In this document: positions 1 to 48,926 of the stretch, in pieces
Position numbering within the stretch: position 1 is the stretch's first letter
Layout of the letters: each line of letters begins with the position of its first letter
NCBI GenBank assembly: GCA_022843445.1
Contig: JALHNS010000007.1
Coordinates: 1-48,926, forward strand
Length of the DNA: 48,926 nucleotides
Reading direction: 5' to 3'
Origin: Gemmata sp.
Lineage (GTDB): Bacteria; Planctomycetota; Planctomycetia; Gemmatales; Gemmataceae
Program-made: the position numbers and the translations under genes
Notes under the pieces: model-generated
Seen by the model: only the letters and a program-made list of their open reading frames with translations
What the model was told of the DNA's origin: nothing
The model's database searches: none

Positions 1-91
1 TCGCGCTCGAAATGCACGCAAGCGTTTCTCGTGTTGCGATCTCGCTGTCGGGCCTCGCGGCGAAGCGCCGCTCGGCCGCGACCTACAAGAA

Positions 92-1477
92 CTACTCCTT
101 CACGCAATACAGCGCGTCCAACCCGCGGACGAACAGCGCGCCGTCGGCCGCGGCCGGCGTGCTCCAGTACATGTCGCGCGCCAGCTTGTTCACGCGCACC
201 ACCTCGAACTCCGCACCGGCTTTCAGAACGTGCGTCGCGCCGGTTTCGTCCAAGCAGAAGATGTGGCCGGCGGCGGCCCACGGCGACGCCCAGAACGCGC
301 CCGCCTGCGGGATGCGCTCCTTCGTGTACGCGGCCTTGCCGGTCTTCGCGTCCAGCGCGGTCACGGTGCCGCCGTTGCGATCCAGCACGTACACGTACCC
401 TTCGTACAAGAGCGGCGACGCCGCGGCCGGCCACGCCCGCGGCGCGCTCCATAGCACGCCCGCGCTCGTCGCCTCGCCGGCTTTCGGCGTGATGTCGCCG
501 GTCGCGCCGGCCTTCACCGCGAACAGCGTGCCCGCGGCGCGAACACCCGCGCCGCCGCCCTTGCCGCCGAACCCGCCCGCTCCGACACCCACGAACAGGC
601 GCTCCGCGTCGCCGGTCGGCGTCGCCGACGCTTGCCCGCCGCCCACTTCCAGTTCCCACACCTGCTTGCCGTCGGCCGGGTTGTAGCCGCGCACCTTCTG
701 CCCGCCCTGCGCCACCACGTCCGTGCGGTCCTTCGTCTTCCACACGAACGGCGTGGCCCACCCGGACTTCTCGCGGCGCTCGGTCTTCCACGCCTCCTTG
801 CCGGTGAGCTTGTCGAACGCCACGAGGAACGACTTCTCCTCGTTGTCGCACTGCACCACGAGCTTGTCGCCCGCGAGCACCGGAGAACTCGCGGTGCCCC
901 ACCCGGCCTGCATGGAGTAGCTGCCGATGTCTTTCTTCCAGATTTCCTTACCGGCGAGGTCGTAGCAGTAGAGGCCGGTCATGCCGAAGTAGGCGTACAC
1001 GCGCTCGCCGTCGCTCACCGGCGTTTCGGTGGCGAAGGTGTTGCTGCCGTGCGTGGGGATGGTGGGGCGCGCTTCCTTCGCGGTCTTCTCCCACACGGTC
1101 TTGCCGGTCTTGCGGTCGAGGCACACCACTTTGAACTGATAGGTTTCCTTCGGCGCGCCGCGCTCGCCTTTCCCGAAGCCGCCGCCCTTGCCGCCGCCAC
1201 CGAAGCCGCCGCCGGCTTTGGGGCGCTGTTGGCCTTCGGCGAAGGCGGTGGTGAGGAACACCTTGTCGCCGATCACGATCGGGCACGACCACGCGACGCC
1301 CGGCACCGCGGCCTTCCACGCGACGTTCTTGTCGGTGCCCCACGACAGCGGCGGCTTGGCGTCGGTGACGACGCCGGTGCCGTTCGGCCCGCGGAACGAC
1401 GGCCAATCGGCCGCCTCGGAACCGGACACGAGCGCGGCGAGCGCGAACACGGCAAACGGACCAACGGCGCGGCGCAT
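92..1477 (-). CDS. Exported PQQ-like beta-propeller repeat protein
   Basis: About 461 residues. The first 22 residues form a signal peptide ending near SEAADWPSFRGP, and the WPSFRGP opening is typical of planctomycete PQQ-type (BamB-like) propeller proteins. Repeats with AxDxxTGKxxW and DxKTGK patterns follow (for example LDRKTGKTVWE, FDKLTGKEAWK, LDAKTGKAAY), so a seven- or eight-bladed propeller is likely. Two glycine-rich stretches, around residues 75-105 and 305-325, interrupt the blades and are probably exposed loops. I chose the ATG at 1477 rather than the one at 1522 because it starts the hydrophobic leader and has GAGGG upstream. It is divergent from the paralogue at 1604. The role is unknown: such proteins may scaffold or bind in the periplasm, and no quinoprotein dehydrogenase partner is adjacent. 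Confidence 0.9.
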   Translation of the reverse strand: MRRAVGPFAVFALAALVSGSEAADWPSFRGPNGTGVVTDAKPPLSWGTDKNVAWKAAVPGVAWSCPIVIGDKVFLTTAFAEGQQRPKAGGGFGGGGKGGGFGKGERGAPKETYQFKVVCLDRKTGKTVWEKTAKEARPTIPTHGSNTFATETPVSDGERVYAYFGMTGLYCYDLAGKEIWKKDIGSYSMQAGWGTASSPVLAGDKLVVQCDNEEKSFLVAFDKLTGKEAWKTERREKSGWATPFVWKTKDRTDVVAQGGQKVRGYNPADGKQVWELEVGGGQASATPTGDAERLFVGVGAGGFGGKGGGAGVRAAGTLFAVKAGATGDITPKAGEATSAGVLWSAPRAWPAAASPLLYEGYVYVLDRNGGTVTALDAKTGKAAYTKERIPQAGAFWASPWAAAGHIFCLDETGATHVLKAGAEFEVVRVNKLARDMYWSTPAAADGALFVRGLDALYCVKE

Positions 1478-1500
1478 GGCGAACCCTCGCGTGAGAACGG

Positions 1501-1575
1501 GCACGGCGTCAAACCCGTGCATGCTACCCGTCGCGACATGAAATCCGCATGAGATACCGCCCCGCGAGCGGTATC
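1501..1575. promoter_or_regulatory. Two hairpins in the divergent propeller-gene spacer
   Basis: The 126-nt gap between the two divergent starts holds a 6-bp hairpin at 1501-1520 (GCACGG/CCGTGC) and an 8-bp perfect hairpin at 1553-1575 (GATACCGC/GCGGTATC with a 7-nt loop). Their position suggests operators or leader structures for one or both genes. No convincing -10/-35 pair was recognised. Confidence 0.35.
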
Positions 1576-1603
1576 ATGGTCGGCACACACGGGAGGTTCC
1601 CCC

Positions 1604-2893
1604 ATGCACCGCGCGCTCGCGGCCGTCGTTCTCGCGTTCGCCACCTGCGCGACCGCCGCCGATTGGCCCACGTTCCTCGGCCCCACCCGCGACGGCACTT
1701 CGGCCGAAACCGGCATCGTGAAGCCGTGGCCCAAAGACGGGCTGAAGAAAGTGTGGGAGTGCGACCTCGGCCTCGGGTACGCCGCGCCGGTGATCGCGGA
1801 CGGCAAACTGTACCACTGCGACCGGTTCGACGACAGCATCCGGCTCACCGCGCGCGACGCGGCCACCGGCAAGTTCCTGTGGAAGTACGAGTACCCGACG
1901 GCCTACGAGGACATGTACGGCTACGACGCCGGCCCGCGCGCGTGCCCGGTCGTCGACGGTGATCGCGTGTACGTGTACGGCCCGGAAGGCGTGCTCGTGT
2001 GCGTGAGTACCGCCGGTAAGGAAGTCTGGAAGGTGGAGACCCGCAAGAACTACTTCTTCCACCAAAACTTCTTCGGCGTGGGCAGCGTGCCGCTGGTCGA
2101 TGGCGACTTGCTGATCATCGCGGTGGGCGGCAGCGAGAAGGCCCCGCGCCCGGACGACTTCCGCACCGTGAAGCCGAACGGCACGGCGCTCGTCGCGTTC
2201 GACAAGAAGACCGGCGTTGTGAAGTGGACCGGTGGCGACGAACTCGCGAGCTACGCCAGCCCCACCATCGCGACGCTCGACGGCAAGCGCACGGGCCTCT
2301 ACTTCGCGCGCGGCGGGTTGCTCGCGTTCGACCCGCAGACCGGCAAGACGGAGTTCCGCTACCCGTGGCGCTCGAAACTGCTGGAAAGCGTGAACGCGAG
2401 CAACCCCGTGGTGATCGGGAACAAGGTGCTGCTCACCGAGTGTTACGGCCCCGGTGCGGCGCTCCTCGAAGTAAAGGCCGGCAAAGCGAAGGAGCTGTGG
2501 ACCGACAAGGAAAAGGAGAGCGTGGACCGCTCGATGGCGGCCCACTGGAATACGCCCATTCACGTGAACGGGTTCGTGTACGGCAGCAGCGGGCGGCACG
2601 CCGAAGACGCCGACGTGCGGTGCATCGAACTGGCAACCGGCGACCTGAAGTGGCGGCAGAAGCGCACGACGCGCAGCAGCCTGACGCTGGTGGACGGCCA
2701 CTTCGTGAGCCTCTCCGAGTTCGGCGAACTGGCGCTGCTGAAGGTGAACCCGGAGAAGTACGACGCGGTGAGCAAGTACGAAGTGCCGGAACTTCAGTAC
2801 CCGTGCTGGGCCGCCCCGGTGGTGAGCAACGGTCTGCTATACGTTCGCGGGAAGGGGAAGCTGGTCGCGCTGGAGTTGGTGCCGAAGAAGTGA
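1604..2893 (+). CDS. Exported PQQ-like beta-propeller repeat protein
   Basis: 429 residues with a short signal peptide (cleavage likely after ATCATAA) followed by DWPTFLGPTRDG, the same opening as the divergent neighbour. PQQ-type repeats are visible (ARDAATGKFLWK, FDKKTGVVKWT, FDPQTGKTEFRY, ELATGDLKWRQ). A GGGAGG ribosome binding site sits about 8 nt before the ATG. It lacks the glycine-rich loops of its neighbour and is not a recent copy of it. Family knowledge predicts an extracytoplasmic propeller; the substrate or partner is unknown. Downstream lies a 45-nt-arm inverted repeat that could end transcription from both sides. Confidence 0.9.
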   Translation: MHRALAAVVLAFATCATAADWPTFLGPTRDGTSAETGIVKPWPKDGLKKVWECDLGLGYAAPVIADGKLYHCDRFDDSIRLTARDAATGKFLWKYEYPTAYEDMYGYDAGPRACPVVDGDRVYVYGPEGVLVCVSTAGKEVWKVETRKNYFFHQNFFGVGSVPLVDGDLLIIAVGGSEKAPRPDDFRTVKPNGTALVAFDKKTGVVKWTGGDELASYASPTIATLDGKRTGLYFARGGLLAFDPQTGKTEFRYPWRSKLLESVNASNPVVIGNKVLLTECYGPGAALLEVKAGKAKELWTDKEKESVDRSMAAHWNTPIHVNGFVYGSSGRHAEDADVRCIELATGDLKWRQKRTTRSSLTLVDGHFVSLSEFGELALLKVNPEKYDAVSKYEVPELQYPCWAAPVVSNGLLYVRGKGKLVALELVPKK

Positions 2894-2925
2894 ACCCGCC
2901 GCGTGAGCGAGGGTGTTTTGTTTTC

Positions 2926-3061
2926 GCCCTGAAGGGGCGCTCTTCCTCAGCCCCGGCCACCGGCCGGGGTTGTTGCGTTGAAGGTCTTGCGTCCTGAAGG
3001 GACGCGCTTCGGATGTACCCCGGCCGATGGCCGGGGCTGAGGAAGAGCGCCCCTTCGGGGC
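2926..3061. repeat. Long inverted repeat with nested hairpins
   Basis: Arms at 2926-2970 and 3017-3061 (45 nt each) are reverse complements with two differences. Each arm also contains two smaller hairpins: GCCCT-GAA-GGGGC or GCCCC-TTC-GGGGC, and CCCCGGCC-NNN-GGCCGGGG. It fills the gap between two convergent genes, so bidirectional termination is plausible. The nested structure resembles paired REP-type sequences. The 46-nt centre holds a further small hairpin (GCGTCC..GGGACGC). Confidence 0.85.
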
Positions 3062-3075
3062 TGAAAAAGCGGTCG

Positions 3076-4101
3076 TCACCCCGCGGCGCTCAGCGCGCCA
3101 ATGTAGCTCATCGCGATGCGGAAGATGAAGTAGATAATCATGAGCGCCACCAGCCCATAAATCAGGTAGCCGGTGAACTGCGCGGCGGCCTTCAGCTTGC
3201 GCTCCGCGTCCTCGCGCATGTGCTCGATCAACCGCTCCATCACCTCGCTCGTGTTGCCCGTTTCTTCGCCCACCAGCAGCGCTTCGCGGAAATCGGGCGG
3301 GAACGGTGCGCCGCTCTCCTTCAGCGCGTCCACGAGGTCGCCGCCGCGCTTGATGGCAAGTTGCGCGTTCTCTTCGCACGCCATGAACCGCGCGTTCGCG
3401 GTGGCGCGGAAGCAGTAGTTCAGCGTCTTCTCGGCGCGCAGCCCGGCTTCGGCGCACATGCGCAGCGCCACCGCGAACCGCATCACCGCGAACGCGAGGA
3501 ACGCCGGCCCCCACGCCGGCACCCACAGCAGTTTCGCTTCGAGCTTCGACCGGAACCGCACGTTGTTCGCGGACATTTTCAGCACGATCACGATGACCGC
3601 GACGAACGCGAACGCGATGCCGAGGAACGTGAGCGCGCCGGCCGTACCCGTCAGGCCGAGGCCGGTCGGGTCCATCTTGATGCCGAGGATCCCGAGAACG
3701 AAGATGAGGAACGCGATGACGAACACGGCCGCGAAGAACTGGATCACCGGGTACGTGATTTGCGCGCGGAAGTTGCGCTGCACCGAGAGTTGCGTTTCGT
3801 AGTACCGCTCCAGCTCCTCGTACGCGTCTTCGAGCCGGCCGGTCTGCTCGCCCACCGCGACCAACTCCACGAACAGCGGCGGGAACGTGTCGCGGTGCGG
3901 TTCGAGCGCGTCCTCCATCGAACTGCCCTTGCCGAGCTTCGTGGCGAGTTCGGCCGAAATGGCGCGCAGCGGGCGCGGCCCGGACTTCGCCTGCTGCTTG
4001 AACAGCTTTACCGGCCCGACGCCGGCGCTGAGGCTGAAGCGGATCGCGCGGCACCACGCGGTGAGCGCCGGCAGCGGGCACTTCGACGACGAAAAGAGCA
4101 T
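3076..4101 (-). CDS. Type II secretion system F family protein (GspF/PilC-like)
   Basis: About 341 residues. Two T2SF units are visible. The first is around residues 30-115 (LSAGVGPVKLF, SMEDALEPHRDTFPPLFVELVAVGEQTGRLEDAYEEL). The second is around 215-300 (LRMCAEAGLRAEKTLNY, ALKESGAPFPPDFREALLVGEETGNTSEVME). Membrane segments lie near 125-150, 165-195 and at the C-terminal end. The family forms the inner-membrane platform of type II secretion and type IV pilus machines. The ATG at 4101 was chosen because the domain starts at once after it; upstream frame is composition noise. No GspE, GspD or pseudopilin operon is adjacent, so it is an orphan copy, perhaps serving the many DUF1559 pilin-like proteins of this lineage. 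Confidence 0.85.
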   Translation of the reverse strand: MLFSSSKCPLPALTAWCRAIRFSLSAGVGPVKLFKQQAKSGPRPLRAISAELATKLGKGSSMEDALEPHRDTFPPLFVELVAVGEQTGRLEDAYEELERYYETQLSVQRNFRAQITYPVIQFFAAVFVIAFLIFVLGILGIKMDPTGLGLTGTAGALTFLGIAFAFVAVIVIVLKMSANNVRFRSKLEAKLLWVPAWGPAFLAFAVMRFAVALRMCAEAGLRAEKTLNYCFRATANARFMACEENAQLAIKRGGDLVDALKESGAPFPPDFREALLVGEETGNTSEVMERLIEHMREDAERKLKAAAQFTGYLIYGLVALMIIYFIFRIAMSYIGALSAAG

Positions 4102-4185
4102 GTGTTCGGTTCGCCGGGGTAGAATCGGGCTATCGGTACAGACGCCGCGGGCCGCGGCCGATCTCGCACCGTTCAGGTATACCCG

Positions 4186-4524
4186 ATGGACGCAAGCGCC
4201 GACACGCCCGACCCGCGGTTCCTTGAGGGCGCGGCGCTGTTCGACGCGGGCGACTACTTCGAGGCGCACGAGGTGTGGGAAGACCTGTGGCGCGAGCGCG
4301 GCCCGGCCGACCGGCGGTTCTATCAGGCGCTGATTCAGGCCGCGGTGGCCCTGTACCACCACGCGCGCGGCAACCACACCGGGGCGGCCCGGCTGTGCGC
4401 CTCCGGCAAGCGGTACATGCGGCCCTTCGCCCCGGCGTTCGCGGGCGTGAACGTGGCCGAGTTCTGGCGCGCGGTGGAAGCGCGCCTCGCGGGCGGGAGC
4501 GAAGGGCCGCGGTTGGGGTTGTGA
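4186..4524 (+). CDS. DUF309 domain protein
   Basis: 112 residues. The family signature is clear: GAALFDAGDYFEAHEVWEDLWR near residue 15, then RRFYQALIQAAVALYHHARGN and GAARL. DUF309 proteins are small, all-helical and of unknown function; the conserved Glu-His pair (EAHE) and the H-H-A-R-GN segment are present. It is divergent from the GspF-like gene, with only 84 nt between starts, and is followed by an inverted repeat. Confidence 0.85.
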   Translation: MDASADTPDPRFLEGAALFDAGDYFEAHEVWEDLWRERGPADRRFYQALIQAAVALYHHARGNHTGAARLCASGKRYMRPFAPAFAGVNVAEFWRAVEARLAGGSEGPRLGL

Positions 4525-4529
4525 GTGGA

Positions 4530-4645
4530 TTTATCGTGGCACGACGCTCCGCGTCGTGAAACCTTGGACCAACCGGCGAAGCGACTCTCGCCCGACCTCC
4601 GTTGTCGTCTCGTAAATGCGACGCGGAGCGTCGCACCACGATAAA
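4530..4645. repeat. REPIN-like inverted repeat with compensatory arms
   Basis: Arms at 4530-4556 and 4619-4645 (27 nt) are reverse complements with two differences. Read in the same sense, each arm starts TTTATCGTGG and continues as an 8-bp hairpin with a TCC loop: CACGACGC-TCC-GCGTCGTG in one and TGCGACGC-TCC-GCGTCGCA in the other. The two arm differences (CA to TG) are matched on the opposite side of each hairpin. GTGG directly at the hairpin foot is a REP-like feature. It lies between two convergent genes. Confidence 0.85.
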
Positions 4646-4662
4646 GGCGCGGCGCGGGGCAC

Positions 4663-5697
4663 TCACTTCTGGTAGATGGGCAGGTAGTGCGTGGGCACGC
4701 TGAGGATCAGCACCGCGATGGAGGTCTGGTACACCGGGCCGTAGGCCGCCTCGCGCCGCGGGTCGTACCACTCGCCGGTCGCCTTCTGGTAGCCCGGGGC
4801 GAGCAACCGGTCGCGCATCCGCTTGTAGTACTTCTCCCACAACTCGCCGCCCACTTGGTTCATGGCGTGGCACGCGTAGTAGTGGCCGTACCAGTAGTGG
4901 CCGGGGTCGTCGCCCTTGGTTTCGAGGAACTCCACGGCGCTCTTGATCTCGTCGGCGTCGTACTTGCCGACCAGTTGCAGCACGCACACGCCGGCCGCGG
5001 TGCGCGCGTAGCCCGGCCCGGACGAGCGCGGCATGTACAGGTAGCCCCCGCTGCGGCGGTCGTAGCACTTGTTCACGTACTTGAGCGCGTCGTCCATCGT
5101 CTTGTCGGGCACGTGAATGCCCGCGTCCTTCGCGCCGCGCAGCGCCATCACCTGCATGATGGTGACGGAGATGTCCGCGCCCGTGGGCGACGGGTCGTAC
5201 CGCCACCCGCCCTCGTTGTTCTGGGTCTTCACGATCAGTTCGGTGGCGCGCTTGGTCACCTTCTTCACTTCCTCGTCGCCGGTCATGCCGTAGGCTTGGG
5301 TGAGCGCCAGCGCCGCCATGCCGTGGCAGTACATGTTGCCGCCGCGCGGCCCGACGAGGTAGCCGTCCTCGCGCGCGCACGAGCACAGGTACCGCACGCC
5401 CTTCGCCACCTGCTTGCCGTACTCGCCCTGATTGGGCATGTGGCCGTTCGACATGAACGCGAGCAGGGTGAACCCGGTGATCGCGGTGTTGCCCCACGCG
5501 CCGTCGGCCTCTTGGCGCTCGGCGAGGTACTTGAGCGCCTTGGCGACGGCCTTCTTGGTGTCGTCGTCCATCTTCACGTTGTCTTTGGGCACGCTGCCGC
5601 CGGGCTTCGGGTCTTCGGCCGGCGGTTGCGTGCTCGCGGGCGCGGCCCACGCGCCGACGAGCGCCGCGGAGAGAATCAGGCTGCGAAGGAGGCGCAT
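4663..5697 (-). CDS. Exported squalene-cyclase/prenyltransferase-repeat protein
   Basis: About 344 residues. A signal peptide (MRLLRSLILSAALVGAWAAP) is followed by a proline-rich linker, then an alpha/alpha-toroid repeat domain of the prenyltransferase/squalene-oxidase type. Repeats include YLAERQEADGAWGNTAITGFTLLAF, IVKTQNNEGGWRYDPSPTGAD and YDRRSGGYLYMP. I see neither a DxDD cyclase motif nor a GCGEQ thioester motif, so enzymatic cyclisation is not supported. The ATG at 5697 has AAGGG upstream and begins the leader. It is the last gene of the MoxR/BatA cluster, separated from the Met-rich gene by a 10-bp hairpin. Exported toroid proteins are common in planctomycetes; binding or scaffolding outside the membrane is an inference. 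Confidence 0.85.
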   Translation of the reverse strand: MRLLRSLILSAALVGAWAAPASTQPPAEDPKPGGSVPKDNVKMDDDTKKAVAKALKYLAERQEADGAWGNTAITGFTLLAFMSNGHMPNQGEYGKQVAKGVRYLCSCAREDGYLVGPRGGNMYCHGMAALALTQAYGMTGDEEVKKVTKRATELIVKTQNNEGGWRYDPSPTGADISVTIMQVMALRGAKDAGIHVPDKTMDDALKYVNKCYDRRSGGYLYMPRSSGPGYARTAAGVCVLQLVGKYDADEIKSAVEFLETKGDDPGHYWYGHYYACHAMNQVGGELWEKYYKRMRDRLLAPGYQKATGEWYDPRREAAYGPVYQTSIAVLILSVPTHYLPIYQK

Positions 5698-5734
5698 GGG
5701 GGTTCCCTTGCGGTGGAACGTGCGTGCGTGAAAC

Positions 5735-5769
5735 GGGCCGGTGAACCGACGCGCTCGGCTCACCGGCCC
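5735..5769 (-). terminator. Intergenic hairpin, possible attenuator or processing site
   Basis: Perfect 10-bp stem GGGCCGGTGA/TCACCGGCCC around a 15-nt loop that itself contains CCGA/TCGG. It lies between the Met-rich gene and the toroid-protein gene. There is no T-run after it, so classical intrinsic termination is not supported; attenuation or mRNA end protection is possible. Confidence 0.5.
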
Positions 5770-5795
5770 GGAAGAGTACGTCACCAACCGCGAAC

Positions 5796-9086
<3,291 letters not shown>

Positions 9087-9421
9087 CGGCGGGCCTCCTT
9101 GAGGCGGCTTGGGGCGCGGAGAGAAGCGTCCCGGTGTGTATTCGGTTAAGTATCCAACTATCCCAAACGGAAAGCAACTACAATCGCAACGGCGGTTACA
9201 GGTCGCGCGGCCTTTGTTCTTAGCCCCGGAGGGGCGGCGGAGCGTAGCCGAGGGAGCGCAGCGCAACCCTCGGCGGGGCCAAGCGGAGCGCGGATTGCGC
9301 ACGAATCCGCGGTGTCGGTTGCCGGTGTTTCGCGTTGCTCCGCCGCGGGTTGCGCTCGCAAAGCCTCGCTCCACCCGCGGCTACACTCCGACGCCCTTCA
9401 CAGGGCTGCGATCTGTGTCCC
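9087..9421. other. 335-nt intra-cluster spacer with three hairpins
   Basis: No gene is supported. It contains hairpins at 9247-9274 (GCCGAGGG/CCCTCGGC), 9289-9311 (CGCGGATT/AATCCGCG) and 9342-9381 (GCCGCGGGT/ACCCGCGGC), plus GCCCC-GGA-GGGGC near 9224. The first 90 nt before the Met-rich gene are AT-richer than the flanks and could hold a promoter, so that gene may be expressed apart from its upstream neighbours. Confidence 0.5.
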
Positions 9422-11545
9422 CTACTTCTTGTCCTTCTCTTCGCGCGGCTTAAAGACGCCGGCTTGGTCCGCGGCCAGATCGCGCAACTTGTCTTGGAGT
9501 CGCTTGTTCTGTTCGTCGCGCAGGCGGATGGCGGCCGCGGCGTCGTCTCCACTCACGACGATCTTCCGACGGGCCTCGCGGGTGAACCCGGGCGCGCGGT
9601 TCGGGGCCGGGTTCTTGTCGTACACCTCCACGTACAATTCAACCGTGTCGCCGAGGTCGAGTTTCGCGGACACGAACTTCCCCGGATGATCTTTGTCCGG
9701 AACCAGCTTCGTGAGTCCGTCAATTTCGAACATGTACCGCCCGCCGGCTTCGAGCGCCGCGGGTTCGACGCCCGGAGCCGTCGACGGGAGCGCGTAGAAC
9801 TCGACGCTCTTTTTCATCCGGTCGCCGCGCTTCAGGCCGGTGAGCCCGTCCCACGAGCGCTCGAACAGCCCCAAATCCGGCACGAACGCCCCAGAACCTT
9901 TCGGCACTTCCGCCGGCTTCAGCAGCAGCCGCGCGAACACCTTCGCTTCCGGGTCGTCGGCCGGGTGGTTGACCTTCTGCCATTCCGCCGGCAGTTGGTC
10001 GAACGGCACGCCCTTCGGCAGCACGCGGTAGCGGACCGCGGCGCGGCCGATCGCCTGTTCCGAGCGGGCGTGGTACAGCACCATGACGCGCCCGCCTTCC
10101 GCGAGCGGGAGCTTGTCGCCCCACTCGTACACGCGCGCGTCGCCCGCGCCCTCGAAGTCTTTCGGGTCCGGGTGCCGCGTCGATTCCGGCAGGAACACGA
10201 CGCTCGGCGGCTTGTCGTCCAACATGCGGACGTTGCGCCGGATGGGTACGGCGTTCACGAACCCGCGGTCGTCGGCCACTTCCAGTTTGTAACCGATGGT
10301 CTTCGGCGTGGTGTCGAACTCCCACCCGAGGCGCATGCGGTCGTCGGACTTCGCGCGCGGTTCCACCGGGTTCAAGAAGCGCTCGCGCGGGCCGTCGCGC
10401 TCGACGGGAATCAGCACGGCGCGCGTGAGCGGTTTGGAGAACGTGCCCACCACGCGCACCGAACTGCCGGGCAGCGCGTCCACCACTTCGCCGCGCTGCC
10501 CGCCCTCGGTTCGGCGCTCGAACCGCGGGCCGTTCGGTTCGCCGGTGCGCGTACCCACGAACCGCGGCAGCAGTTGCCACGCCTCCACCTCTTGCGCCTG
10601 CGGCGGGGCCTCGAACCGCACGAACCCGGCCTCGCGGGTGCGCCCGTTCACGAGGCGCGCCGCGAACCCGAAGTCGGTGGAACTCGCGGGCAGCTTCGCC
10701 ACGAAGTACGCCCCGGCGCCCTCGGCGCGCTCGAACTTCAGGTCGTAATACTCTTCCGGCTGGCCGTCGGGCTGCACGCGGAGCCGGCCGACGGCGGCTT
10801 CGCTCCACTCGCCGGTCACGAAGTACCGCACGTCCACTTCGGCCCCGGTGGGCCACACGTCTTGCGTCCGGTTCTCCAAGAACGTGGTGCGCGGGACCTC
10901 CACATCGAGGAGCAGTTGGCGCTGCACCAGCGCGCCGGCCAGCGCCGGCTTCAGCGCGAAGAACAGCCCCCACAGCGCCAGCACCGGCAGCGCGACGAGC
11001 GCCGCGTAGCCCACCCGCCGGTACTCCACCAGCGACAGCAAGTTGTGCTTGCTCGCGATCTCGCCGGCCTCGCGCGTCACTTCGCCGATGAGGTGTTGCG
11101 ACATCCCTTGCGTGCGCGCGTCGCGCCGGTTCAGTTGGACGGCGGTCACGAGCCGGTGGTCGAACTCGGGAATCGCCTTCTCCGCGCGGCCCGCGAGGTC
11201 GTCCACCTTCGGCGTGCGGCGCAGCGGCCGAATGACGAACACCCACGCGAGCCACGCCAAGAGCGCCGCCTGCCCGGTGCTCATCAGGAACCGGAACCAG
11301 AACGGGGTCACGTCGGTGGCCCACGATTCGCCCGGTTCGGCCGGTTTGGGCGCGAACACCCACGTGGCGCGCAGGAACGCGCGCCACGACTCGGAACCGC
11401 GGTAGCGGTCGACGAGGTAGTCGAGCAGGCACGCGACCGCGAGCACGGTGAGCGCGACCGCCAGCACGCGCGCGCCGCCCCACAGGAAGCGGATCGCCCG
11501 CTCCATCAGCCGCCAGCGGTTCAGTTGCGTGAGAACGTGCGTCAT
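9422..11545 (-). CDS. DUF4175-like membrane protein
   Basis: About 707 residues. Membrane helices lie near residues 25-45, 90-115 and 165-190, before a long extracytoplasmic beta-rich region (LLLDVEVPRTTFLENRTQDVWPTGAEVDVRY onward). This architecture resembles the N-terminal part of DUF4175 proteins seen in MoxR/BatA clusters. The C-terminus is short and charged (FKPREEKDKK) and lacks the long helical tail that the family often carries; the next gene encodes such a tail. The ATG at 11545 was chosen over an upstream TTG that lies inside the preceding palindrome. Stop to next start is 335 nt. A role in envelope assembly is inferred from context only. Confidence 0.75.
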   Translation of the reverse strand: MTHVLTQLNRWRLMERAIRFLWGGARVLAVALTVLAVACLLDYLVDRYRGSESWRAFLRATWVFAPKPAEPGESWATDVTPFWFRFLMSTGQAALLAWLAWVFVIRPLRRTPKVDDLAGRAEKAIPEFDHRLVTAVQLNRRDARTQGMSQHLIGEVTREAGEIASKHNLLSLVEYRRVGYAALVALPVLALWGLFFALKPALAGALVQRQLLLDVEVPRTTFLENRTQDVWPTGAEVDVRYFVTGEWSEAAVGRLRVQPDGQPEEYYDLKFERAEGAGAYFVAKLPASSTDFGFAARLVNGRTREAGFVRFEAPPQAQEVEAWQLLPRFVGTRTGEPNGPRFERRTEGGQRGEVVDALPGSSVRVVGTFSKPLTRAVLIPVERDGPRERFLNPVEPRAKSDDRMRLGWEFDTTPKTIGYKLEVADDRGFVNAVPIRRNVRMLDDKPPSVVFLPESTRHPDPKDFEGAGDARVYEWGDKLPLAEGGRVMVLYHARSEQAIGRAAVRYRVLPKGVPFDQLPAEWQKVNHPADDPEAKVFARLLLKPAEVPKGSGAFVPDLGLFERSWDGLTGLKRGDRMKKSVEFYALPSTAPGVEPAALEAGGRYMFEIDGLTKLVPDKDHPGKFVSAKLDLGDTVELYVEVYDKNPAPNRAPGFTREARRKIVVSGDDAAAAIRLRDEQNKRLQDKLRDLAADQAGVFKPREEKDKK

Positions 11546-11581
11546 TGGAATAGTGGTCGGCTGTTGCGTTGTTGCTGCTGT

Positions 11582-11708
11582 TTCACAGGGTGCGCTGCGC
11601 GACCCTGTGCTTTGGGATGTAACCCCTTCGGGGTACAAACCAGTCTTCTGCCTTTACCCCGAAGGGGTTGTATCGCAAAGCACAGGGTCGCGCAGCGTAC
11701 CCTGTGAA
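11582..11708. repeat. Long inverted repeat, 54-nt arms
   Basis: Arms at 11582-11635 and 11655-11708 differ at about four positions and leave a 19-nt loop. Each arm holds two smaller hairpins: CACAGGGT..ACCCTGTG and ACCCC-TTC-GGGGT or its GAA counterpart. It occupies most of the gap between the second VWA gene and the DUF4175-like gene, so transcription through the cluster must cross it. Confidence 0.9.
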
Positions 11709-11713
11709 CACTG

Positions 11714-14263
11714 TCAACTGAGGCCGTTGAACTTGCGCAAGAACCATTCGAGCGCCAGCAGCCCGATCAGCAGGAACAGCGCCCAGCGGTTCCACAGGAT
11801 CGTCTCGTCGCGGCTGCTGTACGGGGCCAGTTGCGGTTCGATCGCGGTCGGCATCTCGTGCAGGCTCTCTTCGTGGTAGAACCGACCGGGCTTCTCCGGG
11901 TCGCCGCTATCGGCCGCGAGCTTCTTCAGTTCCGCCAGCGCCAGCGCGCCGGGGGCTTGCTCGTGGTCCGGCGGCAGCCCGACGCGGTACTCCAGCGTTC
12001 CCGGCGCGCCGTTTCGGGGGTCCACCGTCAGCTTGTAGCGCCCGGCCTTGTTGAAGGGCAGGGGGGTGACGTACTCGCCGTCCTGCCCGTCCAGTTTGCG
12101 GAGCTTCACCGCGGTCAGGCGGTCCGGGTCGTCGCGCTCCGCGCCGACCCGTTCGAGCACCGCTTCGATGTCGTCCGCCGCGAGCGGTTTGAACTTGTCG
12201 TCCAAAATGCGCGCGTACACTTGGCCGCTCTTGCCCTGCTGCGGTTCGGGCGTGTCCAGCGACAGTTGCGTGAGCTTCGTGCCCACCATGCGCGGCACGC
12301 CGGCCTGATACACGCACTGGCTCCAGAACCGGCCGAAGTACTTGTCGGCCTCGTTGAACCGCCAGCGCCACGTGTCGTCGAACGCGCAGAACAGCACGTA
12401 GCCCTTGCCGTAGTAGTGCCCGGCGAGCAGCGGCATGGGCTTGTTGTCCGGGGCCGGCGTGCGCGCGGTGGGGTGAACGAGGAACGTCTCCGAACCGGGC
12501 TTGAGGCGCAGCACGGGGTAGTACCAGTCGAGCGGCTGCAGCGGGTCCTTCTTGCCGCCGGGGCGCGGCGCGTTCGGGTCCGGGCGCTCGCCCATCCGCC
12601 CCCACAGGTCCGCGTTCTCGAAGGCGTCTTCTTCGAGTGCGACCAGCGGGTTCCGGGCCATGTTCGGCGCGATCACCGGCACGAACGGCGGCACGTAGCG
12701 GCCCTCGGGCGGCTGAATCGGGAACTTCTCGGCCGGCAGTTCCACCGGCAGCACGTCGGCAATCGAGCCGAACCGCGGGTCGGCGGTTTCCACCCACGAG
12801 CGCGGGCCGTTCCACTTCCCGGCAATGTGGATCATGCCGCCGCCCTCGGTCACGAAGTCCTTGATCACCTGCTGGTGCTCGCCGGTGAAGAACTTCGCGG
12901 GCACGTCGCCGAAGATGAGCAGGTCGTACTCGTTCAGCAGCTTGCGGAACTCGTCGCGGTCCAGCGAGAGCGTGCCCTGAATCTGCCGCGTGAACTCGAG
13001 CAGCCACGGGTAGCCGGACTTCATCGCCTCGCGGTCGCCCTCGGTGAGGAAGAACCGCGCGTCCACGCGCCGGTCGCGCAACAGCGCGCGCTGGAGGAAC
13101 TTGAAATCCACCCGCGGCAGGCCGTCCACCACCAGCACTTTCAGCTTCTTGCTGACGATCTGCGTGGGCTTGGTGATCGCGTCGGTCAGCGTTTCGACGG
13201 CCGCGCCGCCCTGCGCCGCGGGCGTCACGGTCACGGTGACGGTCACTTCCTGCCGCTTCTCGGCCACGTCCTCTTTGGTGGGCGCGAAGGTGAGAATCTC
13301 GCGCAGGTCTTCGCCCTCTTGGGCGACGATGCCGCGCTTCGCGGCCACCTCGCGGTCGCCGTACTTCACCACGATGTCCACGGTGCCGCCCTCCGGCATG
13401 CCGCGAATGGCGTAGCGCACCGGGACCGCCACGAGGTCGTCGAGGAACACCGATTCGGGCACCGGGGCGTCGCGCAGTTTCAGTTGGCCGAACGACGCGC
13501 TGCCGACGCCGTACACGTGCAGCGGAACGCCCACCTCGCGCGCTTTGGCGGCGAGATCGGCGAACCCCTTCCCGCCGGCGTTCTCGCGCCCGTCGGTGAC
13601 GATGACGACGGCCGCGGGGCGCTCGTTGGTGTCGCGGTTCAGCAACTCGAGCGCCGCGCTAACGATCGCGGTCCGCGGCTGATCGGCGGCGAGGGTGTTG
13701 AGCCACTCGAACGCGTTCGAGTCGCGCCCGGTGCGGGTGCCACCGAACGTGGACACTTCGAGCGGCCCGACGGCGCGCAGCTTGTTCAGCAGGTCCAACC
13801 GCGGGTTGGTGAGCGCCTTGCGGGCCACCTCGATGCGCCGCGGGCGGTCGTCGTCGCCGAACTTGCCGCGCACCGCGGTGGGCGGATCGGTGGGGAGCGA
13901 CTTGTTGGGTTCGATGAGGTCGTAGGCGAGCGCGGCGCGCCACACGTCGTCGGCCGCGGTCCGCGGGTCTTTGCTGTCCATGCTCTGCGACGCGTCGACG
14001 AGCACCGCGACCGGGCGCTTCTTGTCGCCGCCGGAATCGGCGACCCACACGGGCCGCGTGAGCAGGAACGCGACGACGAGCACGGTGAGCATGCGGACGC
14101 CGGCGAGCGCGAGCCGTCGGCCGACGGACAGCCGCCCGGCTTCTTTGGCGTAGAGCGCGCCGACCGCGGCGACCGCGAGCACGGCGAGCGCGACCGCCAG
14201 CTCGCGGGACCAGCCCCGCGTCTGCAGTTCGGCGAACAGCGGCGATAGTGCGTGCAAAGTCAT
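11714..14263 (-). CDS. Membrane VWA protein with glutamine-amidotransferase-like domain
   Basis: 849 residues. Two N-terminal helices (about 22-40 and 52-75) precede a von Willebrand A domain with an intact MIDAS DxSxS (D90, S92, S94). A beta-rich part and a class I GATase-like domain follow (VLVVDGLPRVDFKFLQ, YDLLIFGDVPAKFF, FVTEGGGMIHIAG). A C-terminal helix (LFLLIGLLALEWFL) ends the protein. No catalytic Cys-His-Glu triad of amidotransferases is evident. In MoxR/BatA systems such proteins are thought to be metal-dependent adhesion partners remodelled by the MoxR ATPase. It lies 99 nt after the BatA-type gene. Confidence 0.85.
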   Translation of the reverse strand: MTLHALSPLFAELQTRGWSRELAVALAVLAVAAVGALYAKEAGRLSVGRRLALAGVRMLTVLVVAFLLTRPVWVADSGGDKKRPVAVLVDASQSMDSKDPRTAADDVWRAALAYDLIEPNKSLPTDPPTAVRGKFGDDDRPRRIEVARKALTNPRLDLLNKLRAVGPLEVSTFGGTRTGRDSNAFEWLNTLAADQPRTAIVSAALELLNRDTNERPAAVVIVTDGRENAGGKGFADLAAKAREVGVPLHVYGVGSASFGQLKLRDAPVPESVFLDDLVAVPVRYAIRGMPEGGTVDIVVKYGDREVAAKRGIVAQEGEDLREILTFAPTKEDVAEKRQEVTVTVTVTPAAQGGAAVETLTDAITKPTQIVSKKLKVLVVDGLPRVDFKFLQRALLRDRRVDARFFLTEGDREAMKSGYPWLLEFTRQIQGTLSLDRDEFRKLLNEYDLLIFGDVPAKFFTGEHQQVIKDFVTEGGGMIHIAGKWNGPRSWVETADPRFGSIADVLPVELPAEKFPIQPPEGRYVPPFVPVIAPNMARNPLVALEEDAFENADLWGRMGERPDPNAPRPGGKKDPLQPLDWYYPVLRLKPGSETFLVHPTARTPAPDNKPMPLLAGHYYGKGYVLFCAFDDTWRWRFNEADKYFGRFWSQCVYQAGVPRMVGTKLTQLSLDTPEPQQGKSGQVYARILDDKFKPLAADDIEAVLERVGAERDDPDRLTAVKLRKLDGQDGEYVTPLPFNKAGRYKLTVDPRNGAPGTLEYRVGLPPDHEQAPGALALAELKKLAADSGDPEKPGRFYHEESLHEMPTAIEPQLAPYSSRDETILWNRWALFLLIGLLALEWFLRKFNGLS

Positions 14264-14270
14264 CAGTGGT

Positions 14271-14304
14271 CAGAGGACAGAGGACAGAGGACAGAGGACA
14301 GAAG
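14271..14304. repeat. Heptamer tandem repeat AGAGGAC
   Basis: Four copies of the 7-bp unit AGAGGAC lie just before the start of the second VWA gene. A GTCCCC-GAA-GGGGAC hairpin follows at 14330-14344 in the same 99-nt spacer. The unit resembles the GTGGTCR repeats at 34939-35081. Confidence 0.8.
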
Positions 14305-14362
14305 CGAACACCAAGCGCCGTTTAGCGGAGTCCCCGAAGGGGACGAAACCAAACAGCAAACA

Positions 14363-16597
14363 CTAAACCGCGCGGCCGCACTGCCACGCCCACGCCGCTT
14401 CGCCGATTAGCAGCAGCAGCAGCACCAGCAGCGCCCACTCCGTGAACTCGCCGCGGGTGCGGCGGTCGCGCACCGCGCTCTCGGTCCCGGCACCGGCTTG
14501 GATGATCGACGGGCGGAACCCCAGCGCCTTCTCCACGTCGCCGTCGGTCGCCGCGTCCAAGTTCTCCGTCTCGCGCAGGTCCGGGTTCACCGCGAACGCC
14601 ACGCCGCTATCGACCGTCAGGCCCGCGGGGTCGGTGGTGCCGGTCGGCACCAGCGCGTATTCGCCCGCGACCAGCGCCTTGTCGCTGCTCACGATCAGCC
14701 GGCCGCCTTCGGTGCGCGCCTCGCCCAGCGGGAGCCGCGGGCGCACCTTCTCGCCACTCTTGGGTTTCGGTTTAATCAGCTCGAACCCGCCGAACTGCTT
14801 CGCCGGGTGGTAGCTCAGCACGTCGCCGGCCATGCGCGTGCCGCCGGGCACCTTGCGCCCGGTTAAGTGCGCGAGTAGGTGCGTCGTCATGGGAATGGCG
14901 AGTTGGCCGTCCGACATCATGCGGCCCCACGTTTCGTCGAGCGCGGTGGCGAAGAAGATCACCTCGCCGTCGCCGACCACGCGGGACGCGACCAAGGGCT
15001 TGTTGTCGGTGGTGCGCAGCAGCACCTTCGCGCCGGCCGCGCCTTCTTCGAGCGCGAACATGCGGGCGAGTTGTGCGCGGGCCACCCAGTCGCCGAACGG
15101 TTTCAGCGGCGCGAGCGGCGAGCCGTCTTCGATGCTGGTCGCCGCGGGCGTGAACAGCGCCGCTTCCGTGGTGTTGCGCACGTCTCCGAGGCGCATCGGC
15201 AGCAGCCCCGCGCCGCCGAGCGCGGCGTTGTAGCCCTTCGCGTCCACCGAGTCGCCGCAGCCGACGATGAGGCCGCCGCCCTGCTTCACGAACTCGGTGA
15301 GTTTCGCTACGAACGCCGGTTGCAACCCGTCGAGCGGTCGCCCGGTGCCGGCGGCGGCGTTCAGCAGGAACACGATGTCCTTGTGCGCGAGCTTCTCCGG
15401 CGCGACCTCGTGCGGCGCGGCGCTCTCGGTTTCGATGAAGTACCGCTTGATCTTGTCTTCGTCGCGCACCGGGTCGAACGGGATCAGCGCCTTGCGCACG
15501 AACCAGTCGCCCGCGTCGGTCGCGGTCTGGCCCGCGAACGGGTGCGCGATCAGCAGTACGCGCACCTTTTCGCGGACGCCGATCACTTTGTACAGCACGT
15601 TGTCGCCGGGCAGTTCGCGGGCGTCGTCGGCGACCGCGGTCACGGCGATGAGCCGCGGCCCGGCGTCTTCGAGCGCGCCGGTGAGCGTGAGCGTGACCGT
15701 TTCGCCCGGTTCCAACTTGTCCACCTGCACCGCGTCCTTCTCGACGCTGCGCCCGTCCAGTTCGAGGAACACTTTCGCGCCGTTCACCGCGTCGCGCCCG
15801 GTGTTCTTCAGCTTCACCACGAACGGCACGCGGGTCTTCGTGTGCGGGATCGCGGCCAGCAACTGCACGTCGGTGACCGCGACGTTTTTCACGCGGCTCA
15901 CCGGGTCGCCGCACCGCACGAACACGAGGTTCACGTCGTTCGCCTTGATCTCGGCGCACTTCGCTTGCAGGGCGCTCTGCTGGCGCTCGAACCCGCTCTT
16001 CTGCATGTCGGTGAAGACGTACAGTTCCTTCGCCGGCGAGGTGCCGCTCTGCGCCGCGGCGAGCGCCGCTTCGAGGCCCGGCATCAGGTCCGTCGAAAGG
16101 CTCGTCAGTTCGACGGTTTGCAGCAGTTGCTTCGCTTGGTCGCGGTTGTAGCGCGACACCGGGCCGAGCGGCACCGCGCGGTCCGAACACGCGATGATCT
16201 GAATGGACGACTTGTCCGGCAGCGTGTCGATGACGACCGCGGCGGCTTCTTTGGCGCGATCGAGGCGCGTCTTGTCGCCGTCGCGGGCGGCCATGCTGTA
16301 CGAGGTGTCGATGACGAGCACCGCGTCGATGGGTTCGCCGCCGCCCGCGGCGCTGGCTTCGTCGCGGCTGGGGCGCGCGAGCGCGAGCGCGAGCAGAACG
16401 AGCGCGAGGCACCGCAGCGCGAGCAGAATCCACTCTTGGAACTTGAGCCGCCGGCTGGTCTGCTCGACGGCTTCCTTGAGGAACCTCATCGGTGCCCACG
16501 GCAGCGGGCGGTAGCGGGCGCGATAGAAGAAGTGCAGCGCGATCGGGATCGTGACCGCCGCCGCACCCGCCATCATAATTGGAGCCAGAAGCGTCAT
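14363..16597 (-). CDS. BatA-type membrane VWA protein
   Basis: 744 residues. The N-terminal BatA double-helix domain is clear (about 5-25 and 55-75, with FFYRARYRPLPWAPMRFLKEA between). A VWA domain follows with MIDAS D97-T-S99-Y-S101 and YVFTDMQ. Then come a CARDB/Ig-like region and a GATase-like segment (FVKQGGGLIVGCGDS). The last helix is near the C-terminus (WALLVLLLLLIGEAAWAW). It starts 7 nt after the TIGR03067 gene, so the two are probably cotranscribed. The family works with MoxR ATPases and DUF58 proteins in envelope or metalloprotein maturation. Confidence 0.9.
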   Translation of the reverse strand: MTLLAPIMMAGAAAVTIPIALHFFYRARYRPLPWAPMRFLKEAVEQTSRRLKFQEWILLALRCLALVLLALALARPSRDEASAAGGGEPIDAVLVIDTSYSMAARDGDKTRLDRAKEAAAVVIDTLPDKSSIQIIACSDRAVPLGPVSRYNRDQAKQLLQTVELTSLSTDLMPGLEAALAAAQSGTSPAKELYVFTDMQKSGFERQQSALQAKCAEIKANDVNLVFVRCGDPVSRVKNVAVTDVQLLAAIPHTKTRVPFVVKLKNTGRDAVNGAKVFLELDGRSVEKDAVQVDKLEPGETVTLTLTGALEDAGPRLIAVTAVADDARELPGDNVLYKVIGVREKVRVLLIAHPFAGQTATDAGDWFVRKALIPFDPVRDEDKIKRYFIETESAAPHEVAPEKLAHKDIVFLLNAAAGTGRPLDGLQPAFVAKLTEFVKQGGGLIVGCGDSVDAKGYNAALGGAGLLPMRLGDVRNTTEAALFTPAATSIEDGSPLAPLKPFGDWVARAQLARMFALEEGAAGAKVLLRTTDNKPLVASRVVGDGEVIFFATALDETWGRMMSDGQLAIPMTTHLLAHLTGRKVPGGTRMAGDVLSYHPAKQFGGFELIKPKPKSGEKVRPRLPLGEARTEGGRLIVSSDKALVAGEYALVPTGTTDPAGLTVDSGVAFAVNPDLRETENLDAATDGDVEKALGFRPSIIQAGAGTESAVRDRRTRGEFTEWALLVLLLLLIGEAAWAWQCGRAV

Positions 16598-16604
16598 CGC
16601 GTGG

Positions 16605-17360
16605 TCACTCGATTCGGTTCAGCAGCCAGACGGTACCGGCGTCGGTGTTCTCGAATTCGGTCGGGCGCGGCTCGGTGCCCGGCGCGGTGGCGACGCGGGC
16701 GCGGTTGCGGTCCAGTTCGTAGATGCCGCGCAGCACGAACGCGGTCGGCTTGCCGTCGCGGTCCAGTTGCGTGAGGTCCACTTCCTTCGGGTTGGCGTCC
16801 GGGCGCAGCACCGCGGTGTAGCGCTTCGCGTCCTTGTCGCCGAACCGGTACTGCCACTCGGAGCCGGTCACGCGGATCGTGACGCCGGGGCGCGCGAGCT
16901 GCGCGCGCTGGCCGTCCGGCCCGATGGTGAGCACGTTCATCTGCCACTCGCCCTGCCAGCGCCCGGGGTCGTCGGTCGGCCCGCGGAGCGCGAAGTACCA
17001 GACGCCGAACCCGACCAGCGCCAACACCGCCGCCACCGCGAGCGCGCGGAACGGCGAGGTTTTGCGAACGGGCGCGGGGGCATCACCTACCCCCCCCGCC
17101 CCCCCCTCGCGGTTTGGAGCCGCGTGCGACGCCGACCCTGCTCCCGCAGTCTCGGCTGCACGCGGCCCGGGAAGGGGGGAGTCGCCGCTCGCTGCGCTCG
17201 CGGGCGCAGAGGGGGTGATTGGTGCTTCGGACGTCGAGCGCAGCGAGGCGTCTGGCTCTGTCTCCCCCTTCCCTTCGTCGCGAACAGCCGAGACTGCGGG
17301 AGCAGGGTCGGCGTCGTTCGCGGCTCCAGACGGCAGGGGGGCCGGGGGGGTAGGTTGCAT
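16605..17360 (-). CDS. TIGR03067-domain membrane protein, palindrome-derived N-terminus
   Basis: 251 residues. Residues 2-92 are Pro/Ala/Gly-rich and are encoded by the inverted repeat at 17085-17355. One membrane helix follows (about 100-120, FRALAVAAVLALVGFGVWYF). The C-terminal domain (WQGEWQMNV, ..VLRGIYELDRNRARVA, RPTEFE) resembles the planctomycete TIGR03067 domain. The start ATG overlaps the DUF58 stop (TAATG), indicating translational coupling, and the stop is 7 nt before the BatA-type start. Its place in the middle of the cluster suggests a dedicated accessory membrane subunit. Function unknown. Confidence 0.75.
   Translation of the reverse strand: MQPTPPAPLPSGAANDADPAPAVSAVRDEGKGETEPDASLRSTSEAPITPSAPASAASGDSPLPGPRAAETAGAGSASHAAPNREGGAGGVGDAPAPVRKTSPFRALAVAAVLALVGFGVWYFALRGPTDDPGRWQGEWQMNVLTIGPDGQRAQLARPGVTIRVTGSEWQYRFGDKDAKRYTAVLRPDANPKEVDLTQLDRDGKPTAFVLRGIYELDRNRARVATAPGTEPRPTEFENTDAGTVWLLNRIE
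17085..17355. repeat. Inverted repeat inserted in frame within a gene
   Basis: Two imperfect arms of roughly 95-130 nt face each other; the core 17128-17158 is a perfect reverse complement of 17285-17315 (31 nt). Both outer ends read ACCTACCCCCCC toward the centre. The whole element is open in the frame of the surrounding gene and begins 1 nt after the start codon. GC-rich homopolymer runs mark both ends. Confidence 0.88.
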
Positions 17361-18250
17361 TACCTTCGCCCCGCTTGCAGCCGGCGCACGAGGTACTCCG
17401 CCAGCGCCGGGCCGAGCGGCTTGTCCGTCAGCAGGCGCACGTAATCGACGCCGCTGTTGTCGCACCCGCGCTGAATGTCCGCGAGGTACTTGTTCACGAT
17501 CCGCAGGTACGCTGGGCGCAGCATGTGGGGCCGCGTCATCAGTTCTTCGTAGCCCTCGAGCCCGATGAAGCGAATGTTGCCGTCCAGCGGGAACTCCACT
17601 TCGTCGCGGTGCAGCACGTGGAACAGCACCACCTCGTGCCCGCGGAACCGCAGGTGCCGGAGGCCCGCGAGCGTCGGTTCGAGGTCCTCGAGGCAGTCCG
17701 AGATCAGCACCACGATCCCGCGCCGGCTCACGCGGTCCGCGACTTCATCGAGCAGCGGCCCTATCGTCGTGCGGTCCTTCGGCTGCGTCTCTTCGAGTGT
17801 CGCCGTGATCGCGTTGATGTGCCCCAACTGGCTGCTCTGCGGCAGTTCGGCCACCCACCCGGTGTTGAACACGCGCAGGCTGACGGTATCCCGTTGCCGA
17901 ATCACGGTGTACGCGAGCGACGCCGCGAGCAGCTTGGCGAACTCGAGCTTGTTCGTCTCGCCGCCGCCGTACCGCATGGAGTTACTGCAATCGAACAGCA
18001 GGTGCAGGGCGAAGTTCGTTTCCTGCTCGTACTGCTTGATGGTGTACCGCTCGCTGCGCCCGTAGCTCTTCCAGTCGATGTGGCGGATGTCGTCGCCGGG
18101 GACGTACTCGCGGTGCTGCACGAACTCGACCGAGAACCCCTTGTAGGGGCTTTTGTGGTCGCCGACGCGCAACCCTTCCACGAGCTGCCGGGCCTTGAGG
18201 CCCAGCGCTTCGGCACGCGCCAGCACGTCGGGGGACAGGTAGTTCGGCAT
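17360..18250 (-). CDS. DUF58 domain protein
   Basis: 296 residues. The DUF58 core is recognisable (FVQHREYVPGDDIRHIDWKSYGRS near residue 45). A VWA-like part follows with an intact DxSxS, D87-C-S89-N-S91, and VLISDCLED. DUF58 proteins almost always sit beside MoxR ATPases and are presumed partners or substrates. The ATG at 18250 begins the conserved N-terminus; the frame upstream runs through the 18259-18344 palindrome. It follows the MoxR gene by 106 nt and overlaps the next start by one base pair pattern TAATG. Confidence 0.92.
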   Translation of the reverse strand: MPNYLSPDVLARAEALGLKARQLVEGLRVGDHKSPYKGFSVEFVQHREYVPGDDIRHIDWKSYGRSERYTIKQYEQETNFALHLLFDCSNSMRYGGGETNKLEFAKLLAASLAYTVIRQRDTVSLRVFNTGWVAELPQSSQLGHINAITATLEETQPKDRTTIGPLLDEVADRVSRRGIVVLISDCLEDLEPTLAGLRHLRFRGHEVVLFHVLHRDEVEFPLDGNIRFIGLEGYEELMTRPHMLRPAYLRIVNKYLADIQRGCDNSGVDYVRLLTDKPLGPALAEYLVRRLQAGRR

Positions 18251-18258
18251 TCCGGTAG

Positions 18259-18344
18259 GTTCCAAGTTCCAGAGTTCCAGAAGTTCCAAGTTGAAAGACC
18301 AGAAGCCAACTCTCTTGGAACTTCTGGAACGTGGAACTTGGAAC
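18259..18344. repeat. Inverted repeat of GTTCCAAG-type motifs
   Basis: Arms 18259-18289 and 18315-18344 are reverse complements apart from one extra base. They are built from GTTCCA/TTCCAGA units, much lower in GC than their surroundings. It lies between the MoxR stop and the DUF58 start. Confidence 0.85.
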
Positions 18345-18356
18345 TCCGCGAAGCGG

Positions 18357-19367
18357 CTAAGCGGCTACCGCCTTCGCCGCGGTCTTCACCAGTTGGCGGA
18401 TCACTTCGTCGATGGTCAGCCCTTCGCTCTGCGCCGCGAAGTTCAGGATGAGGCGGTGCCGCAGGATCGGCGTCGCCACCGCGACCACGTCGTCGCCGGC
18501 GACGTGGTTGCTGCCGCGCAGCAGTGCGTGCGCTTTGGCTGCGAGGATGAGGTTCATGCTGGCGCGGGGGCCGGCGCCCCACGTGAGCCACTTCTGCACG
18601 AAGTCCGCGGCCTCCGGCGTGCCGGGCCGCGACAGGCGCGTGATGCGCTTCGCGAACTGGAACACCTTGTCCGACACCGGCACGCGGCGCACGATCTGTT
18701 GAAGGCCGAGGATGTCTTCGCCGTTCAGCACCGGTTCCACTTTCACCTTCGTGTCGGAGGTGCCTTGGCGCATGATCAGTTCTTCTTCCTCGTCGGTCGG
18801 GTAATCGACCTTGATGAGGAACAGGAAGCGGTCCAACTGCGCTTCGGGCAGCGGGTACGTACCTTCTTGTTCGATGGGGTTCTGCGTGGCGAGCACGAAG
18901 AACGGGTTCCGCATGGGGTGGTCGGTGCCGCCGATGCTGGCCTTGCGCTCCTGCATGGCTTCGAGCAGCGCGGCCTGCGTTTTGGGCGGCGTGCGGTTGA
19001 TTTCGTCGGCGAGCACGATGTTCGCGAACAGCGGGCCGGGGAGGAACTTGAACATCCGCTCGCGCGTGACCGGGTCGTCTTGAATCACCTCGGAGCCGGT
19101 GATGTCCGACGGCATGAGGTCCGGCGTGAACTGAATGCGCTTGAAGCTCAGATCGAGGGCTTGCGCGAGCGTGCTGACCATGAGCGTCTTCGCGAGGCCC
19201 GGCACGCCCATGAGCAGGGCGTGCGAGCGGCAGAAGATCGCCATGAGCAGTTCGTCGAGCACCTTCTCTTGGCCGACGATGACCTTCCCGATTTCCTTCC
19301 GCAGCTTCTTGTGAGCTTCGCGGAGCTTTTCGATCATCGCAGAGTCGTTTTCCACGGTGGCGCTCAT
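18357..19367 (-). CDS. MoxR-family AAA+ ATPase
   Basis: 336 residues. Walker A GVPGLAKT lies at 54-61, Walker B VLADEINR at 118-125, and ATQNPIEQEGTYPLPEAQLDRFLF marks the MoxR sensor/arginine-finger region near 175-200. MoxR ATPases act as chaperones that mature membrane or metal-binding complexes with DUF58 and VWA partners, all of which follow here. The ATG at 19367 was preferred over upstream in-frame starts because the N-terminus matches family length. It is the first gene of the minus-strand cluster; the 418 nt before it hold candidate control elements. Confidence 0.95.
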   Translation of the reverse strand: MSATVENDSAMIEKLREAHKKLRKEIGKVIVGQEKVLDELLMAIFCRSHALLMGVPGLAKTLMVSTLAQALDLSFKRIQFTPDLMPSDITGSEVIQDDPVTRERMFKFLPGPLFANIVLADEINRTPPKTQAALLEAMQERKASIGGTDHPMRNPFFVLATQNPIEQEGTYPLPEAQLDRFLFLIKVDYPTDEEEELIMRQGTSDTKVKVEPVLNGEDILGLQQIVRRVPVSDKVFQFAKRITRLSRPGTPEAADFVQKWLTWGAGPRASMNLILAAKAHALLRGSNHVAGDDVVAVATPILRHRLILNFAAQSEGLTIDEVIRQLVKTAAKAVAA

Positions 19368-19465
19368 GGTGTAGCGGAGGATCGGGGTTTCGGGGGTATC
19401 GCGTTTGGAGCGGGGCGGGGGCGAACCGGGCGCGGGAGGGACGGCAGTCCGGCAGGCAGAGCCGT

Positions 19466-19494
19466 ATCTAACCACACCACCCCACCGAACGCAA
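19466..19494 (-). promoter_or_regulatory. Candidate sigma70-type promoter of the MoxR cluster
   Basis: On the minus strand TTGCGT (19489-19494) and TTAGAT (19466-19471) are spaced by 17 nt, about 90 nt before the MoxR start. Each hexamer matches the consensus at only three positions, so the call rests mostly on place and spacing. Confidence 0.3.
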
Positions 19495-19504
19495 AGGATT
19501 AAAC

Positions 19505-19531
19505 CGCGACATTTTCAGAAAGTGTCGCGGG
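19505..19531. promoter_or_regulatory. 11-bp hairpin upstream of the MoxR promoter candidate
   Basis: CCGCGACATTT pairs with AAGTGTCGCGG (one wobble) around TCAGA. On the minus strand it is followed by TTTAAT. It lies directly upstream of the candidate promoter, where an operator or a terminator for incoming transcription would be expected. Confidence 0.45.
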
Positions 19532-19634
19532 ATCGTTACATGCCTTGCCGCGCGCGGCGCGCACGGACCCGCGAATCGATTTCCGAAAACGGAAACGCGA
19601 GCGGGATGGGGACAAGTGTTGGCTTGTCCGCGTC

Positions 19635-19768
19635 GGCCGCACAGGGCTTCCGCCCTGTGCTACGGTAGGCGACCCGCTCCGCGGGTGCTCAGACAGAAAG
19701 GCGCTCGAATGTCTTTCCGCCCCGGAGGGGCCGGCTATCGTAGCACAGGGCGGAAGCCCTGTGCGGCC
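19635..19768. repeat. REPIN-like inverted repeat with GTAG feet
   Basis: Arms 19635-19664 and 19739-19768 are perfect 30-nt reverse complements. Each arm is itself a hairpin, GCACAGGGC-TTCC-GCCCTGTGC or its complement, with GTAG at the inner foot. The loop contains ACCCGC-TCC-GCGGGT. It lies between the MoxR cluster and the divergent gene at 19786. Confidence 0.88.
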
Positions 19769-19785
19769 CACGCGGAGCGGACACG

Positions 19786-20046
19786 ATGAGCGAAAAACAA
19801 GTCGTTCATTGCGGCAGTCACGGCCCGCGCCGGCGGGCGTATGTGTGCCGACACGTTGCTCACGGCAGCGGGTTGGGGTTCGTCACACCAGACGAACCCG
19901 GCGACAACCTTCACGGCTGGTGTTCGGCGTGCGAGCGCGTTCGGCGCGCGTGCGGCGGTTGGGACGACGAATCCGAAGCGCATGCCCAGATAGTGCTCAT
20001 TTGCGATCTGTGCTTTGAAGCTGCACGCAAGCGCAACTCGTACTGA
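19786..20046 (+). CDS. Small Cys-rich protein, possible zinc ribbon
   Basis: 86 residues. Cys and His residues form likely metal pairs: CGSHG, YVCRHV, WCSACERVRRACG and LICDLCF. I do not recognise a named family. The pattern suggests one or two structural zinc sites; Asp/Glu-rich segments lie between. GGAG stands about 10 nt before the ATG. It follows the 19635-19768 inverted repeat and is transcribed away from the MoxR cluster. Confidence 0.75.
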   Translation: MSEKQVVHCGSHGPRRRAYVCRHVAHGSGLGFVTPDEPGDNLHGWCSACERVRRACGGWDDESEAHAQIVLICDLCFEAARKRNSY

Positions 20047-20081
20047 AGCGGACCCGCCGTTCGTTTTGCGCAGTTCTCACG

Positions 20082-20110
20082 TTGACTCGAATTGATCGCG
20101 CGTATACTAT
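20082..20110 (+). promoter_or_regulatory. Candidate promoter with long leader
   Basis: TTGACT (20082-20087) is followed by TATACT (20103-20108, 15-nt spacer) or TACTAT (20105-20110, 17-nt spacer). It is the best -35/-10 match seen in the window. Transcription from here would give a leader of about 300 nt before the gene at 20424. Confidence 0.45.
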
Positions 20111-20357
20111 TCATTCGGCGGCGCGATGGTGCGCTTGCCGAAGGGGGCTTTCGTGCGCGGGTGCGAACTGGCAACGCGCGCCGCGCACGCGTGTGAACTG
20201 CCCCTCAGCAGTACGAGAACTCGACTTCACGTTCACCGCGACGGCTTGGCACGCCGAATCGCGGCAGCGGCGTTTCAATGGCCCGAACTCGGGTGCGCGC
20301 CCCGAAGTGCAAATTTCGCTTGTTTTTCAACATCCGTCCGAGCCGCGTAGGTTCCCC

Positions 20358-20387
20358 TTGTCCAGCTTCGCGCCGCGGGGGTATACA
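20358..20387 (+). promoter_or_regulatory. Candidate proximal promoter
   Basis: TTGTCC (20358-20363) and TATACA (20382-20387) are separated by 18 nt and end about 36 nt before the ATG at 20424. This would give a short leader. The rest of the 377-nt spacer 20047-20423 shows no supported gene. Confidence 0.4.
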
Positions 20388-20423
20388 GCCCGTGCCCGTG
20401 GCCCCGGCAAGGACGCCGAACCG

Positions 20424-21893
20424 ATGCGCACCCTCGCTCTCGTTTGCCTCGCGCTCGCTTCCGCTGTGAGCGCCGCCGACCCGACGCCCGTCGAAAAGCA
20501 ACTCGCGGTGCAGTCCGCGATGGCCGCCGGCCGCAAGTACCTCGACGCCGAACAGCCCGCCGACGCCATCACCGTGCTCGAAAAGGAAGTCGGCAACGCC
20601 GACGGCAACAAGGCGTTTCTCGATCTGCTTCGCGAAGCCTACCTCGCCGAACTGTACCAACTCGAAAAAGACGCCACCAAGAACGCCGACCGCATCGCGA
20701 CCACGCGCCGCAAGCTGTTCGTTCTCGGCGGCACCAAGCCCGAAGCGAAACCCGAACCGAAACCGGAAGCGCCGCCGGCCGCGCCGCTGGTGCCGAACCT
20801 CGGTCCGCCTCTGGTGCCCGACGTGACACCGGCTGCGGAACCGGCCGCACCACCAATGCCCGCTCCGCAAGTCGATGACGCGACGGCCGCTTTCAAGCGC
20901 GGCGACTACACCGAAGCCGACAAACTGTTCACCAAACTCGGGTCCGACAAACTCACCGCCGAACAGAAGACCGCGTGGGCCTATTCGCGCATCAAAGTGT
21001 CGGCCGACCGCCTCAACGCCCCCAACTGCGACGCCGCGACCGCCGCCGAAGCCGCGCGCAGTGTGGCCGACGCGCTCGAACTGATCCCCAACAACGCGAA
21101 GCTCCGCGGCGTCGGCGAACAGGTGCTGAAGGCCGCGCAAGCCAAAGCCGGCACCGCAGTAGCTGTGGCGACCGGCGACGCGGTGGAAACGTCGAGCTTC
21201 CGCGTTCGCGGCGGGTCGCGCGAACTGGCGACGAAGGTCGCGGAGGCGGCCGAAGCGCAGCGGAAAGCCATCTTCGAGCGCTGGTCCGGCCCGGTGGGCG
21301 GCGCGTGGCAGCCGAAGTGCGAGATCGTGATTCACGCGACCGCCGACGCCTACGCGAAAGGCACCGGTCAGCCCGTCGCGCGCACCGGGCACGCCACCGT
21401 GAAGCTCACGAACTCGCGCGCCACCGAGCGCCGCTTGGACCTGCGCGCCGACGATACCACCATTGTGGCGAACGCGCTGCCGCGCGAACTCACGCACGTC
21501 GTGCTCGCGGACATGTTCGGGGACAAGCCGCCGCCCCGCTGGGCCGCGGAGGGAATGGCCGTGCTCGCGTGCTCGCCGGAAGAAATCAGCCGCTACACGC
21601 GCACGCTGCCGCGCTGCGCCCGCGACGGCGAACTGCGGTCGCTCGCGGCGCTCTTCGAGCTAAAGGACGTGCCCGCGGAGAAGCTCACCGGGTTCTACTG
21701 CCAAAGCGTGTCGGTGGCGGAATACCTGATTGCGCTGAAGGGCGACAAGCACTTCAAGCTGTTCGTGAACGAGGTGCAGCGCTACGGCGCGCCGCAAGCG
21801 CTGAAGCGGCAGTACAACATCGACGGCCCCGCCGCCCTCGAGCCCGCGTGGAAGCGCGCGAGCGTAGAGGTGGCCCGCGCGCAAGCCCCGTGA
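20424..21893 (+). CDS. Exported peptidase MA-like protein, altered HExxH
   Basis: 489 residues. Signal peptide 1-17 (ending AVSAAD), a helical TPR-like segment, a Pro/Lys/Glu-rich linker (about 110-150), further TPR-like helices, then a gluzincin-type domain. The motif expected as HExxH reads R354-E-L-T-H358, and the downstream glutamate ligand is in WAAEG (E376). The loss of the first His may make it catalytically weak or inactive. AAGGA precedes the ATG at 20424. It is followed 14 nt later by the Cupin_5 gene. Family members are planctomycete exported proteins of unclear substrate. Confidence 0.8.
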   Translation: MRTLALVCLALASAVSAADPTPVEKQLAVQSAMAAGRKYLDAEQPADAITVLEKEVGNADGNKAFLDLLREAYLAELYQLEKDATKNADRIATTRRKLFVLGGTKPEAKPEPKPEAPPAAPLVPNLGPPLVPDVTPAAEPAAPPMPAPQVDDATAAFKRGDYTEADKLFTKLGSDKLTAEQKTAWAYSRIKVSADRLNAPNCDAATAAEAARSVADALELIPNNAKLRGVGEQVLKAAQAKAGTAVAVATGDAVETSSFRVRGGSRELATKVAEAAEAQRKAIFERWSGPVGGAWQPKCEIVIHATADAYAKGTGQPVARTGHATVKLTNSRATERRLDLRADDTTIVANALPRELTHVVLADMFGDKPPPRWAAEGMAVLACSPEEISRYTRTLPRCARDGELRSLAALFELKDVPAEKLTGFYCQSVSVAEYLIALKGDKHFKLFVNEVQRYGAPQALKRQYNIDGPAALEPAWKRASVEVARAQAP

Positions 21894-21907
21894 CCGCAGA
21901 GCGCTCC

Positions 21908-22396
21908 ATGACCGCCGACGACGTGATTCGCGCGCTGAACCTGTACCCGCACCCGGTCGAGGGCGGGTACTTCCGCGAAACCTATCGCAGCGCCGCGACG
22001 TTGCCCGCGCACGGCGGCACGCGAAACGTCTCCACCGCGATCTACTACCTGCTGAAGCCCGGCCACGTCTCGGAACTGCACGTCCTTCCCACGGACGAAG
22101 TGTTTCACTTCTACATGGGCGCGCCGGTGCAGATGCTGCAACTGTGGCCCGACGGCACCGGGCGCGAAATCACGCTCGGCCCGAACCTCACTGCCGGTGA
22201 GGAGCCTCAAGTAATTGTGCCCGCGGGCGTGTGGCAGGGCACGCGGTTGCTCGGCGACACCGGCTTCGCGCTCTTGGGCTGCACGGTCGCGCCCGGCTTC
22301 GACTACGCCGACTACACGAGCGCGAGCCGCGCGGAGTTGGTCGCGAAGTGGCCCGCGTTCGCGGACGCGATAAAGCTACTCACGCCCCGCGGCTGA
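21908..22396 (+). CDS. Cupin_5 (DUF985) family protein
   Basis: 162 residues. The family pattern is complete: HPVEGGYFRETYRS, IYYLLKPGHVSELHVLPTDEVFHFYMG, VIVPAGVWQG and GCTVAPGFDYADY. It is a single double-stranded beta-helix; His/Glu side chains in SELH and DEVFHF may bind metal. A GTG at 21890 overlapping the previous stop would add six residues; the ATG was preferred because the conserved part starts directly after it. Function in bacteria is not settled. Confidence 0.9.
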   Translation: MTADDVIRALNLYPHPVEGGYFRETYRSAATLPAHGGTRNVSTAIYYLLKPGHVSELHVLPTDEVFHFYMGAPVQMLQLWPDGTGREITLGPNLTAGEEPQVIVPAGVWQGTRLLGDTGFALLGCTVAPGFDYADYTSASRAELVAKWPAFADAIKLLTPRG

Positions 22397-22408
22397 CGAG
22401 AACCCACC

Positions 22409-22792
22409 ATGAGTGCGAAACGCGCGTGCCCGACGTGCGGCGGCATCGAGTACCGCAAGCAGAAGGAAAACGAGAACGAGTTCGTCGTGGTGCCGCGGCG
22501 CGAGTGCAAGGCGTGCGGCACCGTGTACTCGCCACCGGTGTCGCCGCTGTTGGCGCTCGTTACTGTGCCGCTCGCGCTCGTGTGCGGGTCGTTCGCGGTG
22601 TGGGCCGTCACGACCGGGGCGAACAAGATCGGGGACGAAAACATCTACTACATGGCGGGCTTCGCCGCCGCGTGCGGCGCGCTGGTGCTCGCGTTCAGCA
22701 CGGGCATCATTCTGAAGCAGCGCAACGGCAAGGTTCACAGCGTGCCCAAACCGAAGCGCGACGCGCAACCTTGGGACAAACCGGGCGACTGA
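22409..22792 (+). CDS. Small membrane protein with zinc ribbon
   Basis: 127 residues. A CPTCG..CKACG zinc ribbon lies at the N-terminus (residues 7-37). Two hydrophobic helices follow (about 45-70 and 80-105), with a basic tail. It starts 12 nt after the Cupin_5 stop and is probably cotranscribed. Not assigned to a named family. Confidence 0.75.
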   Translation: MSAKRACPTCGGIEYRKQKENENEFVVVPRRECKACGTVYSPPVSPLLALVTVPLALVCGSFAVWAVTTGANKIGDENIYYMAGFAAACGALVLAFSTGIILKQRNGKVHSVPKPKRDAQPWDKPGD

Positions 22793-22813
22793 GCGCACCC
22801 TGAGGCGAACGCG

Positions 22814-23206
22814 ATGGACCCGAACGCACTCCTGACCGAGATCATGCGCCGCGCGGACTTCGTGTTCGCCGGGTGGAACGTGCTAATGGTCGCCGGGTTG
22901 GGCCTGTTGGCCGCGGTCGGGCTGTCGCCGGCCCTGCGCGCCGACCGGCCCACCGGCCGCGCCCTCGCGGCCGGGTTCGCGTTCTTCGCGCTCACGCACC
23001 TGCTGGGAATGTTGCACGTCACCAAGCAGTGGGCGTCGCTGGAGGCCGCTCTCCAGTTCAAACTGGCGAACGAAGCGGTTCTGCGCGAGCACTTGGGCTT
23101 CGCGATGATGGCCCCGCACGCGGCGTGGATCGTGCCGTTCCACTTGGCCTTCGACGCCTTCGTGCTCTTGGCCCTGTGGCGCGTCGGGCGCGCGCCTCGG
23201 GGTTGA
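22814..23206 (+). CDS. Small integral membrane protein
   Basis: 130 residues with three hydrophobic helices (about 18-40, 50-70, 100-125). His residues near helices 2 and 3 (THLLGMLH, PHAAWIVPFH) are notable. GAGGCG precedes the ATG. Last gene of the plus-strand run from 20424, ending 5 nt before the convergent isomerase-like gene. Function unknown. Confidence 0.75.
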   Translation: MDPNALLTEIMRRADFVFAGWNVLMVAGLGLLAAVGLSPALRADRPTGRALAAGFAFFALTHLLGMLHVTKQWASLEAALQFKLANEAVLREHLGFAMMAPHAAWIVPFHLAFDAFVLLALWRVGRAPRG

Positions 23207-23211
23207 CCCGC

Positions 23212-24114
23212 TCACCTCGCGTGCAGGCCGGCGATCACGGTTTCGAGGAACTCGCGGGCGCGCTTTGCCAGCGCGTCTACGCCCTCCGGTTTCTCCGGGC
23301 GCGGCACCAGTGGCGCGAAGATGTTCTCGCACGCCAGCGGCATTTCAAGCCCGGTGAACGCGACCGGGTGCAGCAGTTTGTAGTGGTCGATTTCCCCGAA
23401 CCCCGGGCCGCAGTCTTCGTCCTTCGGGAAGTTGCGGTGGTCCTTGATGCAGAAGCTGCGCACCTCCTTCGCGCACGTCTTGATGTCCGGGATCGGGTCT
23501 TTGTCGAGGTAGTCCAGTACGTTGCCCGCGTCGTAGTTCACCGCGACGTTCGGGTGGTTCACCTCGCGGGTGATCTCGGCGCACGCCTCCCCGGTGCCGG
23601 TTTCGCCGCCGTGCTGCTTCACCACGAGTAGCACGTTGTTGTCTTTGGCGATCGGGCCGAGTTGCTTGAACCGCTCGACCCACAACTTGCGGTTGCCGCC
23701 CTTCGTGTGGCCGAACGTGAGGACTTGCTTCACGCCCGCAGCGCCGGCCTGCTTGATACGCTGCGCGTGGACTTCCAAACCGTCTTTCGCTTCGGGGTAA
23801 ATGCCACTGAACATCATCACCGGTTCGAGCCCCATGTCGCGGCACTTCTTCGCCAGTTCCTTCGCCTTTTCGGGAGGCGCGTCTTTGGCCAGCACGGGCG
23901 CGCTCTTCCCGTCTTCGTTGTGGGTGGTGCCCCACGCGACGAACTCGTACCCCGCGGCCTTGATCCCGGTGAGCGCCCGCGCGAGCGGGAACCGCGAGTA
24001 CGGCAGCGTCATGCACGCGATCTGGAACTTGGTCGGCTTCGGTTTGTCGTCGGCGCGAGAGCGAGAAGCGAACGGCAGCCCGGCAGCGGACGCGAGGAAC
24101 GTGCGGCGGTTCAT
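23212..24114 (-). CDS. Exported sugar phosphate isomerase/epimerase-like protein
   Basis: 300 residues. A Tat-like leader (MNRRTFLASAAGLPFA) is followed by a xylose-isomerase-like TIM barrel. Motifs include LVVKQHGGETGTG, AVNYDAGNVLDYL, SFCIKDHRN and FTGLEMPL, holding the usual Glu/Asp/His metal ligands. Planctomycetes carry many exported members, presumed to act on unusual sugars. It is divergent from hppA. The substrate cannot be deduced. Confidence 0.88.
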   Translation of the reverse strand: MNRRTFLASAAGLPFASRSRADDKPKPTKFQIACMTLPYSRFPLARALTGIKAAGYEFVAWGTTHNEDGKSAPVLAKDAPPEKAKELAKKCRDMGLEPVMMFSGIYPEAKDGLEVHAQRIKQAGAAGVKQVLTFGHTKGGNRKLWVERFKQLGPIAKDNNVLLVVKQHGGETGTGEACAEITREVNHPNVAVNYDAGNVLDYLDKDPIPDIKTCAKEVRSFCIKDHRNFPKDEDCGPGFGEIDHYKLLHPVAFTGLEMPLACENIFAPLVPRPEKPEGVDALAKRAREFLETVIAGLHAR

Positions 24115-24231
24115 GGGGGACCTCGTGGGGTGGTGGGCGATTGTACCGCGGCGCGTTCACCGGTTCCTCACGTTCGCGCTAGACGCGCCCATTTCTTGCG
24201 CTTATGCTACCGCTCTCGATGGCTTGTGACG

Positions 24232-24253
24232 GCTTTCACAAGCACAACAACCG
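24232..24253. promoter_or_regulatory. 8-bp palindrome upstream of hppA
   Basis: GCTTGTGA pairs with TCACAAGC around CGGCTT, about 97 nt before the hppA start in a 235-nt divergent spacer. Candidate operator for hppA or for the divergent isomerase-like gene. Confidence 0.35.
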
Positions 24254-24349
24254 GCCCGCCGCGCCCGCGGAACTGCGAACCTCTCCCGGCCCTCGCAGCC
24301 CGCGCCCGGACGGGCCGTATTCACTTGCTCGCCGCGCTAAGGTTGCCAA

Positions 24350-27277
24350 ATGTCGCGCTCTCGCTCTCGCCGCGGCCCCTCGCGGTTCCCGTGGCTGCTT
24401 GCCGCCGCGTGCGCCCTGCCCCTCGGCCTGCTCGGTGCGGCCCCGCACAGCAGCGGCGCAGCGGCGCTGTTCAGCGCCGGCTGGGAGCCGTTCGGGTTCA
24501 TCACCTCCAGCGCCTACGGCCTCGGCGAGAAACTGGGCCTGCTGGCGTGCCTCGTCGTCGCGGTCGGCGGTCTCGTGTACGCCGGTTCGCTGGTGAAACA
24601 GGTGTACGCGGCCGACACCGGCACCTCCGCCATGCAGAAGGTGGCGCTCGCGGTACGCGAGGGTGCGAACGCGTACCTGCGCCGGCAGTTCACGGTGGTC
24701 GGCGTGCTTATTGTGCTGCTCACGGGCGTGATCATCGCGTCGAAGTGGCCGTGGGCACCGGACCCGGGCATTCACAGCGTCGGCGAACTCGAAACCATCG
24801 CCATCGGGCGCGGCGTCGCGTTCCTGATGGGCGCGCTGTTCAGCGCCGCGGTCGGGTTCGTGGGGATGCGGCTCGCCACCGCCGGCAACCTGCGCGTCGC
24901 GGCGGCGGCGCGCGTCGATTTCGGCACCGCCATGCGGCTCGCGTACCGCACCGGCACCATCACCGGCATGTTCACCTGCGGCCTCGGGTTGCTCGGTGGC
25001 GCGCTCATCCTGCTCGTGTTCGGCGAACTCGCTTATGAGATTCTGATCGGCTACGGCTTCGGCGGCTCGCTGCTGGCGCTGTTCATGCGCGTCGGCGGCG
25101 GCATTTACACGAAGGCCGCGGACGTGGGCGCGGACCTCGTGGGGAAGGTGGAACAAGACATCCCCGAAGACGACCCGCGGAACGCCGCGACCATCGCCGA
25201 CAACGTGGGCGACAACGTCGGCGATTGCGCGGGCATGGCCGCGGACGTGTTCGAGAGCTACTCGGTGACGATGGTCGCGGCCGTCATGCTCGGCTACGCG
25301 GCGTTCGGCTACAAGGGCATGATCTTCCCGCTGCTGGTGCAGGCGGTGGGCGTGGTCGGCAGCATCATCAGCACTTCGCTGGTGGGCCGCGGCATCACCA
25401 CCGGCGACGCGGCCGTCGCGATGCACAGCATCAACCGCGGGTTCTGGCGCAGCGCCGTCATCAGTACCGTCGGGTTCATGCTGTTCGGCCTGATTTACCT
25501 GCGGTTCGACGCACCGTACATCGTCGAGCGCGGCATCGACAAAGGGCTGTACCAAGAGCTGTACGACACCCCCGACCTGCGCGCCGCGGTGAACCTGCAA
25601 CCGGCCCCGTTCGAGGTGCGCAAGCAGGTGGCGGCGCTGCGCGAGCTGCGCCGCGGCAAGGAGCGCAATTCCGAGAAGGCGCTCAAGCTCGAAGAGCAAC
25701 TTGAGAAACTCCGCGCGGACGCCATGACCGCGTGGCGCGCGCTCACCGACCAGCAGCGCAGCGACTTCACCGCGCGCGCCTTCACCGACATGACCCTGAC
25801 GGCCGACGAGTTTCGCCGCCTGAAGACCTACGGCATCGAGCGCACCGGCGACGATCGCTTCAAGATCACACCGCTGGAACTGGCGCAGGCCCGCTACAAC
25901 GTGCCGCTGAAGCCCGGCGTGAACCTGTCGGTCGCGTGGTGCTGCCTGCTCGGCATCCTGCTCGCGGTCGCGCTCAACAAGTGCACCGAGTATTGGACCA
26001 GCACCGAGTACAACCCGGTGAAGGAGGTCGTGCGCGCGAGCACAACGGGTCACGCGACGAACATCATCTCCGGCCTCGCGCTGGGCCTCGAAAGTTCGGT
26101 GTGGGCGGTGCTCATCATCTCCGGGGCGATCCTCGGGTCGGTCGCGGTGTGCGGCGACTCCGAGAACCTACTGTACATGGCGTTCGGCGTCGCCATGTGC
26201 GGCATCGGGATGCTCACCCTCACCGGCGACACGATCAGCATGGACGTGTTCGGCCCCATCGCCGACAACGCGAACGGCATCGGCGAAATGGGCTTCAACC
26301 GCGACACGAACAACCAACCGCTGAACCCCGGCGACGCGGGCTACTTGGACGAACCCGCGAACAAAGCCGCGCGCCAGATTCTCACCGACTTGGACGCGGT
26401 CGGCAACACCACGAAGGCCATCACGAAGGGCATCGCCATCGGCTCCGCGGTGATCGCGGCCGTGTCGCTGTTCGCGAGCTTCATCGCGGTGCTCGTCACC
26501 GGTTCCGAAGAGAAGATCGGGCAGTTGCTGATCGGCGACTTCAGCGCCGGCGCGTCGAAGTTGACCGTCGCCGAACCGCTGGTGTTCATCGGCATGCTGA
26601 TCGGCGGGGCGGTGCCGTTCCTGTTCAGCGCGATGACGATTCGCGCCGTGGGCCGGGCCGCGTACCTGATCGTGAACGAGTGCCGGAAGCAGTTCCGCGA
26701 CCCGGAGATCAAAGCCGGCACGAAGACCCCGGACTACGGCCGCGTGGTCGCCATCTGCACCGCGACGGCGCAGCGCGAGTTGATCGGCCCGGGGTTGCTC
26801 GCCATCGGCACACCGCTGATCGTCGGCTTCCTGTTGGGGCCGTTCGCGCTGGGCGGGTTCCTCGCGGGGATGATTCTGAGCGGCCAACTCATGGCGGTGT
26901 TCATGTCGAACGCGGGCGGCGCGTGGGATAACGCCAAGAAGATGATCGAGGACGAGCCGAAGAACAAGGAGAAGAACACCGGCAAGGGGAGCGAGAAGCA
27001 CAAGGCCGCGGTGACGGGCGACACGGTGGGCGACCCGCTGAAGGACACGAGCGGCCCCGCGATCAACCCGCTCATCAAGGTGATGAACATGGTGAGCCTG
27101 TTGGCGCTGCCGCTGGTGATCCTGCACAACGTGAAGGACGGGATCGGCAACCCGACGGTGGGCGTCGCGGTGGCGTCGGTGTCGGGGCTGTTGGTGCTGT
27201 GGGCGTGGTGGCAGTCGAAGACGGAAACGGCGGACATGAGCGCGATGGACGCCGCCCCGCCGCCGGACGCGAAGTGA
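24350..27277 (+). CDS. hppA: Membrane-bound proton-translocating pyrophosphatase
   Basis: 975 residues, against roughly 650-800 in the family. Catalytic signature DVGADLVGKVEQDIPEDDPR begins near residue 258, and NVGDNVGDC follows. The C-terminal DTVGDPLKDTSGPAINPLIK is also present. The motif GNTTKA near 685-690 carries Lys where K+-dependent enzymes have Ala, so a K+-independent, H+-pumping type is expected. The extra length is an N-terminal extension plus a charged, largely helical insertion at about 390-517. It couples PPi hydrolysis to ion pumping across the membrane. A 114-residue membrane protein follows after 23 nt with its own AAGGAG. Confidence 0.95.
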   Translation: MSRSRSRRGPSRFPWLLAAACALPLGLLGAAPHSSGAAALFSAGWEPFGFITSSAYGLGEKLGLLACLVVAVGGLVYAGSLVKQVYAADTGTSAMQKVALAVREGANAYLRRQFTVVGVLIVLLTGVIIASKWPWAPDPGIHSVGELETIAIGRGVAFLMGALFSAAVGFVGMRLATAGNLRVAAAARVDFGTAMRLAYRTGTITGMFTCGLGLLGGALILLVFGELAYEILIGYGFGGSLLALFMRVGGGIYTKAADVGADLVGKVEQDIPEDDPRNAATIADNVGDNVGDCAGMAADVFESYSVTMVAAVMLGYAAFGYKGMIFPLLVQAVGVVGSIISTSLVGRGITTGDAAVAMHSINRGFWRSAVISTVGFMLFGLIYLRFDAPYIVERGIDKGLYQELYDTPDLRAAVNLQPAPFEVRKQVAALRELRRGKERNSEKALKLEEQLEKLRADAMTAWRALTDQQRSDFTARAFTDMTLTADEFRRLKTYGIERTGDDRFKITPLELAQARYNVPLKPGVNLSVAWCCLLGILLAVALNKCTEYWTSTEYNPVKEVVRASTTGHATNIISGLALGLESSVWAVLIISGAILGSVAVCGDSENLLYMAFGVAMCGIGMLTLTGDTISMDVFGPIADNANGIGEMGFNRDTNNQPLNPGDAGYLDEPANKAARQILTDLDAVGNTTKAITKGIAIGSAVIAAVSLFASFIAVLVTGSEEKIGQLLIGDFSAGASKLTVAEPLVFIGMLIGGAVPFLFSAMTIRAVGRAAYLIVNECRKQFRDPEIKAGTKTPDYGRVVAICTATAQRELIGPGLLAIGTPLIVGFLLGPFALGGFLAGMILSGQLMAVFMSNAGGAWDNAKKMIEDEPKNKEKNTGKGSEKHKAAVTGDTVGDPLKDTSGPAINPLIKVMNMVSLLALPLVILHNVKDGIGNPTVGVAVASVSGLLVLWAWWQSKTETADMSAMDAAPPPDAK

Positions 27278-27300
27278 ACCTCCAAAAATAAGGAGCGCGC

Positions 27301-27645
27301 GTGCTGACGCCGAAACAGGAAGTCGCGGCGCTCCTTTCGGGGTTCGTCGTTCTCGATTCGTTGTTGCTCGCCCTCGGGATGTGGGTCTTCCGCCCGGGGG
27401 CAGCCGGTTACTTCGCCCACCGCGGGCGCGCGGTGGGCTGGCTCGCCATCATCGCCCTCAACTGTGCGTTCGCCGTTTCCACCATTCTCCAACTGCCCCG
27501 CATCCTCGACATAGTGGCGTGGTGGGCGTTGGCCCTCACGTTCTTCGGCCTCAGCGTGCGCCAGACGCTGAAACTGGGCATCTTCATGACGCTGCTCTAC
27601 ATCGCGATCATCTTCGGCGTCGCCGCCGCCATCGGCGGGAAGTGA
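27301..27645 (+). CDS. Small hydrophobic protein, GTG start
   Basis: 114 residues with four likely membrane helices (about 8-28, 42-62, 68-84, 90-110). Translation begins at GTG, with AAGGAG about 6 nt before it. It starts 23 nt after hppA and is probably cotranscribed. No family was recognised; it could be an accessory or stability factor of the pyrophosphatase, an inference from adjacency. Confidence 0.75.
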   Translation: MLTPKQEVAALLSGFVVLDSLLLALGMWVFRPGAAGYFAHRGRAVGWLAIIALNCAFAVSTILQLPRILDIVAWWALALTFFGLSVRQTLKLGIFMTLLYIAIIFGVAAAIGGK

Positions 27646-27649
27646 AGCC

Positions 27650-28273
27650 TCAATCGTCGTCGTCGTTCTTCTTCTTGTTCCACACGATCTTGCAACCGGC
27701 CGCGGCGGTCGTTTCGCTGGTCGGCGCGGCTTTGCCGTTCAGCGCCGCTTGCACCGCGTCCGCCACGTACTTCGCCTTCGCGCCGCCGCTCGGCTTGTCG
27801 TCGAACGCGCCCATGTACACCACCTTGCGGTCCTTGTTCAGCACGAAACACTCCGGCGTGAACATCGCACCGTAACTCTGCGCCGTCTTCTGCGACGGGT
27901 CGTAGAGGTAGGTGAACCCGAACTTGCGCTTCTCGGCGCGCTTCTTCATTTCGGGCAGCGCGTCCGCCTTGCCGGTGTTCACGTTGATCGCCACGAACCC
28001 GACCTTGCTCCCGGCCTTGTTGCACTCCGCCGCGAACGCGATAAGGCGCTCCTCGTAGATCTCCGCGACCACGCACGAGTTGCAGGTGAACACCACGACA
28101 AGCACGTCTTTGTCTTTAAAGTCCGCGAACGCGTACTTCTTGCCGTCGGTGGCTTCGAGTGCGTCCCACGTCGGGGCCGCGGAACCGACGTCGAGTTTCT
28201 TGTTGAACTTGCCCGCGGTCGCGGGCGCGGTCACCAGTGCGCTCAGCGCCAGCGCGAGGAGTGCGCGCGTCAT
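27650..28273 (-). CDS. Exported thioredoxin-like redoxin
   Basis: 207 residues. The leader MTRALLALALSALVTAPATAG precedes an AhpC/TSA-type fold with VVFTCNSCVVAEIYEERL: an active CxxC (CNSC). FVAINVNT and GAMFTPECFVLNKDRKVVYMGAFDD carry the cis-Pro region and a further Cys. A lysine/aspartate tail closes it. It starts 2 nt after the stop of the tandem-GNAT gene and is translationally coupled. Likely periplasmic thiol-disulfide or peroxide chemistry. Confidence 0.88.
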   Translation of the reverse strand: MTRALLALALSALVTAPATAGKFNKKLDVGSAAPTWDALEATDGKKYAFADFKDKDVLVVVFTCNSCVVAEIYEERLIAFAAECNKAGSKVGFVAINVNTGKADALPEMKKRAEKRKFGFTYLYDPSQKTAQSYGAMFTPECFVLNKDRKVVYMGAFDDKPSGGAKAKYVADAVQAALNGKAAPTSETTAAAGCKIVWNKKKNDDDD

Positions 28274-28275
28274 GG

Positions 28276-29241
28276 TCACACCTTTTTCAAGTACGTCGTG
28301 CCGGTGTCCACGTGTTCGAGCGTGACCGAGCGGCACAGACCCACCAGCGCCGCGTCGTCGGCCGGGGCGTGCAGTTCCGCGATGCCGAAGAACTGGTCTT
28401 GGAGGAACCGCAGCACCTGCGACAGCAGCAGCTTTGCGATTCCCTGACGCCGCACGTCGCCGCGCGTCTGAATGTCCAACACGCCGGCCGCGGGGAAGCC
28501 CCAGCGCCAGCCGTAGCCCTCCAGTTCCCACACGATCGCGCGGGCCACGATAAAGTTGTTCGCGAGCTTATCGACCACACGAAATTCGACCGGGTCCAGC
28601 GTGCCCCACACGCACTCGTGCCACCAACTGAGCACGCTCGCGGCGCGCATCACCTGCGTTTCGTAGCGGCGGCGGAGCATCCCGAACCGCGGGTCCGGGA
28701 CGTTCAGCGGTGCGTCCAATTTCTTCTGGAACACCAGTGTGGTGCCCGCGGGTTCGTAGCCGAGCGAGCGGAAGAACGGGTCGGCCGCGGGGTCGGAGGC
28801 GAGGAAGCCGGGGCAGTTCGTGCCGCCGTACAGCCCGAACCCGTAGGGGCAGTGCGGCCACACCGGGCCGGCGCGGAGCGCGGTCGCGCCGCGCTTCGTG
28901 AGGTACTCTTCGCACTTCGCCACCAACTGCGCACCGAGCTTCTTGCGCCCGGCACTCGCGCGCACCGCGACCGAACAGATGACGCCGTGCGAATAGTCGA
29001 GCGCGCTGAGTTCGGCGTTCGGGCCGAACCCCGCGAGCGCGTAGCCGAGCACGCGGTTGTTGTCGTCGGGGTCGTAGGCGACGATCAAACCGTCCGGGTC
29101 GAAGTACGGTTTGGAGAGCACCCAGCGGTCCAAGAGTGACGGGGTGCGCAGCGGGAAACTGCCGCGAGCCGTGTGGCTCTCGTTCCACACGTCGGCTAGT
29201 GCCGGCGGATCGGTGTTGAGGAAGCGGCGGAAGGCGATCAC
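28276..29241 (-). CDS. Tandem GNAT-domain acetyltransferase
   Basis: 321 residues with two GNAT-like halves. The first (about 1-170) contains GVICSVAVRASAGRKKLGAQLV, the acetyl-CoA loop region. The second (about 190-321) contains VLDIQTRGDVRRQGIAKLLLSQ. The R/Q-x-x-G-x-G/A pyrophosphate-binding pattern is best kept in the second half (RRQGIA), so the first may be degenerate. Substrate unknown. It is coupled to the redoxin gene downstream and divergent from frr. Confidence 0.8.
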   Translation of the reverse strand: MIAFRRFLNTDPPALADVWNESHTARGSFPLRTPSLLDRWVLSKPYFDPDGLIVAYDPDDNNRVLGYALAGFGPNAELSALDYSHGVICSVAVRASAGRKKLGAQLVAKCEEYLTKRGATALRAGPVWPHCPYGFGLYGGTNCPGFLASDPAADPFFRSLGYEPAGTTLVFQKKLDAPLNVPDPRFGMLRRRYETQVMRAASVLSWWHECVWGTLDPVEFRVVDKLANNFIVARAIVWELEGYGWRWGFPAAGVLDIQTRGDVRRQGIAKLLLSQVLRFLQDQFFGIAELHAPADDAALVGLCRSVTLEHVDTGTTYLKKV

Positions 29242-29430
29242 GGCCGGTTCTCACAACCCGCCGGGGAGAGTCGGCGGAAGGCTGAGCGGATAACCCAATA
29301 CTATACGCGGTTCGCGCCCCGCGGGCACCCGCGGCGCGGATTCGCGCGCCCCGGCTTTCCGCTTCGGGGCGAACGTGCAACAATACCCCTCACAACCCGC
29401 GTTCCGGGCGCGCACGCAACAGGTGAACTC

Positions 29431-29991
29431 ATGACAACTGCCGAAATCATCAAAGACGCCGAGGGCCGTATGGAAAAAGCCCTCGACGTGTTCCGCAACG
29501 ACCTGAAGGGCCTGCGCACCGGGCGCGCGTCGCCGCAAATGCTCGACGCCCTGCGCGTGGACAACTACGGCACCATGTCGCCCATTCGCGACGTGGCGAG
29601 CGTGACGTGCCCGGACGCGAGCAGCATCGTCATCAAACCGTACACCGCCGACAGCCTGAAGGAAATCGAGAAGGCGATCCGCGGCAGCGACTTGGGCCTC
29701 GCGCCGAACAACGACGGCAAGGTGATCCGGCTGAGCATCCCGCCGATGAGCGGCGACCAGCGCAAGAAGATCGTGGCGCAAATTAAGAAGTCGGCCGAGG
29801 CCGCGAAGGTGTCGTGCCGGAACGTGCGGCGCGACGGCAACAAGCACTTCGAGGACGCGGAGAAGGCCAAGACGATGACCGAGGACGAGCGCGACAAGGG
29901 CAAGACGAAGGTGCAAGACCTGCTGAAGGCGTACGAGGGCAAGATCGACGACCTCGCCAGTAAGAAGGAAAAGGAAGTGATGGAACAGTAA
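29431..29991 (+). CDS. frr: Ribosome recycling factor
   Basis: 186 residues, normal length. Typical features are LKGLRTGRASPQMLD near residue 27, IRLSIPPMSGDQRKKIVAQIKK and VRRDGNKHFEDAEK, with a helical C-terminus. It splits post-termination ribosomes together with EF-G. It is not beside pyrH or tsf as in many bacteria; the next gene is an ion pump after an inverted repeat. Confidence 0.97.
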   Translation: MTTAEIIKDAEGRMEKALDVFRNDLKGLRTGRASPQMLDALRVDNYGTMSPIRDVASVTCPDASSIVIKPYTADSLKEIEKAIRGSDLGLAPNNDGKVIRLSIPPMSGDQRKKIVAQIKKSAEAAKVSCRNVRRDGNKHFEDAEKAKTMTEDERDKGKTKVQDLLKAYEGKIDDLASKKEKEVMEQ

Positions 29992-29992
29992 C

Positions 29993-30089
29993 GAGTAATG
30001 CGCTCGCTCCGCGAGCGGCCATTGCTGCTCGCAATCACCAAAACGACACTGCACCGCGAATGGTCGCTCGCGGAGCGAGCGACCTACTC
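29993..30089. repeat. REPIN-like inverted repeat, GCTCCGC type
   Basis: Arms 29993-30023 and 30059-30089 (31 nt) are imperfect reverse complements. Each holds a hairpin around TCC or GGA: CGCTCGC-TCC-GCGAGCG and GTCGCTCGC-GGA-GCGAGCGAC. The second arm, read on the minus strand, has GTAG at its foot. It begins 2 nt after the frr stop. Confidence 0.82.
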
Positions 30090-30145
30090 TTGGCACCCGC
30101 GCCGCGCGCGGGTGCTCGCGTTTCGTCCCACCCCGAAGGCCGTTC

Positions 30146-33124
30146 ATGCGTTCCATCCGCGCCGTTACCGAACTGTTCCCGCGTGCCGCGACGCACGGAC
30201 TCACTTCCGCGCAAGTGAGCGAAAGCCGCGACCGGTTCGGCGCGAACCGCCTCACGCCCCTCCCGCACGAGCCCGCGTGGGCGAAGTTCCTCGCCAAGTT
30301 CGACGAACCGATCATCAAGATTCTGCTCGCCGCGTCGCTTCTCAAGTTGGTCGTCGATCTGTTCGAAAGTTCGGCGGTCGCGGGTGCGATCGGCCTCGCG
30401 GCGTGCGTCGCGCTGTTCGCGGTGTCGGCCGTGGCGAAACTCGGCGAGTGGCTCCCGGCGACGGCGTTCGCGCTGGCCGGCGCGCTGTTCGGGGTCAGCA
30501 TCGTCGTCGGGCACCCGTCGTTCGAGGGGTTGGCCGTCATGCTCGCGGTCGGCCTCGCCACGGGGGTCGCGTTCCTCAGCGAGTACCGGAGCGACCGCGA
30601 GTTCGAAAAACTGAACGAGGCCAAAGACGCGCTGCAAGTGAAGGTGGTGCGTGACGGGGCCGTTCACACCGTCCCGCTCGAAGACGTGGTCGTCGGCGAC
30701 TTGGTGGCGCTGGAAATGGGCGACGAACTCCCGGCCGACGGGCGCTTCGCGCGCGCCAACGAGGTGTTCGTCGATCAGTCGCTGATGACCGGCGAGAGCG
30801 AGCCGGTGCGCAAACTCGCGGCCGGTACCGACGACACCGCCGACGGCCCGGAGCAACCCGGGTGCGCGTTCCGCGGCACGCAGGTGGTGGACGGCGCGGG
30901 GCAGTTGCTCGTTACGAACGTCGGCGACGACACGATGCTCGGTCAGATCGCGCGGCGCCTTTCGGCCGGCGAACCGGAAGCCGAAGGCGAATCGCGCGAG
31001 GCGCGCGTGCAGCGCAAGCTCACCGTCTCGAAAGCGAGTACGCCGCTTCAAGAGAAGCTCGCGGTACTCGCGGGCACCATCAGCAAAATCGGGTACGCCG
31101 CGGCGGCGCTCATCTTCGTCGCGCTGCTCGCGCGCGGGCTGTGGGTCGGCGAAGTGCGGTTGCCGGCGGAGGGCGAAACGGCACGCGCCGCGGCGCTCGC
31201 GAGCACGAAGGCGCTGCTCTCGTACTTCGTGTACATGGTCATCGTGATCGTCGTCGCGGTGCCGGAAGGGTTGCCGATGAGCGTGACCGTGTCGCTCGCG
31301 CTCGCGTGGCGCAAGATGAGCGCCGCGAACTCGCTGGTGCGGCAACTGGTGGCGTGCGAAACGATCGGCTCCGCGACCGTGATCTGCACCGACAAGACCG
31401 GCACGCTCACGCAGAACAAGATGACCGTGTCGCGCGTCGGCCTCGGCACCGCGTTCGCCGAGAGCGGCCCGCTCGACTGCCCGGACCGCGGCCCGCTCTG
31501 GTGGATCGTCGCCAACAGCGGCGCGAACTCGACCGCGAACCTCGAATCGAAGAACGGCAAGCTTCTGGTGGTCGGCAACAGCACGGAGGGTTCGCTGTTG
31601 CAGTGGCTGAAAGCGGGCGCGTGGGTAGGCGAAGTCCCGCACGACTATGGCGAACTGCGGGACCGCTTCCCGCTGCTGTACCAGATTCACTTTTCCTCCG
31701 ACCGCAAGCGGATGACGAGCGTGGTTCGCGCGAACGGCGGCGCGGCGGTGCTCGTGAAGGGCGCACCGGAACAGGTGCTCGCGGCGTGCCGGTACGTGCT
31801 CGGTACCGACGGCACGCGGCGCGAACTGACCGACGACCTGCGCGTCGCGATCCGCGGGCACATCGCCGCGGCGGCAAGCGCCGCGATGCGCACGCTCGCG
31901 TTCGCGCACGCCGAGTTGCCCGCGGATTTCCCGCAAGACGAAGACGCGATTCACGCGCGCCGCGCCGACCTCGAAGCGGAACTCGTGTGGGACGGCTGGG
32001 TGGGTATCCGCGACCCGCTCCGCGACGACGTGAAGGGGGCCATCGCCGAGTGCCGCGCCGCGGGCATCGAAGTGAAGATGATTACCGGCGACACCATCGA
32101 GACCGCGAGCGCCATCGCCCGCGAAATCGGCCTGCTCGATTCGCCCGACGCACTCGCCCTCACGCACGCCGAATTCGCCGCGCTGAGCGACGACGAACTG
32201 CTCGACAAATTGCCGCGGTTGCGGGTGCTCGCGCGCGCGCTGCCCGCGGACAAGTACCGCATGGTGAAACTGCTGCAACAGCAGAACCACGTGGTCGCGA
32301 TGACCGGCGACGGCACCAACGACGCGCCCGCACTGAAGCGCGCCGACGTGGGCCTCGCGATGGGCATTTCGGGCACCGAAGTGGCGAAAGAGGCGAGCAA
32401 GATCGTGCTGCTCGACGACGCCTTCGGCACCATCGTGCGCGGGGTGATGTGGGGCCGCGCGCTGTACGAGAACATTCAGCGGTTCGTGCAGTTCCAACTG
32501 ACCATCAACGTGTCGGCGCTGCTCATCGCACTCATCGGGCCGTTCTTGGGCCTGAAGCCGCCGTTCACGGTGCTGCAACTGCTGTGGATCAACGTCATCA
32601 TGGACACGTTCGCGGCCATCGCGCTGTGCAGCGAGGCGCCGCGCGCGAACCTGATGCAGCGGCCGCCGAAGCGCCGCGACGAGACCATCATCACGCGGGC
32701 CATGCTGGGCAACATCCTCGTGACCGCCGGGTTCTTCGTCATCGTCATGGTGGCGCTGTTACTCGGCATGGAGTACGCCGGTTGGTTCGAGGGCGACGGC
32801 GCGCGCTCGGGCGAGTTCCCGGACCTCACGGCGCGGCAGGTAACGATCTTCTTCACCGCGTACGTGTTCTTCCAAGTGTGGAACCAGTTCAACTGCCGCG
32901 CGCTGCGCCCCACCGAGAGCGGCCTGACCGGGGCGCTCGCGAACCCGCGGTTCCTCGCCATCGGCGCGCTCACGGTGGTGGGCCAAGTGCTCATCGTGGC
33001 GTTCGGCGGAGACTCCTTCGCGGTCGAACCGCTCGCGCTACTCGACTGGCTGGTGATCGCGGTCGCGACGACGAGCGTGCTGCTGTTCGCGGAAGTGGCG
33101 CGCCGCGCGCGCGCGGCGGTGTAG
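30146..33124 (+). CDS. Calcium-type P-type ATPase
   Basis: 992 residues. Phosphorylation site D416 lies in CTDKTGTLTQNKM. The actuator loop has MTGESEP, the nucleotide domain KGAPEQVL, the hinge MTGDGTNDAPALKRADVG. Helix 4 VAVPEGLP and helix 6 LWINVIMDTFAAIAL fit Ca2+ pumps of the PMCA/SERCA-like class. The N-terminal membrane region has an extra hydrophobic pair (about 80-125) between the expected first and second helices. It exports divalent cations at the cost of ATP; exact specificity is inferred. Confidence 0.92.
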   Translation: MRSIRAVTELFPRAATHGLTSAQVSESRDRFGANRLTPLPHEPAWAKFLAKFDEPIIKILLAASLLKLVVDLFESSAVAGAIGLAACVALFAVSAVAKLGEWLPATAFALAGALFGVSIVVGHPSFEGLAVMLAVGLATGVAFLSEYRSDREFEKLNEAKDALQVKVVRDGAVHTVPLEDVVVGDLVALEMGDELPADGRFARANEVFVDQSLMTGESEPVRKLAAGTDDTADGPEQPGCAFRGTQVVDGAGQLLVTNVGDDTMLGQIARRLSAGEPEAEGESREARVQRKLTVSKASTPLQEKLAVLAGTISKIGYAAAALIFVALLARGLWVGEVRLPAEGETARAAALASTKALLSYFVYMVIVIVVAVPEGLPMSVTVSLALAWRKMSAANSLVRQLVACETIGSATVICTDKTGTLTQNKMTVSRVGLGTAFAESGPLDCPDRGPLWWIVANSGANSTANLESKNGKLLVVGNSTEGSLLQWLKAGAWVGEVPHDYGELRDRFPLLYQIHFSSDRKRMTSVVRANGGAAVLVKGAPEQVLAACRYVLGTDGTRRELTDDLRVAIRGHIAAAASAAMRTLAFAHAELPADFPQDEDAIHARRADLEAELVWDGWVGIRDPLRDDVKGAIAECRAAGIEVKMITGDTIETASAIAREIGLLDSPDALALTHAEFAALSDDELLDKLPRLRVLARALPADKYRMVKLLQQQNHVVAMTGDGTNDAPALKRADVGLAMGISGTEVAKEASKIVLLDDAFGTIVRGVMWGRALYENIQRFVQFQLTINVSALLIALIGPFLGLKPPFTVLQLLWINVIMDTFAAIALCSEAPRANLMQRPPKRRDETIITRAMLGNILVTAGFFVIVMVALLLGMEYAGWFEGDGARSGEFPDLTARQVTIFFTAYVFFQVWNQFNCRALRPTESGLTGALANPRFLAIGALTVVGQVLIVAFGGDSFAVEPLALLDWLVIAVATTSVLLFAEVARRARAAV

Positions 33125-33131
33125 CCCCAGA

Positions 33132-33237
33132 GTAGTAGGCACGCTCCGCGTGCCGTGTGTTCGGGCCGATTCAGCTGTCCAACTGTGCGAGATTCTGCCC
33201 GCGCACCGCAGAACGGCACGCGGAGCGTGCCTACTAC
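33132..33237. repeat. REPIN-like element, copy 1
   Basis: Perfect 25-nt inverted arms at 33132-33156 and 33213-33237. Each arm is GTAGTA followed by the hairpin GGCACGC-TCC-GCGTGCC (or the GGA complement). The same arms and a similar loop occur at 43553-43663. It lies between the P-type ATPase and the ferredoxin-like gene. Confidence 0.93.
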
Positions 33238-33253
33238 CATAAAGAGGCTTCAC

Positions 33254-33643
33254 ATGGCCGAATCGAACGAGAAGCTCGCGGGCATCGCCGAGAAACTGCT
33301 GATCGGGCAGTTCCACCGGCACGTGTTCCTGTGCGCGGGCGACGCCTGTTGCGCCGGCGTGGGGCGCGAGGCCGCGCAAGCCGCGTGGGACGCGCTCAAA
33401 GACATTTTGAAAGAGAAGCACCTGTCGCTGGCGACCGGGCCGTGCGCGTGCTACCGCACGAAGGTCGGGTGCCTGCGCGTGTGTACCGGCGGCCCGGTGA
33501 TGGTGGTGTACCCGGAAGGGACGTGGTACGGGAACATGACCGCGGATCGTATCCCGCGGTTCGTGCAAGAGCACCTGATTGAGGGGAAGCCGGTGGAAGA
33601 GTGGGTGTTCGCGCGCAACCCGCTGCCCACCGCCGACGCCTAA
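33254..33643 (+). CDS. Thioredoxin-like [2Fe-2S] ferredoxin
   Basis: 129 residues. The cluster-binding Cys pattern is CAGDACCAG near residue 28 and CACYRTKVGCLRVCTGGPVMVVYPEG further on. The fold is that of the thioredoxin-like [2Fe-2S] ferredoxins (NuoE-related). GAGG precedes the ATG at 33254; the open frame upstream runs through the palindrome. A single-electron carrier in the cytoplasm is likely; no partner reductase is adjacent. Confidence 0.88.
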   Translation: MAESNEKLAGIAEKLLIGQFHRHVFLCAGDACCAGVGREAAQAAWDALKDILKEKHLSLATGPCACYRTKVGCLRVCTGGPVMVVYPEGTWYGNMTADRIPRFVQEHLIEGKPVEEWVFARNPLPTADA

Positions 33644-33655
33644 ACGCGGTTCACA

Positions 33656-34933
33656 TCACGCCGCGGAGACCACTGGCAGCACGTACGGCCCCTTCGGGAT
33701 CACCGCGAGCGTCGCCCGCGGGCCGTACTCCGCCAGCGCTTCGCTCACGGCTTGCTCCACGCTCTCGGCCGGTTCCGCGCGGCACTTGCGCAGCACGTCG
33801 GCCGGTAGCCCGCCGCTCACCACTCTCACGCGGCAGTGCCGGAGCACCTTCTTCAGCATCAAGAGTTGCCACTCGTCCATCTCGCACGTCTCGCCCGAGG
33901 CCGGTCGGTCGTAGCCGCCGGTCGCGGCGTAGCGGTCGAGCAGGGCGCGGAACTCCGGGCTACCCAACCCTTCGGTCAGGCTCGCGGCCAGCACGATCGT
34001 GCCGCCCCTGCGCACGATCGGCAGCGCGCCGGTAAGGCCCTTCACGGCCTGATACCACGTCGTGTCCAGCGGGTAGCCGGCGCCACTGGTGACGACCACA
34101 TCGACCGGGTGCGGCACCGCGGCCTTTACCACCTCGCGGCAGAACCGCACGCCCGCTTCCCACGCCTGCACCATGTCGCCGGCCCACAGGCCGGTTACGG
34201 CGCGCGTGCCGTCGATGGTCACGTTCACGATGAAGTCGCACCCGGCCATCAGCGCGATGCGCGTGTTCTCCTCGTGCACCGGGTTGCCGTCCACGCTGCC
34301 GCAGTCGGCCTTCGGGTGCTCGAGGAACCGCGGGCTGTGCCACGCGCTGACGGTGTCGAGGCCCGCGATACCGGGGCAAATCACCTTGCGCCCGCCGCTG
34401 TACCCGGCCATCAGGTGCGGCTCGATCAGGCCGGTCGTGATCTTCAGTTCGGCGCGGGTGTAGCGCCGGTCGATCCACGCGGGCACGCCGTTGGGGGTGG
34501 TGCCGAGGAACTCGTGTTCGTCGGTCGCTTTGCCGTGGTGGTTCTCGCAGCGGTAGTTCTGCGCCACGAACTCCCCGACCAGTTCGACCAATTCCGCGCC
34601 CTCGTTGGGCCGGTGCAAGCCGGTGGCCACCAGAATCGTGATGCCCGCACGCGGCACCCCGGCGGCTTCGAGCGTGCGGAGAATCGGTGGCAACAGCAGC
34701 GCGTTCGGCACGGGGCGCGTGATGTCGCACACCAGCACGCACGCGGTCTTCATGCCCCGCGCCAATTCCGCGAGCGACTTCGTACCGATCGGCGAAGCGA
34801 GCGCGGCTTCGAGTGCCGCGCTCGGGTCGGCCATCGGCGGCGCGGGGCGAATGGCGAGCGGCGGCGCGATCAGCCGTTCCGCCGGGAGCGTGACCGCGAG
34901 GCCGGTTTTGCCGTAATCGAGGGTGATTTGCAT
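33656..34933 (-). CDS. larA: LarA-family nickel-pincer racemase/epimerase
   Basis: 425 residues. Residues matching the Lactobacillus enzyme are present: R73 (DITRP), H107 (GLHRPN), H173 and K183 ([11 protein letters not shown]) and H199 (SAWHS). K183 would carry the pincer cofactor. LarA homologues racemise or epimerise lactate or other 2-hydroxyacids. No larB, larC or larE cofactor genes are in the window, so the cofactor must come from elsewhere. The ATG at 34933 is chosen because the frame before it lies in repeat DNA. It is convergent with the ferredoxin-like gene. Confidence 0.85.
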
Positions 34934-34938
34934 CGGAT

Positions 34939-35081
34939 TAGTGGTCGGTGGTCGGTGGTCAGTAGCCGGTGGCAAACGCGCGGCGCTTGCCTTCCGAACG
35001 CGGGATAATAGTATCACCTTTCACGGTTTTCGGGCGCTTCTGTGGCTCCCGGCTGACCACCGACCACTGACCACTGACCAC
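34939..35081. repeat. Facing arrays of GTGGTCR heptamers
   Basis: Heptamers GTGGTCG/GTGGTCA occur three times at 34939-34961, and their reverse complements three to four times at 35053-35081, making an imperfect inverted repeat. It lies in the divergent spacer between larA and the small basic protein gene. Confidence 0.75.
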
Positions 35082-35089
35082 ATACTCCT

Positions 35090-35317
35090 ATGTCCATCGA
35101 CAAGAGCCTGAAGCGCAAGGGCGGTATGGCGAAGCAGCGGTGCGTGCTCACCCGCGCCGAGCGCATCGCCAAGATGCTCGAAGACGGCAAGTTCGCCGCG
35201 GACCGCAGCCCCTACGGGCTGCCGAAAACCCGCGTGCAGAAGGTGGTGCTGAAGAAGAAGGCGAAGAAGGAAGCGGCCGAGGGCGACGCCGCGGACGACA
35301 AGGCGAAGAAGAAGTAG
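35090..35317 (+). CDS. TIGR04137-family small basic protein
   Basis: 75 residues. It matches the Planctomycetes/Verrucomicrobia/Chlamydiae small basic protein family: SIDKSLKRKGGMAKQRCVL, TRAERIAKMLEDGKF and YGLPKTRV. A Lys/Ala/Asp tail (AKKEAAEGDAADDKAKKK) extends beyond the usual end. Such short, basic, conserved proteins may bind nucleic acid or ribosomes, but function is not known. It is followed by a strong hairpin before the HPPK-SDR gene. Confidence 0.88.
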   Translation: MSIDKSLKRKGGMAKQRCVLTRAERIAKMLEDGKFAADRSPYGLPKTRVQKVVLKKKAKKEAAEGDAADDKAKKK

Positions 35318-35325
35318 CGCCCCGC

Positions 35326-35391
35326 GCGTGCGGCGGGCCGAACCGGGAACCGCGCGCGGTTCCGTCCGGTTCGCCCGCTCACCCCGCACGC
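35326..35391. terminator. Large stem-loop before the HPPK-SDR gene
   Basis: Nested pairing: GCGTGCGG/CCGCACGC, CGGG/CCCG, CGAACCGG/CCGGTTCG and GAACCGCG/CGCGGTTC, with only short bulges. It fills the spacer and ends 4 nt before the next ATG, so it could stop transcription from the small basic protein gene or mask initiation of the next. No T-run follows. Confidence 0.6.
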
Positions 35392-35395
35392 ACCC

Positions 35396-36604
35396 ATGCC
35401 GCTCGCACACGTCGCACTCGGCTCCAACGTCGGCGACCGCTACTCCACCCTCTCGGCCGCGGTGCGCCGGCTCCGCGCCGAACCGGGCTTGATCCTGCGC
35501 GCCGCGAGCGCGTTCTACGAAACCGCGCCCGTCGGCTGCCCGCCGGGGGCCGGCGAGTTCCTCAACGCCGCGGTCGCGCTCGAAACCTCCCTACCGCCCC
35601 TCGAACTATTGAAGTTCCTGCACCGCGTGGAGCGCGCGTTCGGGCGCGTGCGGGCCGAGCGCAACGCCCCGCGGACGCTCGATCTGGACATCCTCTTCTA
35701 CGAAGGCGCGGCGCTCGCCACGCCCGAACTGGAACTGCCGCACCCGCGGCTGCACGAGCGCGCGTTCGTGCTGGTGCCGCTCGCGGAGATCGCCCCGGAC
35801 CTCGTTCACCCGGCACTCGGGCGCACCGCGCGCGCCCTCGCGCTCGCGGTAGCGACACCGGACGTGCGCCCCGCGCCCCGCCCCGCCGCGCCGCAGACGC
35901 TAATCGGCCTGCGGGCGCTCGTCACCGGGTCCACGAGCGGCATCGGGGCGGCCATCGCCAGCGAATTCGAGGCCCGCGGCGCGCTCGTGGTGCGGCACGG
36001 GCGCGCGCCGCGCGCGGAGCGGTTCGTCGCCGCCGACCTGCGCGACCCGGCCCAATCGGACCGACTCGCGGCGGAAGCGTGGGACGCCCTCGGCGGGCTG
36101 GACGTGCTCGTGTGCAACGCGGGCGCGGACACGCTCACCGGTGACGCGGCCAAATGGGGCTTCGACGAGAAACTGGACGCGCTGCTCGCGGTCGATCTGA
36201 AGGCGACGGTGCGCCTGTCGCGCGCCATCGGCGCCCGCATGAAGGAGCGCGGCGGCGGGTGCGTGCTTACGGTGGGCTGGGATCAGGCGGAAACCGGCAT
36301 GGAGGGCGACAGCGGGCAGTTGTTCGCCGCGGTGAAGGGCGCGATCACTTGCTTCACGCGGAGCTTGGCGCTGGCGCTCGCGCCCGAGGTGCGCGTGAAC
36401 TGCATCGCACCGGGTTGGATCCGCACCGCGTGGGGCGAGACCGCGAGCGCGGTGTGGCAGGAGCGGGTGCGGCGCGAAACGCCGGCTGGCGTGTGGGGCT
36501 TACCGGAAGACGTGGCGGAGGTGGCCGCGTGGCTCGCGGGGCCGTCCGCCCGGTTCGTGACCGGGCAGACGGTGCGCGTAAACGGCGGGGCGATTCGGGC
36601 GTAG
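35396..36604 (+). CDS. HPPK (FolK) fused to short-chain dehydrogenase
   Basis: 402 residues. Residues 1-155 are 6-hydroxymethyl-7,8-dihydropterin pyrophosphokinase: ALGSNVGDR, FYETAPVG, FLNAAVAL and RTLDLDILFY near residue 98, then HPRLHERAFVLVPLAEIAP. After a Pro/Ala linker (about 155-168) comes an SDR domain: TGSTSGIG at 177, CNAGADTL and a C-terminal RFVTGQTVRVNGG. The SDR catalytic YxxxK reads F310-A-A-V-K314, with Phe for Tyr. HPPK makes the folate precursor. Some SDRs (FolM, PTR1) reduce pterins, so the fusion may join two folate steps, but the missing Tyr argues for altered chemistry. Confidence 0.88.
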   Translation: MPLAHVALGSNVGDRYSTLSAAVRRLRAEPGLILRAASAFYETAPVGCPPGAGEFLNAAVALETSLPPLELLKFLHRVERAFGRVRAERNAPRTLDLDILFYEGAALATPELELPHPRLHERAFVLVPLAEIAPDLVHPALGRTARALALAVATPDVRPAPRPAAPQTLIGLRALVTGSTSGIGAAIASEFEARGALVVRHGRAPRAERFVAADLRDPAQSDRLAAEAWDALGGLDVLVCNAGADTLTGDAAKWGFDEKLDALLAVDLKATVRLSRAIGARMKERGGGCVLTVGWDQAETGMEGDSGQLFAAVKGAITCFTRSLALALAPEVRVNCIAPGWIRTAWGETASAVWQERVRRETPAGVWGLPEDVAEVAAWLAGPSARFVTGQTVRVNGGAIRA

Positions 36605-36609
36605 GGTGC

Positions 36610-36813
36610 TCAGTTCGCGCCGGGCTGCACGCCGCCCTTGGCCGGGCCGCCACCACCGGGCTGGCCGACCGGCGCGGGGCCGACCCCCTTCAGGCGCGGG
36701 TCGGGGGTGCCCTGAAGCGTGGGCTGCTTGTTGTCCACTTTCGAGTCGCCGCACCCGGTGATGAAACCGGTAGTCAGGAGCGAACCGAGAAGCAGGAGGA
36801 CGGATTTCCGCAT
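36610..36813 (-). CDS. Small lipoprotein
   Basis: 67 residues. The signal MRKSVLLLLGSLLTTGFITGC ends in a lipobox-like TGC, then a Gly/Pro-rich tail. Such short lipoproteins regularly follow DUF1559 genes in planctomycetes. It lies 70 nt after the DUF1559 stop, beyond a 15-bp hairpin, and ends 5 nt from the convergent HPPK-SDR gene. Confidence 0.78.
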   Translation of the reverse strand: MRKSVLLLLGSLLTTGFITGCGDSKVDNKQPTLQGTPDPRLKGVGPAPVGQPGGGGPAKGGVQPGAN

Positions 36814-36843
36814 CGGGGTGATACCTGTTGAGGGGTGCGTGAC

Positions 36844-36876
36844 GGTCCCGCCCGCGCCGGCGGCGCGGGCGGGACC
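36844..36876. terminator. Perfect 15-bp hairpin between DUF1559 and lipoprotein genes
   Basis: GGTCCCGCCCGCGCC pairs with its exact complement around a GGC loop. With no T-run, it is more likely a processing or attenuation structure that sets different levels for the two genes than a full stop. Confidence 0.65.
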
Positions 36877-36883
36877 GAATCGG

Positions 36884-37870
36884 TCAGTTGAACGTGACGA
36901 CTTGGCCGTCGGACGCGCCGGCCATCGCAGCGAGCAGCGGGAAGTTCGTGTTCTTCTGCAGCGGGCGGACCGAGCCGTCGCCGTAGCACGCCATCAGGAT
37001 TTGCGGGTGGTAGCTGCCGAACAGCGCCGCGGCGTTCTGGGTCAGGTCGTTGTTGCTGGTCGCGATGCCGAACGCGGTGAAGTTCCCGTTCATCCCGCGG
37101 CCCGGGCACCACGGCTGGCTGTGCGCGCCGGTCCCGAACGCGTTCGGCCAAATGCCGCCGGCCATCTCCATGAACATCAGCGTGTTGCTGCTGCCGTCGG
37201 CGACGGTCGCGATCTTCGACTTGGTGCCGTAGTAGAACATGCCGCGGTAGCCGGCCCCGAGCCGCCAGTCGCCGAGGACGGCCGCGTAGTGCGAGCGCCC
37301 GAGGACGATGCCGCCCGGGTTCGCGGACCGCAGGTGCGCCCCGCCGCCCCACGGGTAACCCGGGGGCGAGTCGATGCCGGTGGTCCCGTAGGTGATGCTC
37401 AGCCAGACGGTTTCGTAGGAGGCCGGCGCAAGGGCCGAGGGGCACTGCAGCATCTTGATTTCGCCCTCGCCGCCGTACACCGCCGGCGGGCGCGGGACGG
37501 TCGTCAGGCCGGTCGAAGGCGGACGGTTTTGCGCGCTCTGGAACCACCAGATGGTGCCGGGCGTGCCGGGGGTGAGGTTGTAGTTGCGGAACAGGTTGTC
37601 CTGTTCCATGTACGGCAGCAGCATCTGGATCGGGCCGGTCATGAAGGCGTCGCCCCCGGGCGGCAGTTCGCCCAGTGCGCCTTCGTAGTTGTGCGCGGCC
37701 AACCCGAGCTGCTTCAGGTTGTTCGAGCAGCTCATGCGCGCGGCGGCCTCGCGCACCTTCTGGACGGCGGGCAACAGCAGGCCGATGAGGATCGCGATGA
37801 TCGCGATCACCACCAGCAACTCGATCAGCGTGAACCCGGCGTGGGCTCGCGCGCGGCGCGAACGGAGCAT
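36884..37870 (-). CDS. DUF1559 pilin-like protein (H-X9-DG)
   Basis: 328 residues. A prepilin N-terminus ([20 protein letters not shown]) is followed by [20 protein letters not shown], the DUF1559 signature. Near the end [12 protein letters not shown] gives the H-X9-DG motif. GGAGG precedes the ATG at 37870. Planctomycetes have large expansions of these proteins; type II/IV pilus-like machinery probably processes them. The GspF-like gene at 3076 is the only such component nearby. Confidence 0.95.
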
Positions 37871-38241
37871 GGTCGGAACCTCCGAATGTGCGACCCGCAA
37901 CGACCGACAAAAGAGCGACGACGAGCCGTTGGGGCGGGTGCGAGTGTTGCCGGCGAACCGGCGCGCGGACGCAAATACAAAACCGCCACGGGGCGCGTCC
38001 GAGCCCGCAGAGGCTGAAGAAAACTGTGGTACTGCGGAAGAGTGTGGTTCGTTGCGAGTCGAACCCGTTAGCCGCGTGGCGCGCGCAGCCGTCAGTATCC
38101 ACACACACATAAATCGTGTCTAGTAATCACCACGTCAAGTGCTTTTTCATAGAGAGTTCACCTTTTTTTCACCCCGCCGAGCCGGGATCGCGCAACGCGC
38201 ACCAGCACGTTCGAGCGATTTCGCTCGGAATTCGGGCTATT
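37871..38241. other. 371-nt AT-richer spacer upstream of the DUF1559 gene
   Basis: No gene is supported. It has a 6-bp hairpin CGAGCG-ATTT-CGCTCG (38212-38227), a T7 run near 38162, and TTGACG on the minus strand at 38133-38138 without a clear -10. Promoters for the DUF1559 gene are likely here. Confidence 0.4.
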
Positions 38242-38757
38242 TCACCCTTCGGGCGTGAGTGCCGTGAGGTGCCGCAACACGTCGCGAACCGAAATCACGC
38301 CGACGGGCTTTCCGCGCTCCACAACGGGCAAGTGCCGGTAGCCGCCGGCGTCCATCTTCCCCAGCGCCACCGCGAGCCGGTCGTTCGGCGACACCGTTTC
38401 CGGGTCGCGGGTCATGAACGCGCTCACCGGTTCGGCCTCGAACCCCGGCGCGCCGGCCACCTTCGTTAAAAAGTCGCGCTCGGTCAGAATGCCCACCAAC
38501 TCGCCCGCACTCCCGGTCACGAGTAGCGCCCCGATGCGCGCGGCGATCAGTTGCCGCATCGCGTCGCGCAGCGGCGCGGTCGCGGCCACCGTAACCGGCG
38601 GGCGCGGGTCCAGCACCGCCACGGTATCGGCGGTAAGGCTCTGTTCCACCGGGCCTTGTGGCACGTACTCGTCCAAGTGCGCCAGCGGCAGCGAGCAGTT
38701 CGCGCACTCGTCGGAACCGGGCGGGTTGCGGTCGAACCCGCAGGCGGGGCACTTCAT
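38242..38757 (-). CDS. Zinc-ribbon and CBS-pair protein
   Basis: 171 residues. A CPACGFDRNPPGSDECANC ribbon (3-21) precedes two CBS domains (about 55-105 and 115-168): ALLVTGSAGELVGILTERDFL and HLPVVERGKPVGVISVRDVL. CBS pairs sense adenine nucleotides. With no fused effector, it is probably a regulatory subunit acting on other proteins. Upstream lie a Cys-rich and a DUF1501 gene on the same strand. Confidence 0.88.
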   Translation of the reverse strand: MKCPACGFDRNPPGSDECANCSLPLAHLDEYVPQGPVEQSLTADTVAVLDPRPPVTVAATAPLRDAMRQLIAARIGALLVTGSAGELVGILTERDFLTKVAGAPGFEAEPVSAFMTRDPETVSPNDRLAVALGKMDAGGYRHLPVVERGKPVGVISVRDVLRHLTALTPEG

Positions 38758-38823
38758 GATCGTCGGCCCGCGAAAAGAGTTGCGAAGCGGAACGGGATTG
38801 GTGTACGAACCCCCGCGGCGCGC

Positions 38824-39384
38824 TCACAGAAGCGCGAGCGCGGCACGCGGGTAGCACTTCAGCAGTTCCGCGTACTCCGGCACGGTCCCCAGCGCCGCGG
38901 GGAGCGCGCCGGGTGCGAGCAACTTCGGCCGGCACGCGGCGCACACCGGTAGCGGCAACTCGAAGCTCACGTCGCGCCCGATGCGCTTCGTGCCGCCCGG
39001 CCCGCGCTCGTGGCGCTCCTCGGCGCTGCGCCGTTGCAGCAGGTTCGTGAACAACCCGAACAGGCACCCGGACGCCAACTGTTCGCTCGGTTTGTCGTCC
39101 TCGACTTCCGCCGCGCGCTCCAAATCCGCGCGCACCTTCGCCACGTCGTCGGTGTCTTCGAAGCACGCGGCGCAGGCGCGCGTGCCCGGCAAGCGGCCCG
39201 CGAGCAACAGCGCCTCGATGCGCACCGCCGGTGCAAGCCCGGCGCTCTGACCCGCTGCCGCACGCAGTTCGTGCAGCGGGGGCACTTCGACCGTTTGGCC
39301 GCATTCGCACGTCACACGCCCGCCGGCGTCCGCGCCGCTCACGCGCTGCGGCTTTCCGCACGCGCATCGCACTTCGTAGGTCAT
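38824..39384 (-). CDS. Cys-rich hypothetical protein
   Basis: 186 residues. CACGKPQRV...VTCECGQTVEVP at the N-terminus is a zinc-ribbon-like element found in several planctomycete proteins. Further pairs are CAACF near 75 and VCAACRPKL near 150. A short hydrophobic stretch (GCLFGLFTNLL) may touch the membrane. Its ATG overlaps the DUF1501 stop (ATGA), so translation is coupled. Function unknown. Confidence 0.75.
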   Translation of the reverse strand: MTYEVRCACGKPQRVSGADAGGRVTCECGQTVEVPPLHELRAAAGQSAGLAPAVRIEALLLAGRLPGTRACAACFEDTDDVAKVRADLERAAEVEDDKPSEQLASGCLFGLFTNLLQRRSAEERHERGPGGTKRIGRDVSFELPLPVCAACRPKLLAPGALPAALGTVPEYAELLKCYPRAALALL

Positions 39385-40793
39385 GCGAGCACCGGCATGG
39401 GGTCGCCGCGGTAAATGTGGTGCGGGCGGTTCTCGGCGTCGTGCCACGCGGCCGTTTTCGGCAAGCCGAGAGCGCTGTAAATGGTCGCGGCGAAGTTCTC
39501 CGGTGTCTGCGGCTCGCTCGCCGGGTAGCCGCCGATCTTGTCCGACGATCCCACCACGCGCCCGCCCTTCACGCCGCCGCCCGCGAGCCACACACTTTGG
39601 ACGGCCCCCCAGTGGTCGCGGCCCGGTCCTTTATAGTGCTGCGTCAGCGTGCTGATGCGCGGCGTGCGCCCGAACTCGCCCGCCATCACGATCAGCGTGC
39701 TTTCCAAAAGCCCGCGCTGTTCGAGGTCACTCAGAAGCGCCGTCACGGCTTTGTCTGTGGGCGGCAGCAACTTCTCCTTCAGGTGCGGGAAGGCGTTGCC
39801 GTGAGTGTCCCACGTTTCGTTGTTGCCGAGGTTCACCTGCACGAGGTTCACACCGGCTTCCACCAGCCGCGCCGCGGTGAGCAGCGACCAACCGAAGGCG
39901 TTGCGGCCGTAGCGGTCGAGGTCGCGGGGCGACGCGCGGTGCAGGTCGAACGCGGCCCGCACGCGAGCGCTGGTGAGCAGGCTCACGGCGTCGGCGCGCG
40001 ACCGGTCGAACGCGCCCGAATCCAGCACCTTGCGCTGTGCGTCCAACCGCGCGAGCACGCCGAGTCGGTCGCCGAACCGGGCTTCGTCCACGCCTTGCGG
40101 CAGTGTGAGATCGGGAATCGTGAACGCTTTCCGCTTCGCGTCGTGCGGCCGTTCTTGGTGATCGAACTCGTACTCTGGGAACGCGCCATACGCGCGCGGC
40201 TCGAAGGCGCTCGCTTCCAGAAACCACGGGTCGCGGGTGCGGCCCATCACCCCCGCGAACTGTCCCGGAATCACGCGCCCGGTGTTGTGAACGATGCGGT
40301 CCGGCAGCACGACCGCCGGCGGCAGGTTGTTGCGGCCCTTCGTGACCGCGCCCGCGACGGCCGCGATGCTGGGGTGATCGGTGGGTTGCGGCGCGCTGGG
40401 GTTGAACCCGGTGGGCTTGTCGCTGCGCCCCGTGAGCATGATGTGGTGGCTCAGCGAGTGATCGTTCGAGCCGTGCGTGAGCGACCGCACCACGCACCAC
40501 TTGTCGCTGCACGCCGCGAGCTTCGGCAGGTGTTCCGTGATGCGCAGGCCCGGCGTGCGGGTCGCGGTGGTGCCGAACTCGCCGCGAATGGCGTCCGGGG
40601 CGTCCGGCTTCGGGTCGAACGATTCGTGCTGCGCGAGACCGCCGGAAAGGAAGATGTAAATGACCGCGTTCGCGCTGCGTTTGCGTTCGGCGCGCAGCGC
40701 GTTCAGGTCCGAGAGGCCAAGCCCCAAGAGGCCAACGGCCCCGGCTCGGAGCGCGTCGCGGCGGTCGAGTCGCGGGTGTGACAGTGCGGGCAT
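39381..40793 (-). CDS. DUF1501 protein with Tat-like leader
   Basis: 470 residues. DRRDALRAGAVGLLGLG is a twin-arginine-type leader. The alkaline-phosphatase-superfamily signs are SGGLAQHESFDPKPDAP, NNETWDTHGNAFPHLKEKLLPPTDKA and VMAGEFGRTPR. DUF1501 proteins are very abundant in planctomycetes, often paired with DUF1553/DUF1549 genes, which are absent here. Divergent from the propeller-phosphoesterase gene. Confidence 0.92.
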   Translation of the reverse strand: MPALSHPRLDRRDALRAGAVGLLGLGLSDLNALRAERKRSANAVIYIFLSGGLAQHESFDPKPDAPDAIRGEFGTTATRTPGLRITEHLPKLAACSDKWCVVRSLTHGSNDHSLSHHIMLTGRSDKPTGFNPSAPQPTDHPSIAAVAGAVTKGRNNLPPAVVLPDRIVHNTGRVIPGQFAGVMGRTRDPWFLEASAFEPRAYGAFPEYEFDHQERPHDAKRKAFTIPDLTLPQGVDEARFGDRLGVLARLDAQRKVLDSGAFDRSRADAVSLLTSARVRAAFDLHRASPRDLDRYGRNAFGWSLLTAARLVEAGVNLVQVNLGNNETWDTHGNAFPHLKEKLLPPTDKAVTALLSDLEQRGLLESTLIVMAGEFGRTPRISTLTQHYKGPGRDHWGAVQSVWLAGGGVKGGRVVGSSDKIGGYPASEPQTPENFAATIYSALGLPKTAAWHDAENRPHHIYRGDPMPVLA

Positions 40794-40946
40794 GGCAGCG
40801 CCTCGCGGTGGGAGAGTGTGCCACTACTATGCCCGCGACGCGCGCGAAACGCAACACTTCGCCCGCGCCGAAACTTCATCCGATCCACACTCGCATTCGG
40901 GCCGCGCCGCGGGCATCATCTGCACATTCCCCACGAGGTTCCACTG

Positions 40947-43541
40947 ATGCTCCGCGCCACGCTGCTCGTCGCGCTCGCCGTGCTCGCCGCACGCGCCGAC
41001 GACAAACCGGCCCCGAAGGGCGACCCGAAGCCGGTGTTCCCCGGCCCCACGAAGGACGGGTTCCTGCTGCCCAACGGTTGGCACCTCACTCCCGCGGGCA
41101 AACAGGTCGAAATCGCCGACCTGCCGCTGAACATCGCGCCGCTCGCGGACAACAAACACGCGCTCGTCACGACCAACGGGTTCAACCGGCACGAGGTGTC
41201 GCTGGTCGATCTCGGCACCGGCAAGGTGGTCGCGAGCGAGTGGGCGCGCCAAAGCTGGTTCGGGTTCGCGCTGAACAAGGCCGAAGACAAGCTGTGGTGG
41301 TCCGGCGGCGGCAACGGGATGTTGCACACGTTCGACATGAAGGAGGGCAAGTTCGCGCGCACCAGCGCGAAGGAAATCAACCCCGCGGACCTGAAGTTGG
41401 AAGACGTGCTCAAGATCGCCGACGAGGTGAAGAACGCGAAGACCTTCAAGAGCGGGTTGGCACTCGACGAGACGCGCGGCACGCTGTTCGCGCTCGACAT
41501 GCACTGGTCCGAGAAGGTGGACGGCAAGCAGGCGCTGCGCGACGGGCGCGTCACGGCCATCGACCTCAAGACCGGCAAGCCGGCGCGTACGGGGCAGATC
41601 GGCGGGCGGCCCTACGATGTGCTCGTCGGCCCCGGCGGGCACTTGCTGTACGTCTCCGATTGGGCGCACCGGCAGGTGCTCGCGGTCGATCCGACCGAAC
41701 TGCGCGTGGTGGCGAAAATCCCGGTCGGCGAGCACCCGAACCAGATGGTGCTGCACCCGAAAGACGGGCGGCTGTTCGTGGCGTGCGCGTCGAGCAACGC
41801 GGTGTACGCGATCGACACCAAGCGCGGGGTCGTGACCGAAGTGATTCACACGGCACTGTTCCCCAAAGCGCCGGAGGGCACCACGCCGGACGCGGTGGCG
41901 CTGTCCCCGGACGGCAAGACGCTGTTCGTGGCGAACGCGGACAACAACTGCGTCGCGGTGGTGGACGTGGAGAAGGCGAACGAGAGCATCGTGAAGGGCT
42001 TCATTCCGACGGGCTGGTACCCGACGGCGGTCGCGGTCACGCCGGACGGCAAGAACCTGCTCGTGGGCGTCGGGAAGGGCAACCAGAGCAAACCCAACCC
42101 GCTGTTCACCAAAGAGGAGCTTGAGAAGAAGGAAAAGGACGAGGTGAAGCAGATCGCTCGGCGGCTGATGCCGTACCCGTACATCGGGACCACCCTCAGC
42201 GGCGCGCTCTCCATCGTACCGGTACCGGACGAGAAGCAACTGAAGGAGTACACGGCGCAGGTGTACCGCAACTGCCCGTACGCCGACGGCCTGCTCACCG
42301 CGGCCCCGAACAAGGAGAAGACCGCGATCCCGACCCGCGTCGGCGACGAATCGCCGATCAAGTACGTCATCTACGTCATCAAAGAGAACCGCACCTACGA
42401 CCAAGTGTTCGGCGACCTCGCGGCCGGGCCGAACCCGAAGGGCAACGGCGACCCCACGCTGTGCATGTTCCCGCGGAAAGTCACGCCGAACCACCACAAA
42501 CTCGCCGAAGAGTTCGTGCTGCTCGACAACCTGTATTGCAACGGCCAAGTGTCCCGCGACGGGCACCCGTGGAGCACCGCGGCCTACCACACGGATTACA
42601 TCGCGCGCGACTGGCACCTCACGTATTCCGCGCGCAAGGGCGTTGAGGACGACGACGAGGGCAACCTGTCGCGCCCGCCGTCGGGCTACCTGTGGGACGC
42701 CTGCAAGCGGGCCGGCCTCAGCTACCGCAGCTACGGCGAGTACGGCAGCCGCGTGAGCGACGGCATGGGCGGCCTGAAGATGGAAGGCCGCGTGCCGGGC
42801 CTCGTGGGGAAGATGTGCCCGGACTACGGCATTCCGAAGGCGAAGGGCACGCGCCCCCGCGACACCGACAACGTGGAGGTGTTCCTGAAGGAGTACAACC
42901 AGTTCGTCAAAGACAAGACGATGCCGCGGTTCGTGATTATGAGCCTCGGCGAAGACCACACCGACGGCACCCGGGTGGGCGCGTTCACCCCGCAGGCGTG
43001 CGTCGCGAGCAACGACCTCGCACTCGGCAAACTGGTGGAAGCGGTGAGCAACGGGCCGCTGTGGAAGGAAACCGCGATCTTCGTGATCGAGGACGACGCG
43101 CAGAACGGTCCGGACCACGTGGACGCGCACCGCACGGTGGGCCTCGTGATCTCGCCGTACACGAAGCGCAAGTTCGTGGACAGCACGCAGTACCAAACCG
43201 TGAGCATGATCCGCACGATGGAGCTGATTCTGGGCCTGCCGCCGCTGAGCCAGTACGACGCGGCGGCGCGTCCGATGTTCAACAGCTTCACCGACAAAGC
43301 CGACCTGACCGCGTACAAGCACGAGCCGGCGCAGATCGACCTGAACGCGAAGAACGACAAGTTGTCGTTCGGGTGGGAACTGTCGGAGAAGATGGACTTC
43401 AGCGAGTACGACAAGATCAACGACTTCGAGTTGAACTACGTGCTGTGGCACGCGGTGATGGGTAAGGACGCGCCCCAACCGCCGGCGGTGCGCCGGGCCA
43501 TCGCGTTCCGCTCCCAGCCGACCGCGAAGAACCAGAAGTGA
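40947..43541 (+). CDS. Exported beta-propeller/phosphoesterase fusion
   Basis: 864 residues. Signal peptide 1-17, a YncE-like propeller (about 30-400; NAVYAIDTKRGVVTEVI, GTTPDAVALSPDGKTLFVANADNN), then a phosphoesterase-family alkaline-phosphatase fold (about 470-830; YVIKENRTYDQVFGDL near 475, SLGEDHTDGT, IFVIEDDAQNGPDHVDAHR). The Asp/His metal ligands are in EDDAQNG and VDAHR. The enzyme likely cleaves phosphoesters outside the membrane; the propeller may recognise substrate. A REPIN-like element follows. Confidence 0.9.
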   Translation: MLRATLLVALAVLAARADDKPAPKGDPKPVFPGPTKDGFLLPNGWHLTPAGKQVEIADLPLNIAPLADNKHALVTTNGFNRHEVSLVDLGTGKVVASEWARQSWFGFALNKAEDKLWWSGGGNGMLHTFDMKEGKFARTSAKEINPADLKLEDVLKIADEVKNAKTFKSGLALDETRGTLFALDMHWSEKVDGKQALRDGRVTAIDLKTGKPARTGQIGGRPYDVLVGPGGHLLYVSDWAHRQVLAVDPTELRVVAKIPVGEHPNQMVLHPKDGRLFVACASSNAVYAIDTKRGVVTEVIHTALFPKAPEGTTPDAVALSPDGKTLFVANADNNCVAVVDVEKANESIVKGFIPTGWYPTAVAVTPDGKNLLVGVGKGNQSKPNPLFTKEELEKKEKDEVKQIARRLMPYPYIGTTLSGALSIVPVPDEKQLKEYTAQVYRNCPYADGLLTAAPNKEKTAIPTRVGDESPIKYVIYVIKENRTYDQVFGDLAAGPNPKGNGDPTLCMFPRKVTPNHHKLAEEFVLLDNLYCNGQVSRDGHPWSTAAYHTDYIARDWHLTYSARKGVEDDDEGNLSRPPSGYLWDACKRAGLSYRSYGEYGSRVSDGMGGLKMEGRVPGLVGKMCPDYGIPKAKGTRPRDTDNVEVFLKEYNQFVKDKTMPRFVIMSLGEDHTDGTRVGAFTPQACVASNDLALGKLVEAVSNGPLWKETAIFVIEDDAQNGPDHVDAHRTVGLVISPYTKRKFVDSTQYQTVSMIRTMELILGLPPLSQYDAAARPMFNSFTDKADLTAYKHEPAQIDLNAKNDKLSFGWELSEKMDFSEYDKINDFELNYVLWHAVMGKDAPQPPAVRRAIAFRSQPTAKNQK

Positions 43542-43552
43542 GTGCGTCTTCA

Positions 43553-43663
43553 GGGTAGTAGGCACGCTCCGCGTGCCGTGTGCTCGGGCCGCATCAGTAA
43601 ACCAACTGAACGCACGGCTTCTCCGCGCGCTGCGGAACGGCACGCGGAGCGTGCCTACTACCC
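43553..43663. repeat. REPIN-like element, copy 2
   Basis: Perfect 27-nt inverted arms at 43553-43579 and 43637-43663. The inner 25 nt are the same as in 33132-33237. The loop begins GTGCTCGGGCCG where copy 1 has GTGTTCGGGCCG, and CCAACTG recurs in both. It starts 12 nt after a stop codon. Confidence 0.93.
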
Positions 43664-43768
43664 TGCGCGCCCTCACATCTTCCCCGCGGCGCGTTCACCT
43701 TGTTCCGCGGTTCCGCGCGCTCGTACAATGTCCGCTACGTCCCGAGGCGCGAACGGTTCCGCACGCAC

Positions 43769-44965
43769 ATGGCCCAGCACACGCCGAGCGCCGAACGGCC
43801 CAAACGGGTCGCGCTACTCGGCTCCACCGGGTCCATCGGCACGAGCACGCTCGACGTTGCGCGGCACCTGCCGCACCGCGTCGAAGTCGTCGGCCTCGCG
43901 GCGCACTCGCGCTGGGAGCAACTCGCCGAACAGTGCCGCGAGTTCAAACCGGCTGTCGCGGTTCTGTGCGACGCCGAAGCGTTCGCGCGCGCGGATCGCA
44001 CGCAGTTCCCGAAGGGAACCGAACTGCTACACGGCGAAGACGCGGTTCGCAAACTCGTCACGGCCACCGAAACCGATGTCGTGGTTTCGGCGGTGGTCGG
44101 CGCGGCCGGGCTGAACGGCACTTGGGCCGCGCTTGATGCAGGTAAGACGGTCGCGCTGGCGAATAAGGAAACGCTCGTCGTCGGTGGGCCGCTCGTCACG
44201 GAACTCGCGGCCAAGCGCGGCGCGAAGTTGCTTCCGGTGGATAGCGAACACTCCGCGATCTTTCAGGCGCTCACCGGGCACACCGCGGCCGACGTGAGCA
44301 AGGTGGTTCTCACCGCGAGCGGCGGGCCGTTTCGCGGGAAGCGCGCCGCCGATCTCGAACACGTCACCCCGCAGCAGGCGCTCAAGCACCCCACTTGGCA
44401 GATGGGGCCGAAGATTACCATCGACTCCGCGACGCTGATGAACAAGGCGCTCGAAGTGATCGAAGCGCGGTGGCTGTTCGGCCTGACGGCCGACCAAATC
44501 GACGTGATCGTTCACCCGGAGTCGGTGGTTCACTCGTTCGTCGAGTTCGCGGACGGCTCCGTGCTCGCGCAACTTTCGCCGCCGGACATGCGGCTGCCGA
44601 TTCAGTTGGCACTCCTGCACCCGGAGCGCACCGGCGGGCCGGCGAAGCGGCTGAACTGGCAGGAACTGCGCGCGCTCACCTTCGAACAGCCCGACCGCGA
44701 AACGTTCGCGGCTCTCGACCTCGGCTTCCGTGTGGCCCGCGACGGCGGCACCACCGGGGCCGTGCTGAACGCGGCCAACGAAGCCGCCGTCGGCCGGTTT
44801 CTCTCAAACGATTTGGCCTTTTTGGACATCGCGCGGTGCTGCCGCGCGGTGCTCGACGCGCACGACTACGAACCGCGCCCCACGCTCGAACGGCTGCTGA
44901 AGCTGGACGGCTGGGCGCGGCAGGAGGTTGCGAGTTGGACCCGAACGCGAACGGCAACCCGGTGA
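43769..44965 (+). CDS. dxr: 1-deoxy-D-xylulose 5-phosphate reductoisomerase
   Basis: 398 residues, normal length. The NADPH site is [15 protein letters not shown] at 16-30. Further signs are [61 protein letters not shown] and [12 protein letters not shown]. It catalyses the first committed step of the MEP isoprenoid pathway. Its end overlaps rseP by 31 nt, a common neighbour pair in bacteria. Confidence 0.97.
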
Positions 44966-47214
44966 ACCCGGACAACAAGCCGATTGACCCCGAAAACGCG
45001 CCGATCAACCCCGAAACCGGGCAACCGGACCGCGCCGCGGAGGTGTCCGCGCTCAAGGCGTGGCTGCGCGAGAACCGCACCTCGATGGTGGTGAGCGTGG
45101 TCGCGGTCGCGCTCGTCATTCGCTACCTCGACCCGATCGGCACGCTGCTGGTCGTGTTCGGTCTGGGCTTGGTGATCTTCATTCACGAACTCGGGCACTT
45201 CCTCGCGGCGAAGTGGTGCGACGTTCACGTCAGCGTGTTCAGCATCGGGTTCGGTCCGGCGGTGCCGTTCTGCTCGTACAAGTACGGCGAAACCACATAC
45301 AAGGTGGGCATCATCCCGCTCGGCGGGTTCGTGAAGATGGTGGGCGAGGGCGAAGACGCCGAACCCGAAGACGAGGACAACGACCCGCGGAGTTTCCGCC
45401 GCAAAACGGTCGGCCAGCGGATGCTCATCATCTCCGCGGGCGTGATCATGAACATCATTCTGGGATTCGCGTGCTTCATCGCCGCGTACCTGCACGGCGT
45501 GCAAGAGATTCCCGGCACGGTGGGCCGCGTGGAGGCCGGCGGCGGCGCGTGGCGCGCCGGCATCCGCACCGACGACGAGTTGAAGCAACTCGGCAGCATG
45601 ACGGACCCGTCGTTCAAAGACATTCCGCCACTGGTGATGAGCACCCACAAGGGCGAAACGCTCCCGGTCGAAGTGCGCCGCAACGGCACCGACGTGAAGG
45701 GCATCGCGGCCGAGCCAATGCGCGACGAGGGCCAACTGTTCCCGCAGCTCGGTATCGGTTCCGCGAGCAGTTTGAAGCTCATCTCCGGCGGCAAGAAGAA
45801 GCTGAAGCCCGCGGTTCCCGGTAGCCCGGCGGCGGCGGCGAAGAGCGCCGACGGCAAGGAGTTCGAGCCGGGCGATACGGTCGTGGCGATGACCGACCCG
45901 GACAAGCCGGGCGCAATCACGCCTCTCACCGATTACGCCGACTACTACCGCCGCGCGGTGCGCCTCGCGGGCAAAGAGTTCACGGTTCACGTTCAGCGGA
46001 AGGACGCGGAACCGGGCACGTCGCCGGTGGCGCTCACCGTCGCGCCGGCGTACCGGCACGACCTCGGCCTGCGCATGCGCATGGGCGAAGTGGTCGCGGT
46101 GCGCGCCAGCGGGCCGGCCGATGGCAAAGTGAACACGCGGCAGGAAGGCGCGAAGCCCGGCGACCGCATCGTGGAAGTAACCGTGACCGGGGCCGACGGC
46201 AAGCCGATCCGCTACGCCGCCGGCGACAAAGCCAACCCGCTCGACCCGCTGCTGCTCCCGCGGCAGTTGGACCAGTGGGCGTTCTCTTCGCCGCCGCCCC
46301 CGAACCTGAAAGTGGAAGTGGTGGTGCTGCGCGAGGTGGAGCACACCGAGAAGCGCGTGACGCTGAGCATGGATTTTGACCCGAGTTTCCGGTACGCGCG
46401 CGAGACCGCGTACCTGCCGAACAGCCCGCTGCCGATCAGCGGGTTGGGCCTCGCGTATTGGGTGGAAGGCGTCGTGGACGAAGTGGTTCCCGGCGGCGCG
46501 GCTGCCGCCGCGGGTTTCCCCGCGAACGACGAGAAGGCCGGGAAGGTGTCGGTGATTACCGCCGTGCGCCTCAAGGCACAAGACGACAAGGGCGAAGTGA
46601 AGCCGGGCAACTGGAAGGACGACCTGAAGCCGCACCAGTGGGCACCGGCCGATTCGCTGATGCAACTCAGCCCGCCGTACGAACTCGACATTAAAGTGAA
46701 GCGCGGCGACGAGGAGTTGGAGTTCACGATCCGCGCGCGCCCGGACCCGCGGTTCCCGGTAGAGGAGCGCGGTATCGCCTTCGACACCGACACGCGCGTG
46801 CGCCAAGCGGACGGCATCGGCGACGCGATGAGCCTCGGCTGGCGCGCGACGACGCGATTCATCAAGACGGTGTACATGAACCTGTACGGCTTGGTGTTCG
46901 GTCGCGTGAGCGTGAAGACGATGAGCGGCCCGCTAACGATTGCGACGACGACCTACCGGCTGGCCGAAGAGGACGCGTGGAAACTGCTTCTGTTCCTCGG
47001 GATGATCTCGGTAAACTTGGCGGTGGTGAACTTCCTGCCGATCCCGGTGCTGGACGGCGGGCACATGGTGTTTCTGATACTGGAGAAGGTACTGGGCCGC
47101 CCGGTGCCGGAGCGCCTGTTCGCGGTGGCGATGTACATCGGCTTGGCGCTGATCCTGAGTTTGTTCGCGCTCACGCTAACGAACGACATCCGCCGCGAGT
47201 TCTTCGGGATGTGA
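44935..47214 (+). CDS. rseP: RseP-type site-2 protease, TTG start
   Basis: About 759 residues, against roughly 450 in E. coli. The active-site HELGH is at 84-88 in a membrane helix, and [12 protein letters not shown] near 700-710 supplies the Asp ligand. Between them lie two or more PDZ-like regions ([36 protein letters not shown]) and long insertions. There is no ATG near the conserved N-terminus; TTG at 44935 has AGGAGG 7 nt upstream, inside dxr. The Asn/Pro-rich first 30 residues are unusual. It cleaves anti-sigma factors or signal-peptide remnants within the membrane. Confidence 0.92.
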
Positions 47215-47238
47215 GGTAAGAAAGCGGCGCGGCTTTTG

Positions 47239-47406
47239 GCTTTGGCCCTCTCCCCGCGAAGCGTGGGAGAGGGTGGCCGAGGCTTTGCGAGGCCGGGTGA
47301 GGGGAACAACCCACACCAGTGAAGTAAGCTGAAGCGCTCGAATAGCTCACCCCTCACCCGGCGGCGAAGCGCCGCCACCCTCTCCCGCAAGGGGAGAGGG
47401 CAAAGC
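47239..47406. repeat. Long inverted repeat of the CCCTCTCCC/GGTGAGGGG type
   Basis: Arms at 47239-47304 and 47350-47406 are imperfect reverse complements. Each contains CCCTCTCCC..GGGAGAGGG as an inner hairpin and ends in GGTGAGGGG toward the centre. It lies after rseP and before the duplicated genes. Confidence 0.85.
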
Positions 47407-47431
47407 AGAAGACGCGCGATTAAGGTGCGCC

Positions 47432-48148
47432 ATGCGTGCGAAGGTGCTGACGGTGTGCGCGCTGGCGGTGGGCGCGGCGGGTGGCTGGTTCGCCAAGCGG
47501 GTGCCGGCCCCGGTCGCGCCGGAACCGCCGGCGCAAGTAAGCGCGCCGAAACTCGCGGTCGCCCCGATGCCGCGCCCGGCCCGCAACGAGCGCATCATTC
47601 CGCTCGCCGCGGTGTACGGCACCCGCAGCCAGCCCGGAACCAAGACGCTCCCGCACTGGGGAGAAGATGGTCACGATTGGAGCAAACTTCGCGAAGCAGT
47701 GTATTCGCTCTCGCAACACGCAGTCCTCGTGAGCGCGCCCACCGTCTACGCCGCGGGCGACCAAGCAGCGGCGCTGATTCGCGGTGACGGTTGGATTGAC
47801 GAACTGCGACTTGAGGGGCCGCTCGAACACAACAAGCTGTGGGCGGTCGTGTCATTCGGTACGTTCAGCGGCACACACAACCGCGAAGTGCTTTCGATAG
47901 TGGCGACTGACGACAGCCTAACGGTGAATTACCGGTGCGTCGGGCACCCCTTTATTGAGCGTATCGATGTACCGCACGCATTCGTCGTTCCGCTCGGCAA
48001 GCCGAAGCCCGGTTGGTTCACCCTCCGCTTGTTCGATGTAGACGAAGGGCACGATACGCGCGTCGTGCGGGTGTATGTTGGCGACCGCCCGCCCGCCGAT
48101 TCCGCAGAGATGCGAGAACTCATTCGTCGTCTCCGCGAGAAGCCGTAG
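47432..48148 (+). CDS. Hypothetical membrane-anchored/exported protein, paralogue 1
   Basis: 238 residues. An N-terminal hydrophobic anchor (about 5-20, VLTVCALAVGAAGGWFA) and a Pro/Ala linker (24-50) precede an unrecognised soluble domain. LWAVVSFGTF, LTVNYR, HAFVVPLGKPKPGWFTLRLFDV and TRVVRVYV are shared with the next gene. The family is unknown. It lies after rseP and an inverted repeat. Confidence 0.75.
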   Translation: MRAKVLTVCALAVGAAGGWFAKRVPAPVAPEPPAQVSAPKLAVAPMPRPARNERIIPLAAVYGTRSQPGTKTLPHWGEDGHDWSKLREAVYSLSQHAVLVSAPTVYAAGDQAAALIRGDGWIDELRLEGPLEHNKLWAVVSFGTFSGTHNREVLSIVATDDSLTVNYRCVGHPFIERIDVPHAFVVPLGKPKPGWFTLRLFDVDEGHDTRVVRVYVGDRPPADSAEMRELIRRLREKP

Positions 48149-48381
48149 CGCGTTCCGAATCACACCCAGAGGCCGCGATATTCCGCGTCCTCGGCACACA
48201 TGGTGTCGTTGCTGATTGAGGTCTCACGATGCGTGCGAAGGTGCTGATCGCGGTGTGCGCGCTGGCGCTAGGCGCGGCGGGTGGCTGGTTCGCCAAGCGG
48301 GTGCCGGCCCCGGTCGCGCCGGAACCGCCGGCGCAAGTAAGCGCGCCGAAACTCGCGGTCGCCCCGATGCCGCGCCCGGCC
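47432..48381 (+). repeat. Direct duplication of a 5' gene module
   Basis: 47432-47581 and 48229-48381 are direct copies covering start codon, anchor and linker. The last 111 nt (47471-47581 and 48271-48381) are identical base for base, including third codon positions, after which the genes diverge abruptly. Confidence 0.92.
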
Positions 48382-48867
48382 GGAAGTGGGAGTGAAATTC
48401 CGCTTTCGGAACTGATCGATGCGGACTGGTTCGCCTCGCGCGACTTCAACAAGAATCGCCTCTTCTTGGTCGAAGCTCCAAACTCGGCTAGCGCGACACG
48501 AACCGCCTCCAAACTTTTGGACTTGACCGACGGCGAAGATCGAATCTGGGCAGTAGAACCGACCGAACACGACAAATTCTGGGCCGTCGTACACTTTGGT
48601 GGGTCGCTCCCTCACGAAATCGTTTCCGTCGTAGCGAGTGAGTTTGAACTGACGATAAACTATCGTTGGGTGGTGAAGGCCCCGCGACCCGGTGAAGTTC
48701 GTTTTCGTGCGTTCGTCGTTCCGCTCGAATTGTCCCCTCGGGGCGGGTATTCGCTTCGCATGTTTAATCTGTCCACGCAGAGTTTCACGCGCGTCGTGTA
48801 CGCAATGGATCTAAGCTCGACTGATGCCGATTGTCGGTCGTTCAGGCGGCGGGCGCGAGCGTGGTGA
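48229..48867 (+). CDS. Hypothetical membrane-anchored/exported protein, paralogue 2
   Basis: 212 residues. The N-terminal anchor and linker are nearly identical to paralogue 1, but the rest is diverged: FWAVVHFGG, LTINYRWV, RAFVVPLELSPRGGYSLRMF and TRVVYAMDL align with it. The C-terminus (CRSFRRRARAW) overlaps a convergent frame at 48842 and may be a secondary extension. Unknown family. Confidence 0.72.
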   Translation: MRAKVLIAVCALALGAAGGWFAKRVPAPVAPEPPAQVSAPKLAVAPMPRPAGSGSEIPLSELIDADWFASRDFNKNRLFLVEAPNSASATRTASKLLDLTDGEDRIWAVEPTEHDKFWAVVHFGGSLPHEIVSVVASEFELTINYRWVVKAPRPGEVRFRAFVVPLELSPRGGYSLRMFNLSTQSFTRVVYAMDLSSTDADCRSFRRRARAW

Positions 48868-48926
48868 GTAGCAGTTCGCGGACGGGTTCGGGAAGTTTCT
48901 GGAGTGCCGCGCCGTCCCCAGCCTGT
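48842..48926 (-). CDS. C-terminal end of a convergent gene (partial)
   Basis: The minus strand enters from the right edge open and reads QAGDGAALQKLPEPVREL then LLTTLAPAA before a stop at 48842-48844. Composition fits a protein C-terminus better than a shadow. It overlaps the plus-strand gene by 26 nt. Too short to assign. Confidence 0.5.
   Translation of the reverse strand, partial: QAGDGAALQKLPEPVRELLLTTLAPAA

Follow-up and report, generated by a model that had tools for sequence, protein, structure and literature searches.

The window analysed here, a 48,926-nucleotide stretch of a Gemmata sp. draft genome, carries an operon with the order MoxR-DUF58-TIGR03067-BatA. The TIGR03067 gene (16605..17360, minus strand) encodes a 251-aa protein with its domain at residues 131-237 (16650..16970, minus strand; 60 bits against a cut-off of 40.15) and a probable transmembrane segment at about residues 104-125 (16986..17051, minus strand), placed by eye from the translation. 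The TAA of the upstream DUF58 gene (17360..18256, minus strand) overlaps the host ATG in the form TAATG. Between this ATG and the membrane segment lies a palindromic element of 271 bp (17085..17355; termini CCTACCCCCC...GGGGGGTAGG), from which about 90 N-terminal codons of the host gene derive. An earlier note on this DNA had described a 270-bp inverted repeat with a perfect 31-nt core in each arm, a frame kept open for about 90 codons and the TAATG overlap, and each of these is borne out by the sequence, with no stop from the ATG at 17360-17358 through the element into the TIGR03067 domain. The repeat had been said to begin 1 nt after the start codon; the actual distance from the ATG to the tip at 17355 is two bases (CA), and since other copies often end in GCAACC, the G of the ATG may also be part of the element terminus.

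The inverted repeat was recovered both by reading the sequence and by a repeat search of the window. Its tips at 17085..17104 (plus strand) and 17336..17355 (minus strand) are 95% complementary, so that the element has the terminal inverted repeats typical of MITEs, and the left arm (17093..17181, plus strand) is 81% complementary over 89 nt to the right arm (17262..17350, minus strand). The 31-nt perfect core was read off at 17127-17157 (plus strand), with its inverted copy at 17286..17316 (minus strand). This core belongs to a second repeat unit, delimited by sequence matches at 17110..17180 (plus strand) with an inverted match at 17264-17331, and further inside there is a 13-nt perfect inverted repeat, CTCGCTGCGCTCG (17188-17200 / 17235-17247), which together with its loop spans 17188..17247. 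The second unit occurs at 11 further genomic places, three of them at 96-99% identity, and part of these matches are short and distant from the C-rich ends; from this we infer that the window element is one palindrome nested within another. The terminal motif is found twice in the window against an expectation of 0.01. When folded as RNA from the host strand, the element reaches -222.6 kcal/mol, compared with a mean of -136.3 for shuffled sequences (z = -15.6), and 0 of 200 shuffles folded as well. Chance or base composition as the source of the palindrome is ruled out by the motif excess, the shuffled folds and the reversed control described below. Apart from this element, a second inverted repeat with 49-nt arms (92% complementary) and the same peptide encoded on both strands lies near the MoxR gene start at 19627-19776, and four more strong inverted repeats, different in sequence, were noted at 2921-3066, 11582-11708, 29993-30089 and 43551-43665; the window thus apparently hosts several palindrome families.

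The N-terminal stretch could in theory remain untranslated, with the protein starting downstream of an ordinary intergenic REP-like repeat, and excerpts of Di Nocera et al. (2013, PMC3733652) do caution that many N-terminal intragenic REPs are perhaps extragenic because of mis-called starts. However, inspection of the translation by eye revealed no in-frame start in the stretch that separates the repeat from the membrane segment, and the DUF58-overlapping ATG is conserved in the 16 other orthologues shown; the downstream start that the earlier note had considered was rejected on these grounds. Moreover, most other copies of the element lie in the middle of conserved proteins, and we regard an untranslated N-terminus as very improbable.

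The element belongs to a dispersed family of palindromic repeats. In its own genome (7.39 Mb in 636 contigs) the terminal motif has 79 matches, compared with a single match for the reversed control, and a BLAST search with the 271-bp element yields 158 matches. For this genome, 40 fetched loci and the window locus were analyzed; 31 of these 41 loci had pairable element ends, yielding 32 elements (one locus contains two overlapping pairs), and the ten loci with unpairable ends were left out of the counts. From G012, a near-complete congener in three contigs, all 33 motif clusters were taken, of which 26 were pairable and seven were left out. Units measure 121-269 bp in the own genome and 121-356 bp overall when G012 is included. 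One G012 locus, L136 (C2:825226-825449), displays clean nesting, with one inverted end pair inside another.

The distance from CCTACC to GGTAGG equals 2 mod 3 in 26 of the 32 own elements and in 24 of the 26 elements of G012. According to gene calls from a codon-bias model trained with the window sequence, the same coding frame is found on both flanks of 23/32 own elements, 22 of which are stop-free, and of 21/26 elements in G012. After exclusion of one overlapping pair (own genome) and one 40-bp pair (G012), intragenic, in-frame and stop-free copies account for 22/31 and 20/25 elements, respectively, and such copies use a single phase in 22/22 and 19/20 cases. Most elements leave only two of the six frames open. 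The corresponding binomial probabilities are 3.5e-8 (own genome) and 5.3e-10 (G012), values that exaggerate the significance because the copies share ancestry. The open frame, the phase and the 3n length together suggest that the inserts are translated; translational bypassing or excision is disfavored, as neither needs a single open phase and a 3n length.

An artefact of assembly or composition in a GC-rich draft might be suspected, given the 636-contig source and several contigs that end near a repeat; the same picture in the three-contig G012 assembly and the 0-1 matches of reversed control patterns reduce the probability of such an artefact to almost nil. In G000, element ends are located about 100 bases or less from the ends of contigs such as C343, C348, C408 and C443. 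It therefore seems that the assembly broke at the repeats and that the number of copies counted is a lower bound.

The host proteins are conserved and diverse. The insert has Pfam matches on both sides, across it or next to it in RNase R, glycerol kinase, aldehyde dehydrogenase, a NifS-like cysteine desulfurase and a SpoU methylase, and Pfam-supported hosts also include RecD2, MutL, SelB, an FAD oxidase, apolipoprotein N-acyltransferase, a PNKP-type ligase, KdtA, RNase H, Fpg and others. Within these proteins the inserts occupy linkers, loops or tails. Many are positioned at domain boundaries, and those in Fpg, the NifS-like protein, RNase R and FGGY_C fall within domains. When Fpg is aligned to MutM chain 1l1t, for which a structure has been solved, the alignment is interrupted between residues 62 and 71, which is the place of the insert.

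Cultured Gemmata relatives exist, and the genus set used for comparison comprised 19 genomes, 17 of which have the DUF58-linked window gene. A site was called filled at a self-complementarity score of at least 22, and the presence calls were made with wide flanking context. By this rule, 12 of the 17 congeners have a strong inverted repeat in the window gene, in the stretch from the ATG to the membrane segment, G005 is below the threshold, G002 has a repeat that looks decayed, and G008, G011 and G017 have no repeat. The repeats differ in sequence among species. The orthologue alignment proposed in the earlier note therefore revealed no shared N-terminus, as the orthologues have palindromes of differing sequence, a decayed palindrome or no palindrome at this place, and simple inheritance of the N-terminus by the orthologues was rejected on this comparison. 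In G005 and G003 the window gene carries the CCTAACCCCCC type or one close to it, and their genomes hold 56 and 17 such motifs, respectively; the window gene of G000 carries the CCTACCCCCCC type, and motifs of the CCTAACCCCCC type are absent (zero) from G000. The content of a site can therefore follow, as judged from these motif counts, the family that is common in the same genome. The G009 window gene shows a frame break (length 1 mod 3), and frame breaks with stops also occur in this genome at waaA (partly masked N) and RNase R (loci L037, L268 and L355). These breaks and masked bases are located inside the inserts, unlike in the sister genome G007; the breaks count against a kept reading frame, but may reflect draft errors in C runs.

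The same pattern was obtained at other sites. Within the genus, recD2 is filled in 10/17, waaA in 7/18, fpg in 5/19 and RNase R in 7/18 genomes; genomes with an unplaceable site were excluded (G011 and G018 for recD2), and G015 was dropped from the RNase R survey because it had no upstream match. Outside the genus, the same rule identified no filled site for recD2 (0/5), waaA (0/12) or fpg (0/11), 0/28 in total, and none for RNase R (0/11). As waaA and recD2 had been selected as hosts shared with G012, their occupancy is inflated, whereas fpg and RNase R were selected otherwise. The score was reached by 2.0% of 949 background windows from the genus and by 0.4% of 488 from outside it. Some of the high-scoring background windows look like elements elsewhere. 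In addition, at the fpg loci L322-L335 a second recurrent inverted-repeat site was observed in eight genus genomes, approximately 600 bp downstream of the insert and near the fpg end.

In hosts common to the own-genome and G012 sets, the inserts lie within 0-9 residues of the same place in six of six cases, and the elements at the same site are not especially alike (ranks 6, 20, 10, 11, 6 and 17 of 22). Both facts would also be expected from one ancestral insertion per site followed by gene conversion with other copies in each genome, and the near-identical window-gene elements of the sisters G007 and G009 point to inheritance over short times. However, unrelated palindromes occupy the same site in recD2 (G005, G013, G008, G014 and G015), fpg (G013) and waaA (G013), and conversion with the C-rich element cannot make them. 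At the single recD2 site, families distinguished by eye as unrelated include a C-rich one, a heptamer-built one (G005 and G013) and a GCGGGGGCGTGAGCCCCC-like one of the GCGGGGG...CCCCC type (G008, G014 and G015). Mapped on a tree of four host proteins, presence requires 7, 5, 4 and 3 changes for waaA, recD2, fpg and the window gene, respectively. These numbers are close to the expectation from shuffled labels, and the window gene needs fewer, three changes being reached in 17 of 300 shuffles. Such concerted evolution is therefore judged unlikely. Excerpts of PMC3767692 leave undecided, for insertion sites of this kind, whether insertions of separate origin converge on hot spots or a single insertion has diverged; for the Gemmata sites we favor the hot-spot reading because palindromes unrelated in sequence occupy the same site.

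A different explanation is that the hairpin is retained because it acts at the RNA level, with a strong mRNA stem, placed at start codons, linkers or domain boundaries, that slows translation and aids folding, membrane insertion or operon dosing, and for which different palindromes are recruited. The very stable fold reported above, the many inserts at domain boundaries and the recurrence of the same structure with different sequences at one site are all consistent with this role. In contrast, the sites are empty by the rule in 14/19 congeners for fpg and 11/18 for waaA, suggesting that an RNA job is not required, and the inserts within the Fpg, NifS-like, RNase R and FGGY_C domains do not fit it either, which leaves a retained RNA function improbable.

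We consider it probable that the window element belongs to a non-autonomous, composite family of palindromes that lives in genes and whose sites are refilled by different families. The element would have inserted just after the start codon of the TIGR03067 membrane protein, adding a Pro/Ala/Gly-rich tail of about 90 residues that would be translated ahead of the membrane segment. Each unit adds a multiple of three bases and keeps one frame open per strand, which would allow the family to live inside genes, and the palindromy would give the same kind of peptide from both open frames. Mobile units of this kind could insert almost anywhere, copies in another phase or in structured parts of proteins would be lost, and the survivors would be those in tails, domain linkers and surface loops. 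Because few sites tolerate inserts, the same sites would be filled repeatedly, probably by whatever palindromes the genome holds, through nested insertion followed by decay. A further, rather doubtful possibility is that palindromes of any sequence dock at set positions of conserved proteins in this genus, with an existing palindrome or its remnant attracting new ones by a structure-recognizing process. If so, the sites would represent replaceable 'cassette loops', the content of which follows the repeat families of the genome with the frame kept, and protein loops would evolve in a sequence-independent, structure-guided manner across unrelated repeat families.

With respect to the mover, the Y1 tyrosine transposase (PF01797) was matched in 16 of the 19 genus genomes. 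G007 has no PF01797 match, yet it contains many element copies, so a RAYT/Y1 transposase has no support as the mover. As a separate observation, G011 and G017, two small congeners (4.8-4.9 Mb), have neither end motif and no Y1 transposase match, and their window-gene, waaA and fpg sites are empty by the rule. No target site duplication was found, and the surveyed sites offered no filled/empty DNA pair with clean junctions. No gene-sized, inward-facing end pair that might mark an autonomous parent with the same ends was noticed among the motif matches in this fragmented genome. Locus-specific GAAG...CTTC flanks were dropped as a sign of common descent, since G012 copies elsewhere often show (G)AA...TTC beside the same ends.

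Among known systems, the closest in kind are the Rickettsia palindromic elements (RPEs; Ogata et al. 2000, 2002, as cited in PMC2229807 and PMC3767692), to which the earlier note had likened the repeat. Excerpts of PMC2229807 and PMC3767692 describe RPEs as dispersed palindromes of ~100-150 bp placed in frame in conserved protein genes, with coding palindromes established in Rickettsia and Wolbachia, and those of PMC3767692 report that orthologues can carry RPEs of different groups close to one position. The likeness holds: the Gemmata family is also dispersed, palindromic and coding, uses a single frame in conserved genes and has different groups near one site. It differs in belonging to another lineage with GC-rich, large genomes, in having most pairable copies in genes, and in that unrelated families fill the same sites anew across a broad species set within the genus; the likeness is one of kind. 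The class of coding palindromes is thus already known, and what is new is that in planctomycetes the copies lie mostly inside genes and that unrelated families refill one and the same site. Coding palindromes are consequently not peculiar to reduced intracellular genomes, and in large planctomycete genomes palindromes appear to supply new protein sequence regularly to core enzymes such as RNase R, Fpg, SelB, MutL and RecD2.

The earlier note had called such an element unexpected in planctomycetes, which does not hold, as excerpts of PMC3733652 already place GTAG repeats in Planctomycetes and Verrucomicrobia, many of them intragenic in O. terrae. The REPs described there (Di Nocera et al. 2013) are 20-40 bp long, lie mainly between genes and have GTAG at their outer foot; GTAG/CGTC-tagged REPs are reported for Planctomycetes, Verrucomicrobia, Cyanobacteria and Chloroflexi, some within ORFs and often in DNA-repair genes, and recB of X. 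campestris and X. oryzae has different REPs at about the same site. In contrast, the Gemmata elements are 121-356 bp long and mostly intragenic, and their ends read CCTACC inwards, an orientation and length that do not fit membership in the GTAG REPs. Among the papers listed in our literature search, none reports a planctomycete case beyond PMC3733652.

Bacterial MITEs with open frames fused to host frames, namely ERIC/RU-1, NEMIS (107 bp) and YPAL, are covered in excerpts of PMC2229807. The Gemmata family resembles them as small inverted-repeat elements with an open frame fused to that of the host. The terminal sequences of ERIC/RU-1, NEMIS and YPAL probably differ from those of the Gemmata family. 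The cyanobacterial small dispersed repeats that Elhai et al. are said to have described in 2008 reportedly contain nested small palindromes and heptamer arrays, and these two features constitute the likeness to the Gemmata family, whose 23-mer terminus occurs in cyanobacteria too.

Among the matches listed, the 23-mer end pattern is present in Planctomycetota, Cyanobacteriota, Chloroflexota, Armatimonadota and others. Matches well inside an ORF, defined by at least 100 codons beyond both sides of the match, make up 22/33 in Planctomycetota versus 8/53 in Cyanobacteriota, and 4/17 in Chloroflexota, 1/12 in Thermodesulfobacteriota and 0/18 in Armatimonadota, again among the matches listed. Since the intragenic share differs by phylum, neither these ends nor GC content simply account for the location inside genes.

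Follow-up and report, generated by a model that had tools for sequence, protein, structure and literature searches.

The window analysed here, that is, the whole stretch of 48,926 nt from Gemmata sp., contains two copies of a short palindromic element, both of them intergenic. Copy 1 lies between the stop codon of a gene ending at 33124 and the ATG at 33254, and copy 2 is located between a stop codon at 43539-43541 and dxr, whose ATG is found at 43769. The features of both copies are the following:

33132..33237, unstranded: REPIN copy 1, 106 nt, two inverted REPs and a 56-nt spacer
33132..33156, + strand: left arm of copy 1 (GTAG foot, TA spacer, 7-bp hairpin, then GT)
33213..33237, - strand: right arm of copy 1, inverted REP (hairpin 33215-33231)
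33128..33129, + strand: CA dinucleotide 3-4 nt 5' of GTAG in copy 1, candidate cleavage site
43555..43661 (core), unstranded: REPIN copy 2, 107 nt, with perfect arms extending to 43551-43665
43551..43579, + strand: left arm of copy 2 with CAGG flank (hairpin 43561-43577)
43637..43665, - strand: right arm of copy 2, inverted REP (hairpin 43639-43655)
43551..43552, + strand: CA dinucleotide 3-4 nt 5' of GTAG in copy 2, candidate cleavage site

The arms measure 25 nt in copy 1 and 29 nt in copy 2, show 100% complementarity in both and are separated by 56 and 57 nt, respectively. The arms of the two copies are identical to each other, and the spacers are alike in parts only. The REP of both elements is GTAGTAGGCACRCTCCGYGTGCC, of the 23-nt GTAG type, and the arm folds into a 6-nt foot (GTAGTA), a 7-bp stem and a 3-nt TCC loop, as represented by the left-arm hairpin of copy 1 (GGCACGC-TCC-GCGTGCC, 33138-33154). 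The initial annotation, which had described this arm and assigned the same element to both loci, agrees with these data, as two copies of 106-107 nt with perfect inverted arms are present at 33132-33237 and 43555-43661; the extent that it gave for the second copy, 43553-43663, does include the element and is longer than the core by two paired bases at either end. When folded as single-stranded DNA, the two elements reach z-scores of -8.6 and -11.0, far better than shuffled sequences. Their geometry (GTAG, 2 nt, 7 bp and TCC) falls within the REP rules of PMC6006769, namely GT[AG]G located 0-2 nt 5' of the hairpin, a basal stem of 7-20 bp, a loop of 2-5 nt and a GC-rich base, and corresponds to the short REPs described there, in which GTAG lies 1-2 nt from the stem. 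An Rfam search with the element gave no match. Downstream of copy 2, the stretch at 43700-43735 (TTGTTC ... TACAATG) is conserved upstream of dxr in most congeners despite the differing preceding gene, which suggests that it is the dxr promoter; copy 2 sits just upstream of it.

From the perspective of copy number, the window itself holds 10 matches to GGCACGCTCCGCGTGCC at up to three mismatches, compared with 1.9 expected, and no shuffle reached 10. The genome of origin (G000; 7.39 Mb in 636 contigs, 94.6% complete) contains 174 arms (91 + 83) matching GTAGTAGGCACGCTCCGCGTGCC at up to three mismatches, far beyond the two copies known at the outset, and the reversed pattern searched in the same genome at the same threshold gave 0 matches. 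Of the exact arms, 100 were listed; 70 of these are arranged in 35 inverted pairs, of which 25 measure 105-108 nt, with only one pair of same-direction neighbours and no divergent pair, and about 0.5 close neighbours in any orientation would be expected. The GC-rich window does hold many weaker inverted repeats, which would speak for chance as the origin of the elements; the 174 arms against none in the reversed control, and the fixed spacing of the pairs, refute this origin, whose probability is practically nil. A 14-nt segment that follows the left arm, GTGTGTTCGGGCCG, and about 8 nt preceding the right arm are common to most copies, and the middle of the spacer is variable. Since inverted pairing at a fixed length, conserved ends and a variable spacer reproduce the arrangement reported for REPINs in PMC3116915, the elements constitute a REPIN population of the GTAG superfamily, with roughly 80 scattered REPINs in this genome, where several contigs terminate at a REPIN. 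According to a heuristic assignment of gene context, an open frame runs through 21 of 57 other copies.

Within the family Gemmataceae, the REP is present at up to one mismatch in 23 of 95 genomes and 9 of 39 genera, with 1 to 293 copies, and it is absent from all sampled genomes outside this family. Among other carriers, G010, G004, G006 and G001 contain 91, 60, 51 and 28 copies, respectively. Congeners and other genera of the family share the REP apart from a compensatory change in one stem pair, which is G-C in most copies of the own genome and A-T in congeners; the A-T pair is kept in seven arms among the sampled own-genome copies.

The site of copy 1 allows a comparison with relatives. In nine congeners with conserved gene order both flanking genes are kept and the element is absent, the gap amounting to 13-60 bp in eight of them, compared with 132 bp including the REPIN in the own genome; the ninth holds an unrelated inverted repeat. 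The site is empty even in G010, G004 and G006, despite the copies that they carry elsewhere. As the same gap is empty in nine syntenic congeners, the element entered this site in the own lineage, and gene-order comparison thus shows an insertion that postdates the split from these congeners, in line with the empty sites that the initial annotation had proposed to look for. The site of copy 2, upstream of dxr, is uninformative in this respect, the upstream gene being different in all congeners.

Regarding the partner transposase, GTDB genomes yielded 37 RAYT loci, mainly from Planctomycetes and Verrucomicrobia, and RAYTs with related REPs are also present in congeners. The hairpins in the flanks of these loci mostly combine a GTRG foot with a TCC loop and vary in stem sequence, and at least one such hairpin is found at 20 of the 29 RAYT loci with a full ORF. 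Hairpins of this type number 75 within 500 bp of RAYTs of the clade, whereas 92 kb of other sequence contain 4 and reversed sequence contains 0. Two cognate RAYTs, P0006 and P0007, were identified in two other genera; they are 57% identical, with 217 aa in G077 and 215 aa in G075, and each of their genes is bordered on both sides by exactly the Gemmata REP, GTAGTAGGCACACTCCGTGTGCC, so that the RAYT flanked by the same REP that had been sought does exist, in related genera and not in the own assembly. Another RAYT, P0002, has its own REP, GTAGTCATCACGC. That P0006 and P0007, differing at 43% of positions, are accompanied by the same 23-nt REP suggests that REP and RAYT co-evolve tightly.

P0006 and P0007 form a clade with 100/100 support within the group of RAYTs from Planctomycetes and Verrucomicrobia, and keep the HUH and single-tyrosine motifs (NHxH and YIxxNP) as well as the W-Q...D-H..R residues, described in PMC6006769 for GTAG recognition. 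Their matches to REP_Tyr_transpos (NF047646) reach 72.5 and 65.9 bits, just below the cut-off of 80. An assignment to TnpA-REP subclass 2.5 (RAYT group 3) was rejected, as this subclass presents DH[LF]H, WQ and YI[VI]ANP with a median length of 151 aa, compared with NH[AV]H, YIA[ED]NP and 215-217 aa in the two proteins. With subclass 2.7 ([ND]HVH, WQ, YI[LR][NQ]NP, about 213 aa, long REPs) they agree only in part by this comparison of motifs, in length and WQ but not in the tyrosine motif and the short REP.

In the own genome, a search with Pfam Y1_Tnp, NCBIfam REP_Tyr_transpos and clade profiles found no RAYT flanked by the REP. Three candidates were discarded: a gene on contig C241 is IS200-like and has other ends; a RAYT on C142 (L032) has another REP, its frame being broken by one TGA, and adjoins its own inverted pair with GCGGCCCCTGCGGGGCC hairpins; and an apparently intact RAYT on C172 (L118) is flanked by REPs with a 10-bp stem, GGCACAGGCTnnnnAGCCTGTGCC, and represents a separate REPtron of the own genome. 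At least one RAYT of this genome, L032, therefore looks decayed. RAYTs of the P0006 clade are likewise absent from G010 (marked as 100% complete) and G001 (96%). As the assembly is fragmented and several contigs end at REPINs, the absence from the own genome may reflect assembly loss. A cognate RAYT in the same genome is usual for REPINs, and is not required for a repeat to be one.

The window holds further inverted pairs. A second REPIN with TCC loops, at 4540-4635, has arms GTGGCACGACGCTCCGCGTCGTG and GTGGTGCGACGCTCCGCGTCGCA, and exactly these two variants flank the RAYT L363 in G090, so that its cognate RAYT is likely to reside in another genus. A third inverted pair with TCC loops, GTAGGTCGCTCGCTCCGCGAGCGACC, at 29993-30089, is similar to the REPs beside a RAYT of G006 (L072, contig C146). 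Additionally, two long inverted pairs at 11582-11708 and 19627-19776, with arms of 54 and 49 nt that are 92-93% complementary and contain two hairpin-like segments each, resemble inverted pairs near IS200-like genes in congeners.

The region outside GTAG is also conserved: among 127 arms, 94% have A at position -3 and 73% have C at -4. Given that TnpA-REP is reported to cut at CT or CA, selected through GTAG (PMC8266576), CA is a candidate cut site. All these features lead to the proposal, which we hold with high confidence, that the elements are REPINs, that is, inverted pairs of a 23-nt GTAG REP, non-autonomous and copied in trans by a Y1 HUH RAYT/TnpA-REP. The REPIN/RAYT reading made initially is thus borne out by the inverted pairs at fixed spacing, the empty site and the RAYTs flanked by the REP in two genera. 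According to this proposal, each arm would fold into a hairpin when the strand turns single, and the RAYT would recognise the TCC loop and, guided by GTAG, cleave at a dinucleotide close by, probably the CA located 3-4 nt upstream; excision or copying of the paired element in single-stranded form would follow, and then its joining to another site, in most cases a short gap between genes. The activity would have been supplied by a RAYT of the P0006/P0007 clade in the ancestor of the Gemmata genome, whose assembly now lacks it.

An origin as a MITE of an IS200/IS605 element or a DDE transposon, instead of a RAYT-driven REPIN, is very improbable. The own genome does encode an IS200-like TnpA (L031, G000:C241:1-2133; motifs DHVH and YIARQEEHH), whose ends recur in a short derivative inside the window; the sequence of these ends is, however, different, the GTAG foot, 7-bp stem and 3-nt loop match the REP rules of PMC6006769, and in the cases found the REP flanks RAYTs and not IS200 genes. 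The derivative itself, an inverted-repeat element at 2914-3072 that matches both ends of L031, looks like a short non-autonomous derivative of this transposase. The tyrosine motif of L031 resembles that of TnpA subclass 1.2, which is given without REPs in PMC6006769, and inverted pairs also lie close to several genes of congeners in which this motif occurs.

As for the age of the copies, of 93 arms that are partners of an exact arm, 66 are exact as well, equivalent to a divergence of about 1.9% per site, whereas the middles of the spacers show a pairwise identity of only 59%, compared with 49% after shuffling. In a sample of 53 copies, which favours exact arms, the best spacer pair is 91% identical and there are no near-duplicate spacers. 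This difference between arms and spacers could also be explained if the elements were host-maintained RNA or DNA hairpins (transcription terminators, stabilisers of mRNA 3' ends, or sites for gyrase or other proteins), kept by selection on each copy and not by transposition, and the low number of copies between divergent genes (3 of 51, by heuristic gene context and against a small baseline) and the own genome without a cognate RAYT point in the same direction. Nevertheless, the gap that is empty in nine congeners, the REP on both sides of a transposase gene in two genera and the patchy distribution argue against such hairpins, which are an unlikely explanation of the family, although old copies may have a secondary host role.

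For the REPIN population itself, the divergence of the spacers and the lack of a cognate RAYT in the assembly disfavour a very recent amplification. These data would fit an old and slow population that is maintained because intact ends are selected for, and PMC8049555 models such a population and considers diverse spacers normal; they would fit equally if the host had selected for the arms once the RAYT was lost. The statement of the initial annotation that the family is active or was recently so can be retained in part: the insertion after the split from congeners and the predominance of G-C over the congeners' A-T pair speak for it, but the assembly has no cognate RAYT, and the lack of near-identical spacers among the sampled copies speaks against a very recent duplication. 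It is conceivable, albeit rather doubtful, that a population of about 80 elements with near-invariant arms persists in lineages whose own RAYT has been lost, in which case either the host would select for the arms or a non-cognate RAYT would serve them. Since some genomes have the RAYT and others do not, REPIN persistence becomes testable by comparing them, and REP recognition is likewise testable in the approximately 20 RAYT loci from Planctomycetes and Verrucomicrobia in which the GTRG foot and the TCC loop are fixed and the stem varies.

The RAYT/REPIN system is thereby extended by a matched protein-repeat pair in Gemmataceae. The literature searched contains no description of the Gemmata REPIN family, of its distribution in Gemmataceae or of its RAYT clade; GTAG palindromic repeats of the PVC superphylum are known from Planctomycetes and the verrucomicrobium O. 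terrae, with GTGG variants (PMC3733652), and the sequence of the family may already stand among those GTAG families. Among characterised systems, the REPtron Sm of Stenotrophomonas maltophilia (RAYT group 3, TnpA-REP subclass 2.5; PMC8266576) shares with it a 23-nt REP, a perfect short stem, a 3-nt loop and the GTAG foot, although its stem is of 8 bp and its loop GCT, in contrast to 7 bp, TCC and an additional 2-nt spacer between GTAG and stem in Gemmata, and its RAYT, of about 151 aa, carries DH[LF]H, unlike the 215-217 aa and NH[AV]H of the RAYTs associated with the Gemmata REP. The GI-GIII REPINs of Pseudomonas fluorescens SBW25 (PMC3116915) likewise consist of REPs in inverted doublets of a fixed length, whose ends are conserved and whose spacer is diverse; they differ in REP sequence and RAYT group, and their genome encodes three RAYTs, whereas the Gemmata assembly has no cognate one. 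Finally, the BIMEs and TnpA-REP of E. coli (subclass 2.2, PDB 4ER8) resemble the Gemmata system in the GTAG foot and in the W-Q and R guide-contact residues, with a weak sequence match, and are distinguished by a long, bulged stem instead of a perfect short one. The Gemmata family thus adds a further, unexceptional case to a type of bacterial mobile DNA that was already known.
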